In this document: positions 1 through 64,000 of the stretch, piece after piece
How the letters are laid out: each line of letters begins with the position of its first letter
How positions within the stretch are numbered: position 1 is the stretch's first letter
DNA from: an uncultured Leptolinea sp.
Lineage (GTDB): Bacteria > Chloroflexota > Anaerolineae > Anaerolineales > Anaerolineaceae
Assembly (NCBI GenBank): GCA_903828565.1
Contig: CAIKMQ010000013.1
Location: forward strand, 19,096 to 83,095
Direction of reading: 5' to 3'
DNA length: 64,000 nt
Made by a program: the position numbers and the translations under genes
The notes under the pieces: model-generated
What the model saw: the letters and a program-made list of their open reading frames with translations, nothing else
The model's database searches: none
What the model was told of the DNA's origin: nothing

Positions 1-1
1 T

Positions 2-226
2 GTGGATCCGGGTTCGCCCCATACAAATATGGTCTTTGCCAACCTGGATTCATCCATGCCGCTGGATGCTCTCGAACTTAACGAATTGTTTAAAGCAAAA
101 GGCATCCTCACACATGAAACCGGAAAACGGCGTTTCCGTTTCGTGACCCACTACTGGGTGGATGATAATGCCGTAACGAGAATACTAAAAGCCTGGGAAG
201 AGATCTATTCCAGCTACCGAAAATAA
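2..226 (+). CDS. C-terminal fragment of low-specificity L-threonine aldolase (gene starts upstream of window)
   Basis: Translation HTNMVFANL...KGILTHETGKRRFRFVTHYWVDDNAVTRILKAWEEI resembles the C-terminus of PLP-dependent threonine aldolases; open to the window edge. Confidence 0.75.
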   Translation: MDPGSPHTNMVFANLDSSMPLDALELNELFKAKGILTHETGKRRFRFVTHYWVDDNAVTRILKAWEEIYSSYRK

Positions 227-238
227 AAAAAAGCACTC

Positions 239-247
239 TGCTATAAT
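239..247 (+). promoter_or_regulatory. Extended -10 promoter element TGCTATAAT upstream of punA
   Basis: Exact TGCTATAAT 31 bp before the ATG at 279. Confidence 0.55.
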
Positions 248-278
248 CAAAACAAAAACTAGGTCAACAGGTGAATCT

Positions 279-1115
279 ATGGAAAACTTCATTACCCTCG
301 CCCAGATCGACGCGATTAAAGACACGATCCAGCGCCAAATTAAAGAAACCCCTGAGTTTGCTGTTATCCTCGGTTCCGGTCTCGGCCATATAGCTGATGC
401 GGTCGAGGATGCCATAACTATTCCCTCAGCGGCGATCAACGGTTGGCCGCGCTCCACCGTGGAAGGCCATTCCGGGAAACTCGTCTTTGGCCGTATGGAA
501 AACCGACCGGTGATGGTGATGCAGGGTCGCATTCATTATTATGAAGGATACCCAATGGATCAGGTTACATTACCCGTGCGGGTAATGCAGCGCCTGGGGA
601 TTCAAAATCTGATCGTAACAAATGCAGCCGGGGCAATAAACCCGGATTTTGTCCCTGGAGACCTGATGCTGATCACAGACCACATTAATATGATCGGTAT
701 GGCGGGATTGAATCCGCTGCGCGGCCCAAATTTGGATCTGATCGGACCGCGTTTCCCCGATATGAGCCAACCTTACGATAAAAATCTCTCGGAATTGGCT
801 AGAAGGATCTCTCGCGAACAGCAAGTAGGCATGCGCGAGGGTGTATACGTCAGTCTCTCTGGACCATCTTTTGAATCACCGGCTGATCTTCGCTTCTTAC
901 GTGTCATTGGGGCGGATGCGGTAGGCATGTCCACCGTTCCTGAGGTCATCATTGCCCGGCATGGCGGTACCCGCGTACTGGGTATCTCAGGTATCAGCAA
1001 CAAGGCAAACCTGGACGGTTCGAATATCACTACCCATGCAGAAGTGTTAGAGGCAGGTCGTGTCATTGGCCCGAAGCTTGAAAAAGTGATCCGTGGCGTA
1101 CTGAAGCTAGCCTGA
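279..1115 (+). CDS. punA: Purine nucleoside phosphorylase
   Basis: VILGSGLGHIADAVED, GHSGKLVFGRMENRPVMVMQGRIHYYEGY, TNAAGAINPDFVPGDLMLITDHINM motifs. Confidence 0.93.
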   Translation: MENFITLAQIDAIKDTIQRQIKETPEFAVILGSGLGHIADAVEDAITIPSAAINGWPRSTVEGHSGKLVFGRMENRPVMVMQGRIHYYEGYPMDQVTLPVRVMQRLGIQNLIVTNAAGAINPDFVPGDLMLITDHINMIGMAGLNPLRGPNLDLIGPRFPDMSQPYDKNLSELARRISREQQVGMREGVYVSLSGPSFESPADLRFLRVIGADAVGMSTVPEVIIARHGGTRVLGISGISNKANLDGSNITTHAEVLEAGRVIGPKLEKVIRGVLKLA

Positions 1116-1119
1116 TCCT

Positions 1120-1779
1120 ATGGCTGAGATTTTTCGTTTCCTCAAAACTGCGGAAACCTATATCTATATCCTGCTATCTGCAGTCGGATTTATCTACCTC
1201 CGGCGTTTTATCAATTCTTTGATGGAAAACCGGTTAGCGACTTTCGGCTTGGAGAAAGATTATGCGCGCCGGCAGATGGTATCTGCCATCTCCATTGGTG
1301 TCTTGTTGTTCTTTCTTGCTATTGCGGAATTTACATTCGTCACGATTGGCAGTAATAATCCCGATGTTATTGGTTTGCTGCCAACACCAACGATGAATAT
1401 TTCCGGAACAGCGACTCCTGCAACTGGCGCTGGGCTTTCCGGCATAGGTCAAGGAGATTCGTTGCTGGCTTCTCCGCAATGTCAATCTGGAAAAGTGGAA
1501 TGGACATATCCCGCTGAAGGCGAAACGATTCGCGGGAAAGTGGAAGTAAAAGGAACTGCCAGTATTGAGAATTTTGGTTTCTATAAATATGAGTATTCTC
1601 AGGATAATATCCAATGGACACCACTGGTAGTCGGCACGGCAATTGTAACAAATAATGCGCTGGGAGTCTGGGATACAAGTTTACTCGCTCCTGGTGACTA
1701 TTATCTGCGTCTTGTGGTCTACGACAACCAGGAGAATGCCCAGTCACCCTGTGTGGTCAGGATCTCGGTACAACCTTAG
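1120..1779 (+). CDS. Membrane protein with C-terminal Ig-like domain, function unknown
   Basis: Two N-terminal TM segments, Thr/Pro linker, C-terminal VEWTYPAEGETIRGKVEVKGTA...GDYYLRLVVYDNQENAQSPCVVRISV (Ig/FN-like). Confidence 0.7.
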   Translation: MAEIFRFLKTAETYIYILLSAVGFIYLRRFINSLMENRLATFGLEKDYARRQMVSAISIGVLLFFLAIAEFTFVTIGSNNPDVIGLLPTPTMNISGTATPATGAGLSGIGQGDSLLASPQCQSGKVEWTYPAEGETIRGKVEVKGTASIENFGFYKYEYSQDNIQWTPLVVGTAIVTNNALGVWDTSLLAPGDYYLRLVVYDNQENAQSPCVVRISVQP

Positions 1780-1787
1780 GATACGCT

Positions 1788-2327
1788 ATGCCAAAAATTG
1801 AAGTCCGCTCTGCGATCACTGATGATGTTTCTTTCTTGATGGCATTGGATCACTCCTTCCACACTGACCACGTCTGGCAAATGGACCTAGCGTTGGAAGA
1901 GAGGTATGCTTCCATCACTTTTCAGGAAAGTAAACTTCCACGGTCTGTCCGGGTGGAATACCCCAGAAAACTACAACGCCTTGCAGATATTAATAATCCT
2001 TATGTATCCACCCTCGTCGCATGTCTGGATTACAAACCTGTTGCTTATATTCGGACAAGTTTCTTTGAATTCACAACAGCTGCCTGGATTACCGACCTGG
2101 CAGTCCACCCTGAACACCGGCGAAAAGGGATAGGTACTTCTTTGATCCGTGCAATGGAGCAGTGGTGCTTTCAGAGGAAATTACGCCGTGTTACATTGGA
2201 TATGCAATCTAAAAATGTCCCTGCCATTCACTGTGTAAAGAAACTTGGTTATACATACTGTGGATACAATGACCATTATTATGAGAATCAAGATATTGCT
2301 TTATTCTTCACCCATCACCTGGCGTGA
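1788..2327 (+). CDS. GNAT family N-acetyltransferase
   Basis: AAWITDLAVHPEHRRKGIGTSLIRAMEQWC (acetyl-CoA binding motif A). Confidence 0.88.
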   Translation: MPKIEVRSAITDDVSFLMALDHSFHTDHVWQMDLALEERYASITFQESKLPRSVRVEYPRKLQRLADINNPYVSTLVACLDYKPVAYIRTSFFEFTTAAWITDLAVHPEHRRKGIGTSLIRAMEQWCFQRKLRRVTLDMQSKNVPAIHCVKKLGYTYCGYNDHYYENQDIALFFTHHLA

Positions 2328-2339
2328 GGAGAAAATACT

Positions 2340-4238
2340 ATGAATTGGTGGCTGGGGATTACAGCTGCGGTACGCACACTGGCGGAGATACTTTCAGCAG
2401 GGATCTCGATAACAGCCTTTGCGCTGCTTCTGTATGCTTTCACCTTTAATCTGAAAGACAGGGTAGCCAGGGCTTTCACATTAATTCTGATCTGCGTTGT
2501 GATCGTCTTTACGGGCGATGCATTGGCCAGTTCTGCTACTCAATCCATCAATGTTACACTCTGGTTAAAAATACAGTGGCTGGGGATCATATTCCTTCCC
2601 CCGACATACATGCAGTTTTCTGATGCCCTCCTTGCGACAACCGGCAAACCAAGCAGGGGAAAACGCAGCTGGGCAACAAGGATCACTTATGTGGCATCTG
2701 CTGTCTTTGTCGGCTTACTGGCCAGTGGATGGTTGCTGGGTCCCCTTGTAGAAGGAGCCGACTCGGCAGAATATCTTTCGCGCACCATATTCACCGACCT
2801 ATTCTCAATTTACTATGGCTTATCAATGGTCGCCAGCTGGATCAATTTCACCAGGGCATACCGAAGAACCACTACTACTACGGCCAAAAGGCGCATGTTT
2901 TACCTGATAACCGGGGCATTAGCACCTGCCCTTGGATCTTTTCCATATTTGCTGTATGGATACGGTTTGGCGGCCGATCACTCGCTGCTCTTCTGGTTCA
3001 TCGTACTACTCACCAACCTGCTTGTAGGTGGCTTGATCGTGATGATGGCTTATTCGATCGCCTTCTTCGGAGTGGATTGGCCAGACCGGGTAGTTAAGCG
3101 CAGGTTATTCAAGTGGATTCTTCGCGGGCCAGTTACTGCCATCACTGCACTGGGGATCACTACCCTGGTCAAAAAGGGCAGCCTTTTCTTTGGTCTCGAT
3201 TACCAGGCCTTGGTACCAATCATGATGGCCCTCTCGATCCTGTTGATGGAGTTTACTATCACCATCCTCTCCCCCATGCTTGAAAGGTGGATGTTTTATT
3301 CCAATGACCGCCAGGAAATTGACCAGGTAACAGCGCTTTCAGATCGTTTGATGACACGGAACGACTTGCGGCAATTCCTTGAGGCGGTTCTATCGGCGGC
3401 AAGTGATAGATTCCAGGCGAGTTCGGCATTTATTGGCGCTTTTGAAACAGGGAACCTCTCCATGTTAGTTTCTGTGGGAGAGAATGCTGAACTCGAAAGT
3501 GAGAAAATCGGGATCGAAGATCTTCCGGTGATGGAAGATGGCGATCCGGATAGCGCTATTTTTCAATGGCGTGGATTCCATGTGGTTCCGCTGATCGATC
3601 CTGGTTCCCCTCAAGGAGAGATACTGGGAATTCTTGGCCTTGCGCGTACTGGATCCCAAGATCTGGATTTGGAAGAAAAAGAAGTATTAGGGAGATTATC
3701 GGCCAGAGTGATTCTCGCGCTAGTAAACAGAAAGTTACAGCAAGAAGTATTCAGGAAGGCCGGCGAGTTGAATCCCCAGTTCGAGCAATTCCAGAAAATG
3801 CGTGTTGACAGCCGGTTTGCAAACCTGGAGACCCTGACTGAAATGGATTATGAAGTTCCTCAGGATCTGGTAAATTATGTTCGCGACGCGCTGGCTCATT
3901 TCTGGGGCGGCCCTAAGCTGGCTGGATCCCCCTTGCTCAAGTTGAATATCATCCGGCAATCGGTGGATGGGGAAGATACAAACCCAACGAATGTTTTACG
4001 GGGTGTTTTACGCCAGGCGATCGAAAAGGTAAGGCCCGAGGGTGAACGCAAGACCACCGGGGAGTGGATACTGTATAATATCCTCGAGATGAAGTTCATC
4101 CAGGGAAAAAAGGTGCGCGAGGTAGCCATCAAGCTGGCAATGTCCGAAGCCGATCTCTACCGTAAACAGCGGGTCGCCATTGAAGCAGTCGCCCGGGTCA
4201 TAATGGAAATGGAAAGTTCCCATAAAAATGGAACTTGA
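2340..4238 (+). CDS. Multi-TM sensor protein with GAF-like domain and C-terminal HTH/sigma4-like segment; no kinase domain seen
   Basis: About 8 hydrophobic segments in N-half, GAF-like centre, C-term WILYNILEMKFIQGKKVREVAIKLAMSEADLYRKQRVAIEAVARVI. Confidence 0.65.
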   Translation: MNWWLGITAAVRTLAEILSAGISITAFALLLYAFTFNLKDRVARAFTLILICVVIVFTGDALASSATQSINVTLWLKIQWLGIIFLPPTYMQFSDALLATTGKPSRGKRSWATRITYVASAVFVGLLASGWLLGPLVEGADSAEYLSRTIFTDLFSIYYGLSMVASWINFTRAYRRTTTTTAKRRMFYLITGALAPALGSFPYLLYGYGLAADHSLLFWFIVLLTNLLVGGLIVMMAYSIAFFGVDWPDRVVKRRLFKWILRGPVTAITALGITTLVKKGSLFFGLDYQALVPIMMALSILLMEFTITILSPMLERWMFYSNDRQEIDQVTALSDRLMTRNDLRQFLEAVLSAASDRFQASSAFIGAFETGNLSMLVSVGENAELESEKIGIEDLPVMEDGDPDSAIFQWRGFHVVPLIDPGSPQGEILGILGLARTGSQDLDLEEKEVLGRLSARVILALVNRKLQQEVFRKAGELNPQFEQFQKMRVDSRFANLETLTEMDYEVPQDLVNYVRDALAHFWGGPKLAGSPLLKLNIIRQSVDGEDTNPTNVLRGVLRQAIEKVRPEGERKTTGEWILYNILEMKFIQGKKVREVAIKLAMSEADLYRKQRVAIEAVARVIMEMESSHKNGT

Positions 4239-4265
4239 TAATAGATAGATTGAAAGGTGGCATGA

Positions 4266-5204
4266 ATGGTACTCAAGAATGATCAGGATTATGCATATCC
4301 TGAGAATCAGGATCCGGATGAAGCCTGGTGGCAGGCAGTTTTAGGGGATGAAAACAAATTAGATTCAGTCTCAGATTTTAGTACAGATAATTCTCACCCT
4401 GTCCACACAGCCTATGGACATAATAACTGGGAGTATTTGGATACGCTCTACCGGAATGATGAGGTCATACAGCTGTTGGTGACAGGTTTCAATCGCGGCG
4501 GGTTGCTTGTGGAAGGAAATGACATCCACGGCTTTGTTCCCTTCTCACACCTGATAGATGTTCCTGTTTTAATGAACGAGGAAGGCCGGAAAGAATATTT
4601 CCGGAAATATATCGGTCGCCAGATCTCGCTCAAGATCATCGAGCTGGTTCCAGAGGATGAACGGATCGTCCTTTCGGAGCGGGCTGCGCAGGCCGGCCAA
4701 GGTCGCCGAAAAGCCATTTTTGAGAACATTCAGGCGGGTGATATTGTCTGGGGCACAGTAACGAATGTGACTGGGTTTGGGGCATTCGTAGATCTCGGCG
4801 GTGTTGAGGGCTTGATTCATGTATCGGAGTTATCCTGGGGACGGGTGGAACACCCCGGAGATATTGTATGTATCGGTCAACGTATTGAAGCCCAGGTGTT
4901 GAGTGTGGAAAAAGAGAATTCGCACGTGGCATTGAGTTCCAAACGATTGGAAAGCAATCCCTGGGAAAAGATCCATGAGATCTATACTCTGGGAGAGGTC
5001 GTGACTGCAAAGATTACCAGTGTGACGAACTATGGCGCTTTTGCCCGCCTGAAAGAAGGTGTTGAAGGTTTGATTCACATTTCATCAATACCTATTCCAG
5101 AAGGCACGAATCTGGAGGAATACCTTGTGAAGAAACAATGCGTTCAGGTACGTATCCTGCATATTGATTCAGAGAAGAAACGCATCGGTTTAGCCCTGGT
5201 ATAA
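4266..5204 (+). CDS. S1 RNA-binding domain protein (ribosomal protein S1-like)
   Basis: Repeated S1 motifs: GDIVWGTVTNVTGFGAFVDLGGVEGLIHVSELSW and GEVVTAKITSVTNYGAFARLKEGVEGLIHISSI. Confidence 0.9.
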   Translation: MVLKNDQDYAYPENQDPDEAWWQAVLGDENKLDSVSDFSTDNSHPVHTAYGHNNWEYLDTLYRNDEVIQLLVTGFNRGGLLVEGNDIHGFVPFSHLIDVPVLMNEEGRKEYFRKYIGRQISLKIIELVPEDERIVLSERAAQAGQGRRKAIFENIQAGDIVWGTVTNVTGFGAFVDLGGVEGLIHVSELSWGRVEHPGDIVCIGQRIEAQVLSVEKENSHVALSSKRLESNPWEKIHEIYTLGEVVTAKITSVTNYGAFARLKEGVEGLIHISSIPIPEGTNLEEYLVKKQCVQVRILHIDSEKKRIGLALV

Positions 5205-5209
5205 AAAAC

Positions 5210-7579
5210 ATGCCGCCAAGACAGGTAAACAGACAACAGGCAACCTCGCAAAGGAAATCCCGCACTACCAAAGGGACGGGGCTTTCCCTCGGAAGTTTCA
5301 TCCAAAAATCTCTGGATGGAATTGTCTTCATGTCTACACACTACGGCCGTTTTCTTACTGATTTTATAGGTGTTCTTCTCCTATTCCTTTCTGGATTAAC
5401 TGTTTTTGCTTTGCTTGGCCTCACCAGGGGTAATTTATTGCTGGCGATCTCAGATCTGCTGCGAGGATGGTTCGGCTGGGGGGCATTACCGGTGGATGCA
5501 TCTCTGGGTGTGATCGGTTTTTTACTTCTGAGGAGAAAAGGCAATTTCTGGATCAATTATTTCTGGAAGATTGTCTACTGTGAACTCCTGTTAGTTTCCT
5601 TGCTAGCAGTCCTTTCTGTGATCAGTGCTAATGATATTGGTTTGGCCAATTCCGGCCAATGGGGTGGCCTAGTCGGATGGGGATTAGCGCAAGGTGTCGC
5701 TGATTTGCTTGGCCCATTCCTTTCCGGGAGTTTCTGGTTTTTATTCAGTGCATTGTTGATCTGGATCGGTGTCACCTCGTTCAAGGGAAGAAAGTATTCC
5801 GCGACCGAGATACCAGATATCCCTCAAACAACTGCATTTGGCTCGACCGAAAAACCAAATAATGAACCAGTGGTACAAAAATCCACACAAGGTTCATCCA
5901 AGAGGGCGACTGCCGCGGCCAGATATCAGGCTATGTTAGCCCAGCAGGAACTTGTACCAGATCCTGAACAGACAGCTGCAACTGCGCAGACAACATCGGA
6001 CAGCAGCCAACCTCCCGTCAGGGTGGTGAAGCGGGAAAAGGTAGAGGTGCCAGAGGCGACTAATGCCCGGCCGGAAAACCTGGGGGAAAGAACGGATAGC
6101 CAATACAAGCAAAAACCACTAGCTGGTATCGCCAACCGTCCGCGCAATCTGCCCCCCGTGGATATCTTAATGGATGACCAGGTTATCACCCTGGATGAAG
6201 TCACGATCAATCAAACAGCCGCAATCCTTGAAAAGACCTTGGACGATTTCGGTATCCCCGTGAAGGTGGTAGGTTACCGGCAAGGTCCATCCGTGACACA
6301 ATTTGCCGTGGAACCGGGTTTTGTGGATCGTATCGGCCCGAATGGACAGGTGATACACCAGAAGATACGGGTCGCTCAGATCGCGCAGCTCTCCCGCGAC
6401 CTCGCACTTGCGCTATCAGCAACTTCCATTCGTATCGAAGCCCCTGTGGCAGGCAAGACCTATGTGGGTGTAGAAATTCCAAATGTCCGGTCCATCATTG
6501 TCCGCTTGAAATCGCTGCTATCCAGTGAGAAATTCCAAAAGGTAGCCTCCCCGCTTGGCCTTGCTCTTGGCCGGGATGTATCGGGTATGCCTGTGGTGGG
6601 AGACCTCTCCCGTATGCCGCATCTATTGATCGCTGGCACCACAAACTCTGGAAAGACGGTCTGTGTGACAGCATTGGCAGCCTGCCTGGTAATGAACAAT
6701 AGCCCAGAGAATTTACGGTTGGTGATGATTGACCCAAAGATGGTTGAACTTGTCCGTTTTAATGGGTTGCCACATATGCTCGGCCAGGTGGAAACCGATA
6801 TTGAACGGATCGTTGGTGTTCTCCGCTGGGCGACCCAGGAGATGGATCGGAGATACCTGGAATTCGAAGAGAACAGAGCCAGAGACCTGGAAGCCTATAA
6901 CAGGAAAAGGGAAAAGCAGGGCGAACCTGTACTTCCACGTATCGTGATTATCATTGACGAGCTGGCTGACCTGATGATGAATGCCCAGGCGAGTGTGGAG
7001 CCGCTGATCGTCAGGCTGGCACAATTAGCCCGGGCGACAGGGATACACCTGATCGTGGCGACTCAGCGGCCAAGCAGTACGGTTGTTACCGGCCTGATCA
7101 AGGCTAACTTCCCGGCTCGCATCTCATTCGCGGTTGCATCCCATGTCGACTCACGTGTCATCCTGGATACTGTCGGTGCTGAAAGCCTGCTGGGCAGGGG
7201 AGATATGCTGTTCCTGGATCATGATAACTCTAAACCTATCCGCACACAGGGTGTGATGGTAAATGATGATGAGATCGAGCGGATCGTGGCTTACTGGCGT
7301 CAGGATCAACCAGCAGCTGTTCGCGAGAATGCTCCCTGGGATAACATGATCTTTGAAGAACAGGAAAATGGTGGTGGGGATAATCTCATTGAACAGGCGA
7401 TAGAGATCATCAAAGAGTCCAGACAGGCGAGTGCGTCGTTGATACAACAACGATTGCGCATAGGTTACCCGCGAGCAGCGCGGATTATTGATGAACTAGA
7501 AAAAATGGGGGTGGTTGGTCCGGCCAAATCCGGCGGAAAACAACGGGATGTATTGATCGACCTCGAGGAGAGTGAGTAA
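5210..7579 (+). CDS. ftsK: DNA translocase FtsK/SpoIIIE
   Basis: N-terminal TM segments, Walker A GTTNSGKT, LVMIDPKMVELVRFNGLPH, C-terminal gamma-type winged helix (RLRIGYPRAARIIDELEKMGVVGP). Confidence 0.95.
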   Translation: MPPRQVNRQQATSQRKSRTTKGTGLSLGSFIQKSLDGIVFMSTHYGRFLTDFIGVLLLFLSGLTVFALLGLTRGNLLLAISDLLRGWFGWGALPVDASLGVIGFLLLRRKGNFWINYFWKIVYCELLLVSLLAVLSVISANDIGLANSGQWGGLVGWGLAQGVADLLGPFLSGSFWFLFSALLIWIGVTSFKGRKYSATEIPDIPQTTAFGSTEKPNNEPVVQKSTQGSSKRATAAARYQAMLAQQELVPDPEQTAATAQTTSDSSQPPVRVVKREKVEVPEATNARPENLGERTDSQYKQKPLAGIANRPRNLPPVDILMDDQVITLDEVTINQTAAILEKTLDDFGIPVKVVGYRQGPSVTQFAVEPGFVDRIGPNGQVIHQKIRVAQIAQLSRDLALALSATSIRIEAPVAGKTYVGVEIPNVRSIIVRLKSLLSSEKFQKVASPLGLALGRDVSGMPVVGDLSRMPHLLIAGTTNSGKTVCVTALAACLVMNNSPENLRLVMIDPKMVELVRFNGLPHMLGQVETDIERIVGVLRWATQEMDRRYLEFEENRARDLEAYNRKREKQGEPVLPRIVIIIDELADLMMNAQASVEPLIVRLAQLARATGIHLIVATQRPSSTVVTGLIKANFPARISFAVASHVDSRVILDTVGAESLLGRGDMLFLDHDNSKPIRTQGVMVNDDEIERIVAYWRQDQPAAVRENAPWDNMIFEEQENGGGDNLIEQAIEIIKESRQASASLIQQRLRIGYPRAARIIDELEKMGVVGPAKSGGKQRDVLIDLEESE

Positions 7580-7650
7580 ACCCTCCGCGCTCTACAGAGT
7601 AAGATTTTCACTGTGGTAAGATTAGAAAAAATATCGGATAAGGTGAGCCA

Positions 7651-8289
7651 TTGGAAACAAAAAAGGAATCCAAGAGTCTTGAAATGTTTTTGCGGAAGAC
7701 ATTTAAGGGGGTGCTTGATACCATAGCGACAGCGGTCAATAAGACGGGAATACTCCCTAATACTGTTACGATCCTGGGCCTGGCCGGAACGATATTCGGC
7801 GCGTATCTTCTCGCTACCGGAAAAATCTTCTGGGGTGGTCTGGTAATCCTGGTCACCGGGCCGATCGATGCTCTGGATGGCACTATGGCCAGATTACGAG
7901 GTGAGCAGACCGAATTTGGGGCTTTTGTTGACTCTGTTACAGACAGATATTCAGAACTATTCATCCTGGCGGGGCTTCTCTTCTACTACGTTGGAAAACA
8001 GGAATCTCTGAATACCATTTTGGTGTATTTCGCTGCTGCAGGTTCTGTACTGGTATCTTATGTAAAAGCACGAGCTGAAGGTTTAGGGTTTACCGCAAAG
8101 GTTGGTTTACTTTCAAGGGTGGAGCGGTATCTCATTATTGCCCCGGCCTTGCTGTTGAATGTTCCTCACATTGCATTGTGGATCATCGCCATCCTGGCGA
8201 ATTTCACCGCATTGCAACGGATATTCTTTGTTCGCCGGCAGGCAATAGAACAAAATAAAGTATTAACCTACTCAAAAAAGAACGAATAA
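7651..8289 (+). CDS. CDP-alcohol phosphatidyltransferase family protein
   Basis: DALDGTMARLRGEQTEFGAFVDSVTDR matches DGxxAR(x8)GxxxDxxxD; TTG start. Confidence 0.9.
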   Translation: METKKESKSLEMFLRKTFKGVLDTIATAVNKTGILPNTVTILGLAGTIFGAYLLATGKIFWGGLVILVTGPIDALDGTMARLRGEQTEFGAFVDSVTDRYSELFILAGLLFYYVGKQESLNTILVYFAAAGSVLVSYVKARAEGLGFTAKVGLLSRVERYLIIAPALLLNVPHIALWIIAILANFTALQRIFFVRRQAIEQNKVLTYSKKNE

Positions 8290-8310
8290 GATCTGGCGAA
8301 AGGCTATAAA

Positions 8311-9138
8311 ATGGAATTTCTTAAGGATAGGATATTGATCGGACCCGTTTCCATCCATTATTATGGAATTATCATTGTCACGGGTGCCGTGCTGGCCGTA
8401 TTCTTGGCTGCCTGGATGGCACGGCAGAAGAAAGAAAACGAAGAATTCCTCTGGGATATGTTCCCCTGGCTATTGGTCGCTGGCGTGATTGGTGCGCGTA
8501 TCTGGCACATCCTCACTCCACCAGATTCCATGGTGGCTATCGGGATGGATACGCATTTTTATCTTACTCATCCCCTGGATGCGATCAATATCAAGAATGG
8601 CGGGCTGGGCATCCCCGGCGCAGTCATTGGAGGATTGATCGCTCTGGTTCTTTATTGCCGTAAGCACAAGCTGGATTATCGGCAGTGGGCAGATTATATC
8701 GCGCCAGGACTGGCTCTGGCTCAAGCGATCGGACGCTGGGGAAATTTCCTCAATCAGGAACTGTACGGCGCGCCGACTGATCTTCCATGGAAGATCTTTA
8801 TTGACCCAGCCCATCGCATCGCCGGTTATGCCAATGTGGAATACTACCACCCGCTTTTCCTGTATGAATCCCTGTATAACCTGGCGAATATGGGTATATT
8901 GATCTGGGTCAGCCGGAAATTCCGCGATACTTTAAAACCGGGGGATGTCATCCTTGTTTACGCCGTGATCTACCCTGTAGGCCGGTTCTTACTTGAATTC
9001 TTGAGACTGGATGCGTCCAGTGTGCTGAGCTTAAATATCAATCAGACGGTGATGGGCATTGTCGCTCTTGTGTCCGCTGGAGTTCTGCTCTGGCGCCATC
9101 GACACGCACCAAAGAATAAGGTTGTTAGCGAAGAATAA
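8311..9138 (+). CDS. lgt: Prolipoprotein diacylglyceryl transferase
   Basis: ALAQAIGRWGNFLNQELYGAPTDLPWKIFID and YHPLFLYESLYNL signatures. Confidence 0.95.
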   Translation: MEFLKDRILIGPVSIHYYGIIIVTGAVLAVFLAAWMARQKKENEEFLWDMFPWLLVAGVIGARIWHILTPPDSMVAIGMDTHFYLTHPLDAINIKNGGLGIPGAVIGGLIALVLYCRKHKLDYRQWADYIAPGLALAQAIGRWGNFLNQELYGAPTDLPWKIFIDPAHRIAGYANVEYYHPLFLYESLYNLANMGILIWVSRKFRDTLKPGDVILVYAVIYPVGRFLLEFLRLDASSVLSLNINQTVMGIVALVSAGVLLWRHRHAPKNKVVSEE

Positions 9139-9151
9139 TTTACTTAAGATC

Positions 9152-9186
9152 AAAAATAAGCACCAGCTTGCTGGTGCTTATTTTTT
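9152..9186. terminator. Bidirectional intrinsic terminator between lgt and the HNH gene
   Basis: AAAAATAAGCACCAGC-TT-GCTGGTGCTTATTTTT, 16-bp perfect stem with T/A tracts, between convergent genes. Confidence 0.9.
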
Positions 9187-9697
9187 ACCAACCATTGATA
9201 AACTCAGTCCATTCTTGATTCGCGTTCAAGTGACAGGAGAAGTAGTAGATAGCTGATGCAGGCGGTAAGCCAGGTGCAGCACGTAAATGCATGTGGGTTT
9301 CCTCCAACGTTCGGCTGCCCTTCGTTCGGTTACAGTGGATACAAGCCGTCACCACATTGGTCCATGTATGTTCACCACCCGATTTCCTGGGGATGACATG
9401 GTCCAGCGTGAAATCGACATTCTTTTTTCCACAATACTGGCAGGTATATCCATCACGCCTGAAGACCTCGTGCCGGGTAAAGGGGATCTTGAGCCGCGGA
9501 CGGTGGACCATATGCTCCAGCCTGATGACAGACGGTCGGGGAAAGGCTTGCGACACCGTATAGATCTCACCTCGTCCGTTAATCACCAGGGATGCGCGGC
9601 AGGCAAGGATAAGGTGCAGCGCTCTGTGCGTGTTGCATATATGGATCGGTTGATAATTGGCATTTAATACCAGAACCGCATCTTCCATTTCATCCAC
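9185..9697 (-). CDS. HNH endonuclease family protein
   Basis: RRDGYTCQYCGKKNVDFTLDHVIPRKSGGEHTWTNVVTACIHCNRTKGSRT. Confidence 0.92.
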   Translation of the reverse strand: MDEMEDAVLVLNANYQPIHICNTHRALHLILACRASLVINGRGEIYTVSQAFPRPSVIRLEHMVHRPRLKIPFTRHEVFRRDGYTCQYCGKKNVDFTLDHVIPRKSGGEHTWTNVVTACIHCNRTKGSRTLEETHMHLRAAPGLPPASAIYYFSCHLNANQEWTEFINGW

Positions 9698-9707
9698 CTG
9701 ATAAAAA

Positions 9708-9716
9708 ATTATAGCA
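9708..9716 (-). promoter_or_regulatory. Extended -10 promoter element TGCTATAAT for the HNH gene
   Basis: Reverse complement of ATTATAGCA just upstream of the HNH start. Confidence 0.5.
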
Positions 9717-9767
9717 TGAGGATCGATTTTACTGCCAGATGATCAGACAATAAGCCCGGCAGCAGGA

Positions 9768-9776
9768 TGGTATAAT
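9768..9776 (+). promoter_or_regulatory. Extended -10 element TGGTATAAT upstream of tyrS
   Basis: TGGTATAAT about 32 bp before the likely tyrS start at 9808/9811. Confidence 0.5.
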
Positions 9777-9807
9777 GGTGCGAATATGCCAGAGTATTAA
9801 TGGAGTA

Positions 9808-11022
9808 ATGATGGATATTGAAGAGCAAGTACAGTATTTCATGCAAGGCACCGAATATGGTGATGAGAACCTGAGGAAAGCCATGGAGAATGAGCTTCGT
9901 GAACGGCTCATCCAGGCAAAAAAAGAAGGTCGTCCGCTCAGGTTGTATACGGGGTACGATCCACGGAAGGCAGATCTTCACCTGGGTCACACCGTCACCA
10001 TGCGGAAAATGCGTCAATTTCAGGAGATGGGCCATGAGGTGATCTTCCTTATTGGCAACTTTACCTCGCTCATTGGCGATCCATCCGATAAGGATATACT
10101 GCGTCCGCAACTAACGCCTGAAGAGGTGGAGGAAAATGCCCGCACTTATGCAGAACAGGCTTTCAAGATCCTTGACCCCCAGAAGACGCAGATCCGATAT
10201 AACAATGAATGGCTGTCAAAACTGACATTTGCTGAGTTGATCAAGATCTCAAGCAATTTCACCATCCAACAATTCCTCACTCGTGAGAATTTCAAGCTGC
10301 GCTGGGATAAGGGTGATGCGGTTTACCTGCATGAAACATTCTATGCCATCATGCAGGGGTATGACGCCTACGCCCTGAAAGCCGATATTCAGATTGGTGG
10401 GACGGACCAGCTTTTCAATATCGTTACTGCTGCTCGTAAGATCATGACCTATATGGGCTCAAAACCCAATATCGCCATCATCTTGGGGATTCTTCCCGGT
10501 ACGGATGGTGTCGTAAAGATGAGTAAAAGCCTCGGTAATCACATTCCGATCAACTCGGATGCCACTGATATGTATGGAAAGGTGATGAGCATTCCCGATT
10601 CTGCCATGCCATCCTACTCCCGGTTGGTGACCCGCTGGACACCACCGCAGATCAAGGAATTAGAGGATGGCATTAAAGCTGGCAATTTGCATCCACGGGA
10701 TGCCAAGATGAGATTGGCCTTTGAAGTCACCAGCAGTTTCTATGGAGATCCTGAAGCACAAAAGGCTCAAGATGCATTTGTGCAAACCTTCCAGAAAAAG
10801 GAAGCACCGACAGAAATGCCGTCTGTTCCCTTCGATCCGACCCGCAAGTTAATGGATATCCTGGTGGATTGCGGAATTGCGGCATCAAAAGGGGATGCCC
10901 GCCGATTGGTCGAACAGAAGGGGGTGCGCCTGGATGGAGTCGTTCTGAATGATCCATTGGCGCCACTTCCATCGACCGGCGTATTGCAAGCCGGGAAGAG
11001 GCATTTCATTCGGTTGGTTTAA
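9808..11022 (+). CDS. tyrS: Tyrosyl-tRNA synthetase
   Basis: YTGYDPRKADLHLGHTVTM (HIGH region), KMSKSLGNHI (KMSKS), C-terminal S4 domain. The ORF from 9775 probably over-extends upstream. Confidence 0.94.
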   Translation: MMDIEEQVQYFMQGTEYGDENLRKAMENELRERLIQAKKEGRPLRLYTGYDPRKADLHLGHTVTMRKMRQFQEMGHEVIFLIGNFTSLIGDPSDKDILRPQLTPEEVEENARTYAEQAFKILDPQKTQIRYNNEWLSKLTFAELIKISSNFTIQQFLTRENFKLRWDKGDAVYLHETFYAIMQGYDAYALKADIQIGGTDQLFNIVTAARKIMTYMGSKPNIAIILGILPGTDGVVKMSKSLGNHIPINSDATDMYGKVMSIPDSAMPSYSRLVTRWTPPQIKELEDGIKAGNLHPRDAKMRLAFEVTSSFYGDPEAQKAQDAFVQTFQKKEAPTEMPSVPFDPTRKLMDILVDCGIAASKGDARRLVEQKGVRLDGVVLNDPLAPLPSTGVLQAGKRHFIRLV

Positions 11023-11034
11023 TTCCAGGAGCGA

Positions 11035-13689
11035 TCATTGTTCACCGCCAGAAATGGCGGTGATCTGTTTTAATATCCAACTGCCGTCAGCCATGGCTTT
11101 CTGCGGCATATCCCCCTCGTAGACAATAGCCAGCGTTATTGGGGTTCCTGCCCAGTCGGAGTTAGTTCCCCCGATAAACCAGGTGATCGTTTCGGTTTCA
11201 CTGCTAATTCCCTGTCCCACAGCCCCCCAACCGGGTATACCAGCGAGGGTTAATCCTTTTGCAGCCGCATCCGCATTTCGGGGAGTGTATACTGAGGATG
11301 TTGCGGGTTTTCCGGGAATGATGGACCAATCATTTTTAAAGGATTGGAAGGATGACCCAATTACTGGGGAAAGCTTGGATCCGTGGCTGCTGAAGCTTGC
11401 CGCCGCCAGGGCAGCCTGTAAGGGTGAGATCTCCAGGTGTTCCTGTCCCAGTCCCGCTTGCAGAATGGAGTTTACTTTTAGAGGATCGATCATCCCAGCC
11501 ACGGGCAGGGTGAAATTTGGCGCTGTGTAAAAACCCAGGGATTTGTAGAGCGCATATAGATCTTTGCTGCCGAGGGAATTGCTGATGTCTACTGCGGGTA
11601 GCGGACATCCGGACTGAACGAGTAACCAGATGGAAGGATCTGTGGTAGCCAGGGGTAAACCGCAATGGATCGTATGGTCAGATAGTTTAATGAATCCACT
11701 ACTAAAGCGTATGTGGCCCAACGGTTGATCGGCTGATTCAGCTGCTAGAAAAACCCCGCTGAGTGTACCCAGAGGATACTTACCATTCAGAGCACGGTTC
11801 AGTAACGGGGAGGTTGCATCACCGATCAAGCTGATCCATGATGTTTCCAGTTCCGCCGGGTCAAACCACGGATTCGAGGAGATCGCCAGCACCTCGCCCG
11901 TCTTTGCATTCAAAATAATGCCTCCCCCGCTGGTGTTTCCCCAGATGGCATCCAATTTCCTTTGAACGGAAAGATCCAGAGTCAAGCGCAGGTCTTTTCC
12001 GGCGGGGGGATGGCTATACAGAAGATTACTCCACCAGAGGGTAAGGGGATCGTAAGACCTCAAACCACGAAGATAATCATCGTAGGCATCCTCAACTCCG
12101 GTTTTTCCAAATATTATGTTGGAATATCCCGTTGTCGTACTCAGCTGAGGGTAAGCATAAACGCGCTCATAACTACCGCCTTCTCCTGTGGTGGAATTGA
12201 TCAATTCACCATTACGATCCAGGATGTCACCACGTGGGATATAGTAATCGGCGATAGCTCGGCGAAGGTTATCGTTTCGATCCAACAGGGCACTTTGTTT
12301 GATTACGGACCAGTAAGGAAGAACCAGAAGGGCTGCTGTAGTTGCCAGTAGAATAGCGGGAAGGATGCGGGATTGTACTCTTTCCCGGTAAGGTTCATGC
12401 CGGGGAATATTTGAACTGTGTGAACTGATAATGAGAAGGAATGCACTGGCAGTCAGACAGGTGAGCAGAGAAGATCCGCCGTAAGAAAAGAAAGGTAGCG
12501 TAACGCCGGTTAAAGGCAGCAAGCGGATATTGCCGGCAATGATCAGCAGGCTTTGTCCAGCCAGCCAGGTGGAGATACCCATGGCGAAAAGAGATGAGAA
12601 TCGGTCATTGACATGGATCGCAGTCGTATATCCCCGGAAGGCTATCAGGAGAACGATGAGCAATACTGCCGCAGCGCCGAAAGTACCGGTCTCTTCCGCT
12701 ATGGCTGTGAACATAAAATCTGATACTGCGACAGGCACGAGGGTGGGGCTGCCCATGCCTGGACCTGTTCCAAATACACCACCTGCCGCCTGGCTGATCA
12801 GTGCCTGGATCACCTGGTAAGAACGGCCTGCCGGATCAAGCCAGGGGTTGAGCCATCCTTCTACCCTCAGCCGGATGACATCAAACAGGAAGTATCCGGT
12901 TATCCCTGCGCCTACACCTACAAATAAGCTACCGATCAGCCATTTACGTTGACCAGTTGCCAGGTATACCATTAAGATGTAGATCAATACCAGGATGGTT
13001 GTGGTTCCCAGGTCACGCTGTGCTAACAGCAACAGAAAAGCCAGAAAGGCGATGGCCAGGGAGGGAATGATGATGGCAGGGTCTTTCAGGTGAAGGGATA
13101 CGCGATGGGAGAAATATGCGCTCAAATAGACTATAAAGAATAGTTTCAAAGGCTCAGATGGTTGGATCGCCATACCGGCAAAATTCAACCACAGGGACGG
13201 TTGTGTGGAATTATTGGTGAGCGCGGGTAGAAGTGTGAATCCGATTAATACCAAACAACCGGCAAGCAACCATCTGGAATACTTCTTGAGTGTGAATAGC
13301 AGATGCTTCCAGCGAAGGATCAGGATGAGGGAAATGGAACCGGACACGAACCATATTGTTTGACGCAAACCCAACCCCGGGGATAAACGCCAGACCGCAA
13401 GCAATCCCCAACCGGCACAGAGATAGATCAGGTGTAAGAGATAAGGATCACGTGCTGGCAAATACTGTCGGGCAGCTTTGTTAACCAGAATAAAAATTGA
13501 AAGCCAGGCAGTATAGCCTATCCAATGACGCCAGGCAGGGTAAGTAAAGAACCCTTCTTCATGAATCAGGCTGGACAGCGTCAATGCAGCTGCATACAGA
13601 CTGATAAATATTATGGCAGCAGCTGACAATCTCCGCTGGATGAAAGATACATAGCCTGGTGCATATCGGGTGGAAGGAGAACCATTCAC
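11035..13689 (-). CDS. SEDS (FtsW/RodA) glycosyltransferase fused to a penicillin-binding-protein-like domain with degenerate catalytic motifs
   Basis: N-half: multi-TM SEDS with VEGWLNPWLDPAGRSYQVIQALISQAAGGVFGTGPGMG...SDFMFTAIAEETG. C-half: RGDILDRNGELI, GGGIILNAKTGEVLAISSNPWFDPAE, LLNRALNGKYPLGTLSGVFLAAE, GLGQEHLEISPLQAALAAA (PBP fold), single ORF. Confidence 0.9.
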   Translation of the reverse strand: MNGSPSTRYAPGYVSFIQRRLSAAAIIFISLYAAALTLSSLIHEEGFFTYPAWRHWIGYTAWLSIFILVNKAARQYLPARDPYLLHLIYLCAGWGLLAVWRLSPGLGLRQTIWFVSGSISLILILRWKHLLFTLKKYSRWLLAGCLVLIGFTLLPALTNNSTQPSLWLNFAGMAIQPSEPLKLFFIVYLSAYFSHRVSLHLKDPAIIIPSLAIAFLAFLLLLAQRDLGTTTILVLIYILMVYLATGQRKWLIGSLFVGVGAGITGYFLFDVIRLRVEGWLNPWLDPAGRSYQVIQALISQAAGGVFGTGPGMGSPTLVPVAVSDFMFTAIAEETGTFGAAAVLLIVLLIAFRGYTTAIHVNDRFSSLFAMGISTWLAGQSLLIIAGNIRLLPLTGVTLPFFSYGGSSLLTCLTASAFLLIISSHSSNIPRHEPYRERVQSRILPAILLATTAALLVLPYWSVIKQSALLDRNDNLRRAIADYYIPRGDILDRNGELINSTTGEGGSYERVYAYPQLSTTTGYSNIIFGKTGVEDAYDDYLRGLRSYDPLTLWWSNLLYSHPPAGKDLRLTLDLSVQRKLDAIWGNTSGGGIILNAKTGEVLAISSNPWFDPAELETSWISLIGDATSPLLNRALNGKYPLGTLSGVFLAAESADQPLGHIRFSSGFIKLSDHTIHCGLPLATTDPSIWLLVQSGCPLPAVDISNSLGSKDLYALYKSLGFYTAPNFTLPVAGMIDPLKVNSILQAGLGQEHLEISPLQAALAAASFSSHGSKLSPVIGSSFQSFKNDWSIIPGKPATSSVYTPRNADAAAKGLTLAGIPGWGAVGQGISSETETITWFIGGTNSDWAGTPITLAIVYEGDMPQKAMADGSWILKQITAISGGEQ

Positions 13690-13700
13690 GCTAAATTAGA

Positions 13701-14555
13701 TCATCCTATCAAGCCGGCAAGTTTATTCCTTGCAGTTTCTGTCATGGCGTCAGGGTGTGTGATCACGGCATCCTTCAGTGCACTATGGCAGGCACACTCA
13801 GCGATCAGGCCGGGATCTTTCACCAGGTTTCGCAAGGATTGTTGAGCTGTTTCCGTATTCTTTGTCAGGGTACGGACAACCATCTCCACCGAGACCGGCG
13901 CTTCGCTGGTATGCCAGACATCATAATCAGTTACGTGGGCTATGGAGCAGTAACATATTTCAGCTTCTCTGGCCAGGAATGCTTCCGGGCTGGTCGTCAT
14001 TCCAATGATTGCGATGCCCCACGAACGAAACAGGTTGGATTCAGCCCGGGTTGAAAACCTGGGCCCTTCCACGGTGATCAAGGTGCCGCCAAAATGAACC
14101 ATAGCACCCGTGGCAGCAAGGGAATTTCGAGCGTACTGACGCATTGTTCCGCAGAATGGCTCTGCGACCCCGATATGGGCAACTATACCGCCTTCAAAAA
14201 AAGAGCGTTTGCGGTCGCGGGTGAAATCTACCAGCTGATCGGGAATTACGATATCACCCGGTGCAAAGTCTTCACGCAGTGAGCCGCAGGCGCTGATCGA
14301 AACTATTTTTTTGACTCCGAGTTGTTTGAAGGTGAAGATGTTTGCGCGGTAGTTCACCTCCGAGGGATTGTAGATATGGCCAATCCCGTGGCGGGTAAGA
14401 AATGCAATTCGCCTGCCAGCCAGCAACCCAATGACGATCGGTGAGCTGGCTTTTCCATAGGGGGTTTCCGGGTGAACAGTATGGACATCTTCTAAACCGG
14501 GAAGATCATATAGTCCGGATCCGCCGATCACACCAAGAACTGGAGCTTCATTCAT
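13701..14555 (-). CDS. mtnP: S-methyl-5'-thioadenosine phosphorylase
   Basis: GVIGGSGLYDLPGLED, RHGIGHIYNPSEVNYRANIF, SISACGSLREDFAPGDIVIPDQ, EGPRFSTRAES. Confidence 0.93.
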   Translation of the reverse strand: MNEAPVLGVIGGSGLYDLPGLEDVHTVHPETPYGKASSPIVIGLLAGRRIAFLTRHGIGHIYNPSEVNYRANIFTFKQLGVKKIVSISACGSLREDFAPGDIVIPDQLVDFTRDRKRSFFEGGIVAHIGVAEPFCGTMRQYARNSLAATGAMVHFGGTLITVEGPRFSTRAESNLFRSWGIAIIGMTTSPEAFLAREAEICYCSIAHVTDYDVWHTSEAPVSVEMVVRTLTKNTETAQQSLRNLVKDPGLIAECACHSALKDAVITHPDAMTETARNKLAGLIG

Positions 14556-14567
14556 GGTTCCTCCATC

Positions 14568-15002
14568 TTACTTTTCTTCAAGCATCACTTCCAGATGATA
14601 TGGGCCAACGATGATTACATCACGATTGATCAGTACCACCGAATCGTTCACCCGTTCGTTATTCAGGAGGGTGGATAGATTAGTATGGATATTCTCCAGC
14701 CACCACTGACCCTGGTGATAGGTTAATGTGGCATGGCGGTCAGCAACCGCAGCATCGGGAAGCGAAACTTCATTTCCGGTATCTCTGCCTATTCCGGCAC
14801 TCTTTTGGTTGAGCCGAAAGGTATGCGGGTTTCCAGCTTCCTGATAGGTCAGGGTGAGCAGAGCCACATCACTTTCATCCTGTTTGGTAGGGCGACGGTA
14901 GATTTCAATCCAAAGCGTGTAGACCACCCAACCAATGAACAGGTAGAGAGATATGACAAGGAGAATTCGAATTACCAGTAAAAGGATGCTCATAGAAACC
15001 AT
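14568..15002 (-). CDS. Membrane-anchored FHA domain protein
   Basis: N-terminal TM, then GIGRDTGNEVSLPDAAVADRHATLTYHQGQWWLENIHTNLSTLLNNERV (FHA). Confidence 0.87.
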   Translation of the reverse strand: MVSMSILLLVIRILLVISLYLFIGWVVYTLWIEIYRRPTKQDESDVALLTLTYQEAGNPHTFRLNQKSAGIGRDTGNEVSLPDAAVADRHATLTYHQGQWWLENIHTNLSTLLNNERVNDSVVLINRDVIIVGPYHLEVMLEEK

Positions 15003-15050
15003 TTTACTTCGAGATTTGGTTCATGTAGATTTCGGTGAAAACCAAATGAC

Positions 15051-15524
15051 TCACTCACGACTGATCGCTGCGGGAGTTGCATGGGTGATGCGGATTAAGT
15101 CATTTACCTGAATGCGGATATTCAAGCCCCTCTGGCCACCGGAGATATGGATCTCATGAGCCGATAATGCGCTCTCGTCCAATAGTATTTTGAACCCCTT
15201 GTTGAGCAGAGCCAGAGGAGAGATACCGCCGGTTTTTAGGCCGGTCGCCTTTTCAGCTTCAGCCATAGTTGTCAGTAGAATTTTCTTGTCTCCGAGGGCC
15301 GCTGCAGTACTTTTAAGGTCTACTTCTCTGTCACCCGGCACAATGGCTAAAATGTATTTTTTTGTCCGTTCATTGACCAGAACGATGGTTTTATACACCA
15401 GGCTGAGGGGGACGTGAAGCAGAGCCGCAGTTTCCGCGGCGCCTAGTTTCTCTTCGGGAAGTTCAAAAACCTGGAATTGGACCCCTTGTGAATCTAGTAT
15501 GCGGGTGATGTTATTCGTAACCAT
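15051..15524 (-). CDS. ybaK: YbaK/EbsC family (Cys-tRNA(Pro) deacylase-like)
   Basis: HVPLSLVYKTIVLVNERTKKYILAIVPGDREVDLKSTAAALGDKK, TGLKTGGISPLAL. Start chosen at internal Met (MVTNNITR). Confidence 0.88.
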   Translation of the reverse strand: MVTNNITRILDSQGVQFQVFELPEEKLGAAETAALLHVPLSLVYKTIVLVNERTKKYILAIVPGDREVDLKSTAAALGDKKILLTTMAEAEKATGLKTGGISPLALLNKGFKILLDESALSAHEIHISGGQRGLNIRIQVNDLIRITHATPAAISRE

Positions 15525-15525
15525 A

Positions 15526-16587
15526 CTATTTGAGTATAACCGGATTGCTGAAGATCCAACCGCGTTTTTTTCCCCGGTATTGAATGTAACATTCAATACG
15601 GTAAACCCCCGGCTGTTCAGTGAAATACGTACAGGTGTTCGTCTTGTGACTTTCGAAGATCACTTTTCCATTTCGAAGCAATCTCATCTCTGTGGGCACC
15701 GGCAAGTGGGCATGGATCGTAGCTCCCCGGGAAATACTACCGTTACCTCCCATTTCAACCCGGCCTCCTTCAACCTGTGCAAAGAAACTGAACCCATGAG
15801 TCCGGTGTGGCATGTCATAGCCAACAAATAACCTGCCTTGCTTGAAGGCTTCCATGATCATAGCGCCATCTTTTTGCAGATCGCCGGTAAGCGGTTCTTT
15901 GAGTAGTAGATGGTTGTTAATCGCGGAGAAATGATACTCATACGGAAAGATCGTTTTACGTAAAAATGCAGCCTTCATCGGTAGGGCATGGGCATCCGAA
16001 CCGCCTATTGCCACACAGGATCTTCCTTGAACCAGCTGGTCATCCCAGAATGCAAGGGTTTCTGGAAGGGGTCCATATGGTAAATAGGTGGGAAAGAACG
16101 CAAAAAATGCAGCTTGAAGTAAGGATTTACTGCGTGATTTGATCTCGCTCATCCCATTCCACAGTTCGATCCCGGTAAAGCCGCGGCCATTACGATCTAC
16201 CCATGATATATCGGGTTCACCAAATGCCAACAGCTCGTGTTCAAATGGATGCGCTATGAAAGATAACGCATGATCTTTTCTTATCTGATCGATTAGGTTA
16301 GCGGGATCAGCTGCCAGCGAAGAGTAATCTCTTTTATTGTTGAATACCAATAAATGATTTTTTTGTGGGTCGCGAGATTGATCATGGATTTCCTGACCAA
16401 CGAGGACGAGTGCTTTTTTCTTGCCAGCATGATAATACCTATCAGCCCCCTGTACATGCACATTATGATCTGTGACTAAAATAGCATCCACGCCGGCTGC
16501 CATCGCTGCATCCGCCAGACTTTGATAAGTGGCGTGGCCATCAGAGAGGAAACTATGCATATGAGCATTGACTATTACTTCATACAT
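15526..16587 (-). CDS. PHP-domain metal-dependent phosphoesterase
   Basis: NAHMHSFLSDGHATYQSLADAAMAAGVDAILVTDHNVH; later HPFEHE and GGSDAHALP. Confidence 0.85.
   Translation of the reverse strand: MYEVIVNAHMHSFLSDGHATYQSLADAAMAAGVDAILVTDHNVHVQGADRYYHAGKKKALVLVGQEIHDQSRDPQKNHLLVFNNKRDYSSLAADPANLIDQIRKDHALSFIAHPFEHELLAFGEPDISWVDRNGRGFTGIELWNGMSEIKSRSKSLLQAAFFAFFPTYLPYGPLPETLAFWDDQLVQGRSCVAIGGSDAHALPMKAAFLRKTIFPYEYHFSAINNHLLLKEPLTGDLQKDGAMIMEAFKQGRLFVGYDMPHRTHGFSFFAQVEGGRVEMGGNGSISRGATIHAHLPVPTEMRLLRNGKVIFESHKTNTCTYFTEQPGVYRIECYIQYRGKKRGWIFSNPVILK
15577..15599. repeat. Perfect 11-bp inverted repeat GTATTGAATGT-A-ACATTCAATAC
   Basis: Read directly in sequence; about 53 bp upstream of the ybaK start, in the 3' end of the PHP gene. 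Confidence 0.75.
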
Positions 16588-16665
16588 GGTGCTATCCCTA
16601 TTAGTTGACGAATATGCATCCTATTGAGTATAATGCATGGGTTGTATATATCCAGGAGGATGATT

Positions 16666-16890
16666 GTGGAACAGTATTTTAGTATAGCTTTGATCATTAC
16701 GTCAATCGCGCTGGTCGCCAGTATTATTTTGCAGAGCAAAGGTGTCGGGCTCGGTGGATTAACCGGTGGTGATGCAGGTGGTGTCTTTACGGCTCGCCGT
16801 GGTATTGAGAAGACTTTGTTCTTCATCACGATCGTTTTGAGCATAATATTCGTTGTTCTCACCCTGCTCACGGTGGTTATCAGTAAGTAA
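16666..16890 (+). CDS. secG: Preprotein translocase subunit SecG
   Basis: ILQSKGVGLGGLTGGDAGGVFTARRGIEKTLFFITIVLSIIFV; SD AGGAGG at 16654 before GTG (ATG 16660 also possible). Confidence 0.9.
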   Translation: MEQYFSIALIITSIALVASIILQSKGVGLGGLTGGDAGGVFTARRGIEKTLFFITIVLSIIFVVLTLLTVVISK

Positions 16891-16933
16891 TTTCTGCTCT
16901 CGAGTAGAGCTCCATCCAAATCTATGCTATGAA

Positions 16934-16970
16934 TGGGCGCCCAAACCAAAAGGAAAAGGCGCCCAATTTT
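16934..16970 (+). terminator. Probable intrinsic terminator downstream of secG
   Basis: GGGCGCC-N16-GGCGCCC followed by AATTTT. Confidence 0.5.
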
Positions 16971-16976
16971 GATTAA

Positions 16977-18644
16977 ATGAAAAAATACCGTTGGCAATTA
17001 CTGATCATTCTCCTCGCAGGCATATTGCTTGGCGTATTGATACTGACCCGGCCTCCGGATCAGGTAACTGGTGACCTTTCACCACAAAAAGGCGGTACCT
17101 ACAGTGAAGGCCTTGTGGGTGGTTTCCAGCGCTTAAACCCGCTTTTCGATCATTACAACCAGCCCGACCGTGATGTCAATCGGTTGTTATTCAACGGCTT
17201 GGTCAAGTTTGACGCTTCCGGCTCACCACAGCCGGATCTGGCTTCTGCCTGGGGTTACTCACTGGATGGACTGACGTATAATTTTGCCCTGCGCGAGGAT
17301 GTCTACTGGCATGACGGGCAGCAGTTCAATGTTGATGATGTCATTTTTACCATTGACAAGATGAAGGAAGATGGATCCATCACCCCTTCAGATCTGAAGA
17401 GTTTCTGGCAGGAGATCAAGATCAATCGCTTGAATGATTTCAACCTGCAGTTCATATTGCCTGAACCTTTCTCACCATTTTTAGATTATCTGTCTTTTGG
17501 TGTCCTTCCCAGGCATTTGCTGGAAGGCAAGAGTTTTCTGGAGATTCAGGAATCTTCTTTCAATTTGCAACCTGTCGGCACAGGTCCTTACCAAATAGAT
17601 CACTTGATCGTTGAGAACAATCAAATTACTGGGGTTGTATTGGCAGCCAATGAAAAGTACTTTGAAGGTGCGCCATTTATTGAGGAAGTGACCTTTAAGT
17701 ACTACGCAACTTCCGAGGATATGTATAATGCCTATCTGGAAGGTGAGATCCAGGGTCTTAGCCGGGTGACCGGAGATTTTCTGGCAGAAGTGCTTCAAGA
17801 TCCTCAGGTGGCTGTCTACACCGGCCGAAGGCCGGAGTTGTCTGTAGTGTTGCTTAATCACAACGACCCGTCCACTGAATTTCTACAGGACGTAAATGTG
17901 CGCCAGGCGCTCATGCTGGGCATCAATCGCTCGGTGATTGTAAACCAGTTGTTAGCAGGGCAGGCGATCCTGGCGGATAGCCCTCTCTTCCCAGGCACAT
18001 GGGGTTACTTTAGCAGTTCACCCATCCCATTCGATCCCGATCTGGCGGTCAGTAAACTAAAGGAAGCAAAGTACCTCTTCACTGCCGAAAGTGGGAATGT
18101 CCGTTCAAAGGATGGAAAACTACTGACAATCACGCTGCTTTATCCCGACGATGATATCCACCGCAAGATCGCGGAAGCTATACAATCTGACTGGGCACTG
18201 ATCGGTGTGGATGTAAAAATCCAGGGATTGCCTTATGAAGAATTGATCGATCAGAGACTGGTCAAGCGCGATTTTCAAGCCGCGCTGGTTGATCTGAACA
18301 TGTCACGCACACCAGACCCAGATCCATATCCCTTCTGGGATCAGGCACAGGCGACAGGCGGACAGAATTACTCCCAGTGGAATAATCGCGTAGCCAGTGA
18401 ATACATAGAACAGGCTCGCGTGATCAATGACATCCCTGAGCGTACACGGCTGTATCATAATTTCCAAGTAGTCTTCAGAGAAGAAATGCCGGCTCTATTG
18501 CTCTACTACCCCGTGTACACCTACGCTATCCGTGGGGATGTGAATGGCGTACAAATGGGTCCCCTGTACGATCCAAGTGACCGACTGGCAGGGATCCGCA
18601 ACTGGTTCCTCCTTGTCCAGCGTAATGTACAGAATAATCCGTAA
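16977..18644 (+). CDS. Peptide/nickel-type ABC transporter substrate-binding protein (SBP_bac_5)
   Basis: N-terminal signal/TM, NRLLFNGLVKFDASGSPQPDLASAWGYSLDGLTYNFALREDVYWHDGQQFNVDDVIFTIDKM. Confidence 0.92.
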   Translation: MKKYRWQLLIILLAGILLGVLILTRPPDQVTGDLSPQKGGTYSEGLVGGFQRLNPLFDHYNQPDRDVNRLLFNGLVKFDASGSPQPDLASAWGYSLDGLTYNFALREDVYWHDGQQFNVDDVIFTIDKMKEDGSITPSDLKSFWQEIKINRLNDFNLQFILPEPFSPFLDYLSFGVLPRHLLEGKSFLEIQESSFNLQPVGTGPYQIDHLIVENNQITGVVLAANEKYFEGAPFIEEVTFKYYATSEDMYNAYLEGEIQGLSRVTGDFLAEVLQDPQVAVYTGRRPELSVVLLNHNDPSTEFLQDVNVRQALMLGINRSVIVNQLLAGQAILADSPLFPGTWGYFSSSPIPFDPDLAVSKLKEAKYLFTAESGNVRSKDGKLLTITLLYPDDDIHRKIAEAIQSDWALIGVDVKIQGLPYEELIDQRLVKRDFQAALVDLNMSRTPDPDPYPFWDQAQATGGQNYSQWNNRVASEYIEQARVINDIPERTRLYHNFQVVFREEMPALLLYYPVYTYAIRGDVNGVQMGPLYDPSDRLAGIRNWFLLVQRNVQNNP

Positions 18645-18650
18645 TGCCGC

Positions 18651-19196
18651 ATGAAAGGTAAACTCTACACCGGGGAGGGTGATAGTGGTGAGACCGGAGT
18701 CCTAGGTTCCGGCCGCTATCCCAAATCGCACAAACTTTTTGAAGCGTTGGGAAGTATTGAAGAATTATCCGCATCTCTTGGGATTGTAAAAGCATTCTTA
18801 ATTACCGATTCTGAGAAAGAACTGTTGACTGGCCTTCAGCGCTCTCTTTACAGATTGATGGCCCATTTATCCGTAACAAATAATAAGCAGGAACTTGAAT
18901 ATTTTGCGCCGACAGAATTGTTGTTTATAGAAAAGACAATAGAAGAATTATCGAACGAAATCGACATACCGGAAGGTTTCATTCTTCCCGGTGACACGAT
19001 CGTTTCAGCGCAATTGGATCTGGCACGGGCAATATCCAGAAGGGTGGAAAGGCGTGTGGTGGATTTATATACGAGAAAAACCGCCAAGCAGGCACATATT
19101 CTTGCGTATGTGAATAGACTGTCCACGCTGCTTTTCCTTCTGGAAATCAGAGAGATCGATCGATCTAATGATCAAACAATTACTATGGCAAAATAA
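18651..19196 (+). CDS. ATP:cob(I)alamin adenosyltransferase (PduO type)
   Basis: KLYTGEGDSGETGVLGSGRYPKSHKLFEALGSIEELSASLG; FILPGDTIVSAQLDLARAISRRVERRV. Confidence 0.9.
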   Translation: MKGKLYTGEGDSGETGVLGSGRYPKSHKLFEALGSIEELSASLGIVKAFLITDSEKELLTGLQRSLYRLMAHLSVTNNKQELEYFAPTELLFIEKTIEELSNEIDIPEGFILPGDTIVSAQLDLARAISRRVERRVVDLYTRKTAKQAHILAYVNRLSTLLFLLEIREIDRSNDQTITMAK

Positions 19197-19198
19197 AA

Positions 19199-19229
19199 AC
19201 AGGCCCTGAATAGAATTTCAGGGCCTGTT
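19199..19229. terminator. Hairpin/terminator between convergent genes
   Basis: ACAGGCCCTGAA-N7-TTCAGGGCCTGT with A-tract (T-tract on minus strand). Confidence 0.75.
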
Positions 19230-19243
19230 GAATGATATTCGTA

Positions 19244-19936
19244 CTACGGATTAAGAAGATTCTTGATCGCCTGATAGGCATTCGTTGGGGAGATGTTGAT
19301 CCCATTGATATAGATTGCGGGGGTACCTTCTATCCCATCTGCTACCCCGGCTTTGCGATGTTCTTCGAGCTGCTGGTTGAATTTCTGCGATTTGTAACAG
19401 CTTTTGAAGCTATCCATATCGAGACCGATCTTCTCCGCGAATGCGTATAGCCTGTTGTCGTAGAAATCACCCACCTGCTCTCCGGTGATATTCGCAAAGA
19501 GTATATCGTGATACTCCCAGAATTTGTTCTGATCTGCCGCACAGTAAGCTGCAAGCGCAGACGCATCAGATTCCGATCCGATCACAGTGAACGGTCGGTA
19601 CTCGAAGTAAACTAAACCTTGTGATATAAAATCTCTGACGATGTCCTGCTCGCTGCCATCAGCGAACAGTTTACAATAGGGGCACTGAAAATCGGAGTAT
19701 TCCACCACCTTCACCGGGGCGTTCGGGTCACCCATGAACAAACCGTTCGGGTTAGGGTGGTCATGGGCTGCAGGCATGGCGATATCACCGACGGGACGGC
19801 TATTGGCTATGATGCTTGGAAGTACCAATGCACCGACTACCATAATGGCAAATAGAGTGGAGCCGCCGATCAACAGGATCATATGTCTGCGTTCCTGAGC
19901 GGCTCTTTTCTTTCGGATTTCTTCTCTTTTACTCAT
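19244..19936 (-). CDS. DsbA-family thioredoxin-like oxidoreductase, membrane anchored
   Basis: DPNAPVKVVEYSDFQCPYCKLFADG (CxxC), EGTPAIYINGINI. Confidence 0.9.
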   Translation of the reverse strand: MSKREEIRKKRAAQERRHMILLIGGSTLFAIMVVGALVLPSIIANSRPVGDIAMPAAHDHPNPNGLFMGDPNAPVKVVEYSDFQCPYCKLFADGSEQDIVRDFISQGLVYFEYRPFTVIGSESDASALAAYCAADQNKFWEYHDILFANITGEQVGDFYDNRLYAFAEKIGLDMDSFKSCYKSQKFNQQLEEHRKAGVADGIEGTPAIYINGINISPTNAYQAIKNLLNP

Positions 19937-20054
19937 CGAATTCTCCTGGATGGATTGTCGCATACCTGCAGATAGACAGCAAGGATTTGTACAGGTTTAT
20001 ACATACTTGCTTGTGGGGATTATCTACTGAAAGATTAGAGTAACCGAAGATGGA

Positions 20055-21341
20055 TCAGCTGCTGAATATCTCAGCACCCAGCCGGTAACCCAGGGCTTCC
20101 AATCTGGCAGAGAATTGAGGTCGAATACCAGTCGGTTTTAATTGCCCGATCACTTTACCATCCGGTGTTATACCTTTACGTTCATACTTGAAAACATCGG
20201 TAAGAACAACGGTCTCGCCTTCCATACCGACCACCTCGGTAATCGCCGTGATTTTTCTAGATCCATCCTTCTCACGCGACACCTGGATGATGAGGTCAAT
20301 TGCAGAGGCAATCTGCTGCCTGACTACCTTGAGCGGTATTTCCACGCCGGACATGAGGCACATGGTTTCAAGGCGAGATATGGCATCGCGAGGAGTATTG
20401 GCATGCAGTGTCGTCATGGAGCCGTCATGGCCTGTGTTCATGGCCTGTAACATGTCCATAGCTTCACCGCCGCGAACCTCACCGATTACGATCCGGTCTG
20501 GCCGCATGCGGAGTGAATTGCGAACCAGATCGCGTATGGCGACGATGCCAGACCCATCTGGATTACCCGGTTTCGTTTCCATGCGAACAACATGCTCCTG
20601 CTGCATGACAAGTTCTGCGGCATCTTCGATGGTGATGATCCGTTCTTTTTCAGGGATGTAGCTGGAAAGCGCATTAAGAAGGGTCGTCTTGCCGGTACCG
20701 GTTCCACCGGAAACGATGATGTTAAACTTGGCAAGAACACATACTTTCATGAAATCCGACATATGTTGCGAGAGCGTTCCCAGTTCAATTAGCCTGTCGA
20801 TCCCCAGTTTTCCCCGCTGGAATTTACGAATAGTAATGGAAGGTCCATCGATGGCTACAGGCGGGATGACCGCATTCACACGGGAGCCATCCGGCAGCCG
20901 GCCATCGACCATGGGCTGATCCGGATCGATTCTCCGATTAAGGGGTGTAATAATCTTTTGGATCAGTTCGAGCACCTGCGCGTCAGATTGGAAGGAGAGG
21001 TCTGTTCGATGGAGCAGCCCACTTTTCTCGACGTAGATGTTCTGGGCTCCGTTGACCATGATCTCACTAACAGTTGGATCATCCAGGAGAGGTTGAATGA
21101 TTCCGTAGCCGGTCACCTGGGAGAGCACATGCTGAACAATCTCTGATGCCATAGAGGGTGAGAGATTAATCCTGGCTTTTTCGCAGATTTCTTTCAATAG
21201 AACGGTAATAATGACCGGTTCATCCCCGGAATTCTTTGAAAGATCTCTCAAGCGAAGTGCAGCTTGCTCAAGAAGAAAGCGTTTGAGTTTTGTTATTTGA
21301 TCGGGAGTGACATTCGCAGTAGTCGGTCCTGGTTGGTCCAT
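20055..21341 (-). CDS. cpaF: CpaF/TadA-type secretion ATPase
   Basis: IVSGGTGTGKTTLLNALSSYIPEKERIITIEDAAEL; RPDRIVIGEVRGGEAMDMLQAMNTGHDGSMTTLHANTPRDA. Confidence 0.95.
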   Translation of the reverse strand: MDQPGPTTANVTPDQITKLKRFLLEQAALRLRDLSKNSGDEPVIITVLLKEICEKARINLSPSMASEIVQHVLSQVTGYGIIQPLLDDPTVSEIMVNGAQNIYVEKSGLLHRTDLSFQSDAQVLELIQKIITPLNRRIDPDQPMVDGRLPDGSRVNAVIPPVAIDGPSITIRKFQRGKLGIDRLIELGTLSQHMSDFMKVCVLAKFNIIVSGGTGTGKTTLLNALSSYIPEKERIITIEDAAELVMQQEHVVRMETKPGNPDGSGIVAIRDLVRNSLRMRPDRIVIGEVRGGEAMDMLQAMNTGHDGSMTTLHANTPRDAISRLETMCLMSGVEIPLKVVRQQIASAIDLIIQVSREKDGSRKITAITEVVGMEGETVVLTDVFKYERKGITPDGKVIGQLKPTGIRPQFSARLEALGYRLGAEIFSS

Positions 21342-21346
21342 TGGCT

Positions 21347-21634
21347 TTACCCGTTCTGGATCTCATCGGTAGGCAGTATCCAAATGATCTCATGTTTATT
21401 GACTGTCATGAATTTTGTTTGAAACAAGACTTCTGCTTTCAGATTGACCACCCTGGCGTCTGTGATGGCAAGGAATTGATCTGCATTATTCAGTTCGTCC
21501 ATCAAGCGGTGCTGAGGTTGGATGTGGATGCTCCCTTCGATACGGTGAGCCAGTGTCTGGATTACCACAGGTAATCCTATTTTTGTGATGACGTTTGTGA
21601 ACTTCTTGCCTTTAGGATCAACCTCATCGTACAT
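21347..21634 (-). CDS. Small conserved-looking hypothetical protein (95 aa)
   Basis: Open frame filling the gap between cpaF and a histidine kinase on the same strand; no recognised domain. Confidence 0.6.
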   Translation of the reverse strand: MYDEVDPKGKKFTNVITKIGLPVVIQTLAHRIEGSIHIQPQHRLMDELNNADQFLAITDARVVNLKAEVLFQTKFMTVNKHEIIWILPTDEIQNG

Positions 21635-21657
21635 ATGACCTCACCCTTCTCTGATAT

Positions 21658-22662
21658 TTATTTTAGCGTAATTTTGAAAGTAGAGCCTGCACCGGGTTGT
21701 GATTGCACCTGTATGGTGGCATCATGAGCTTCCAGAATCTGTTTGGCCAGTGTCAAACCGATGCCGGTACCGCCGTATTTACGCGAAGCGCTGCTGTCCA
21801 GTTGATGGAACGGTTCAAAGATCTCTTCATATTTTATGGAAGGTATTCCAATACCTGTGTCTTTCACTGCGATTTGTACCTGCTTATCCAGTTGCCAGAC
21901 TTCTAGCGAGACTCTACCTTCGTTTGGAGTAAATTTGATTGCATTTTCCAGTAGATGCGAGATTACCCAGAGTAGTTTATGGGTATCACCTTTTACTTTG
22001 GGTAAGCCGTCTGCAACATTACTGGTGATCTGGATGGACTTTTTCTCAGCAGCGGCCTGATTGCGAGTAAGAGCTTGTGTGACAATGCTTTTTATGTCCA
22101 GGACGGAGATCTTCAATCCGGCTTCACCGCGGGAGATCTGCGAGATGCTGATTAGGTCGTCTATCAATCTCTCCAACCTCTCAGAAGCATTGCGTATGAT
22201 GCCAATAGTTTCCTCTTGTGTTGGTGTTAGTTTGCCCATAGCGCCTGCCAAGAGCAACTCCTGATACCCTTTGATATGTGTCAGAGGAGTCCGCAGCTCA
22301 TGGGAAATACTGGCTATGAAGTTAGACTTCATCCGGTCCAGTTCAGATAGCTTGTTTAAGGCGATCTGTAATTCCTGTGTTCGCAGGGCCACTTTTTGTT
22401 CCAGTGAACGATTGGATTCTTGAAGGGCATTTCTTAATTGCATGATCTGAACTGTGATCGCCTGATCGAGGGTGCGCCTATCCAAAACCCCAGCCTCAAC
22501 CAAGATATCACCCAATAAGGCATTTTCACCGGATTCGCGTCGGCGTTTTTGCAACACAAGCGCTTCCACCAGCTGTGCAGGGAGAATGATTTGACGCTCG
22601 ACCAGGTAATCGCCAAGTTTCGGTACTAGAATCTCAGGAGCTAAGGTAGTTTGAGCCGGCAC
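21658..22662 (-). CDS. Sensor histidine kinase with N-terminal MshEN/GspE-N-like repeats
   Basis: NFIASISHELRTPLTHIKGYQELL (HisKA), NAIKFTPNEG, DTGIGIP, GTGIGLTLAKQI (HATPase); N-term LGDYLVERQIILPAQLVEALVLQ...LLGDILVEAGVLDRRTLDQAITVQ. Confidence 0.88.
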   Translation of the reverse strand: MPAQTTLAPEILVPKLGDYLVERQIILPAQLVEALVLQKRRRESGENALLGDILVEAGVLDRRTLDQAITVQIMQLRNALQESNRSLEQKVALRTQELQIALNKLSELDRMKSNFIASISHELRTPLTHIKGYQELLLAGAMGKLTPTQEETIGIIRNASERLERLIDDLISISQISRGEAGLKISVLDIKSIVTQALTRNQAAAEKKSIQITSNVADGLPKVKGDTHKLLWVISHLLENAIKFTPNEGRVSLEVWQLDKQVQIAVKDTGIGIPSIKYEEIFEPFHQLDSSASRKYGGTGIGLTLAKQILEAHDATIQVQSQPGAGSTFKITLK

Positions 22663-22663
22663 T

Positions 22664-24247
22664 TCAGAACCCTTTCCAAACCCAATTGCCTGCTACCATT
22701 GTAGCGATTGTTTCCATTGCCGGCAATATGGTATCGGGGAAGGCAACCGGATCTTCTTGGTAAAACGCCAAATCGGCAAACATACCCGGTGCGATACGAC
22801 CGGATTCATGCTGCATCCCGGCTGCTGTGGCAGCACCATATGTGTAGGCAAGAAATGCTTGGCGGACATTCAACCGTTCTGAGGGATACCATCCATCAGC
22901 CTCAGGGAATCCCTCCGGCCTGCGGGTGATTGCCGCGATTATTCCCGCGTATGGATCAGGCGCTTCAACCGGTGCGTCGGAGCCAAAAGCCAGGTTGACA
23001 CCAGTATCCAGAACCGTTTTCCAGGCGTAGGATGTATTGTTGCGCGTTCCCCAGTATTTTTCGGCTGTTGGTTGGTCGGATATCAGGTGGTAAGGTTGCA
23101 TGGATGCGGTGATACCACTATTTACCAGCAATGGTAGATCCTCAGGGGTTATCAGCTGGAGGTGTTCTATCCGATAGGGATGCATATTAATGTTGCCTTG
23201 CTTTTGAATATCTACAAGACGTTTGAGGCTTCTGAGCGTGGTCCGGACAGCCAGATCGCCAATGGCATGTACAGCCAGGGGAAGGCGGATCGATGCTGCT
23301 TCGATCCCAATAGCTAAGATCTCTTCCTCTTCAAGTAACAGGGATCCGGTTTCCGAGGATCCTTCGTAAGGTGAAAGCATGGCTGCCGTGTGCGGCCCCA
23401 AGGCACCATCAGAGAAAAGTTTCAAACAGCCCAACCGCAGCATTGGATCTCCATACCCGCCTGGAATGGAAAGTTCTTTGATCGCAGCCAGGTGCATCCG
23501 GGGAATATTTTTAACTACCCGTAGTGTGAGCGCGTGCTCGGATAATATTTCAGCCAGGCTTGAAAAGCAGGTCATGCCATCAAAATCGTGGATGCCAGTA
23601 AGGCCAACCCTGTTCAGGATCGCCTGGGCATTAAATAATGCCTTCAATCGCTCACTATCGTTCATGGTGGGTATGATAGATTCCACCAGGTACATAGCGG
23701 ATTCAAGTAGGATCCCGGTGGGCTCTCCATGTTCATCCCGCTGGATCATGCCACCGGTTGGATCTGGTGTACGGTTTGTTATTCCCGCAACAGCCAGGGC
23801 TTTGGAGTTGCACCATGCGGCATGCAGGGACTTTGCCGTCAAGTACACCGGATGACCTTCAGCTACATCATCTAATTGTTGGCGGGTGCCGAACAGCCCA
23901 TCCCAACTATTCTGATTCCAACCATGGCCGAGCACCCAGCCCGCAGGCAATGTCTTCAGGGCTTGCTGCTGAACCCTAATAAGGCATGCATCTATTGTTG
24001 CGGTTTCACAGTTGACCTTAGTTAAACTTTCAGCATAATGTTGAAAGTGGATATGTGAGTCCACTAATCCCGGTAGAACGGTCAACCCGTTCAAATCGGT
24101 GATGTTCATTCCCCTTTGATAGAGGCTACTGATCTCATCCGTGGAACCCGTGGCAATGATTCGGCCATTGCAAAGAGCAATTGCCTGGCAGGTAAGCCCA
24201 CCGGCTAGATCTGTGTAGAACCGCCCATTGATCAGGAGGTCTATCAT
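22664..24247 (-). CDS. Amidohydrolase family protein (YtcJ-like)
   Basis: GLVDSHIHFQHYAESL, AVHAIGDLAVR, AFGSDAPVEAPDPYAGI. Confidence 0.9.
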   Translation of the reverse strand: MIDLLINGRFYTDLAGGLTCQAIALCNGRIIATGSTDEISSLYQRGMNITDLNGLTVLPGLVDSHIHFQHYAESLTKVNCETATIDACLIRVQQQALKTLPAGWVLGHGWNQNSWDGLFGTRQQLDDVAEGHPVYLTAKSLHAAWCNSKALAVAGITNRTPDPTGGMIQRDEHGEPTGILLESAMYLVESIIPTMNDSERLKALFNAQAILNRVGLTGIHDFDGMTCFSSLAEILSEHALTLRVVKNIPRMHLAAIKELSIPGGYGDPMLRLGCLKLFSDGALGPHTAAMLSPYEGSSETGSLLLEEEEILAIGIEAASIRLPLAVHAIGDLAVRTTLRSLKRLVDIQKQGNINMHPYRIEHLQLITPEDLPLLVNSGITASMQPYHLISDQPTAEKYWGTRNNTSYAWKTVLDTGVNLAFGSDAPVEAPDPYAGIIAAITRRPEGFPEADGWYPSERLNVRQAFLAYTYGAATAAGMQHESGRIAPGMFADLAFYQEDPVAFPDTILPAMETIATMVAGNWVWKGF

Positions 24248-25098
24248 TTTCCTGTGATCTTGTGGATCAATGCATTAAGTTCTTCATCCGAATAATATCG
24301 GATCACGACTGAACCGCCATGTTCCGAATAATTGAGTTGTACTTTGGTACCCAGTGCCTGACGGAGTGTTTCTTCAATGTCAGCGATCTGTGAAGAGTAT
24401 TCCGGTCTTTTGGGTGCAGCAGGTTTTTGACCGATCATACCCTGCACAAGTTTTTCCACCTGGCGAACATTCAGGTCTTTCTGGACGGCCATGATTGCGG
24501 CAGCTTCCTGCGCTTCGGGAGTTGGTAGAGCGAGAAGAACACGAGCATGTCCTTCAGAAAGTTGACCGCTATTCAGGTACACTTTTACCTTATCCGGAAG
24601 TTTCAGTAACCTCAAACTATTGGTGACGGTTACGCGTGACTTTCCCACCATTTTGGCAATCATCTCGTGGGAAAGTGAGAACTCATCCGCCAGCTGATGA
24701 TATGCTTCAGCAGTTTCGAGGGGTGTCAGATCTTTTCGTTGGACATTTTCCACCAGAGCCAGTTCCAGTTGCTGGAGCTCGTTCACATCGCGGATGATGA
24801 CCGGAACTTGCGTCAAACCGATCACCCGGGAAGCCATCAGGCGTCTTTCACCTGCGATCAGGAAATACTGGCCGGGTTGGTTGCCAGGAGAAACGATGAG
24901 GGGCTGGATAATCCCGTTCTCACGAATTGAGTCTGCTAGTTCTTCAATCTCTTTCTGGTCAAAGATCGTCCGGGGTTGACGGGGATTAGGGAGGATCTGG
25001 GCAGGGTCCAGCAGTGTGGCACCTGCTCCGGGGGTACTGCTATCATCTCCGGGGATCAAAGCCGCCAGACCTTTACCCAACCCACTATGCTTGGCCAT
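24244..25098 (-). CDS. parB: Chromosome partitioning protein ParB
   Basis: GLGKGLAALIP, LIAGERRLMASRVIGLTQVPVIIRD, HTH region; overlaps ParA 3' end. Confidence 0.94.
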   Translation of the reverse strand: MAKHSGLGKGLAALIPGDDSSTPGAGATLLDPAQILPNPRQPRTIFDQKEIEELADSIRENGIIQPLIVSPGNQPGQYFLIAGERRLMASRVIGLTQVPVIIRDVNELQQLELALVENVQRKDLTPLETAEAYHQLADEFSLSHEMIAKMVGKSRVTVTNSLRLLKLPDKVKVYLNSGQLSEGHARVLLALPTPEAQEAAAIMAVQKDLNVRQVEKLVQGMIGQKPAAPKRPEYSSQIADIEETLRQALGTKVQLNYSEHGGSVVIRYYSDEELNALIHKITGK

Positions 25099-25906
25099 GT
25101 GAACCTCCATCTACCTGGGGAATGATTGCTTGCGGTTTGATACCATCTTGTTCAAGAAGTTCCCGGGCTAGAGCGGAATATGCATGAGCTGCGGAGGATT
25201 CTGGCGCATACATGGAGATCGGGATGCCGTACGATGGCGCTTCAGCCAGGCGGACGCTTCTAGGAATAATGGCAGAGAATACCTTCTGCGGGAAAACCTG
25301 CTGGACCTCATGAACAACATCCGAACTTAGTTTCGTGCGAGTATCGAACATGGTGAGCACCACTCCGCGGATGGATAATTCTGGGAATAAGGAGGATTGC
25401 ACTTTTTTGATGGTTTGAGTAAGCTGGCCGAGACCCTCGAGAGAAAGATATTCACATTGTACCGGGATGATCAGTCCATCGCGTGCAGCCAAAAGTCCGT
25501 TGAGCGTCAGCAGTCCCAGGGAAGGAGGGCAATCGACCAGGATGTAATCATAACGATCTTGGATGGAATTGATGATCTGAGCCAGGCGGGTTTCCCTCTT
25601 TTCCATTTCTACAAGTTCCACCTCTGCGCCGGCCAGCGCAGTAGATGAAGGCAGCAGGGAGATCTTTAACTTCGGGTTGTGCAAAATGGATGCGGCTGGC
25701 GAGGATTGTCCTACCAGACATTGATAAACACCAGACTTTACCTGGTACTTGTCAATCCCCAGGCAGGATGTAGCGTTCGCCTGGGGGTCAATATCCACAA
25801 GCAATACTTTCTGGCCATAATAAGCCAGATAAGCGCCGAGGTTGATAGCGGTAGTTGTTTTTCCAACACCGCCTTTTTGGTTCACAAGAGTATGAATACG
25901 GGCCAT
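25085..25906 (-). CDS. parA: Chromosome partitioning ATPase ParA/Soj
   Basis: NQKGGVGKTTTAINLGAYLAYYGQKVLLVDIDPQANAT. Confidence 0.95.
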   Translation of the reverse strand: MARIHTLVNQKGGVGKTTTAINLGAYLAYYGQKVLLVDIDPQANATSCLGIDKYQVKSGVYQCLVGQSSPAASILHNPKLKISLLPSSTALAGAEVELVEMEKRETRLAQIINSIQDRYDYILVDCPPSLGLLTLNGLLAARDGLIIPVQCEYLSLEGLGQLTQTIKKVQSSLFPELSIRGVVLTMFDTRTKLSSDVVHEVQQVFPQKVFSAIIPRSVRLAEAPSYGIPISMYAPESSAAHAYSALARELLEQDGIKPQAIIPQVDGGSHGQA

Positions 25907-25919
25907 AGACCTTCCAGTA

Positions 25920-26789
25920 CTAAATAATTTCTACTTCGGTGGAATTGATCTCATACGGGGTGGGAATGCCTGCCAATCCGGGACGAGTGACTGATTGAGC
26001 AGCAAGAATTGTGGCAAATCTGGCAGATTCCCATGGATCTTGTGTTGTCTTATAGCGGTACAGAAAGCAGGTGGCAAAGATATCTCCTGCGCCGGTTGCA
26101 TCTATCTCGGTGACCACGGGGGGTGCAAAACGTCGAATATCTCCATTCCAGTAGATACTGCAACCAGAACTGCTGTCGGTAACCACCATTAATTTAACCG
26201 CAGAAGCCATTTCATCGAGCACAGTATCGTTGTGATTGACATCTTCTCTGCTCAGGATAGCAATATCCGCAAAACCGAGCACATACCTGAACTCTGGCCA
26301 ATCACACGGAGCAACCTTTCCATCCTGCCCCCAGGTTCTTAAAAACCCCTGTGGTGTGACGCACACCAGTGAATTGGGGAATCCGCGCACGAGATTAAGA
26401 TCCAGTTCGCGGGCAACTGGGCCGAGGTGGACAATGCCAGTATTTCGCCATTCCAATGGCACATCTGCGAATTCGATCATACTAGCCTGGCTGCAAAGGA
26501 AAAGGTCACGACCGTGTGGAGTATAGAGCAATTGGAAGGTTGTGCTCTCGCTGCTTTCTTTGATATGTACCGGTATGGCTTCCAGCTCCGGCAGGGAGAT
26601 GTCACCTTCAGCAGCAGTAAGTATCGCTGGTGCCATACCAAGGGCTTTTGCTGTCAGAGCTGAATATGAAACCGTACCACCGAGGCGATATCCCGAAGGT
26701 GTAAGATCCTTTGTCAGGTGACCGATGACAAGGTAATCAATACCATCACTTCGTAAGGATGGTTTGTGAAGGGATGTTGGCAGATTCAT
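25920..26789 (-). CDS. PfkB-family carbohydrate/nucleoside kinase
   Basis: DATGAGDIFATCFLYRY motif and N-terminal VIGHLTKDL...LGGTVSYSALTAKALG. Confidence 0.85.
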   Translation of the reverse strand: MNLPTSLHKPSLRSDGIDYLVIGHLTKDLTPSGYRLGGTVSYSALTAKALGMAPAILTAAEGDISLPELEAIPVHIKESSESTTFQLLYTPHGRDLFLCSQASMIEFADVPLEWRNTGIVHLGPVARELDLNLVRGFPNSLVCVTPQGFLRTWGQDGKVAPCDWPEFRYVLGFADIAILSREDVNHNDTVLDEMASAVKLMVVTDSSSGCSIYWNGDIRRFAPPVVTEIDATGAGDIFATCFLYRYKTTQDPWESARFATILAAQSVTRPGLAGIPTPYEINSTEVEII

Positions 26790-27289
26790 CGATTATTGTC
26801 TCTGGAATGATCGGTGTGCTCAGAGATGTAGGAGTTTCCACCGGTTGATGATGAAAGCACCTGTCGGCCGCATACTGGGCAGATCGCCCACTCGGGAATC
26901 AGGAGTTCACCGCAACCGGAGCATTTACTGCGGATCCGGGTTTGGCATACCGGGCAGAAAGTCCAGTTCGCTTGTATGGGTTTCTCACAAGCAGGGCATA
27001 CCCTGTATTCATCCAGTGTCTGCAATAGAGCTTCTTCTTCCAAAGAGAACTGATAGTTCTCATCAAGCGTCATTTTTGGTCGGAGAACCAGATAGATGAG
27101 CACACCAGGAAGGAATAAAAGAACTGGAAGAAGGGCAGCCAGTAGGCGATAGGCAGGTCTTTCGGTTCGCCGGCTGATATCCTGCCAAGTCCAGCGAATT
27201 ACTGCCAGCCACAGAACGATGGCAAAAAGGACCCCATACCAACCAAGGATAGTGAACAGTTTCTGAAGAAAGATGGGGTCAAGGGTCAT
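26786..27289 (-). CDS. Membrane protein with C-terminal double zinc ribbon
   Basis: Two TM segments, CPACEKPIQANWTFCPVCQTRIRSKCSGCGELLIPEWAICPVCGRQ. Confidence 0.8.
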   Translation of the reverse strand: MTLDPIFLQKLFTILGWYGVLFAIVLWLAVIRWTWQDISRRTERPAYRLLAALLPVLLFLPGVLIYLVLRPKMTLDENYQFSLEEEALLQTLDEYRVCPACEKPIQANWTFCPVCQTRIRSKCSGCGELLIPEWAICPVCGRQVLSSSTGGNSYISEHTDHSRDNNR

Positions 27290-27309
27290 TACGCTACTCC
27301 GGTTTAGAA

Positions 27310-27318
27310 ATTATAGCA
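27310..27318 (-). promoter_or_regulatory. Extended -10 element TGCTATAAT for the zinc-ribbon gene
   Basis: Reverse complement of ATTATAGCA 21 bp upstream of the start at 27289. Confidence 0.5.
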
Positions 27319-27381
27319 TGGAAAAACTTGCCAATTATTTAACGCGGGATAAAATAGAGATATAAAAGGGAGGGTGATGAA

Positions 27382-28083
27382 TTGGGACAGATTACCACTT
27401 ACAAGATCAGCGAAATGACGCTGGAGGATCGGCCGAGAGAACGGCTGGCGCGCAATGGCGTCGGTACGCTCTCTCCGGAGGAACTTCTTGCAATTCTTTT
27501 ACGGGTCGGTGTGGAAGGAGAAAACGCGCTGCAGATGGCCAGCCGTTTACTGCAGGAACGAAAAGGTTTACTGGGTTTATACCGCTCAACTTACTCCGAA
27601 TTGTGCGAATTGCATGGGCTGGGTCCAGCCAAAGCGGCTCAATTATTGGCAGCTATCGAGTTGGGTAAGAGGATCGCAAACGAAGATCGGAAAGATAACT
27701 ACAGCATACATGCACCAGCGGATGTCTTTAGTCTTATGCGGTTGGATATGCTGGCTCTGGATCATGAGGAACTCTGGGTCCTGTTACTGAATACCCGGAA
27801 TATTGTTTTAGACAAGCAGAAACTGTATGTTGGTTCGGTCAATTCATCGCAGGTACGGGTTGCGGAAGTTTTCCGCAGTGCAATCCGCGCTAACGCACTA
27901 TCCATCATTCTGGTGCATAACCACCCGAGCGGTGATCCTACTCCCAGCCCGGAAGATATCGCCCTGACTCGGGCAGTGATCCAGGCTGGAAGGTTACTGG
28001 ATATCGAAGTACTCGATCATGTGGTGATCGGTTTTCAGGCTTTCACTTCCCTCAAAGAAAAAGGTTACGCTTTTCAAAAATAA
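27382..28083 (+). CDS. radC: RadC family protein (JAB/MPN domain)
   Basis: RPRERLARNGVGTLSPEELLAILLRVG; LVHNHPSGDPTPSPEDIALTR. Confidence 0.94.
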   Translation: MGQITTYKISEMTLEDRPRERLARNGVGTLSPEELLAILLRVGVEGENALQMASRLLQERKGLLGLYRSTYSELCELHGLGPAKAAQLLAAIELGKRIANEDRKDNYSIHAPADVFSLMRLDMLALDHEELWVLLLNTRNIVLDKQKLYVGSVNSSQVRVAEVFRSAIRANALSIILVHNHPSGDPTPSPEDIALTRAVIQAGRLLDIEVLDHVVIGFQAFTSLKEKGYAFQK

Positions 28084-28102
28084 AAGGCCGCTTTCGCGGC
28101 CT
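28077..28102 (-). terminator. Intrinsic terminator for fba
   Basis: Minus-strand read AGGCCGC-GAAA-GCGGCCT followed by TTTATTTTTG. Confidence 0.8.
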
Positions 28103-28108
28103 ATGTGA

Positions 28109-29056
28109 TCAGGAGATCAGTTTTGCCAGTTCGGCCAGGTGGCCGGCGCTTCCAAGTTTCACGTTCTTGGCGGCAATGAAGTGGGCATATTCATCCATGA
28201 ATACCTTGCCGACAGGGCGAAGATCAAAGTTTTCAGGAAAATCTCTGAAATATTCACGGTGAACACGTGTCCAGACCAGCCGGCCGTCGGTATCGATATT
28301 GATCTTGGTCACACCAAGGAGCGCTGCCTGCCTGAACTGGTTATCATCCACGCCTTTTGCGCCTTTCAGGTTTCCGCCAGCTGCATTGATGCGAGCCACT
28401 TCATCTTGTGGTACAGAGCTGGAACCATGCATCACCAGCGGGAATCCAGGCAGCTGCTTCTGGATGTCCGCGAGGACATCAAAATGGAGCCCCTGACTGC
28501 CGGAAAATTTGAAGGCACCGTGGCTAGTACCGATGGCACATGCCAGAGAATCACAGCCACTGCGTTCCACAAATTCCCTGGCCTGACGCGGATCGGTCAA
28601 TTTGGCATTGGCTTCATCGACCGAGACATGTTCTTCCACTCCGCCAAGCTGGCCAAGCTCGGCTTCGACAACGATATTCCGGGCATGGGCAGCATCCACC
28701 ACACGTTTTGTGATGGCAATATTCTCGTCAAACGATTCATGGCTGGCATCGATCATCACCGAGCTGTAAAATCCACTTTCAATACAGTCATAACAGGTTT
28801 TTTCATCCCCGTGGTCCAGATGGACTGCGAAGATAGCCTGCGGGAAGATCTCATCCGCCGCGCGGATAATGCCTTCCAGCATGCGCTTATCGGAATAGGA
28901 GCGAGCGCCTTTGCTGATCTGGATGATGAAGGGTGACTGGCTTTCGATGTTACCCCTGAACAGGCCCATTGTCTGCTCAAGGTTATTGATGTTGTAGGCG
29001 CCTATAGCATACTTGCCGTACGCCGCCTTAAAAAGGTCTTTGGTTGTTACAATCAT
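28109..29056 (-). CDS. fba: Class II fructose-bisphosphate aldolase family
   Basis: YAIGAYNINNLEQTMG, FAVHLDHGDEKTCYDCIESGFYSSVMIDASHESFDENI, VEAELGQLGGVE. Confidence 0.92.
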   Translation of the reverse strand: MIVTTKDLFKAAYGKYAIGAYNINNLEQTMGLFRGNIESQSPFIIQISKGARSYSDKRMLEGIIRAADEIFPQAIFAVHLDHGDEKTCYDCIESGFYSSVMIDASHESFDENIAITKRVVDAAHARNIVVEAELGQLGGVEEHVSVDEANAKLTDPRQAREFVERSGCDSLACAIGTSHGAFKFSGSQGLHFDVLADIQKQLPGFPLVMHGSSSVPQDEVARINAAGGNLKGAKGVDDNQFRQAALLGVTKINIDTDGRLVWTRVHREYFRDFPENFDLRPVGKVFMDEYAHFIAAKNVKLGSAGHLAELAKLIS

Positions 29057-29268
29057 AGGTCCTCCTAGAAATAAAACTTATCAAAGTAAGTTGATGATAC
29101 CATTTTCAGTAAGTATACTATGTGATTACATCGAGGTACTCCGATAGCGCGACTTTATACAAGGGGTGGATCATAGCTGATGGATTTACCTTTGACCATC
29201 GGGGTGCATAATGTTAAAATACTCTGTTGCACTTAATTACAAACCCTCACGACCAGAAGGATCGGCGC

Positions 29269-29856
29269 ATGGAAAAATTGACTTACATCATCGCAGGGCT
29301 TGGAAATCCCGGCCGGCAGTATCGCAATACGCGCCACAACGCAGGCTTTATCATGATCGACCATCTGGTGGAAGAATATAAGATCCGCCTGAGCAAGATG
29401 CAATTCAATGCGATCACTGGCTCCATCGAGCTTGATTCAGCCCGCGTAATCCTGGCGAAGCCGCAAACTTTTATGAATCTTTCCGGTCAATCAGTCGCAG
29501 CATTGGTGCGGTTTTACAAGATTCCGTTGGAACAGCTTTTAGTGGCACATGATGACATTGATCTGCCTGTTGGAGCCCTGCGTATCCGCCCGGGAGGTGG
29601 GGCTGGAGGTCAGAAGGGGCTGGCTTCAACCATTGAGCGGTTGGGAACGCAGGAATTCCCGCGAATGCGGATTGGTATTGGCCGTCCTTCCGGCACTCAG
29701 GAAGCGGCTGGTTATGTGCTGCAGGAGTTCTCTACAGGGGATATCCGTGTTTTGAAAGCGGTTTTCCCTCAGGCTGTACAGGCAGTTCACACTTTCATTA
29801 CTGAAGGCTTGCAGGCTGCCATGAACCGTTACAATGGTTTGATCGGTCAGGAGTGA
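29269..29856 (+). CDS. pth: Peptidyl-tRNA hydrolase
   Basis: IAGLGNPGRQYRNTRHNAGFIMID; KPQTFMNLSGQSV; GGGAGGQKGLAS. Confidence 0.95.
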   Translation: MEKLTYIIAGLGNPGRQYRNTRHNAGFIMIDHLVEEYKIRLSKMQFNAITGSIELDSARVILAKPQTFMNLSGQSVAALVRFYKIPLEQLLVAHDDIDLPVGALRIRPGGGAGGQKGLASTIERLGTQEFPRMRIGIGRPSGTQEAAGYVLQEFSTGDIRVLKAVFPQAVQAVHTFITEGLQAAMNRYNGLIGQE

Positions 29857-29860
29857 AACA

Positions 29861-32800
29861 GTGATCCTGGAGACCATACGCCGGCTGCCGCCATATCAGC
29901 AGCTATTAGCCAACCTGCAGGGAAACAGCTCTCTGGAGCAGAACATACCTCTGGGTATGATGCGTTCAGCCCGGCCGCCTTTACTTGCAGCTTTACAGGC
30001 TGATTTGCGCCGGCCAATCCTGTTCATTACCAGCAAACAGGAAGTTGCTGCCACCCTGATGGATGAGCTTGAGTTCTGGCAACCTGGTATCAGCCTGCTT
30101 CCATTCTCTGAGCCGGCAACATTGTTCTATGAAGATGCAGCATGGGGATTGAACATCCGTCGTGATCGGATCAGTGTCCTGACCGGACTTGCCCAATTCC
30201 ATTTACCAGGCAGCAAACCTGCAAATAGCGCTCCCTTGATCATCACCTCCGCAAAATCCTTAATGACCCGCACCATGCCGAGGCGTGATTTTATTACTTC
30301 TTTTCTCAGATTTTCCAGTGGAAGTACGAAAACGATGAGCAGCCTGCTTGTCCAAATCACTTCGCTGGGCTATACCGGAAATGACACAGTTCTGGAGCCT
30401 GGGCAATTTGCGCGCCGGGGTGGGGTGATGGACTTTTGGCCCATGGGGGATGCGCTTCCTGCGAGGTTGGATTTTTTCGGGGATGAGATTGAATCGATCA
30501 AGCGCTTTGACCCGTCAACGCAGCGCACAGTGGAAACAGTATCTACCCTGAGCATCCCTCCGGCGAGGGAGTTCCTGATAGCTGGCATGCCCGTATTGGA
30601 TACCGGTCATTCTTATAGTGAATTTCATCTACCATTGATCCATCGTTTCCCGAGCACTTTGATCGATTATCTTCCGAAGAGCACACTGGTCGTTATGGAC
30701 GATGGCGCTCGTCTGCAAGGTGTAGTTACAGAACTGGAGGAAGACGCTGTTCAGATGCGTAATGAGGGCGTAACCAATGGATCACTGCCTTCAGATTACC
30801 CGGTTCCTTATTTGTCATGGTCAGAGTTGCAAGATTCTCTCAGCCGATCGGTCGTTTTGGATATGGGACACAGCGCGGAACACGGCCTTTCAGATCTTGC
30901 CGCGTGTTTTGAGCCAAATCAACGATTTGCCGGACAATTACGGCAATTCATAGCAGCCATTCGGGAAGAAGAGAATAGTCAACAGGTTATTATTTCCAGG
31001 CAGGTGCCGCGGATCCGCGAGGTGATGCAAGAGGTCTCTCGTGATACCGCAGGGGAATTCACAACACCTGAGTTGATCGAAGGTAGCCTGACAGAAGGCT
31101 GGCATCTCTCACATCCCGTAACCGGAGAACTATACCTTTTTTCAGACAGTGAGATCTTTGGGTGGGAAAAACCACATTCCCGCCGAAGAACGCCGCAACT
31201 GGCTGAGAACCCTGAAGCAGGATACGCAGACCTGAAACCCGGTGACTGGGTAGTGCATATTGATCATGGTATTGGTCAATACAACGGATTGGTCAAGCGC
31301 GTACTGGATGGCATTCGGCGCGAATTCCTGGTGATTCTCTATGATGGTGGAGATGAGCTTTTCGTTCCCATCCATCAGGCAGATCGCCTCTCCCGGTATG
31401 TCGGCCCGGAAAATCAGCGCCCGGCAGCATCCCGGTTGGGCGGGCAGGAATGGGCCGCCACGAAGCAACGCGTTCTCCATGCGGTGGAAGAAGTCGCCGG
31501 AGACCTATTGGATCTCTACGCTCGCCGGCAGCTGGCAGAGGGATTTACCTTTTCGCAGGATACTGCCTGGCAAATGGAACTGGAAGGTTCATTCCCGTAT
31601 GTCGAAACACCAGACCAGATGGATGCCATCCGTGCAGTAAAGCGGGACATGGAAAAGTCGCGGCCGATGGACCGCTTGCTGTGCGGGGATGTGGGTTATG
31701 GCAAGACAGAAGTCGCTTTACGCGCGGCTTTTAAAGCAGTGATGGATGGCAAGCAGGTTGCTGTCCTTGTGCCAACCACCATCCTGGCACAACAGCATTA
31801 CGATACCTTCGTGGAGCGGTTGCTGCCTTTCCCTGCCCGGGTGGAGATGCTTTCGCGTTTCCGTTCTGCCCGCGAACAGGATGAGATTATTAGTCAATTG
31901 GGTATGGGTCAGGTGGATATCATCATCGGCACACACCGCTTGCTTTCAAACGATGTGATGTTCAAAGATCTCGGGTTGGTGATCATTGACGAAGAGCAGC
32001 GCTTTGGGGTCACACATAAGGAAGCATTGAAGAAATTGCGTACCGAAGTGGATGTTCTCACGCTTACCGCCACACCTATCCCCCGGACGCTATACATGGC
32101 GCTCACTGGCGTAAGGGATATTTCCACCATCAATACGCCGCCTGAGGAACGTCTTCCAATCAATACCCACATTGGCCCTTATTCACCACACCTGGTACGC
32201 CAGGCGATCTTAAGGGAGCTGGAACGCGGCGGCCAGATCTTCTTCCTCCATAATCGGGTGCAGTCCATCCCGGCCATGCTGATGCACCTGACAAAACTGG
32301 TGCCGGAGGCGCGCTATGGTATCGCTCATGGACAGATGGAGGAAAACGAACTCTCCCGCGTGATGCATGCTTTCACACACGCCGAGATCGATGTCCTGCT
32401 CTGCACTTCTATTATTGAATCAGGCCTCGATATTCCCAATGCCAATACGCTAATTGTGGACCGGGCAGATACCTTCGGGTTGGCCCAGTTGTACCAGTTG
32501 CGCGGCAGGGTCGGGCGCGGATCGCAACGGGCTTACGCATACTTCTTTAAGCACCGCACCCGCGTAGCCACGCCCGAAGGGCAGGAGCGCCTGGAGGTGA
32601 TCGCGGAGAATACTCAGCTTGGTGCCGGTTACAGCATTGCCATGCGCGACATGGAAATGCGCGGCGCTGGGGAGCTGCTTGGAAACAGGCAGCACGGGTA
32701 TATCAACTCCGTGGGTTTCCACCTCTACACCCGCATGCTGGCATCCGCTGTCAAGCTGGAACGCCGCTTGCGAGGATTACCTGAAGAAACCCGCCAGGAT

Positions 32801-33250
32801 GCCTTTGCTGTGCGGGAGCTGTCTGTACCGGTGAATGTGGATCTGCCCCTGCCTGTGGAATTGCCGGAGGAGTACATCCCAGATCAGGCAAGCCGATTAA
32901 AGCTTTACCGACGCCTTGCGGATGCTGGGGAAACATCCCGGCTGGATGCGCTGGCTGAAGAGCTGAGAGACCGCTTTGGGGCATTACCTGCGGAAACGGA
33001 TAATCTCTTATTTTCATTGCGTGTAAAACTGCTGGCGGAGTTGGCCGGGCTGGCAAGTGTGTCTATGGAAGGCGGTCAGTTGGTGTTGCGATATCCCGGC
33101 CAGCCTGATGGCAGCCCACCCCGCAATTTACATTTTATCCACCCGAAAGTTCGCGCCGGACGCAACGCATATTGGATGCCGTTCAACCAGGCAGATGTGG
33201 ATTGGAAGATAGACCTGCTGGAAGCCTTAGTCCAGTTAGCTACACACTAA
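29861..33250 (+). CDS. mfd: Transcription-repair coupling factor
   Basis: [17 protein letters not shown] (CarD-like RID), [46 protein letters not shown] start. Confidence 0.96.
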
Positions 33251-33345
33251 TTTTATTTTCTTTAAATTACCAAAACAAACGATTGTCAAAAAATAAAAAA
33301 ATATATGAGCGGACAATAATATCTGTGAGAATATATCGTTGCATT

Positions 33346-33351
33346 TATAAT
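33346..33351 (+). promoter_or_regulatory. TATAAT -10 element 7 nt before the uvrB ATG
   Basis: TATAAT at 33346-33351; ATG at 33359; no SD between. Confidence 0.5.
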
Positions 33352-33358
33352 TAATCTT

Positions 33359-35407
33359 ATGGAATTTAAACTTCACTCTCCGTACCAACCCACGGGCGAC
33401 CAGCCTGTTGCCATCGATCAACTGGTGCATGGTGTAGAGCAAGGGATGCAGCACCAGGTACTTCTGGGTGCGACTGGTACCGGAAAGACCTTCACCATTG
33501 CCAATGTGATCCAACGAACGCAAAAGCCCACCCTTGTGATGGCCCATAACAAGACGCTGGCTGCGCAGCTTTACGCCGAATTCCGCGAGTTCTTCCCTGA
33601 GAACGCCGTGGAGTACTTCGTCTCCTACTATGATTATTACCAGCCTGAAGCCTATGTGCCACGACGCGATCTTTATATCGAAAAAGAGACAGACATCAAT
33701 GAAGAGATCGAAAGATTACGCCTGGCTGCCACCACGGCATTGATGAGCCGGAAAGATGTCATCATTGTCGCTTCGGTTTCATGCATTTATGGTTTGGGGA
33801 ATCCGGAAGAATTCAATCGCGGGTTATTGCACCTGTCCACAGGGGAAGTCTACCGGCGCAATGCCTTGTTGCGCCAGCTGGTGGAAAGCCAGTATCAGCG
33901 TAATGATATTGAGATCAAACCTGGAACATTCCGTGTGCGCGGCGATACGCTGGAGATCATGCCTGCATATGAACGCGAACACATCTACCGAGTTTCCTTT
34001 TTCGGTGATGAGATTGAGAAGATCATGGATATTCACCCGGTCACCGGTGAGGTCCATAGCATCCCTGTTGAGTTGGATATTTACCCCGCCAAGCATTACA
34101 TCACTCAGGAAGAGAAACTAAAAGAAACCGTCGCTGCGATCGAAAATGAATTGGAAGAAAGGATCCAGTTCTTCAAATCCCGGGATATGCTGCTCGAAGC
34201 TCAGCGGATTGAACAGCGGTGCCGGTATGACCTGGAAATGCTGAAAGAAGTAGGTTATTGCAGCGGCATTGAAAACTACAGCCGCCATGTGGACCTGCGC
34301 CCCGAAGGCTCTGCTCCCTGGACTCTGATCGATTACCTGCCTACTGATTATCTGTTGGTACTGGATGAAAGCCACATGACAGTACCGCAGATCCGCGGTA
34401 TGTATAACGGTGACCGGTCCCGCAAGCAGGTACTGGTGGATTATGGCTTTCGCTTACCAAGTGCTTTGGATAACCGGCCTTTGACCTTCGATGAGTTTGA
34501 GCATCATATGCAGTGCGTCATTTATACTTCTGCAACCCCCGGGCCGTATGAAATGAATGCGGCTGGCCAGGTGGTGGAGCAGATCATCCGCCCGACTGGC
34601 TTGCTAGACCCTGAGGTCGAAGTCCGCCCGACTGCCGGGCAGGTGGATGACCTGGTCGCAGAGATCAAAAAGCGCACAGCCGTAGGTGAGCGGATACTGG
34701 TAACCACGTTGACAAAACGCATGAGCGAAGACCTGGCTGATTATCTGCTGGAATTGGGTATGAAAGTCCACTACCTGCACAGTGAAGTAGAAACTTTGGA
34801 ACGCATCTCAATTTTGCGTGACCTTCGGACTGGCGTTTTCGATGTGATCGTGGGGATCAATCTGCTGCGTGAAGGCTTGGACCTGCCGGAAGTCTCGCTG
34901 GTTGCGATCCTGGATGCAGATAAAGAAGGCTTCTTGCGGTCAGGGACTGCGCTCATCCAAACGATTGGGCGGGCAGCCCGGCATGTGAACGGCAAGGTTT
35001 TGATGTATGCCGATCGTATCACCGATAGCATGGCAAAGGCTCTGGATGAAACCAACCGCCGCCGCAAGAAACAAAATGACTACAACGTCTCCCGGGGGAT
35101 AGAACCGGTATCTATCCGCAAGGCCATCCACGATCTGACACAGCAATTAACGGGCGCAGCTTCCATTGCGGAGAAGCGCGCCGGATATGGTGAGAACTCC
35201 CCCGGAAAAGGTGAGTTTATGCCGCGCAAGGAATTTGACCGGGTGATTTCGGAATTGGAAAATCAGATGAAAGCAGCCGCAAAGGAGTTGCAATTTGAGA
35301 AAGCCGCGGCGATCCGCGACCAGATCTATGAGTTACGAGCGGTATATGCTGAAAGCGCGAAGATAAAACCCTGGGAGAAAGCGCGCCTGCTTGCCGGGGA
35401 AGAATGA
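33359..35407 (+). CDS. uvrB: Excinuclease ABC subunit B
   Basis: [43 protein letters not shown]-terminal UVR motif. Confidence 0.97.
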
Positions 35408-35415
35408 TATAGCGG

Positions 35416-35727
35416 TTATTCACTGATGAAAGTTGAGCGAACCTGAAAGGAACGGAACTCACCGGTTGCCGGCGAGAATTCCTCCCGATAATCGCGAACG
35501 AATGCCATGGGCGGGCCTGCTTTGAGTAGTTCGCTCAATTGGCGTAAAGAACGCTCGTTACCTTCAGCTACAATTTCTACTTCACCCGAATACAGGTTGC
35601 GTACCCATCCGGTCAAGTTGAGCTGATCCGCGGCTTCTTCAGCAAAATTCCTAAAACCTACCTGTTGTACCCTGCCTGTGATGACAGCATGCAGACGCAC
35701 AGTTTTGTCACTCATCATCCGGCTCAT
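35416..35727 (-). CDS. acyP: Acylphosphatase
   Basis: RLHAVITGRVQQVGFRNFAEEAADQLNLTGWVRNLYSGEVEIVAEG; start probably one of the internal Met codons near 35715. Confidence 0.9.
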   Translation of the reverse strand: MSRMMSDKTVRLHAVITGRVQQVGFRNFAEEAADQLNLTGWVRNLYSGEVEIVAEGNERSLRQLSELLKAGPPMAFVRDYREEFSPATGEFRSFQVRSTFISE

Positions 35728-36712
35728 CTTCTGATTCAGGTTCTTCGATTTCGCTGGTATCCGGGTCCAGATCCATGAAGCTGAAATTACCCATGCTGGC
35801 TGTAAATGCCAGGTTCTCGATAGCAGATTCGAGCAGGTCCAGCGTTTCCTCGTCCAGGTCAGAATCCTCAGCGAGTTCCGTTAGTTTCTCCTGGATTTGT
35901 TCTCCGCCGATCTGTGAGAGGGACCAGGCAACCGCCAGAAGTAGCTCATCATCGGTATCATCATCATCCAGCAAATCAAGCAGGGGCTCTCTTGCTTCCA
36001 CCAGTTCCAACTCACCGGCAGCCCGGACGGCCTCAAGCTGCATTTCCGGCTGGGGCGAATCCAAATTATCCAGGACTGTAACCCGCCAGTGATCATTCGC
36101 TGAACGGCCCATAGCAAAGATAGCGGATGCCCGCATAACCATTTCTTTTTCTGAATAGGCTGACGCGATCAATGCTGTGATCTCCGGGTTGGAGGAGTAA
36201 CCCAACGCTTCTATGGCTCTTCGGCGAAGGGTGAGCGGATAGCTCGATCCAAATCTCGTGATCAGCGCGGTTTCAATATCCGCTTGCTTATGCGAAGGGA
36301 TCTCATCCATCTCTCCTAGAAAGATGAACCGGCCCAACAGGCTGGCTGCTGCCGCCTGCACAGAAACATCGGGATCAGTGGTGAGAAGTCGTAATAAGCT
36401 GGAGACGAGGTCTTCTGCTTCACATTCCCACAGCAGGCGGATGCCCATTTCGCGGACGCGTGGTTGAGGATCTTCGAGCGCTAACCGGCCGATCTCAAAG
36501 AATGACACCACACTGTCGCTGTCTGTCAGTTCTTCCAAATCTTCCATCCAGCCAACGATGCGTTCTCTTGGGATGCGGTCCCAATTATTTTTTATTTTTT
36601 CCACCTCGGCCGGTGGCAGGTCAGAAAACCGGTGCAGTAAATGCGGAGGAAAGGGTTTGGCAGGATCAAATAATGCTGATAATACCTGGTCAAATGAGGT
36701 TTCGGTTGCCAT
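35708..36712 (-). CDS. HEAT-repeat domain protein
   Basis: Repeated helical motifs (VSVQAAAASLLGRFIF, LRRRAIEALGYSSNPEITALI, MQLEAVRAAGELELVEAREPLLDLLDDDD) and acidic tail. Confidence 0.83.
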   Translation of the reverse strand: MATETSFDQVLSALFDPAKPFPPHLLHRFSDLPPAEVEKIKNNWDRIPRERIVGWMEDLEELTDSDSVVSFFEIGRLALEDPQPRVREMGIRLLWECEAEDLVSSLLRLLTTDPDVSVQAAAASLLGRFIFLGEMDEIPSHKQADIETALITRFGSSYPLTLRRRAIEALGYSSNPEITALIASAYSEKEMVMRASAIFAMGRSANDHWRVTVLDNLDSPQPEMQLEAVRAAGELELVEAREPLLDLLDDDDTDDELLLAVAWSLSQIGGEQIQEKLTELAEDSDLDEETLDLLESAIENLAFTASMGNFSFMDLDPDTSEIEEPESEDEPDDE

Positions 36713-36718
36713 ATTTGC

Positions 36719-37786
36719 TCACTTCGTGATGATTGGGTTGATAAAATCTTGAATCGTGATGAATACCATCAGAGTAAGCAATGTGAGCATACCGATGGAG
36801 TTCACGAGGTTCTCATATTTTTGCGGAACGCGCTTCCTGAAGAGGATTTCCGGTAGGATAAAAAGGATTCTTCCGCCATCTAGCGCGGGGATGGGAAAGA
36901 GATTTGTCAGACCCACCGCAATGGATATAGTACCAATAAAGGAGAGAACGGATACCGCCGGTAGACTGGTCGTTGAAGTTGCAGCCTCTACATCACTCTC
37001 ACGGGCTGCACTATAAATATCAAAAATCCCTTTGGGCCCGATGATTCTTGCCTCTTCGGGGGCGATTGCGCCAGAAATTAAGCGGATTGGCAGGGTGAAG
37101 AGTTGCCGGGCCTGTTCCACCATGGCTGAGAATGATACCGGGATAGCCCGGTACCAGGGTATGGGGATGTATGGGTTACCCATCACGAAACCAACGGGGC
37201 CTTGCCCTTCGGGTGGGTTTGTTCGGGGTGTGACTTGGATGATTATCGGGTCGCCGTCACGCAGGATCTCCATACTGACAGGCAGTCCGGCGAACTCACG
37301 TGTGATCGCCTGAATTTCTTCGGCAGATGAAACATTACGTCCAGCGACTGATGTGATGATATCCCCGGCAAGCATGCCTCCTGCTTCAGCGGGAGAAGCC
37401 TTTGCCACTTCCATCACCTGGATGGTAGAGGTATCGGGCATACCAACCTGCGAAAACAAGGCTACATAAACCATGAAACCCAAAATAAGGCTAGCCAGCG
37501 GACCGCCCGCGAGTACACCCAGCCTAGCCCACGGGCTGGCGGCTGCCAAACCACCCTGAACGGACGGGTCATTATCACCTTTCGGTCGAACAAATGCTCC
37601 AAATGGGATGGCATTGATACTGACTAATACTTTGCCTATCTTGCGACCAAATATTCGGGGTGGCATCCCGAAACCAAATTCTTCGATTTCGACGCCTACC
37701 AGTCGAGCCATTAAAAAATGTCCCAACTCATGAGCAGCCAGCAGCGCTCCAAGCACAACAATAAACTGAATGATGGTCAGTAACAA
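36719..37786 (-). CDS. rseP: RseP-type site-2 protease (M50) with PDZ domain
   Basis: AAHELGHFLMARLVGVEIEEFGFG (HExxH), NLFPIPALDGGRILF. Confidence 0.93.
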   Translation of the reverse strand: MLLTIIQFIVVLGALLAAHELGHFLMARLVGVEIEEFGFGMPPRIFGRKIGKVLVSINAIPFGAFVRPKGDNDPSVQGGLAAASPWARLGVLAGGPLASLILGFMVYVALFSQVGMPDTSTIQVMEVAKASPAEAGGMLAGDIITSVAGRNVSSAEEIQAITREFAGLPVSMEILRDGDPIIIQVTPRTNPPEGQGPVGFVMGNPYIPIPWYRAIPVSFSAMVEQARQLFTLPIRLISGAIAPEEARIIGPKGIFDIYSAARESDVEAATSTTSLPAVSVLSFIGTISIAVGLTNLFPIPALDGGRILFILPEILFRKRVPQKYENLVNSIGMLTLLTLMVFITIQDFINPIITK

Positions 37787-37799
37787 AACTACCTGCTTT

Positions 37800-38786
37800 C
37801 TAAAATTTCAGATCAGATGTCACCAGGCGGGCAGGACCACCAGCCGGTGAAATGAGGACTGTCGAGACGCTGGCAATCGCCCGTAATTTCACCTCGATGT
37901 CTGGCACAAATTCAATCGTGGTTAGCACGTGAACATTTGCACCCGCATCAATGGTATAGAAGGCGGGTATTCCCTCGCTCCGTATATGAACGACAGCCTG
38001 GATTACTTCGAGTGTAGCAGGCAGCCAGTACATTAATGCCGGAGAGGATGTCATCATCACTGCATGCATCATCAGGCAATCCTGCTCCACAATTACTGCC
38101 AGTAAATTAAGATCACGCTCCATGATCGCTTCGCGGCATATAGTTAGTCGGCGATCAGTGTCCATTACGCGGGCAGATTGGAGCGGGCTGGTGGATGCCA
38201 GATGATGTCCTTCCGTGGAACTGATCTTCTTCTGCCCGGCATTCACGATCGCCACCAGATCTACCAGCTGCCAGTGATCAGGTGAAGCCAGTGACACAGC
38301 AAAAGAGTCGGTATCATCCTTACCGGGCAACCATTCCACAAATCCTGCCGGGATGGAACGGCAGGCTGATCCGGACCCCTTACGAGCCAGGCGGGAAAGG
38401 GCTGGTTCATTCAGCGAAAGGCCGTATGCTTTTGACCCTGCCAGTGCCAGAGCGGCAAAACCAGAAGCTGATGAGGCGATACCGCTACCGGTGGGAAAGT
38501 TATTTGAGGTCGACAATCTGGCATAAGTGGATATCCCAGACTGTCTGCGGATGATCTCCAGAAAGTTGCGGATCCGTTCTGCATCCCTCTCTTTAGCTAT
38601 TTCACCATTGATGGTGATCTGATCGGCCGGCAAACCAGCATCCAAGGATATTGAAGTGCGTGTCTCCAGAGAGGATAGATTCATGGAGATCGAACCATTG
38701 GAAGGTATGCGGAATTCATCTTCCCGGTTCCCCCAGTATTTAATGAAAGCTATGTTGGGATGTGCGATTGCTGTGACAGAGTCCAT
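37800..38786 (-). CDS. mvaD: Mevalonate (di)phosphate decarboxylase family protein
   Basis: AIAHPNIAFIKYWGNREDEFRIPSNGSISMNLSSLETRTS; TGSGIASSASGFAALALAG; SGSACRSIPAGFVEW. Start chosen at MDSVTAIAHPN. Confidence 0.88.
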   Translation of the reverse strand: MDSVTAIAHPNIAFIKYWGNREDEFRIPSNGSISMNLSSLETRTSISLDAGLPADQITINGEIAKERDAERIRNFLEIIRRQSGISTYARLSTSNNFPTGSGIASSASGFAALALAGSKAYGLSLNEPALSRLARKGSGSACRSIPAGFVEWLPGKDDTDSFAVSLASPDHWQLVDLVAIVNAGQKKISSTEGHHLASTSPLQSARVMDTDRRLTICREAIMERDLNLLAVIVEQDCLMMHAVMMTSSPALMYWLPATLEVIQAVVHIRSEGIPAFYTIDAGANVHVLTTIEFVPDIEVKLRAIASVSTVLISPAGGPARLVTSDLKF

Positions 38787-38972
38787 AAGTTTTCTGTAAT
38801 ATTGTATCTTAAAATCGATTGCTTCAGCCTGTGCATATATCCCTGGTAGAGTGACATACATCTATAAAATTTATTCTAAATATGTAATTAGGTTAAATTT
38901 GTATGCCAGATCATCAGATTGCGGTATGATTGTGACATTCCAGCCTGCGGGCTGTTTTATTTTAGAGGAAAA

Positions 38973-40637
38973 ATGCCACGAAGAAGCCTTAAACAACTGT
39001 ATCGGGATGAGTTTCAGGGGTACACCCTGCATAAACTAAAACAAGACCTGTTTGCCGGTCTCACTGTGGCAGCGGTTGCGCTTCCGCTGGCGCTGGCATT
39101 TGGTGTTGCTTCAGGAGCAACCGCGTCAGCAGGTTTGATCACGGCGGTCATCGCCGGGTTTGTCATTGGTGCCTTATCAGGCGCTCCTTTTCAGATCAGC
39201 GGGCCGACCGGCGCAATGAGCGCAGTATTGATCGTACTGAGTCAAAAGTACGGAATGCAGGGGATCTGGGTAGCCGGGTTACTCTCGGGTGTTTTCTTGT
39301 TGATCATCGGTTTGCTGCGCATGGGACGTTTTATTGCCTTCATTCCTGCCCCTGTAATCACAGGTTTTACCTCCGGCATTGCTTTGATCATCTTCATCGG
39401 TCAAGTTGATAATTTCATGGGTATTTCTACACCAACCGGAGAGTCAGCCCTGGTGAAGCTATTTGGTTATTTCCAGGGTGGTTTTACACCCGACTGGCAT
39501 GCAATAATGATCGGTGCCATCGTCGTTATGACGATGTTATTATGGCCCAGGAAGTGGAATCAGGTTTTTCCGTCCTCCCTTCTGGGGATCATTTTGGCGA
39601 CTGTACTTGGTGTGGCAACCGGGTGGAAAGTGCAACAGATTGGTGCCATTCCTTCCACGTTGTTACCGGATGCGCGATTACACCTGCTGGATATCCAATT
39701 ATCCCGGTTCACAGAATTTATCGCACCAGCTTTGACCATTACTGCACTGGGAGCCATTGAATCCTTGTTATGCGGTGCGGTTGGATCTAATATGACAGGG
39801 GTACGTTTGCAGGCAAATCAGGAATTAGTCGGACAGGGGATCGGAAATATGTTGATCCCTTTTTTTGGCGGTGTCCCTGCAACCGCAGCGATCGCCCGAT
39901 CAAGTGTCGGCATTAAATCGGGAGGAGTTACCAGACTGGTCAGCATCATTCATGCAGCCGGTTTACTGGCTTCGATGTTCTTACTGGCGCCGGTGATGGC
40001 AAAGATCCCTCTTGCGGCGCTCGCCGGAGTATTGATGGTAACTGCCTGGCGGATGAATGAATGGCATTCCATTAAGTTTATGTTCAGTAAGCGCTTCAAA
40101 ACAGCTATGACTGCGTTTTTGATCACCATGGTGGCTACTATCGCACTAGACCTCACGCAGGCTATTCTGGTCGGATCATTGATCACTGCAGGTATTTTTC
40201 TGAGCCAAATTGCACAGATCGAAATCACAGTGCAGGAAGTTGACCCCGTAAAATTGCGGGAGAAGGGGATCGAGGCAGAGGGCAAGTGCAGACACGTGCG
40301 TGTGGCTTTTGTTACCGGCCCGATTTTCTTTGCAGCTGCCGGTTATTTCAATGAAGCCTTCGCGGACCTGGGTGATACCCATGCCTTGATCCTATCCATG
40401 CGCGGTGTACCCCTAATCGATACGGCAGGGATTGAAACATTGGAACGCTTGTATGAGAGGTTGCATAAACAGGGCGGGGTATTGATGCTAGCGGGTATTC
40501 ATGACAACGTTCGAGGTATGTTGGAAAGAAGCGGACTGGCAGATCGCATTGGCAAAGAGAACTTCTTCTGGTCATCAGACCAGGCGATCGTTGAATCCGA
40601 AAGAAGAATGTGCCGATATTGTGCTGAAGATAGATAA
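38973..40637 (+). CDS. SulP family anion transporter with C-terminal STAS domain
   Basis: LFAGLTVAAVALPLALAFGVASGATASAGLITAVIAGFVIGALSGAPFQISGPTGAMSAV; STAS-like LILSMRGVPLIDTAGIETLERL. Confidence 0.92.
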   Translation: MPRRSLKQLYRDEFQGYTLHKLKQDLFAGLTVAAVALPLALAFGVASGATASAGLITAVIAGFVIGALSGAPFQISGPTGAMSAVLIVLSQKYGMQGIWVAGLLSGVFLLIIGLLRMGRFIAFIPAPVITGFTSGIALIIFIGQVDNFMGISTPTGESALVKLFGYFQGGFTPDWHAIMIGAIVVMTMLLWPRKWNQVFPSSLLGIILATVLGVATGWKVQQIGAIPSTLLPDARLHLLDIQLSRFTEFIAPALTITALGAIESLLCGAVGSNMTGVRLQANQELVGQGIGNMLIPFFGGVPATAAIARSSVGIKSGGVTRLVSIIHAAGLLASMFLLAPVMAKIPLAALAGVLMVTAWRMNEWHSIKFMFSKRFKTAMTAFLITMVATIALDLTQAILVGSLITAGIFLSQIAQIEITVQEVDPVKLREKGIEAEGKCRHVRVAFVTGPIFFAAAGYFNEAFADLGDTHALILSMRGVPLIDTAGIETLERLYERLHKQGGVLMLAGIHDNVRGMLERSGLADRIGKENFFWSSDQAIVESERRMCRYCAEDR

Positions 40638-40672
40638 CAAAACCCGGCGGAGCGAACCGGGCTTTACAGGAT

Positions 40673-40843
40673 TTATAAACCTTTGAGCAAGTTTGCAAGC
40701 GCTAACAGGATAAAACCAACCAACAGGACGAAGAAAGCGAGTGGTTGTAGAGCAGGGAACACATCCATCTGGCCAACGACACCAATGAGAGCCAGAATAA
40801 GCGATAACCACCAGACCCATTTCTTTGGTGCGCTGAGTTTCAT
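40673..40843 (-). CDS. Small two-TM membrane protein (56 aa), unknown
   Basis: MKLSAPKKWVWWLSLILALIGVVGQMDVFPALQPLAFFVLLVGFILLALANLLKGL with SD GGAGG upstream. Confidence 0.7.
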   Translation of the reverse strand: MKLSAPKKWVWWLSLILALIGVVGQMDVFPALQPLAFFVLLVGFILLALANLLKGL

Positions 40844-41012
40844 AGTATCCTCCTTGAAGGTAAAACCTAATTTCACCTCTCAAATGCTCCAATTTTATTA
40901 TAGCGATATTTTCGTACTTATGTAATAGTTGACTATACAGTAGAATATCGACTTGGCGGATAAAATGTATGGCATCTTCTGTATGATAAAATACTCCTAT
41001 TAGGTAGCAGTC

Positions 41013-42737
41013 GTGAATCATGTGATGATCTCCGCCGATGGACTGTGCTTCCGGTATCCGGAACAGGCATCCAATACCCCCGATATCTTACAAGAAATCA
41101 CCTTTCATATCCAAAAGGGTGAATATATCGCCATTGTTGGAGGGAACGGATCTGGAAAATCAACACTGGTCAAATTGATCGACGGATTGCTGTTTCCTAC
41201 ATCCGGGCTATTAACTGTAAATGGCATTTCAGTGACGGGTGCAGCCAACCTGGCTGAGCTGCGAAAACAGATCGGGTTGATATTCCAGTTCCCTGAGGAC
41301 CAGATCGTTGCATCAACTGTGGAAGAAGATGTCGCCTTCGGGTTGGAAAACTATGGGGTTCCCACCGTGGAGATGCGCGCCCGCGTGCGGAAGATCCTGG
41401 AAGGATTCGATCTATGGGATTTGCGGGGACGGACCACCACAATGCTGTCTGGCGGACAGACCCAGCGGCTTGCATTGGCAGGCGTGCTTGCAATTGGGTC
41501 GGATTGCCTAATCTTTGACGAAGCTACATCCATGCTGGACCCTGCTGCCCGGAAAAACCTGATGGGGGTCATGAAAGGCCTCAATACTGAGGGTAAAACG
41601 ATCCTGCATGTAACCCATTCCATGGAAGAAGCTTATCAGGCAGACAGGGTGTTCGTCCTGAAACATGGCCAGTTGGTTTTTGACGGAACACCTTTCGATT
41701 TGTTCAACCAACATAATATTTCAAGCTGGAATCTGGAATATCCCGAGATCATACGATATTGCCAGATTTTCAAGCAGCTTGGACTAAGGTTGCCAGAAAA
41801 TCCCCGGTCTACTCATGAGCTGGTTCCATACCTGGCAGAACAATTGCGTCCAGTGAGGGTAAAAAAGGCTGTATCAAAGAGGAAAGCTACAGAACCGGTG
41901 ATTGAAGTATCCGGTTTGGCTTACACATATCTTGCGGGCACTCTCAAAGCTGTTCCTGCACTGTACCAGGTGGATGTGGAAATACCTGGCGAAACCGGGT
42001 ATGGTTTTGTGGGGAAAACCGGTTCAGGAAAATCCACTGTTTTACAGCATTTGAATGGATTATTCAACCCCCAACAGGGAATGGTGCGCATAGGAAACCA
42101 TGATCTAACAAAGCCTTACCAACTGGCGGATGTCGTTCGGACGGCAGGGCTGGTCATGCAAAATCCCGAAAGCCATTTCTTTGAATTCTATGTTGGTGAT
42201 GAGATTGCTTTCGGCCCGCGAAATATCGGCTATGAAGGCAGGTTGGTTGACAGGGTCTCCTGGGCGATGGGTCTGGTAGGCCTGGATTTTTTCGAATTCC
42301 GTGATAAACCGGTACATACCCTCAGCGGAGGACAAAAAAGAAAGGTTGCTTTAGCCTCGGTCCTGGCTATGAAACCTGAGATCCTGGTGCTGGATGAACC
42401 GACAGCCGGACTGGATCCCATTGCGCGGCAGGAAATCCTGAACAAGTTTACCGGGCTGGTAGATACCGGGTTGACGCTCGTAGTTTCATCCCATAACCTC
42501 GTAGACATAGTCACGCTGTCCGCAAACATGACGATTATGGATGCAGGCAGATCCACAGCGAGCGGGCGTACCAAAGATGTTCTCTGGGATAAGAATATGC
42601 TCCTGAATCATGGGATCGAGCCGCTGCCAATTTCCAGGCTTGGTCATGAGCTCGGCAAGGTAATGGAGGTGGAGTTCAATCCTATCGGTGAGATCTCAGA
42701 CCTACTTGCGCAGGTTGAGGGAGCCGGTCATGACTGA
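41013..42737 (+). CDS. ecfA: ECF transporter ATPase, two ABC domains in one polypeptide
   Basis: Two Walker A (GGNGSGKST, GKTGSGKST), two ABC signatures (MLSGGQTQRLALAGVLA, TLSGGQKRKVALASVLA). Confidence 0.93.
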   Translation: MNHVMISADGLCFRYPEQASNTPDILQEITFHIQKGEYIAIVGGNGSGKSTLVKLIDGLLFPTSGLLTVNGISVTGAANLAELRKQIGLIFQFPEDQIVASTVEEDVAFGLENYGVPTVEMRARVRKILEGFDLWDLRGRTTTMLSGGQTQRLALAGVLAIGSDCLIFDEATSMLDPAARKNLMGVMKGLNTEGKTILHVTHSMEEAYQADRVFVLKHGQLVFDGTPFDLFNQHNISSWNLEYPEIIRYCQIFKQLGLRLPENPRSTHELVPYLAEQLRPVRVKKAVSKRKATEPVIEVSGLAYTYLAGTLKAVPALYQVDVEIPGETGYGFVGKTGSGKSTVLQHLNGLFNPQQGMVRIGNHDLTKPYQLADVVRTAGLVMQNPESHFFEFYVGDEIAFGPRNIGYEGRLVDRVSWAMGLVGLDFFEFRDKPVHTLSGGQKRKVALASVLAMKPEILVLDEPTAGLDPIARQEILNKFTGLVDTGLTLVVSSHNLVDIVTLSANMTIMDAGRSTASGRTKDVLWDKNMLLNHGIEPLPISRLGHELGKVMEVEFNPIGEISDLLAQVEGAGHD

Positions 42738-43560
42738 ACAGTTTGAGTTCAGCCGATACCTGATCTTTCCAGAGTATTCCGAATCTGGAGCCTGGACGCA
42801 AAAACGAAACAGCGGATGGTTATTATTCAGCGTTTTTATATACTTTGCAGGAACGCTGCTTGCAAAAAACTGGGGGACCCTGCTGATCGGTATCATACTT
42901 TGCATTATCTTAAGTATCCTTGCCCGCATGGAGCTAAGGGCCAGTCTTCGTAACCTTCTTCGGACTTTACCGTTGTTGTTGATCATTGCTGTGATCAGCC
43001 TTTTCTCAAACCCGATTCTAGATACCAGCCCGCGAATATTCGAATGGTGGCTCATTAACATCACAAGATTGGACCTGGAGAACGCAGGGATGCTGATTTT
43101 GCGTTTCATTCTGCTTATGCAGATCATGGGTGTACTTACATCCAGCCTATCGATCACCCGGTTTATTCATGGATTGGAGAGTTTGCTGACACCGTTTACG
43201 TGGGTGGGGATCAGAGTGCACGATTTTGTGGTTTCGGTTGAAATCGCCATCCGCTATATCCCTTTGTTGACACAAACCGCGGAGCGCATAGCGAAGGCGC
43301 AAGCTTCGCGTGGAGCTGCCTGGGGTTCCAGGTCGGGGTCTCTGATCTCCCGGGTACGTCAAGTGTTTCCTGTGGTGTTGCCCATGTTTACCATCAGCTA
43401 TCAACGAGCGGATACGATCGCCATGGCAATGGATGCCCGCGGATTCGGCATAAAAGGAAAACGCAGCCAGTATGTTTCTGACCGCGTTCAAATGGTAGAT
43501 GCAATTCTTCCAGCAAGCATGCTGGCATACCTCTTATTGGTTCTTATCTATCCCTTTTAG
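42730..43560 (+). CDS. ecfT: ECF transporter transmembrane protein EcfT
   Basis: Multi-TM protein with ARG-like couplers (RIAKAQASRGAAW, IAMAMDARGFG); overlaps ecfA 3' end. Confidence 0.88.
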   Translation: MTEQFEFSRYLIFPEYSESGAWTQKRNSGWLLFSVFIYFAGTLLAKNWGTLLIGIILCIILSILARMELRASLRNLLRTLPLLLIIAVISLFSNPILDTSPRIFEWWLINITRLDLENAGMLILRFILLMQIMGVLTSSLSITRFIHGLESLLTPFTWVGIRVHDFVVSVEIAIRYIPLLTQTAERIAKAQASRGAAWGSRSGSLISRVRQVFPVVLPMFTISYQRADTIAMAMDARGFGIKGKRSQYVSDRVQMVDAILPASMLAYLLLVLIYPF

Positions 43561-44120
43561 TCGTTTAGGTTCGCCCCTGGCTTTCTTCTTAGATTGATCT
43601 GTTTTATGGCCGCAACAATAACAACTGTAGCAAAGGCGATAATACCAGCTTCAGGCAGACCGTTTGTGATCGCGATTGGATACAACACTGCCCAGGGGTA
43701 TATTCCGAGGCCGCCGATTGCTCCCAGTACCAGAATGGTATTGGTGATGCTGCCAAAGAACCCGGCCATAAAGATGGCAGGGATTTCCAGTTTTCCCAGC
43801 AGTTTGTAGATAATCCATGCAACTGGACCGATAAAGAGACGGGGGAGAACCGAAATGACAGGGTTGGTAAAGATTACATCACCTGGAGAAAGAGGTGCAA
43901 CCGCAGCTTTCACGAGGCTTGCTACACCGAATATCAAGCCGACACTGAATCCCACGACTGGCCCTTCTAGCACTGCTCCGATGATAGCGGGTAGGTGCAT
44001 GATTGTGATGGAAAAAACTCCCATTGGAATAAAACCAAAGGGTGTGATGGCCAGCACAATGGATATTGCTCCCAGGATTCCTGTAACCACGATTTTACGA
44101 GTTGAAGATGTTGTTGTCAT
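43557..44120 (-). CDS. ECF transporter S component (substrate unknown)
   Basis: Six-TM-like hydrophobic protein with FIPMGVFSITIMHLPAIIGAVLEGPVVGFSVGLIFGVASL pattern; adjacent to ecfAT. Confidence 0.78.
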   Translation of the reverse strand: MTTTSSTRKIVVTGILGAISIVLAITPFGFIPMGVFSITIMHLPAIIGAVLEGPVVGFSVGLIFGVASLVKAAVAPLSPGDVIFTNPVISVLPRLFIGPVAWIIYKLLGKLEIPAIFMAGFFGSITNTILVLGAIGGLGIYPWAVLYPIAITNGLPEAGIIAFATVVIVAAIKQINLRRKPGANLND

Positions 44121-44187
44121 ATTCGGCTCCTTGGTGTTAATCAATAGGAATAGCTCAATTATAAAACAGCGGCATTGAATTAAGGTA

Positions 44188-45048
44188 TCAACTGGACATC
44201 TGACGTTTTTCAAAAACTTGATTGATCCCTAATGCGGCAATTATCACCAGACCACCAATGAACAAATTGGTTAGGTTGGGTTGCTCATGGAAGAAAAGCA
44301 GGGATACTGTGATGGAAAGCGGGATTTTTAGGTTATTGAAGACTGCCAGTGCACCGGCATTGGTCCGTCTCGCGCCATAATTCCAGAGGAAGAAGCCAAA
44401 TCCACTGGCCAGTGCGCCCAGGTAAACGAGGTTCCACCACTGTGTGCTCGTAATGGTTACTTCATTCCATTTGACCAGGAACAATGCTATCGTCATGGCA
44501 CTCAGAACTCCGCCAGCGTATAAGATGGCGAAGATATTGCTGTCTTTGATTTTCGGGTGCTGCCGTAATGTATTTCGATAAAGAACTTGCCCGATCGCGA
44601 AACAGATATTAGAACCTTGAACAAAGAGGAACCCCGTAAGCAATCCGGGACGTGAAATATCAGAATACTTAATGATGGCAGTTCCTGTTACTGCAAGCAA
44701 AGCAGTAAGAATGTACACGCTATTCCAGCGTTTCTGTTGCAGGTTGTTGAAAAGTGCCACATAAAAAGGGGTGAAGATCGTAAATAACGCCACTTCAAAT
44801 GCTTTGAGAGTCTGGAAGGAGAAATTATAAAAAACGTACATTAATCCAAATTCGAGGGCACCGATTAATGCCAGTTGGATCGCTAGTTTTTGAGATATAT
44901 TGCGAATACGCAAGAATGGCAGAAAAACCAACAGGGCGATCGCCAGCCGGATGGTTGAAACCAGAGAAGGGTCAATTCCAGTTAGGTTCGTTTTGATCAA
45001 ACCGAATGAAAAAGCCCAGATGAGTGAAACGATCAGCAAATAGAGCAT
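44188..45048 (-). CDS. EamA/DMT family permease
   Basis: About 10 TM segments, two EamA-like halves. Confidence 0.85.
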   Translation of the reverse strand: MLYLLIVSLIWAFSFGLIKTNLTGIDPSLVSTIRLAIALLVFLPFLRIRNISQKLAIQLALIGALEFGLMYVFYNFSFQTLKAFEVALFTIFTPFYVALFNNLQQKRWNSVYILTALLAVTGTAIIKYSDISRPGLLTGFLFVQGSNICFAIGQVLYRNTLRQHPKIKDSNIFAILYAGGVLSAMTIALFLVKWNEVTITSTQWWNLVYLGALASGFGFFLWNYGARRTNAGALAVFNNLKIPLSITVSLLFFHEQPNLTNLFIGGLVIIAALGINQVFEKRQMSS

Positions 45049-45304
45049 AATATCCTCAGTTCATAGAAGAGACGCATAGTTTTATGCCGGAATTGTACCG
45101 CAGGAATACCCGGTTCCAATTAATTAAGACAGAATGAAGACAAAAACATGACATTAGCATGATATCTCTGCGTACCTGTTCTTGTGAACCGCTGAAAATA
45201 ACATGAGTGAATAAGCTTATACAAGTAGGCGCAGCACTGTCATTTTACTATGCGTAATACGATAATACGGACAATATATATCATAATAACAAAGGAATGA
45301 ACTA

Positions 45305-45910
45305 ATGACATACACCTTACCCGAACTGGGATATAGCTACAATGCACTGGAACCTGTGATCGATGCGCTGACCATGGAGATCCACCACTCAAAACACCAC
45401 GCAACTTACGTGACAAACCTGAATAATGCCCTCCAGGGAGCAGATAATCTGGCTGGGTTGGATGTTGATAAATTGATCACCCATCTGGATCAGGTGCCGG
45501 AAGGTATTCGTACAGCTGTGCGCAATAATGGCGGAGGGCATTCAAATCATACTCATTTCTGGCGATGGCTAAGCCCGGGAGGAGATAAAAAACCATCGGG
45601 TTCGCTTGTCCGTGAGATTGATGCTGCATTCGGTTCAATGGATGCCATGATGGAACAGTTCAATCAAGCTGCACTCTCACGATTTGGCTCAGGCTGGGCC
45701 TGGCTTGCACTAGATAGCACCGGAAAACTTGGCATCCTTTCAACCCCTAATCAGAATAGCCCGGTGATGGATGGGAAAAGACCCCTGTTAGGGCTGGATG
45801 TATGGGAGCACGCATATTACCTGAAATACCAGAACAGGCGGGTTGATTATGTGAAAGCTTATTGGAGTGTAGTGAATTGGAATTACGTGCAGGAACTATT
45901 CAAATCATAA
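45305..45910 (+). CDS. sodA: Fe/Mn superoxide dismutase
   Basis: [78 protein letters not shown]. Confidence 0.96.
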
Positions 45911-45922
45911 CCTGATGATTAC

Positions 45923-45949
45923 AAAAGCCGGGGCAGAAATTCCCCGGCT
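45923..45949 (-). terminator. Intrinsic terminator of the CDF gene
   Basis: AGCCGGGG-N8-CCCCGGCT, T-rich tail (TTTTGT) on minus strand. Confidence 0.75.
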
Positions 45950-46850
45950 ATGATTCACAAGGCATATTCTGGCAAATGCGTGATTCCAGCTGAACTGTTG
46001 AATGATCTATACCAAATTCCTCATGGAGAACTTGTGAGATCGTATGCAGGATAGTATGATTTTCTGATGGATCCGGTTGGTTTAGCACAACATGAACGCT
46101 AAGGGCTACATTGCCGGAGCAGATACTCCAGATATGCAGGTCATGTACCTGAGATACTCCCGGGATGCCTGAAATCGCTTGCAGCACATTTGCTGCGTGT
46201 ATATGCCCGGGTGTCCCTTCTAAAAGGATATGGGCGGCTTCCCGCGTTACCCTGTACGATCCTGAAAGTATGATGCAGCCAATGAGGATGCTGGCTGCTG
46301 GATCCAACCAGGCCAGCCCGGTGATCCGGATCATGATGGCGGCAACAATCACACCGATAGAAGAAATCGAATCACCGAGTACGTGCAGATACGCGCTGCG
46401 AAGGTTGATATCTTTCCTGGCATGTTCAGTTTGATGTTTTTCATGCCCGAGTATGAGTGCGACAAAGATATTGGCTGTCAACCCGATCAGTGCAATGATC
46501 AACATGGTACCGCTTTTCACCTCGACCGGGTGCAGGAAGCGCTGGATGGCTTCGTAAAAGATCCCGATGCCAATCGCGAAAAGGGTAATGCCGTTGACAA
46601 GGGCTGCCAGCACTTCGAGCCGGTGGTATCCGTAGGTGTGACGATGGTCAGCCGGAAGGGTTGATAACCTGAGAGCAAGATAGCTAATACCCAGAGCGAA
46701 TACATCCAGAAAAACATGCGCAGCATCAGAGAGCAGTGCCAGGCTGCGGGTGAAAATACCACCGATCAGCTCAGCGAGGAAGATTCCTAACGTCAATATC
46801 AGCGAAAATAAGAAGCTATTTAGTAAGGATCGGTTTTGATGGTCTTTCAT
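45948..46850 (-). CDS. Cation diffusion facilitator (CzcD-like)
   Basis: SLALLSDAAHVFLDVFALGISYLALRLS; HTYGYHRLEVLAALVNG; C-terminal cytoplasmic domain. Confidence 0.93.
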   Translation of the reverse strand: MKDHQNRSLLNSFLFSLILTLGIFLAELIGGIFTRSLALLSDAAHVFLDVFALGISYLALRLSTLPADHRHTYGYHRLEVLAALVNGITLFAIGIGIFYEAIQRFLHPVEVKSGTMLIIALIGLTANIFVALILGHEKHQTEHARKDINLRSAYLHVLGDSISSIGVIVAAIMIRITGLAWLDPAASILIGCIILSGSYRVTREAAHILLEGTPGHIHAANVLQAISGIPGVSQVHDLHIWSICSGNVALSVHVVLNQPDPSENHTILHTISQVLHEEFGIDHSTVQLESRICQNMPCES

Positions 46851-46872
46851 TAGAATATTCCTACTGGTAATG

Positions 46873-47133
46873 TTAACATAAAAAACCTCCGGGTATACGG
46901 AGGTATATAAGCGAACGAAACATTATAATTTTAAGAAGAAGCATGATCAGTAAGGTCAATCCGGTAGTGATCCAAAACAGAATGATAATGACAAGCCAAA
47001 GAAGGTCCCTGTAAAGATGTACCTTCCCGATCAACTCAACCAGGGCTTGTACGAAAGGAGACCGTGTGAGGATCTCAACGATCGCTCCCCAGATGTTCGC
47101 CTCCACCTTCCCGATCTTTCTTTGGATATTCAT
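46873..47133 (-). CDS. Small membrane protein (86 aa), ftsZ operon
   Basis: Amphipathic N-term plus hydrophobic DLLWLVIIILFWITTGLTLLIMLLLKIIMF; same strand and close spacing downstream of ftsZ. Confidence 0.6.
   Translation of the reverse strand: MNIQRKIGKVEANIWGAIVEILTRSPFVQALVELIGKVHLYRDLLWLVIIILFWITTGLTLLIMLLLKIIMFRSLIYLRIPGGFLC
46885..46904 (-). terminator. Intrinsic terminator embedded in the 3' coding end of the 86-aa ORF
   Basis: Minus strand ACCTCCG-TATACC-CGGAGGT followed by TTTTT. Confidence 0.75.
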
Positions 47134-47140
47134 GGCAGTT

Positions 47141-47362
47141 TTACTTTGAAGATGACATCTTCACAATCTTTCCGGTTTCACTGACAACAACCCGGACGAT
47201 CCGTTGAATGACAGTACCATTAGAAGCCTTACCGCTACCGCGGTAAATGAGAAGTGAATTTGCTCCACTTCCCACGGCCTGAACAGATGGCCTCGCATTA
47301 ACTACTTCCGGATATTTCGTATAGACTTGTCGGCTTACTTTCTCGATCAAATCAGCATCCAT
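47141..47362 (-). CDS. Small hypothetical protein (73 aa), TAATG-coupled to ftsZ
   Basis: ATG overlaps the ftsZ TAA (TAATG). Confidence 0.65.
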   Translation of the reverse strand: MDADLIEKVSRQVYTKYPEVVNARPSVQAVGSGANSLLIYRGSGKASNGTVIQRIVRVVVSETGKIVKMSSSK

Positions 47363-48546
47363 TATCCACCTCGGGTGTAATTACCATTCTCTTTTCTACG
47401 GCGCAGGAAAGCGGGCAGATCTACATCAGAAGGCATATCGGGAGTCAGAAAACGTTGCCCAACCCCTGAATCCTCATCTGAAAGGATGATTGTCTGAGGT
47501 TCGATCGGGGTATCCTGGATTGGTTCATTCTGGCGGGCTCGCGAAATGGAGAAGGGGGTCTCGTCAACCGCCGTTCCACCTAGGCCGGTGATCACAAGAA
47601 TAACCTCTGTCCGATCAAAGAAACGGTCATCCGTCATAAATCCGGGGATGATCTCACCGTGATTGCCTGTCAGTTCTTGCAGGTAGGACATGGCATCGGT
47701 GATCTCATGGAAGTTCATATCCGGTCCACAAGTAAAATTTGCTATGATCCCCCTGGCAGATTCAAGATTCACTTCATCCAGCAGCGGGTGATGCAATGCC
47801 TGGTCAATTGCTTTCCGGGCTTTATTTTGGCCTTCTCCCTGCCCCATGGATAGCAGGGAGCCACCACCCAGGAGCATGGTTTTGCGAATATGGGCAAAAT
47901 CCACATTGATCAACCCGGGCATAGTGATCAGTTCTGCAATGCCTTGCACGCCCTGACGGAGAACATCATCCGCTAGCCTGAAAGCCATTTCCATCGGCAA
48001 ATCCGGGGGAGCGACTTGCAGCAATTTATCATTCGGGACACTGATCAGAGTATCTGAATACTGACGTAATTTTATTATTCCCTCAGCAGAGTTGTTCTGT
48101 CGTTTTCCCATTTCAAAGGCGAAAGGAGTAGAAACAATACTGATCGTGACTGCTCCCAGGGCTCGCGCGATCTTAGCCGTGACATGAATTGCCCCGGTTC
48201 CGGTACCACCCCCCATACCGGCGGTAAGAAAGACCATATCTGCGCCTTCCAGAACCTGGGCGATCTCGCGCGCTGATTCCTCTGCGGCTGCTTCACCTAC
48301 CCGGGGATTACCGCCGGAGCCCAACCCGCGGGTGGACTTAGGGCCGAGCTGGATCTGAGTAGGCGCATGGCAGTTGACCAGTGCCTGGTGATCAGTATTG
48401 GCGCCGATAAAATCAACGCCGGGTATCCCCAGTTCCATCATGCGATTGATCGCATTGCATCCGCCGCCACCGAGGCCAATGACTTTCAACGATGGTTGGC
48501 GGGCATAGATAGGAGTGTGCTTGGTGCGGGTGTAATTACTGATCAT
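47362..48546 (-). CDS. ftsZ: FtsZ (divergent; T7-loop NVDFAH)
   Basis: [68 protein letters not shown]-terminal [19 protein letters not shown]. Confidence 0.9.
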
Positions 48547-48550
48547 CGGG

Positions 48551-49855
48551 TCACCTCTCTGCTAATTGTGATGCAATTGTGATGCCATCGCCGGATATTC
48601 GATCAACCTGACACCCGGCATCGAAGAGTGGTTTTAGTGTTTCTTCGGAGAAAGCCTGCGGACCACCAACAACGGTTACCCGGACTGCCAGCGCAGCTTC
48701 CGATATAGAGAAACCGATCGTTGGTTGATATTTCTTTACAAAAGGACGGATCACATCAAGGTGCCACTCCGACACTCCCCATTCATAGAATGGTAGTAGA
48801 AGGTAGTGCCGCAATGGATGACCTGTTGATATAGCCGCATCTGTTCTAGGCATATCCACAGTTTTACGCGAGGTCAGCCAGCGCAAGACGCCTTTTTGGT
48901 GTTCATTGGCTTGCTGAGATGCGGAATAAAATGCTTTTGAAATGGAATTATCATCGGTACCTGGCACAAGGTGAAAAATGCACGCCATGATATTTTCAGG
49001 AACCGGCGGCAACTTATTTTCGACAGTTCCGGGAAGATTGACATCTTCACCATTCAATAGTTGAAATACAGGGATGTATTCTTTCAGCCTGGTAGAGCTA
49101 ATGGTAATCGCCCCGGCATGCACGAGCATCATGGGAAACACACGGTTCATTACAGCTTTGGATACTGCGTTGTACCAGTCAAAAATATAGAAGCCTAGAT
49201 GATCCTCATCCCTGGTGGATTTCTGATAGGGGCGCGCCCCCGGCCATCTTTCGGGTCCACCGGCACCCCATTTCAAGCCCTTGCTTGAAAACTCTGCCAC
49301 AGCAGTGAGCAGGAGATTATCCAGAAGCGCTGTCTGGTTTCTACGCTGGAGAGATTCCAGAGCAGCTTTGAGGAAACTTGTGTCCCAGTAGTCTCCCCCC
49401 GGTTGTAGCGGAGAAAACACCGGATGCAAGCCACACTCAATGGCAAGATTGGCAAGGGGTATGAAACGGTCCAGAAATCTTTCTACGAGATCTCCCTGAG
49501 CCCAGGCAGCAGCCGGCCAGGAGGATTTCACGTTTGGGCGGTCGTAGAGAATGATGTAATGAACACCCCATTTTGCATACTGGTCAAATAGCAATTTGAG
49601 ATCTGCCAGCGGCGGCATTGCCCCCAACTTTGGGGAAATATGGAGAACCGGTTCGATCTTGTGTTCCACCAGGGAATGGATAAAAGTTTCCGGGATCGCA
49701 CGACTGACGGGAGCGGTGAGAATAACCCAGCTGGAATTGAAACTCTCCATTTCAGGCAACCAAGTAGTAAGATCAGCTTCACGGTAATGAGTGGTATCTT
49801 CAAAATAATGAAAGCCGATGCGGGTATTTGCTGGAGGGAAAGTTTGAGCGCTCAT
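48551..49855 (-). CDS. Hypothetical protein, possible TIM-barrel/glycosidase-like fold, upstream of ftsZ
   Basis: 434-aa ORF with barrel-like pattern (VHYIILYDRPNV, LHPVFSPLQPGGDYWDTSFLK); no family confidently recognised. Confidence 0.6.
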   Translation of the reverse strand: MSAQTFPPANTRIGFHYFEDTTHYREADLTTWLPEMESFNSSWVILTAPVSRAIPETFIHSLVEHKIEPVLHISPKLGAMPPLADLKLLFDQYAKWGVHYIILYDRPNVKSSWPAAAWAQGDLVERFLDRFIPLANLAIECGLHPVFSPLQPGGDYWDTSFLKAALESLQRRNQTALLDNLLLTAVAEFSSKGLKWGAGGPERWPGARPYQKSTRDEDHLGFYIFDWYNAVSKAVMNRVFPMMLVHAGAITISSTRLKEYIPVFQLLNGEDVNLPGTVENKLPPVPENIMACIFHLVPGTDDNSISKAFYSASQQANEHQKGVLRWLTSRKTVDMPRTDAAISTGHPLRHYLLLPFYEWGVSEWHLDVIRPFVKKYQPTIGFSISEAALAVRVTVVGGPQAFSEETLKPLFDAGCQVDRISGDGITIASQLAER

Positions 49856-49922
49856 ATGTTCCTCAGAGGATTTCGATTGACAATTTGATGCAAGTTATTT
49901 GCCAGAGACTGGATCCTGCTTC

Positions 49923-49931
49923 TGCTATAAT
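49923..49931 (+). promoter_or_regulatory. Extended -10 element TGCTATAAT 7 nt before the epimerase ATG
   Basis: TGCTATAAT at 49923-49931, ATG at 49939. Confidence 0.5.
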
Positions 49932-49938
49932 TGCGGGC

Positions 49939-50877
49939 ATGATATTGATCACCGGTTCAACCGGTTTTGTGGGGCAGGTATTAGCCAGCCAGCTGATAAG
50001 ACAGGGCAATCAACTGAGATTATTGATCCTGCCATCTTCATATACACCACGGGTTCCAAAAAGCCTACCCATGGATGTTGTGATTGCCAGCCTCAATGAT
50101 ATGGCTGGGATCAGAGCTGCCATGAATGGGGTGGACACGGTCATACACCTCGTAGGTGGAGAAAACCGGGGCAGCAAGACCGATCTATTGCGGGTAGATG
50201 CAGAATCTGCCCGGGTAATCAGCCAGGCAGCCCGCGAAACAGGGGTGAAACAATTCATTTACCTGAGCCATCTTGGAGCGGACAGGGCTTCAGCATACCC
50301 GGTGATGAAAACGAAAGGGCTAGCTGAAAGCCATATCCGGGCAAGTGGGGTTCCATACACCATTATTCGGTCTGGCATGATCTACGGACCCTCCGATCAT
50401 TTGACTACTGGACTGAGCCGATTATTAAAGGTGATCCCATTCATATTTTTATTGCCGGGGGATGGTAATTCTCTCCTTCAACCGATCTGGGTGGAAGACC
50501 TGGTAGCCTGCCTGATATCCTGTATTGGGGAAAAGGATAGAATGGATCGTATACTGGAAATTGGGGGGGACCAATACCTGAGCATTACTGAGATAACCCG
50601 GTATATTCAGCATCAAATCAATTCCCACCAGCGGCTTGTTTTTGTTCACCCGGCAATTTTACGTCTAGCAACAGTCTTTCTGGAACATGCCTTTCCGAAA
50701 TTCCCCGTCTCCACATTTTGGCTGGATTATCTTGCCGTGGATAGAACCTGTGCGATCGATTCATTACCTGTTGGTTTTGGTATTTTACCGGTCAGATTTT
50801 CTGAAAGGATCAGCTATTTGCGTGGGGTGAATACACCATCGCTTCTTCAGCTATTCATGAATCGTAATGGGAAATAA
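49939..50877 (+). CDS. NAD(P)-dependent epimerase/dehydratase (NDUFA9-like atypical SDR)
   Basis: MILITGSTGFVGQVLASQLIRQG; GVDTVIHLVGGENRGSK; FIYLSHLGADRASAYPVMKTKGLAESHIRASGVPYTIIRSGMIYG. Longer ORF from 49828 likely over-extended. Confidence 0.88.
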   Translation: MILITGSTGFVGQVLASQLIRQGNQLRLLILPSSYTPRVPKSLPMDVVIASLNDMAGIRAAMNGVDTVIHLVGGENRGSKTDLLRVDAESARVISQAARETGVKQFIYLSHLGADRASAYPVMKTKGLAESHIRASGVPYTIIRSGMIYGPSDHLTTGLSRLLKVIPFIFLLPGDGNSLLQPIWVEDLVACLISCIGEKDRMDRILEIGGDQYLSITEITRYIQHQINSHQRLVFVHPAILRLATVFLEHAFPKFPVSTFWLDYLAVDRTCAIDSLPVGFGILPVRFSERISYLRGVNTPSLLQLFMNRNGK

Positions 50878-52294
50878 GCAGTTTTTTATTCACGGCCATT
50901 TTTACCAACCTCCACGGGAAGATGCTATTACAGGTTTGATACCAGGTGAACCTGGTGCTGCCCCTTATAAAAATTGGAATGAACGTATCCACGACGAGTG
51001 TTATCGGCCAAACGCAAGTATTGGTAACTTTTCACGCATCAGTTTTAATATTGGCCCCACATTATTGGATTGGATGCAGGGGCATGATAAACTTACCTAC
51101 CAGGCGATCATCGACCAGGAAAATGCCATTTATGCCAGATATGGTGTTGGTAATGGGATGGCTCAGCCATATAACCATACCATTCTCCCTCTGGCATCTA
51201 CTCGCGATAAAATAATCCAGATCAAATGGGGCATTGCGGATTTTATCCACCATTTCGGACATCAACCACTTGGGATGTGGCTACCTGAAACAGCGGTGGA
51301 TGAGGAAACTTTATCTATTCTTGTGGATCATGGTATTCAATTTACCATTCTGGCACCCTGGCAGGTGAGATCAGATACAAAGGATGAAGGAATTTATATA
51401 TTAAACCTTCAGGGGAATAGGCAAATGCATGCATTTGTTTACGACCGCGGATTGAGCACACGACTAAGCTTTGATCCCAGCGCTACGGTCAATGCGGATC
51501 AGTTCATCCGCGATCACCTGGAGCTGTCCGTTGAGGCTCAATCAAGGGTTCTTTGCGCAGCGTCTGATGGGGAGTTGTACGGCCATCATCAACCTTTCCG
51601 CGAAATGTTTCTGGCTCACCTGATCGATCGAATACCAGTATTAACAGATCTATCCGTTTCTTTTCCCGCAAAAATCCTGAGGGAAGCAGAAGAAGCTTCA
51701 CTTGCTGAATTGGTTCCAGATACATCCTGGAGCTGTCATCACGGAATTTCCCGTTGGAAAGAAGAGTGTGCCTGTACACCGGGTGCGATATGGAAAGCCC
51801 CTTTGAGATCCGCGCTGGATAGTATTGCTGATCAGGTTGATGTGATTTTCGAAAGGGTTCTGGTGGATAAAGGCATTGATCCTTTTTATGCCAGAAATGA
51901 ATTTATCAGAGTTTTACTTGGCGAAACCAGTATTGATGATTTTCTCGCATACGAATGCAAATGCCAGGACGAAGATACCATGATGGTACAGGCTCTGCTG
52001 AAAGCCCAGGTAGCCCGGCAAAAAATGTATACATCCTGTGGTTTCTTCTTTGATGAGTTAAGCCGGATCGAACCCAGAAACAATATCGGTTACGCCGCAC
52101 AGGCGATCGCCTGGACAGAGTTTGTGACCGGAGAGCAGCTGATGCCAGATGCCTGGCAATTATTATCAGAGATCAAAAGTCAGAGGTTTGCCATCAATGG
52201 GTGCACGATATTCACGGATTTCTATCGGAATGCCGTGATCGACTTGCAGGCTTATGCAATTTCGCTGGGAGCTCCTCCGGCTGGAGAAGTTTGA
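50867..52294 (+). CDS. Glycoside hydrolase family 57 protein with a short DUF3536-like tail
   Basis: FFIHGHFYQPPREDAITG, MWLPETAVDEETLSILVDHGIQFTILAPWQ, CAASDGELYGHHQPF, WKAPLRSALDSIADQVDVIFE, MYTSCGFFFDELSRIE. Confidence 0.87.
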   Translation: MGNKQFFIHGHFYQPPREDAITGLIPGEPGAAPYKNWNERIHDECYRPNASIGNFSRISFNIGPTLLDWMQGHDKLTYQAIIDQENAIYARYGVGNGMAQPYNHTILPLASTRDKIIQIKWGIADFIHHFGHQPLGMWLPETAVDEETLSILVDHGIQFTILAPWQVRSDTKDEGIYILNLQGNRQMHAFVYDRGLSTRLSFDPSATVNADQFIRDHLELSVEAQSRVLCAASDGELYGHHQPFREMFLAHLIDRIPVLTDLSVSFPAKILREAEEASLAELVPDTSWSCHHGISRWKEECACTPGAIWKAPLRSALDSIADQVDVIFERVLVDKGIDPFYARNEFIRVLLGETSIDDFLAYECKCQDEDTMMVQALLKAQVARQKMYTSCGFFFDELSRIEPRNNIGYAAQAIAWTEFVTGEQLMPDAWQLLSEIKSQRFAINGCTIFTDFYRNAVIDLQAYAISLGAPPAGEV

Positions 52295-55200
52295 GCATTT
52301 CTAGTACCTGGCAATGGCTATTTTTATATGCAGCTTGAAGCTGAAGAACAAGTAAAGAAGTCCTTTGCGCGATCTCCAATTTCAAACATACATCGACCCT
52401 TTGTTCTGTTAGGAACGATAATTGTAAACATAGCGGTAGAACCGTCAGCCAGCTTTCCATGGCTTCTTGGTTGAACCAGAGGGTTTCTTCTGCCTGGTTG
52501 AATCCAAGCGCTTTACAGAGGTGTGGATTTTCAGTTACCATTTTGAAAAAGGATGCGGGGGCAGCTGTCAGATCTGCTAATTGAGCCGGCGTGGTGAAGA
52601 ACCAGAAAGCCATCTTCAGTGCGTTCTGGTCTTTCTGGAAAAGCGAGGTGACCATCCAATCCTCGAAGTAATCCGCGAGGATAGTGATTGGTGAGTTTGT
52701 TGTCTTTTGAATGCTACCTGCAAGATAGCGCAACCATAAAGCAGGAATGATTCCTTCAGTAGAATTCAGATCGAATTGATTGGCGATTTTCCAGCCGGCA
52801 GAACCACGTGGAAGTATTCGGGCAAAGCGGAGAAAATCTGCCAGGGATGCCAGCGATCTTTCCAGATCACTCGCGAAGTCTACCCCAGAATGATTTTCGG
52901 GATGTAGTTTATGAAAATGCCGGGCGAACCCCTCGAGATTTTCACGGTTGTTCTGGATGAATTGATCAATTTCCAAATATCCAGATCGGATGGATTGATT
53001 AAATTGGTCCAGGACATCTGGTTCCATGAGGGAGGATAATGCCAGGAATAAATCATGAATGTGGATTTTTCGTAATTCTTGATTGAGATCTGTTACTCCC
53101 CGACCCGACAATGTTCTGCATAATTCGCCGTAATGTGTCTCCGCGGTGTCTGCTACTTCGTAGAAATCTCGAAATACCCGGTGTCCATAAGCTGACAATT
53201 CAAAGTACAACCCATCCCGTGCTACCTGTTCCGAGTCAAGGATGTATGTCAATCCCGTGGCAAATTCCTGAAAGATCAGGTAATGCCAGGGAAGACCGGA
53301 GCAGCCAAGCGTATGCGCGATCGCTTCAGTCTGCAGCTGTGATGAACCACTTTGTTTATCCAGGTAAGCGGCGCTAACCTTGATCCAACCTTTTACATTT
53401 TGATATTTATTGTGATAAAGAACAAGTGATCTGCGTCCGTATAGATTGTTGGTATATGCGATCACATCCTCATTGACAGACCCGGATTGGGTGAAAAAAT
53501 CAAACAGGCGAAAATTCTCTGCGCCAGAAAAATTTGCGCGTTGGCGCAGCAGGGGGAAAATGATCTTGCGGTGATGGTTGACCAATCCTTCATTGACCTG
53601 TTCCTCCAGGTATGCCCGGCGATATTCCATGCCGTATTTCTCGCCATAGCCTTCTATTTGCCCGTGGCCGAACATCGGTAACCCGGGCAGGGTTGCCAGA
53701 ACCGTGCAAACCCCGAAGTATTTATCTCCATTCCCAAATTGCTCCACCGCGGTTTTTTCATCGGGATTGTTCATGAAATTTACATAGCGTTTGAGTATTT
53801 CCGGATCGAACTCTAAAGTATTCTTGATCAATTTGCGGAAATTCGCATTATCCTCATTACGCAGCATGTGCATGAAAGCACTGTTGTACACCCGGTGCAT
53901 TCCCAGGGTACGGACAAAGTAACCTTCCATCAGCCAGAAAGCTTCAGCCAGCAGCAGAGTGTCGGGTATCTCCCTGGCAACGCGATCGACCACTTCACGC
54001 CAGAATTCCTCGGGGATGAGTCGATCAAATTCTGTTCTTGTCAGGCTGTGCTCTGAACGGCTGGGGATTGCCCCGCCTGTACCCGGTTCTGGAAACCACA
54101 AGCGCTGAATATGCTTCTTTGCCAGCGTCATGGCTGCATCAAAGCGTATAATCGGTGTCCGCCGGGCAACATCCAATATGATCTGGATAATGGCTTCACG
54201 CACGTCTGATTTCAGGTAATTAAGCTGAGCGGTATCATTCCACGGCATGACTGTACCGTCATTTCCGTGGTAGATATACTGGGTATCCCCGGTGTGAAAA
54301 TCCACCCTTTTGAAAACGACGGCGGCATCCGTGCGGGAATAATAATGATCTTCCAGGAAGATACCTATCGCCGGGTCTGGAGACAGGTTCTCCCCATTGA
54401 AAGTGTAAGATGGATAAGGGCTGTAATCCAGGGATAGAAATTTGTCTGGCTGGTATAAAACCCAGTCCGATTCGATCCCAAAATGGTTGGGGACCATATC
54501 ACTGGCCATGCGGATACCTCTTTGCCAGGCACGGTCACGTAAATTGTTGAAGGCCGCTTCACCACCCAGGTCACTGGCTATCTGATAAGAATGGATGGAG
54601 TAAGCCGACGCCACAGCCTCTGGATTTCCGCAAAGTTTCTTTATTCGTTCGGATGCCTTACTCCGCTCCCACAAACCGATCAACCAAAGCCCAGTAAAAC
54701 CAGCACCTGAAAGAAAATCAAGCTCCTCATCGGGGATCTCATCCAGATGAGCGATCGGGCGGCCATATTTCTTTGAAAGCTGGTAAAGCCAGACATAAGA
54801 ATTCTTGGCCATCATCACCACACTGGGCATCCAATCCAGGTCCGGTGAGAATCTCTCCAATTCAGGTAAATTTCCCTCTATACTGTTTCGATAATCCGGG
54901 ATATCGATTGGTCCGGGGCCATGAGTACCATCATGGAAGGTTTTTGCTTCTTCTTGCAGTAGATCCATGCTGCTGAGTAGTTTGCTCATCAGGCTACCGA
55001 GATACTGACCCCAGTTATTACGAATATACTCAAGCTGGCCGTAGATGGAATTGGGTGAAACTGATATCGGTTTTAATAAGAGGGAGATCAAGTCTTTTTT
55101 ATCAGAGCCGAAACCAGGTTCATTGATGAAAAACTCACGGATGAGATTGATGACTTTCACATACAGATCGGCAGCGGAAAGCTGGTTTTCGTTGAACAAC

Positions 55201-55688
55201 TCCTCGTATTTCATCGCTGCCGGATTGCGATTGGTGATCCATAAAAGGATCATCTCCTCCAGAGCGGCATACTCGTTCTTTATTCCGTCCGTTTCACCGT
55301 TGAGATAATCATTTGCCTTTTCAGGGGTGTGATAGATCTCAACCGGTGGAAATGTCTGACAAAAATCCAGTAATGTGCTGTGCAGGATTTGCGCAGAGGT
55401 TTCGCGGATGATTGTCTCAGACAACGATGAGTAGGTTTTTTGACCATACTGATCCAAGTACCTGTGGATCATGATATGGAAGATCTCATCCAGTAATCCG
55501 AGCGCGTATAGTTCACCTGGTTGAATGGATGCTAATCCTTGTGTTCCTACTCCTGATTTCTGGTGGATTGTTGCGGAGAATTCACGAACCGCTCGCATGT
55601 TACTGAATATCACGTTCCCGTGGGAGGAAAAGAGTGTATCGGAGAATCGATAGGTATCCCGCGCTTTTCGGCTAATATGAAATTCCAT
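52212..55688 (-). CDS. Large alpha-amylase family (GH13-like) protein, 1158 aa
   Basis: GFTGLWLIGLWERS, MASDMVPNHFGIESDW, PIIRFDAAMTLAKKHIQRLW, LLLAEAFWLMEGYFVRTLGMHRVYNSAFM, MNNPDEKTA, GYGEKYGMEY. Confidence 0.88.
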   Translation of the reverse strand: MEFHISRKARDTYRFSDTLFSSHGNVIFSNMRAVREFSATIHQKSGVGTQGLASIQPGELYALGLLDEIFHIMIHRYLDQYGQKTYSSLSETIIRETSAQILHSTLLDFCQTFPPVEIYHTPEKANDYLNGETDGIKNEYAALEEMILLWITNRNPAAMKYEELFNENQLSAADLYVKVINLIREFFINEPGFGSDKKDLISLLLKPISVSPNSIYGQLEYIRNNWGQYLGSLMSKLLSSMDLLQEEAKTFHDGTHGPGPIDIPDYRNSIEGNLPELERFSPDLDWMPSVVMMAKNSYVWLYQLSKKYGRPIAHLDEIPDEELDFLSGAGFTGLWLIGLWERSKASERIKKLCGNPEAVASAYSIHSYQIASDLGGEAAFNNLRDRAWQRGIRMASDMVPNHFGIESDWVLYQPDKFLSLDYSPYPSYTFNGENLSPDPAIGIFLEDHYYSRTDAAVVFKRVDFHTGDTQYIYHGNDGTVMPWNDTAQLNYLKSDVREAIIQIILDVARRTPIIRFDAAMTLAKKHIQRLWFPEPGTGGAIPSRSEHSLTRTEFDRLIPEEFWREVVDRVAREIPDTLLLAEAFWLMEGYFVRTLGMHRVYNSAFMHMLRNEDNANFRKLIKNTLEFDPEILKRYVNFMNNPDEKTAVEQFGNGDKYFGVCTVLATLPGLPMFGHGQIEGYGEKYGMEYRRAYLEEQVNEGLVNHHRKIIFPLLRQRANFSGAENFRLFDFFTQSGSVNEDVIAYTNNLYGRRSLVLYHNKYQNVKGWIKVSAAYLDKQSGSSQLQTEAIAHTLGCSGLPWHYLIFQEFATGLTYILDSEQVARDGLYFELSAYGHRVFRDFYEVADTAETHYGELCRTLSGRGVTDLNQELRKIHIHDLFLALSSLMEPDVLDQFNQSIRSGYLEIDQFIQNNRENLEGFARHFHKLHPENHSGVDFASDLERSLASLADFLRFARILPRGSAGWKIANQFDLNSTEGIIPALWLRYLAGSIQKTTNSPITILADYFEDWMVTSLFQKDQNALKMAFWFFTTPAQLADLTAAPASFFKMVTENPHLCKALGFNQAEETLWFNQEAMESWLTVLPLCLQLSFLTEQRVDVCLKLEIAQRTSLLVLQLQAAYKNSHCQVLEMLKLLQPEELPAKLHKPASRSRHSDRNP

Positions 55689-55876
55689 CTAATCCTCCAC
55701 GGACGATCATGGGATGATTCTATACTATTTTATTAAAAGCGACAGTCGCAGATTTGCTGAACCTTTTTCCCGGAGAATCAGCTATCAATGGGAGATGGAA
55801 AGAGTTTTATTATGGTTTAGTTACACAGACCTGGCTGGCACGCCTGATCATCATGATTAAAGCCCGGTTGAACGAA

Positions 55877-57028
55877 CTAAATAGCCTGGAGAATATGGGT
55901 GATGATATTTGAGCCGCTGCCGCCGATGTTCTGCGCCATGCCAATCCTGGCCCGATCCAGTTGATTTTTCCCGGCTTCACCGCGTAACTGTTGTACGACC
56001 TCAACCAGCTGATATAACCCGGTTGCTCCCACCGGGTGTCCACGGGCTTTCAGTCCTCCACGAGTGGAGACTGGTAAGCGCCCGCCTGGAAAGATCTCGC
56101 CTTCAACGGCCATACGCGGACCTTGACCGCGTTCCGCAAAACCTGAGGCTTCCAGCGATAAAGCCGACATGATCGAAAAGGCATCATGTAATTCAAAGAA
56201 ATCAATCTCAGATGGGGTTATTCCCGCCATCTTGTATGCCTTTTGGGAAGACAAGTAGGCAGCCTGTAAAAAGAGAGGTTCTTTTCGGTGGTGGATCGCG
56301 ATCGAATCGGTTGCGCCGGCTGATCCAATAATGCGGATGCGCTTTGCTGTACTGGATACCGAGTCCAAAGGAACGAGCACCAGGGCAGCGGCGCCGTCAC
56401 CCATCGGGGAAGCATCCATCAGGTTGATCGGTGGGCAAATCATCCCGGCTTTTTCATACGTGGCCAAGTTGATCGGCTCCTGGAAACGGGCATTGGGGTT
56501 ATGAGCGGCATTTGCATGAGCATTGATCGGGAAAGGGGCAAAATGTTCTTTTCCCCAACCATATTCATGCATGTATCTTTGCATGATCAAGGCATTGAGA
56601 GCAACAAAAGAAAGGCCCATGCCGGCTTCATAATCCGCGTCTGCCGCAGTGGCAAGCTGGGTGGTGATCTCGTCCGAGGTAGAATCGGTCATCTTCTCAA
56701 CAGCGGCTGCTATAGCACAGTCCATTTCACCGGAAGCCACGGCTATGAATGCAGCGCGAAATGAGGCTGCTCCGGAGCTGCAGGCAGATTCGATCTTGGC
56801 AGCTTCGGTAAAACGCAGCCCAACCCAATCAGCGATGTAGGCACCCAAATGTTGCTGGTGGTTGGCAGAACCGGACATCATATTCCCCATGAACATCCCG
56901 TCTGCGTACTCGCGGCCTGCATCACGCATAGCAGCGATCACGGCTTCTCCTGCGAGTTCCTTCAATGATTTGTCCCAGTGCTCAGCTACTGGTGTCTGTC
57001 CAATTCCAATCACAGCTACATCTCTCAT
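55877..57028 (-). CDS. Thiolase family protein (acetyl-CoA acetyltransferase/SCP2-thiolase-like)
   Basis: VAVIGIGQTPVAEHWDKSL, ESACSSGAASFRAAFIAVASG, GGLKARGHPVGATGLYQLVEVVQQLRGEAG, AQNIGGSGSN. Confidence 0.9.
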   Translation of the reverse strand: MRDVAVIGIGQTPVAEHWDKSLKELAGEAVIAAMRDAGREYADGMFMGNMMSGSANHQQHLGAYIADWVGLRFTEAAKIESACSSGAASFRAAFIAVASGEMDCAIAAAVEKMTDSTSDEITTQLATAADADYEAGMGLSFVALNALIMQRYMHEYGWGKEHFAPFPINAHANAAHNPNARFQEPINLATYEKAGMICPPINLMDASPMGDGAAALVLVPLDSVSSTAKRIRIIGSAGATDSIAIHHRKEPLFLQAAYLSSQKAYKMAGITPSEIDFFELHDAFSIMSALSLEASGFAERGQGPRMAVEGEIFPGGRLPVSTRGGLKARGHPVGATGLYQLVEVVQQLRGEAGKNQLDRARIGMAQNIGGSGSNIITHILQAI

Positions 57029-57137
57029 CATATCCTCACGGTAATGAATTCTAGCCTTAATTATAGGTACAGTCACTGTCAGATACTATCATCTTACTGA
57101 GCACTTCTTGTATAATTCGAGTGAGACTGGAGATGCC

Positions 57138-57776
57138 ATGAAGATCATTGATGTTTCATTACCTATTACCAATTCATTACCGGTCTGGCCCGGTGATCCG
57201 GCGATCAATAACCAGCTGGTAGCCCAAATTAACCTTGGCGCGGAATGCAACGTCACCCAACTAAACCTGGGTGCTCATGTTGGAACACATATGGATGCAC
57301 CTTGCCATTTTCTCGACGGCCGGGAAGGAATAGAATCGCTCCATCTTGAAAACCTCATCGGTCCCTGCTATGTGGTTGAACTTCCCGATGATGTGATGAC
57401 GATCAATGGAGAAATCCTCGACAAAGCGAATATCCCATCAGGAGCAAACCGCCTGGTATTCAAGACTCGCAATTCAAAGTTTTGGGACGAGAAACCGGCG
57501 ACATTCCATACGGATTTCACCGCTTTTGAGCCGGATGCAGCAAGGCTGCTGGTGGATCGGGGAATACGTCTAATAGGCATTGATTATCTGTCGATAGCGC
57601 CGTATAAGCGGGCAACGGAAACACATCGCATTTTGCTCGGCGGTGGAGTATCGATCGTGGAAGGCCTCGATTTACGTCAGGTGAGTGGCGGATATTATTC
57701 GATCCTATGCCTGCCGTTGAAACTGGTCGGTTCGGATGGCTCTCCCGCGCGCGTTGTCCTGATTGATGAGGTATAG
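57138..57776 (+). CDS. Cyclase family protein (kynurenine formamidase-like)
   Basis: LNLGAHVGTHMDAPCHFLDGREGIESLHLENLIGPCYVVELP (HxGTHxDAPxH). Confidence 0.9.
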   Translation: MKIIDVSLPITNSLPVWPGDPAINNQLVAQINLGAECNVTQLNLGAHVGTHMDAPCHFLDGREGIESLHLENLIGPCYVVELPDDVMTINGEILDKANIPSGANRLVFKTRNSKFWDEKPATFHTDFTAFEPDAARLLVDRGIRLIGIDYLSIAPYKRATETHRILLGGGVSIVEGLDLRQVSGGYYSILCLPLKLVGSDGSPARVVLIDEV

Positions 57777-57884
57777 AGGTATTCTTAGTAAAGGAACAAT
57801 CATCCGGATCGTTCCTGAGTAACTGGTAGATAAACGCTACAAATAATTCCGTTAGCGGAACAGCATCGAACGTGAGGTGGAACA

Positions 57885-59234
57885 GTGGAAATGGATGATC
57901 AAGAGATCCTGCCTTTATCCCTGGCGTCCAATTTTTGGACCTGGTCTGCTCAGGCCAAAGTAAACCCGATCGCAATAAAAAATGCACAGGGGGTGTATTT
58001 TTGGGATGTGGACGGGAAACGATACCTTGATTTTAACTCCATGGTCATGTGCGTGAACATTGGGCATGGCAACAAAAAAGTGATCGAGGCTATTCAACGA
58101 CAAGCCGCAGAACTTCCATTTGCGGGTCCCGGTATGGCAACAAAACCCCGAGCCGAACTGGGAGAGTTGCTCGCGCAGATCACTCCGGGAGACCTGAACT
58201 ATTTCCTATACACGCTAGGTGGGGCAGATGCCAACGAGAATGCCATCAAACTGGCCAGGGCATATACCGGCCGGCAAAAGATCCTATCCCGGTATCGCTC
58301 TTATCACGGTGCAAGCCTTGGAGCATTGGCAGCTACCGGAGATCCGCGCAGGACTGCTTGGGAGCCAGGTGTATCTTCAGGTTTCGTCCATTTTCTAGAC
58401 CCTTATGGATACCGTTCCGTGTTCCATCGCGACCGAAAGAATGTTTCCAGCGAAGAAATATGTGATGATTATCTGGCGCATTTGGAAGAGATCATATTGT
58501 TTGAAGGTCCGCAAACAATCGCCGGGATTATGCTCGAGAGCGTTACAGGGACTAATGGCGTCATCATCCCTCCTGATGGTTACATGGCGGGTGTAAGGGC
58601 ATTATGCGATAGGTATGGTATCCTGATGATAGCCGATGAGGTTATGAGCGGCTTCGGAAGAACCGGTAAATGGTTCGCGGTGGATCACTGGAATATTACT
58701 CCAGACCTAATGACGATGGCAAAGGGTATAACTTCGGGGTATGCACCACTGGGTGCTGTCGCAATGACCCCGGCAATTTATCACCATTTTGATGATATTG
58801 TGTATCAGGGTGGGCTGACTTTTAATGGGCATCCCATCTCGCTTGCTGCAGCGATCGCAAACATCCAGGTGCTGCAGAACGAAGCTTTGATCAATCACAG
58901 CCGGGAAATGGGATCAGTATTGAGAGAATTGAATGACAAGCTATCCGGAAAGCACATCTGCGTAGGTGAAACACGGAATATCGGCTTGTTCGGAGTGATC
59001 GAACTGGTGAAGGACCGGGTGACACGTGAACCCGTATGTGCTTTCAATACATCATCACCACAGATGGGCGCATTAAAACAAAATCTGCAAAAAGCCGGTT
59101 TATTTATCTACACTCATTGGCATACGATCCTTGTCATCCCGCCATTGATCATCACGGAGGATCAACTGGAGGAGGGTTATTCCATTCTGGATTCCGCCCT
59201 GGATGATATGGATGCGTGGGTAAAGGCGAATTGA
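57885..59234 (+). CDS. Class III (omega) aminotransferase
   Basis: YFWDVDGKRYLDFNSMVMCVNIGHG, LMIADEVMSGFGRTGKWFAVDH, MTMAKGITSGYAPLGAVA (PLP lysine). Confidence 0.92.
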   Translation: MEMDDQEILPLSLASNFWTWSAQAKVNPIAIKNAQGVYFWDVDGKRYLDFNSMVMCVNIGHGNKKVIEAIQRQAAELPFAGPGMATKPRAELGELLAQITPGDLNYFLYTLGGADANENAIKLARAYTGRQKILSRYRSYHGASLGALAATGDPRRTAWEPGVSSGFVHFLDPYGYRSVFHRDRKNVSSEEICDDYLAHLEEIILFEGPQTIAGIMLESVTGTNGVIIPPDGYMAGVRALCDRYGILMIADEVMSGFGRTGKWFAVDHWNITPDLMTMAKGITSGYAPLGAVAMTPAIYHHFDDIVYQGGLTFNGHPISLAAAIANIQVLQNEALINHSREMGSVLRELNDKLSGKHICVGETRNIGLFGVIELVKDRVTREPVCAFNTSSPQMGALKQNLQKAGLFIYTHWHTILVIPPLIITEDQLEEGYSILDSALDDMDAWVKAN

Positions 59235-59291
59235 GTGTCACTTTCCGCCTGGCTTTACATCTAATAATGAAAACGCACGCATCGAGGTAAT

Positions 59292-60266
59292 ATGGAATTT
59301 GCATTTTCAAAAAACAGCAAGAAGAGTAAGGATCCAAAAGAAGCCGATCATGTGGAAAACATGATCATTCTGGGCTCAGGCCCTGCCGGCTTGGCAGCAG
59401 CACTATACGCAGCCCGCGCTGAACTCGCTCCGCTGGTTCTTTCGGGTATGGAGTTAGGCGGTCAGGCAGCCATAACGAATGTGATCGAAAACTACCCTGG
59501 CTTCCCGGATGGTGTGGGTGGAGCAGAACTGGGTGGATTGTTTCAGAAGCAGGCTGAGCACTTTGGCGCGCGGATCGTAATGGACTCTGCGACCAGTGTA
59601 GACCTCTCTTCTTCACCATTCCTCGTGACTACCTATTCTCAGCAATATCGCACAAAAAGCCTGATCATCGCGACCGGCGCTTCCCCAGTTCACCTGGGTG
59701 TACCGGGAGAGAATGAGTTCATCGGGCTGGGGACTTCTTACTGCGCGACTTGTGATGGATATTTTTTCAGGGACAAGAAGGTAGTGGTTGTGGGCGGTGG
59801 TGATAGCGCACTGGAAGAGGCTCTCTTTTTGACACGTTATGCAGCCTCTGTGACAGTCATTCATCGACGTGATTCTCTCCGTGCGGGAGCGATCTTACAA
59901 AAACGGGCAAAGGAAAACCCAAAGATATCGTTTATCTGGGATACCGTAGTGAGATCGATCGAAGGGGAGGGTAAGGTTCAGGCAGTCAGGCTGAATAATA
60001 TTAAAACAGGCGTAGAATCCCTCCTTAAGACTGATGGCGTATTTATTTTTATCGGGCACCATCCCAACACGGTTTTGTTTACAGATCAACTAAAACTGAG
60101 TTCAGGCGGGTATATTGAAGCCGATAATAAAATGCAAACCAGCGTCATGGGTGTTTACGCTGCAGGCGAAGCTATGGATCCGAATTATCGCCAGGTAATC
60201 ACATCTGCCGGCATGGGTGCAGCAGCGGCTATACAGGCTGCAAAATACCTTGAGACACTGGAATAA
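59292..60266 (+). CDS. trxB: Thioredoxin reductase
   Basis: IILGSGPAGLAAALYAARAELAPLVLSGMELGGQAAITNVIENYPGFP; YCATCDGYFF redox motif; GVYAAGEAMDPNYRQVITSAGMGAAAA. Confidence 0.95.
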   Translation: MEFAFSKNSKKSKDPKEADHVENMIILGSGPAGLAAALYAARAELAPLVLSGMELGGQAAITNVIENYPGFPDGVGGAELGGLFQKQAEHFGARIVMDSATSVDLSSSPFLVTTYSQQYRTKSLIIATGASPVHLGVPGENEFIGLGTSYCATCDGYFFRDKKVVVVGGGDSALEEALFLTRYAASVTVIHRRDSLRAGAILQKRAKENPKISFIWDTVVRSIEGEGKVQAVRLNNIKTGVESLLKTDGVFIFIGHHPNTVLFTDQLKLSSGGYIEADNKMQTSVMGVYAAGEAMDPNYRQVITSAGMGAAAAIQAAKYLETLE

Positions 60267-60300
60267 AAAAAGCGGTTGGCTAAAAGCCAACCGCTTTTTT
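60266..60300. terminator. Bidirectional intrinsic terminator
   Basis: AAAAAAGCGGTTGGCT-AAA-AGCCAACCGCTTTTTT between convergent genes. Confidence 0.92.
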
Positions 60301-60304
60301 AATA

Positions 60305-61456
60305 TCAGGGTTGCGGTGTACTGATCGCAGTACCGATCCAGGAAAAGGCGCGTTGTTCACTTGGAATGCCAGCGGTTTCGTATACCGGCTTGCCATCTGC
60401 ATCCGTGGATACCTGACGGACTACCACCACCCACCATTTCATTACATGGGGTAGGGTATCGTTTGGCCGGAAAGATTGGGGAACAATGTATTTAGTTTCC
60501 GTGACATAGTCAGTAAATCTGCGCTGCTGTGGATCGGTCAGATCCACCACCGTGATGCCGTAGGATTCATTTGTTCGCAGTTCACCGACAGAAGCCCATT
60601 GAAGGGTGAAGGTGTCATTCGTCAAAGTAAACGATGCGCCATCTGGGGGTAGCAACAGGTTCGGAGCCGGGTATGGAGGCGGTGTGGTTGGTGTGGGTGA
60701 TGGCCCCGGTGTCGGATTACGTTTACAGGTAGGGATATCCAGGTTCTGACCTTCGTACACATACTCACCAGGAAGGCCATTGTATTCTTTTATCGCTTCC
60801 ATTGGCACATTGAAATTCAATGAGATCCCAAAGAGAGTATCTGTCCCTGTGACAGTGTACTTATAGATATCACAGGCTGCGTTCGTGGCATCCAATTCGC
60901 TGAGTGTGGCGGAGGGAGCAGGTGACGGTGTGGGTGTTGGCCGGGGGACTAGTATCTTTTGTCCAGGGACAAGATTATTGCAGGAGGCCGGCAGGTTATT
61001 CAACAGAATGATGCTCTGGTACGACACATCGAATGCGATGGCAATGCTCAGGCAGCTGTCACCTTCTGCGATCGTATATTCAGCCGGCGGGATGGGAGTG
61101 AGCGTGGGTTCCGGAGTGAGGGTGAAGGTAGCGGTAGGTGTGAGCGTGATGGTGGGTGTGGTGGTTGCTGTTGGTATCTGCGTTGGTTCAAGCACCCGGC
61201 CTGTCGTCCGCAGGGTAAAGAATACGGCCGCCGCGCCGATTGTCACGAATAGGGCGAGCAATCCCAGTGCAACTGGGAGGCTGAGTGTCAACTCAGGCAT
61301 TTTACTTCCCTGCACTGGTTTTGCTGTGCTGGATGTCGCTGAGCCGGTAAGGGAAGTTCCACAAACGACACAGCGTGCTGTTTTTTCGCTCACGCGAGTA
61401 CCGCAAGTGGGGCAGATCTTGGTAGTTGGATTGGTCTTATCAGGTGTCATAGGCAT
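60305..61456 (-). CDS. LysM-domain protein with N-terminal zinc ribbon, TM and Pro/Thr linker
   Basis: CPTCGTRVSEKTARCVVCGTSL; EYTIAEGDSCLSIAIAFDVSYQSIILLNNLPASCNNLVPGQKILVP; YKYTVTGTDTLFGISLNFNVPMEAIKEYNGLPGEYVYEGQNLDIP. Confidence 0.9.
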   Translation of the reverse strand: MPMTPDKTNPTTKICPTCGTRVSEKTARCVVCGTSLTGSATSSTAKPVQGSKMPELTLSLPVALGLLALFVTIGAAAVFFTLRTTGRVLEPTQIPTATTTPTITLTPTATFTLTPEPTLTPIPPAEYTIAEGDSCLSIAIAFDVSYQSIILLNNLPASCNNLVPGQKILVPRPTPTPSPAPSATLSELDATNAACDIYKYTVTGTDTLFGISLNFNVPMEAIKEYNGLPGEYVYEGQNLDIPTCKRNPTPGPSPTPTTPPPYPAPNLLLPPDGASFTLTNDTFTLQWASVGELRTNESYGITVVDLTDPQQRRFTDYVTETKYIVPQSFRPNDTLPHVMKWWVVVVRQVSTDADGKPVYETAGIPSEQRAFSWIGTAISTPQP

Positions 61457-61470
61457 CTCGTAGTTGAATC

Positions 61471-61479
61471 ATTATACCA
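61471..61479 (-). promoter_or_regulatory. Extended -10 element TGGTATAAT for the LysM gene
   Basis: Reverse complement of ATTATACCA just upstream of start 61456. Confidence 0.45.
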
Positions 61480-61526
61480 GTATTTATTTCTCCATTTTCA
61501 CTGCTGAAGAGTGATAAGATAACTTT

Positions 61527-62699
61527 ATGCACTTGAGAAGAAGCCTTTACATCCATTTCCCTTTCTGCTCAAAAAGATGCAACTACTGCGATTTTGTCAC
61601 CTATGCAGGTATGGATCGATACATCCCGGCTTATTTGAAAGCTCTTAAGCAAGAGACCTTGAGAGTAGCAGAGCTGGATGATAAAGAGAGTGAGATCCAC
61701 ACAGTCTTCCTGGGTGGAGGAACTCCATCTCTGATTGCCCCCGACCAACTGCGGGATTTGCTCACATCCATCCGGGCAGCTTTTACGGTCAGAACGGATG
61801 CGGAAATCTCAATGGAAGTGAACCCGGGTACAGTAACGCGGGAGAAGATGGTTGGTTATCAACAGCTTGGTGTGAACCGGGTCAGCCTGGGAGTTCAGAG
61901 TTTTCGAAATGAGGAGTTGAACCTATTGGGGCGGATCCATACTGTGGATGGTGCCTACCAGGCAATTGAATCCATTCGGAAGGCTGGAATCACCAACATC
62001 AACCTGGACCTGATATACGGATTGCCCGGCCAGACAACTGATGATTGGGAGGTATCCCTGCGGTCAGTGTTGGAAATAAGGCCGGAACATATCTCTCTTT
62101 ATTGCCTGACAATAGAAGATGGCACACCGCTTGCGTCAGCGGTAAATGATGGTGAAATCGAACCGATCGATGAAGACATTGCCGCGGCAATGTATGAGAT
62201 GGCCATTGAGCAGCTAGCCAGTTCATACGAGCATTATGAGATCTCCAACTGGGCCAGGTACGGCGATGGGGTATCGGATCTTAAGTGCCGGCATAATTTG
62301 CAGTACTGGCAGAATAATGAGTACATTGGCTTAGGCGTGGGAGCGCATGGATATTTCCGGGGCATCCGGTACGAGAATCCGAAGACCATCCCGGAGTATC
62401 TGGTAAAAATGAGCTCACCTGGTCAGTTTAATGTTGAGGGATCCAAAGTAGACGATGCTGAAAAGGCTCGAGATGAAATGCTGCTTGGATTGAGATTGCT
62501 TTCAAAGGGGGTCAAAAGAGATGAGTTCCGGATGAAATTCGGCAAGGATTTTCAGGCAGTGTTTGCTGGAAAGATCGACAATTTGGTTAGGTCCGGGCTG
62601 GTCACATGGACCGATGCTGACCACTCCGCTTTAGTCCTGACGAAGCGGGGAATGATGCTGGGAAACCAGGTTTTTATGGAATTCAGCGGAGAAGATTAA
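61527..62699 (+). CDS. hemW: Radical SAM coproporphyrinogen III oxidase-like HemW
   Basis: LYIHFPFCSKRCNYCDFVTY (CxxxCxxC), FLGGGTPSLI, GVNRVSLGVQSF, LDLIYGLPGQT. Confidence 0.93.
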   Translation: MHLRRSLYIHFPFCSKRCNYCDFVTYAGMDRYIPAYLKALKQETLRVAELDDKESEIHTVFLGGGTPSLIAPDQLRDLLTSIRAAFTVRTDAEISMEVNPGTVTREKMVGYQQLGVNRVSLGVQSFRNEELNLLGRIHTVDGAYQAIESIRKAGITNINLDLIYGLPGQTTDDWEVSLRSVLEIRPEHISLYCLTIEDGTPLASAVNDGEIEPIDEDIAAAMYEMAIEQLASSYEHYEISNWARYGDGVSDLKCRHNLQYWQNNEYIGLGVGAHGYFRGIRYENPKTIPEYLVKMSSPGQFNVEGSKVDDAEKARDEMLLGLRLLSKGVKRDEFRMKFGKDFQAVFAGKIDNLVRSGLVTWTDADHSALVLTKRGMMLGNQVFMEFSGED

Positions 62700-63739
62700 C
62701 GCACGATCACATGCGTACCGCGGCCATTTGTCTCGACAGTGTTTGGTTCACAGACCGGCATCGTCCAGCGGTAGATCCACATAGCTTCTTCCGTGCGCAT
62801 ATTGATGCAGCCATGCGACATGGTCGTACCGAAATTGTTGTGCCACCAGGTCCCATGAAATGCCACACCATTCTCCACAAAAAAAGATGCCCAGGGGACA
62901 CCCGGTAGGATATAGGCATCCAGATCATCCGTGAAGTATCCTCCACCCATGTGCTTTGACGGCGTCTTGCGAAAAACCGAAAATTCACCCCGCGGAGTAT
63001 CTGTATCTGTGTTTTTATTGTTCACCGATACGGAAGGAAGGCCGGAAGAGATTTTTGTTCGCAATACTTCTTTACTGCCTTCAAAAGCTGTCAAAATCTG
63101 AGTGGAGAGATCCACTTCGATAAGCTTTTCCTCCAACGCGATGTGGGTGGATAGGGGTGAGTATTCTTCAGGTTGGATATACCGCATGTGTTCCGCCGGG
63201 GCGTGGTAGTTTTCATGCCGCGCCGCCAGCAATTCATCACGGATGCGGTACCAGGGTTGCCCATCCGGGCCTTCCTCGACACCGATGATCCAATGAGTGG
63301 ACCCGTAATACAGGCGATAAATGGGCACCCAGCCGTAGGTTTTTGTGTACCTGTACGCTTGCGTGTAGGGTACGGTGATTTCGGTCAGCAACCCGGTCTC
63401 AGGGACAGTGTAGAGCGGTTGATTGAGGCGCGTATCCACTTTTTGTATGCGGGCACTGTGGATATATCCACGCCAGACCCGGTACCAGAGCGGATTATAT
63501 CCGGGGCCTTTTTCAGAAATGACATCTTCATAGATTGTAAATACTTCGTCTCGGTACTGTTGGCGGAGGATCGAACTGGTGTCATCTGGTTTTGTATATA
63601 CGCTCACCTGGTCGGTCGCCACCCGTCCGTTCTCAAGCGGTGTGGCACCTAAGGAGGGGATGGATTCAGGCAGAAATAATCCGGCCACCAATGTGGCGCT
63701 GGAGTATTTTAGAAAATCCCTGCGGGAGAATGTTTTCAT
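62696..63739 (-). CDS. Tat-exported L,D-transpeptidase (YkuD)
   Basis: MKTFSRRDFLKYSSATLVAGLFLP (Tat motif SRRDFLK) and VAFHGTWWHNNFGTTMSHGCINMRTEEAMWIY (YkuD active site). The longer ORF to 63985 reads into repeat DNA. Confidence 0.9.
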   Translation of the reverse strand: MKTFSRRDFLKYSSATLVAGLFLPESIPSLGATPLENGRVATDQVSVYTKPDDTSSILRQQYRDEVFTIYEDVISEKGPGYNPLWYRVWRGYIHSARIQKVDTRLNQPLYTVPETGLLTEITVPYTQAYRYTKTYGWVPIYRLYYGSTHWIIGVEEGPDGQPWYRIRDELLAARHENYHAPAEHMRYIQPEEYSPLSTHIALEEKLIEVDLSTQILTAFEGSKEVLRTKISSGLPSVSVNNKNTDTDTPRGEFSVFRKTPSKHMGGGYFTDDLDAYILPGVPWASFFVENGVAFHGTWWHNNFGTTMSHGCINMRTEEAMWIYRWTMPVCEPNTVETNGRGTHVIVR

Positions 63740-63810
63740 CAGATTGATTATACCGGTACGTAGAACCGGCAACAATGCAATAAAGAAGGTATGGACAAGC
63801 AATAATAATA

Positions 63811-64000
63811 AAGACCGCCATGAGGTCTGGCGGTCTATGTTCAGTCGGGGCGCCGGGAGTTGATGAATACCTCGATGGTAACCAGAGACCTGCAAAAGGA
63901 AAGACCGCCATGAGGTCTGGCGGTCTATGTTCAGTCGGGGCGCCGGGAGTTGATGAATACCTCGATGGTAACCAGGGACCTGCAAAAGGAAAGACCGCCA
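63811..64000. repeat. 90-bp tandem repeat, two full copies (63811-63900, 63901-63990) plus start of a third at the window edge
   Basis: Copies identical except accagagacc vs accagggacc; each holds the inverted repeat AGACCGCCA-N7-TGGCGGTCT. Confidence 0.97.

Follow-up and report, generated by a model that had tools for sequence, protein, structure and literature searches.

The stretch of DNA analysed here (the window, 64,000 nucleotides) carries, at 11035..13689 on the minus strand, a frame of 884 codons with a GTG start that encodes a fusion of a SEDS protein with a pseudo-class-B PBP. An earlier note on this DNA had placed the ORF at exactly these coordinates and left the strand unstated; the plus strand of the interval was riddled with stops. 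That note had also described a SEDS half and a class-B-PBP-like half in one ORF, and the Pfam matches on the 884-aa frame bore this out. PF01098 matched residues 108-426 (E=1e-70, 238.6 bits against a cut-off of 26.4), PBP_dimer_2 (PF21922) matched residues 486-550 (E=7e-8, above the cut-off), and the match to PF00905 (Transpeptidase) was partial and weak, covering residues 590-790 only with 44 bits, still above the cut-off. The length of 884 aa, the two conserved domains and the recurrence of the fusion in dozens of genera showed that the frame is no chance ORF.

All parts of the fusion lie on the minus strand. About 80 N-terminal residues with additional TM helices, as seen in the AlphaFold2 (AF2) model, precede the SEDS (FtsW/RodA) membrane half, which takes up residues 84-425 (12415..13440; PF01098, E=1e-70). 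The PBP transmembrane helix follows at residues 433-463 (12301..12393; hydropathy and model helix 433-463), then the pedestal, or PbpA dimerisation domain, at residues 464-570 (11980..12300; PF21922), and finally the pseudo-transpeptidase domain at residues 571-880 (11050..11979; PF00905, 44 bits; Foldseek to PbpA, TM 0.74-0.78). The catalytic Asp of the SEDS half is D324 (12718..12720), within VAVSDFMF, at the ECL4 position of the catalytic Asp in E. coli RodA (D262) and FtsW (D297). It aligned with the TDFIF of E. coli RodA (8tj3_B) and was invariant in both 45-sequence fusion sets, so the DFMF Asp is kept, as had been claimed. The QPSE and SYGGSS motifs of the SEDS half were invariant or almost so.

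The structure of the fusion was modelled with AF2 from 45 sequences (pLDDT 87.5, pTM 0.80), and the PBP half was also modelled alone (pLDDT 80, pTM 0.82). The earlier note had proposed such modelling as a check, and the PBP fold persisted in the model. The top Foldseek matches were PbpA structures of Atopobium, Eggerthella and M. tuberculosis (TM about 0.74-0.78 by target length). Pfam and Foldseek together gave the overall class B PBP fold, with a pedestal and a transpeptidase domain. In the model a helix begins at the former SxxK (641), and a strand at 820-828 covers the former KTG. The PBP scaffold is thus predicted to be preserved without its chemistry.

The transpeptidase motifs were examined in PBP halves gathered from the family, order, class and phylum and aligned with the window genome's own active PBPs. 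The motif columns were defined by 26 active homologues, all of which have Ser, Lys, Ser, Asn, Lys and Gly there; live homologues read, for example, PGSTFK, SCN and GKTGTAE. None of the three class B PBP motifs, SxxK, SxN and KTG, was present at the expected columns of the fusion. The former SxxK reads T642 L S G645 (11755..11766), and the reported changes of Ser to Thr and Lys to Gly were therefore confirmed against the 26 active homologues. The SxN and KTG motifs, likewise reported as lost, are replaced at the aligned columns by G694 C695 P696 (11602..11610) and A823 V824 G825 (11215..11223). All literal motif strings that had been quoted were present in the ORF. The sole literal SxxK of the fusion is SVIK (about 461-464), where the PBP transmembrane helix ends, and its two literal KTGs lie outside the active site, in the pedestal (529) and in a beta-strand turn (596). 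An intact Ser-x-x-Lys and KTG elsewhere, a feature that the earlier note had set against its own reading, was found neither in the whole sequence nor in profile alignments to the fold neighbours. The PBP-half profile spanned the whole domain of M. tuberculosis PbpA and Eggerthella PbpA, and replacements stood at all three motifs. A pseudo-transpeptidase state combined with a retained SEDS active site is strongly supported by these alignments. A large group of homologues (among the named loci L178, L191 and others whose C-half measures about 405 aa) lacks about 60 residues of the helical lobe, including SxN; as the alignments read, this deletion is a progressive reduction of the dead domain.

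Two conserved genes lie upstream of the fusion on the same strand. The first encodes a phosphorylase-superfamily (MTA phosphorylase-like) protein (13701..14555, minus strand; PF01048) and the second an FHA-domain protein with an N-terminal TM helix (FhaB-like; 14568..15002, minus strand; PF00498), so that in the window an FHA gene stands near the SEDS and PbpA-type gene with one gene between. Among 80 named-genome loci, many of them contig-limited, the phosphorylase homologue was found in 65 and the FHA homologue in 63. The live relative L257 has the order FhaA - FHA - phosphorylase - SEDS - PBP, and an MTA-phosphorylase-like gene lies between the FHA and SEDS-PBP genes in most of the Chloroflexota loci examined, live and dead alike. 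The arrangement resembles the actinobacterial locus fhaA-fhaB-pstP-rodA-pbpA-pknA-pknB (PMC6554272), in which FHA proteins also stand beside a SEDS protein and PbpA, and the PBP half of the fusion is PbpA-type by PF21922 and by fold. However, actinobacterial PbpA is catalytic and separate, whereas the Chloroflexota PBP is dead and usually fused; the phosphorylase gene occupies the place of pstP, and no match to an FhaA_N or PASTA domain was found in the window genome.

The occurrence of the SEDS-PBP subfamily was surveyed in 61 genomes (the window's own and 60 relatives), and presence was judged by an E-value gap. Within the family of the window genome 33 of 37 genomes had it, as did 23 of the other 24 genomes of the order. 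The gene was missing from five of the 61 (G006, G014, G018, G036 and G050), one of which, G018, is a single-contig genome; it is therefore not essential everywhere. The 80 named-genome loci, the best ones by similarity to a 6-sequence alignment query, came from Anaerolineales or Anaerolineae (Chloroflexota) MAGs and from the isolates Longilinea arvoryzae KOME-1 and Ornatilinea apprima P3M-1. All but one of them (79/80) were fused, and none (0/80) had an intact motif set; L191 has a chance S..K with the other motifs missing.

A survey of homologues for conserved motif loss, as the earlier note had suggested, gave 110 homologous PBPs across Chloroflexota, 84 dead (a count that takes in the window PBP and the doubtful G065) and 26 live. 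The live homologues were mostly separate genes adjoining the SEDS gene. On a rough, quick-method tree of the SEDS halves (134 rows, 49 open branches), the live or dead state needed 3 changes and fusion 6. Once G065 was set aside, the dead PBPs formed essentially one large Anaerolineae lineage plus G214 of another class. This last case (L139:1967-4630, minus strand) is a separate dead and fused PBP outside Anaerolineae, with the motif remnants TGPLAQ and VGLLAT. Elsewhere in the phylum the corresponding locus has live PbpA homologues encoded as separate genes, which suggests, as far as comparison of loci can tell, that this was the ancestral state. About 17 homologues were dead yet split, as separate adjacent genes, and one, L140, was fused yet live; death and fusion are therefore separable whatever the details of the tree, and fusion is not the essential part of the arrangement. 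The live fusion (L140:2153-5056, minus strand, genome G327, of another Chloroflexota class) has fully intact transpeptidase motifs and would be useful as a live control.

Two candidate losses were rejected. In the G065 PBP ORF (L122) a low-complexity GEELEELGAVGELEE-type sequence replaces the SxxK/SxN region but not KTG, which is intact, and the sister species, G127, has the normal form. This replacement is probably a repeat insertion or an assembly fault, and because of the GELEEL-type sequence and the intact KTG, G065 was not counted as an independent recent loss. L149 was rejected as a dead case because the fetched stretch ends within its ORF.

Conservation was compared along 45 fusions. 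Columns with at least 90% identity made up a fraction of 0.34 in the SEDS half, 0.40 in the pedestal and 0.25 in the first part of the transpeptidase domain, and this fell to 0.00 in the SxxK helix, 0.01 in the helical lobe and 0.05 in the KTG strand. The pedestal was thus the most conserved part of the PBP half, slightly above the SEDS half (0.40 vs 0.34 at 90%). At the 80% level, conservation of the pedestal was the same in live (0.21) as in dead (0.22) homologues, whereas from live to dead it dropped from 0.47 to 0.06 in the SxxK helix, from 0.19 to 0 in the helical lobe and from 0.38 to 0 in the KTG strand. The dN/dS ratios of close pairs (Nei-Gojobori, dS up to about 1) were about 0.06-0.17 for the SEDS half, 0.06-0.25 for the pedestal and 0.09-0.30 for the dead lobe, leaving out one nearly identical pair with lower values. 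These ratios were well below 1 throughout, dead lobe included, which excludes neutral or pseudogene decay. A PBP partner that is dead across a lineage and still under selection suggests survival as a regulator, not as an enzyme.

The window genome (2.2 Mb, 48 contigs, 99% complete) has a canonical RodA/PBP2 locus on contig C28 and a canonical FtsW/FtsI locus on C32, so the fusion is a third, extra SEDS. Contig C9 encodes a class A PBP and C35 an intact class B PBP that carries a MecA_N domain, and FtsI, PBP2, the MecA_N PBP and the class A PBP are all intact. The earlier note had suggested a self-contained SEDS enzyme. In the cell's economy the fusion is not one, as it stands third beside RodA/PBP2 and FtsW/FtsI and intact crosslinking PBPs are present. 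The MecA_N-type class B PBP is possibly the crosslinking partner of the fusion. It was found in all 61 order genomes sampled and, outside the order, in 24 of 26 dead and 14 of 26 live genomes. Overall it accompanied the dead state in 71 of 73 genomes vs 14 of 26 live ones (Fisher p=7e-7), an association that comes down to only 2-3 phylogenetically independent contrasts, none in favour. The raw association is unsupported once phylogeny is considered, so this co-occurrence was dropped as support and is used as a hint only.

Taken from sequence, model and analogy, the fusion is probably a third SEDS polymerase in which a resident pseudo-transpeptidase acts as allosteric activator or switch, while other PBPs do the crosslinking. 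The SEDS glycosyltransferase would come from the RodA-PbpA lineage of an fha-rodA-pbpA locus, and its partner PBP would have lost D,D-transpeptidase chemistry in Anaerolineae and become covalently fused to the SEDS protein in most lineages. Lipid II polymerisation would be switched or stimulated by the TM helix and pedestal of the pseudo-PBP, which would bind the SEDS half, and the strands made by the fusion would be crosslinked by other PBPs, possibly the MecA_N-type one. SEDS activity is controlled by the contact of the pedestal with ECL4 (PMC8078798), E. coli RodA is stimulated by the TM helix of PBP2 alone (PMC10449877), and RodA has been described as being switched allosterically when the transpeptidase domain opens (PMC10257715). 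The SEDS partners of B. subtilis PBP2B and C. difficile SpoVD continue to be supported when these PBPs are catalytically dead, and dead PBP2B, PBP1 and SpoVD can serve SEDS partners while other PBPs crosslink (PMC8078798, PMC12713402). We infer an activator role for the pseudo-PBP, which would fit this published allostery as well as the pattern of a kept pedestal and a free catalytic lobe; conservation of the pedestal would be equally expected if it were a mere docking or stability element. A broader version, held with slightly less than even confidence, is that in much of Anaerolineae a dedicated SEDS polymerase has a pseudo-transpeptidase as its sole built-in partner; polymerisation would then be obligatorily uncoupled from its own crosslinking, with the dead PBP as a purely allosteric switch and a separate MecA_N-type PBP as the crosslinker.

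The pseudo-transpeptidase lobe could instead be a binding module that senses or holds nascent glycan, stem peptides or a divisome or elongasome partner and so positions the SEDS half, which we consider unlikely. The dead lobe is under purifying selection and has kept its fold, more than a TM helix and a pedestal alone require, and P756, G770, W821, W837, G841 and E858 are invariant in the fusion alignment. However, conservation is lowest at the residues of the substrate groove, and in one large group a deletion has removed about 60 residues from the helical lobe, a pattern that speaks against binding of peptides by the old active site. We also think it very improbable that the PBP half remains a transpeptidase or carboxypeptidase through a non-canonical nucleophile, Thr642 or another. 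Thr is the commonest residue (31%) at the Ser column of the dead set and the PBP fold is retained, but that column also holds N, A, G, P, S, E, D, R or Q, no residue is preferred at the Lys column, KTG is unrecognisable, and the SxN columns are empty in 63 of the 80 named-genome loci. Nor did residues 639-750, where at most 1% of columns were conserved, contain any further conserved cluster that looks catalytic. Just as little credence is due to the view that the SEDS half acts on another lipid-linked glycan rather than peptidoglycan, the PBP half having been freed from catalysis for that reason: the protein is indeed additional to RodA and FtsW, but the residues that mark SEDS enzymes, the catalytic Asp among them, do not vary, and relatives have active class B PBP partners at the same locus. 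Ordinary decay of a pseudogenising PBP tail on a SEDS gene, or a metagenome assembly artefact, is the least credible, for although the G065 replacement looks artefactual, the frame is open in dozens of genera and in cultured isolates with long contigs (L210, L244), the dN/dS of the lobe is well below 1 and the operon neighbours are conserved.

In current models, one complex physically couples SEDS polymerisation to PBP crosslinking, which avoids futile synthesis, and the PBP is enzyme and allosteric regulator at once. To our knowledge, these two roles have so far been separated only by engineered point mutants. If the pseudo-PBP is an activator as proposed, evolution would have parted them throughout a lineage that includes cultured strains, and live relatives with the same locus would serve as controls. 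The lineage would let one ask which parts of a class B PBP serve SEDS activation only, and whether coupled crosslinking is needed. Judging by the lost motifs, it would also offer a SEDS system whose own PBP partner should escape beta-lactam acylation.

Like the RodA-PBP2 and FtsW-FtsI synthases, the fusion joins a SEDS protein with a retained catalytic Asp to a cognate class B PBP with TM helix and pedestal; unlike them, it has lost the transpeptidase active site, and both canonical pairs are present additionally. Natural SEDS-PBP fusions, with SEDS and PBP likewise in one ORF, exist and have been cited as encoding both activities (PMC10449877), whereas in the Anaerolineae fusion the PBP activity appears to be gone. 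Engineered dead B. subtilis PBP2B, S. aureus PBP1 and C. difficile SpoVD S311A are needed structurally while another PBP crosslinks (PMC8078798, PMC12713402), as proposed for the fusion, but these are laboratory mutants, and the dead state of the fusion arose in nature and is fixed throughout a bacterial lineage. Pairs of SEDS and bPBP, natural fusions of the two and PBPs made inactive by engineering are already known. In the open-access literature searched no description was found of a pseudo-transpeptidase that serves a SEDS enzyme naturally and across a whole lineage, and subscription papers may hold a prior mention.

A different SEDS fusion was seen in G018 of the same family, the single-contig genome without the SEDS-pseudoPBP gene. 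Its ORF (L062:3190-5484, plus strand) encodes a 765-aa FtsW-MurG-like fusion (PF01098 + PF03033 + PF04101).
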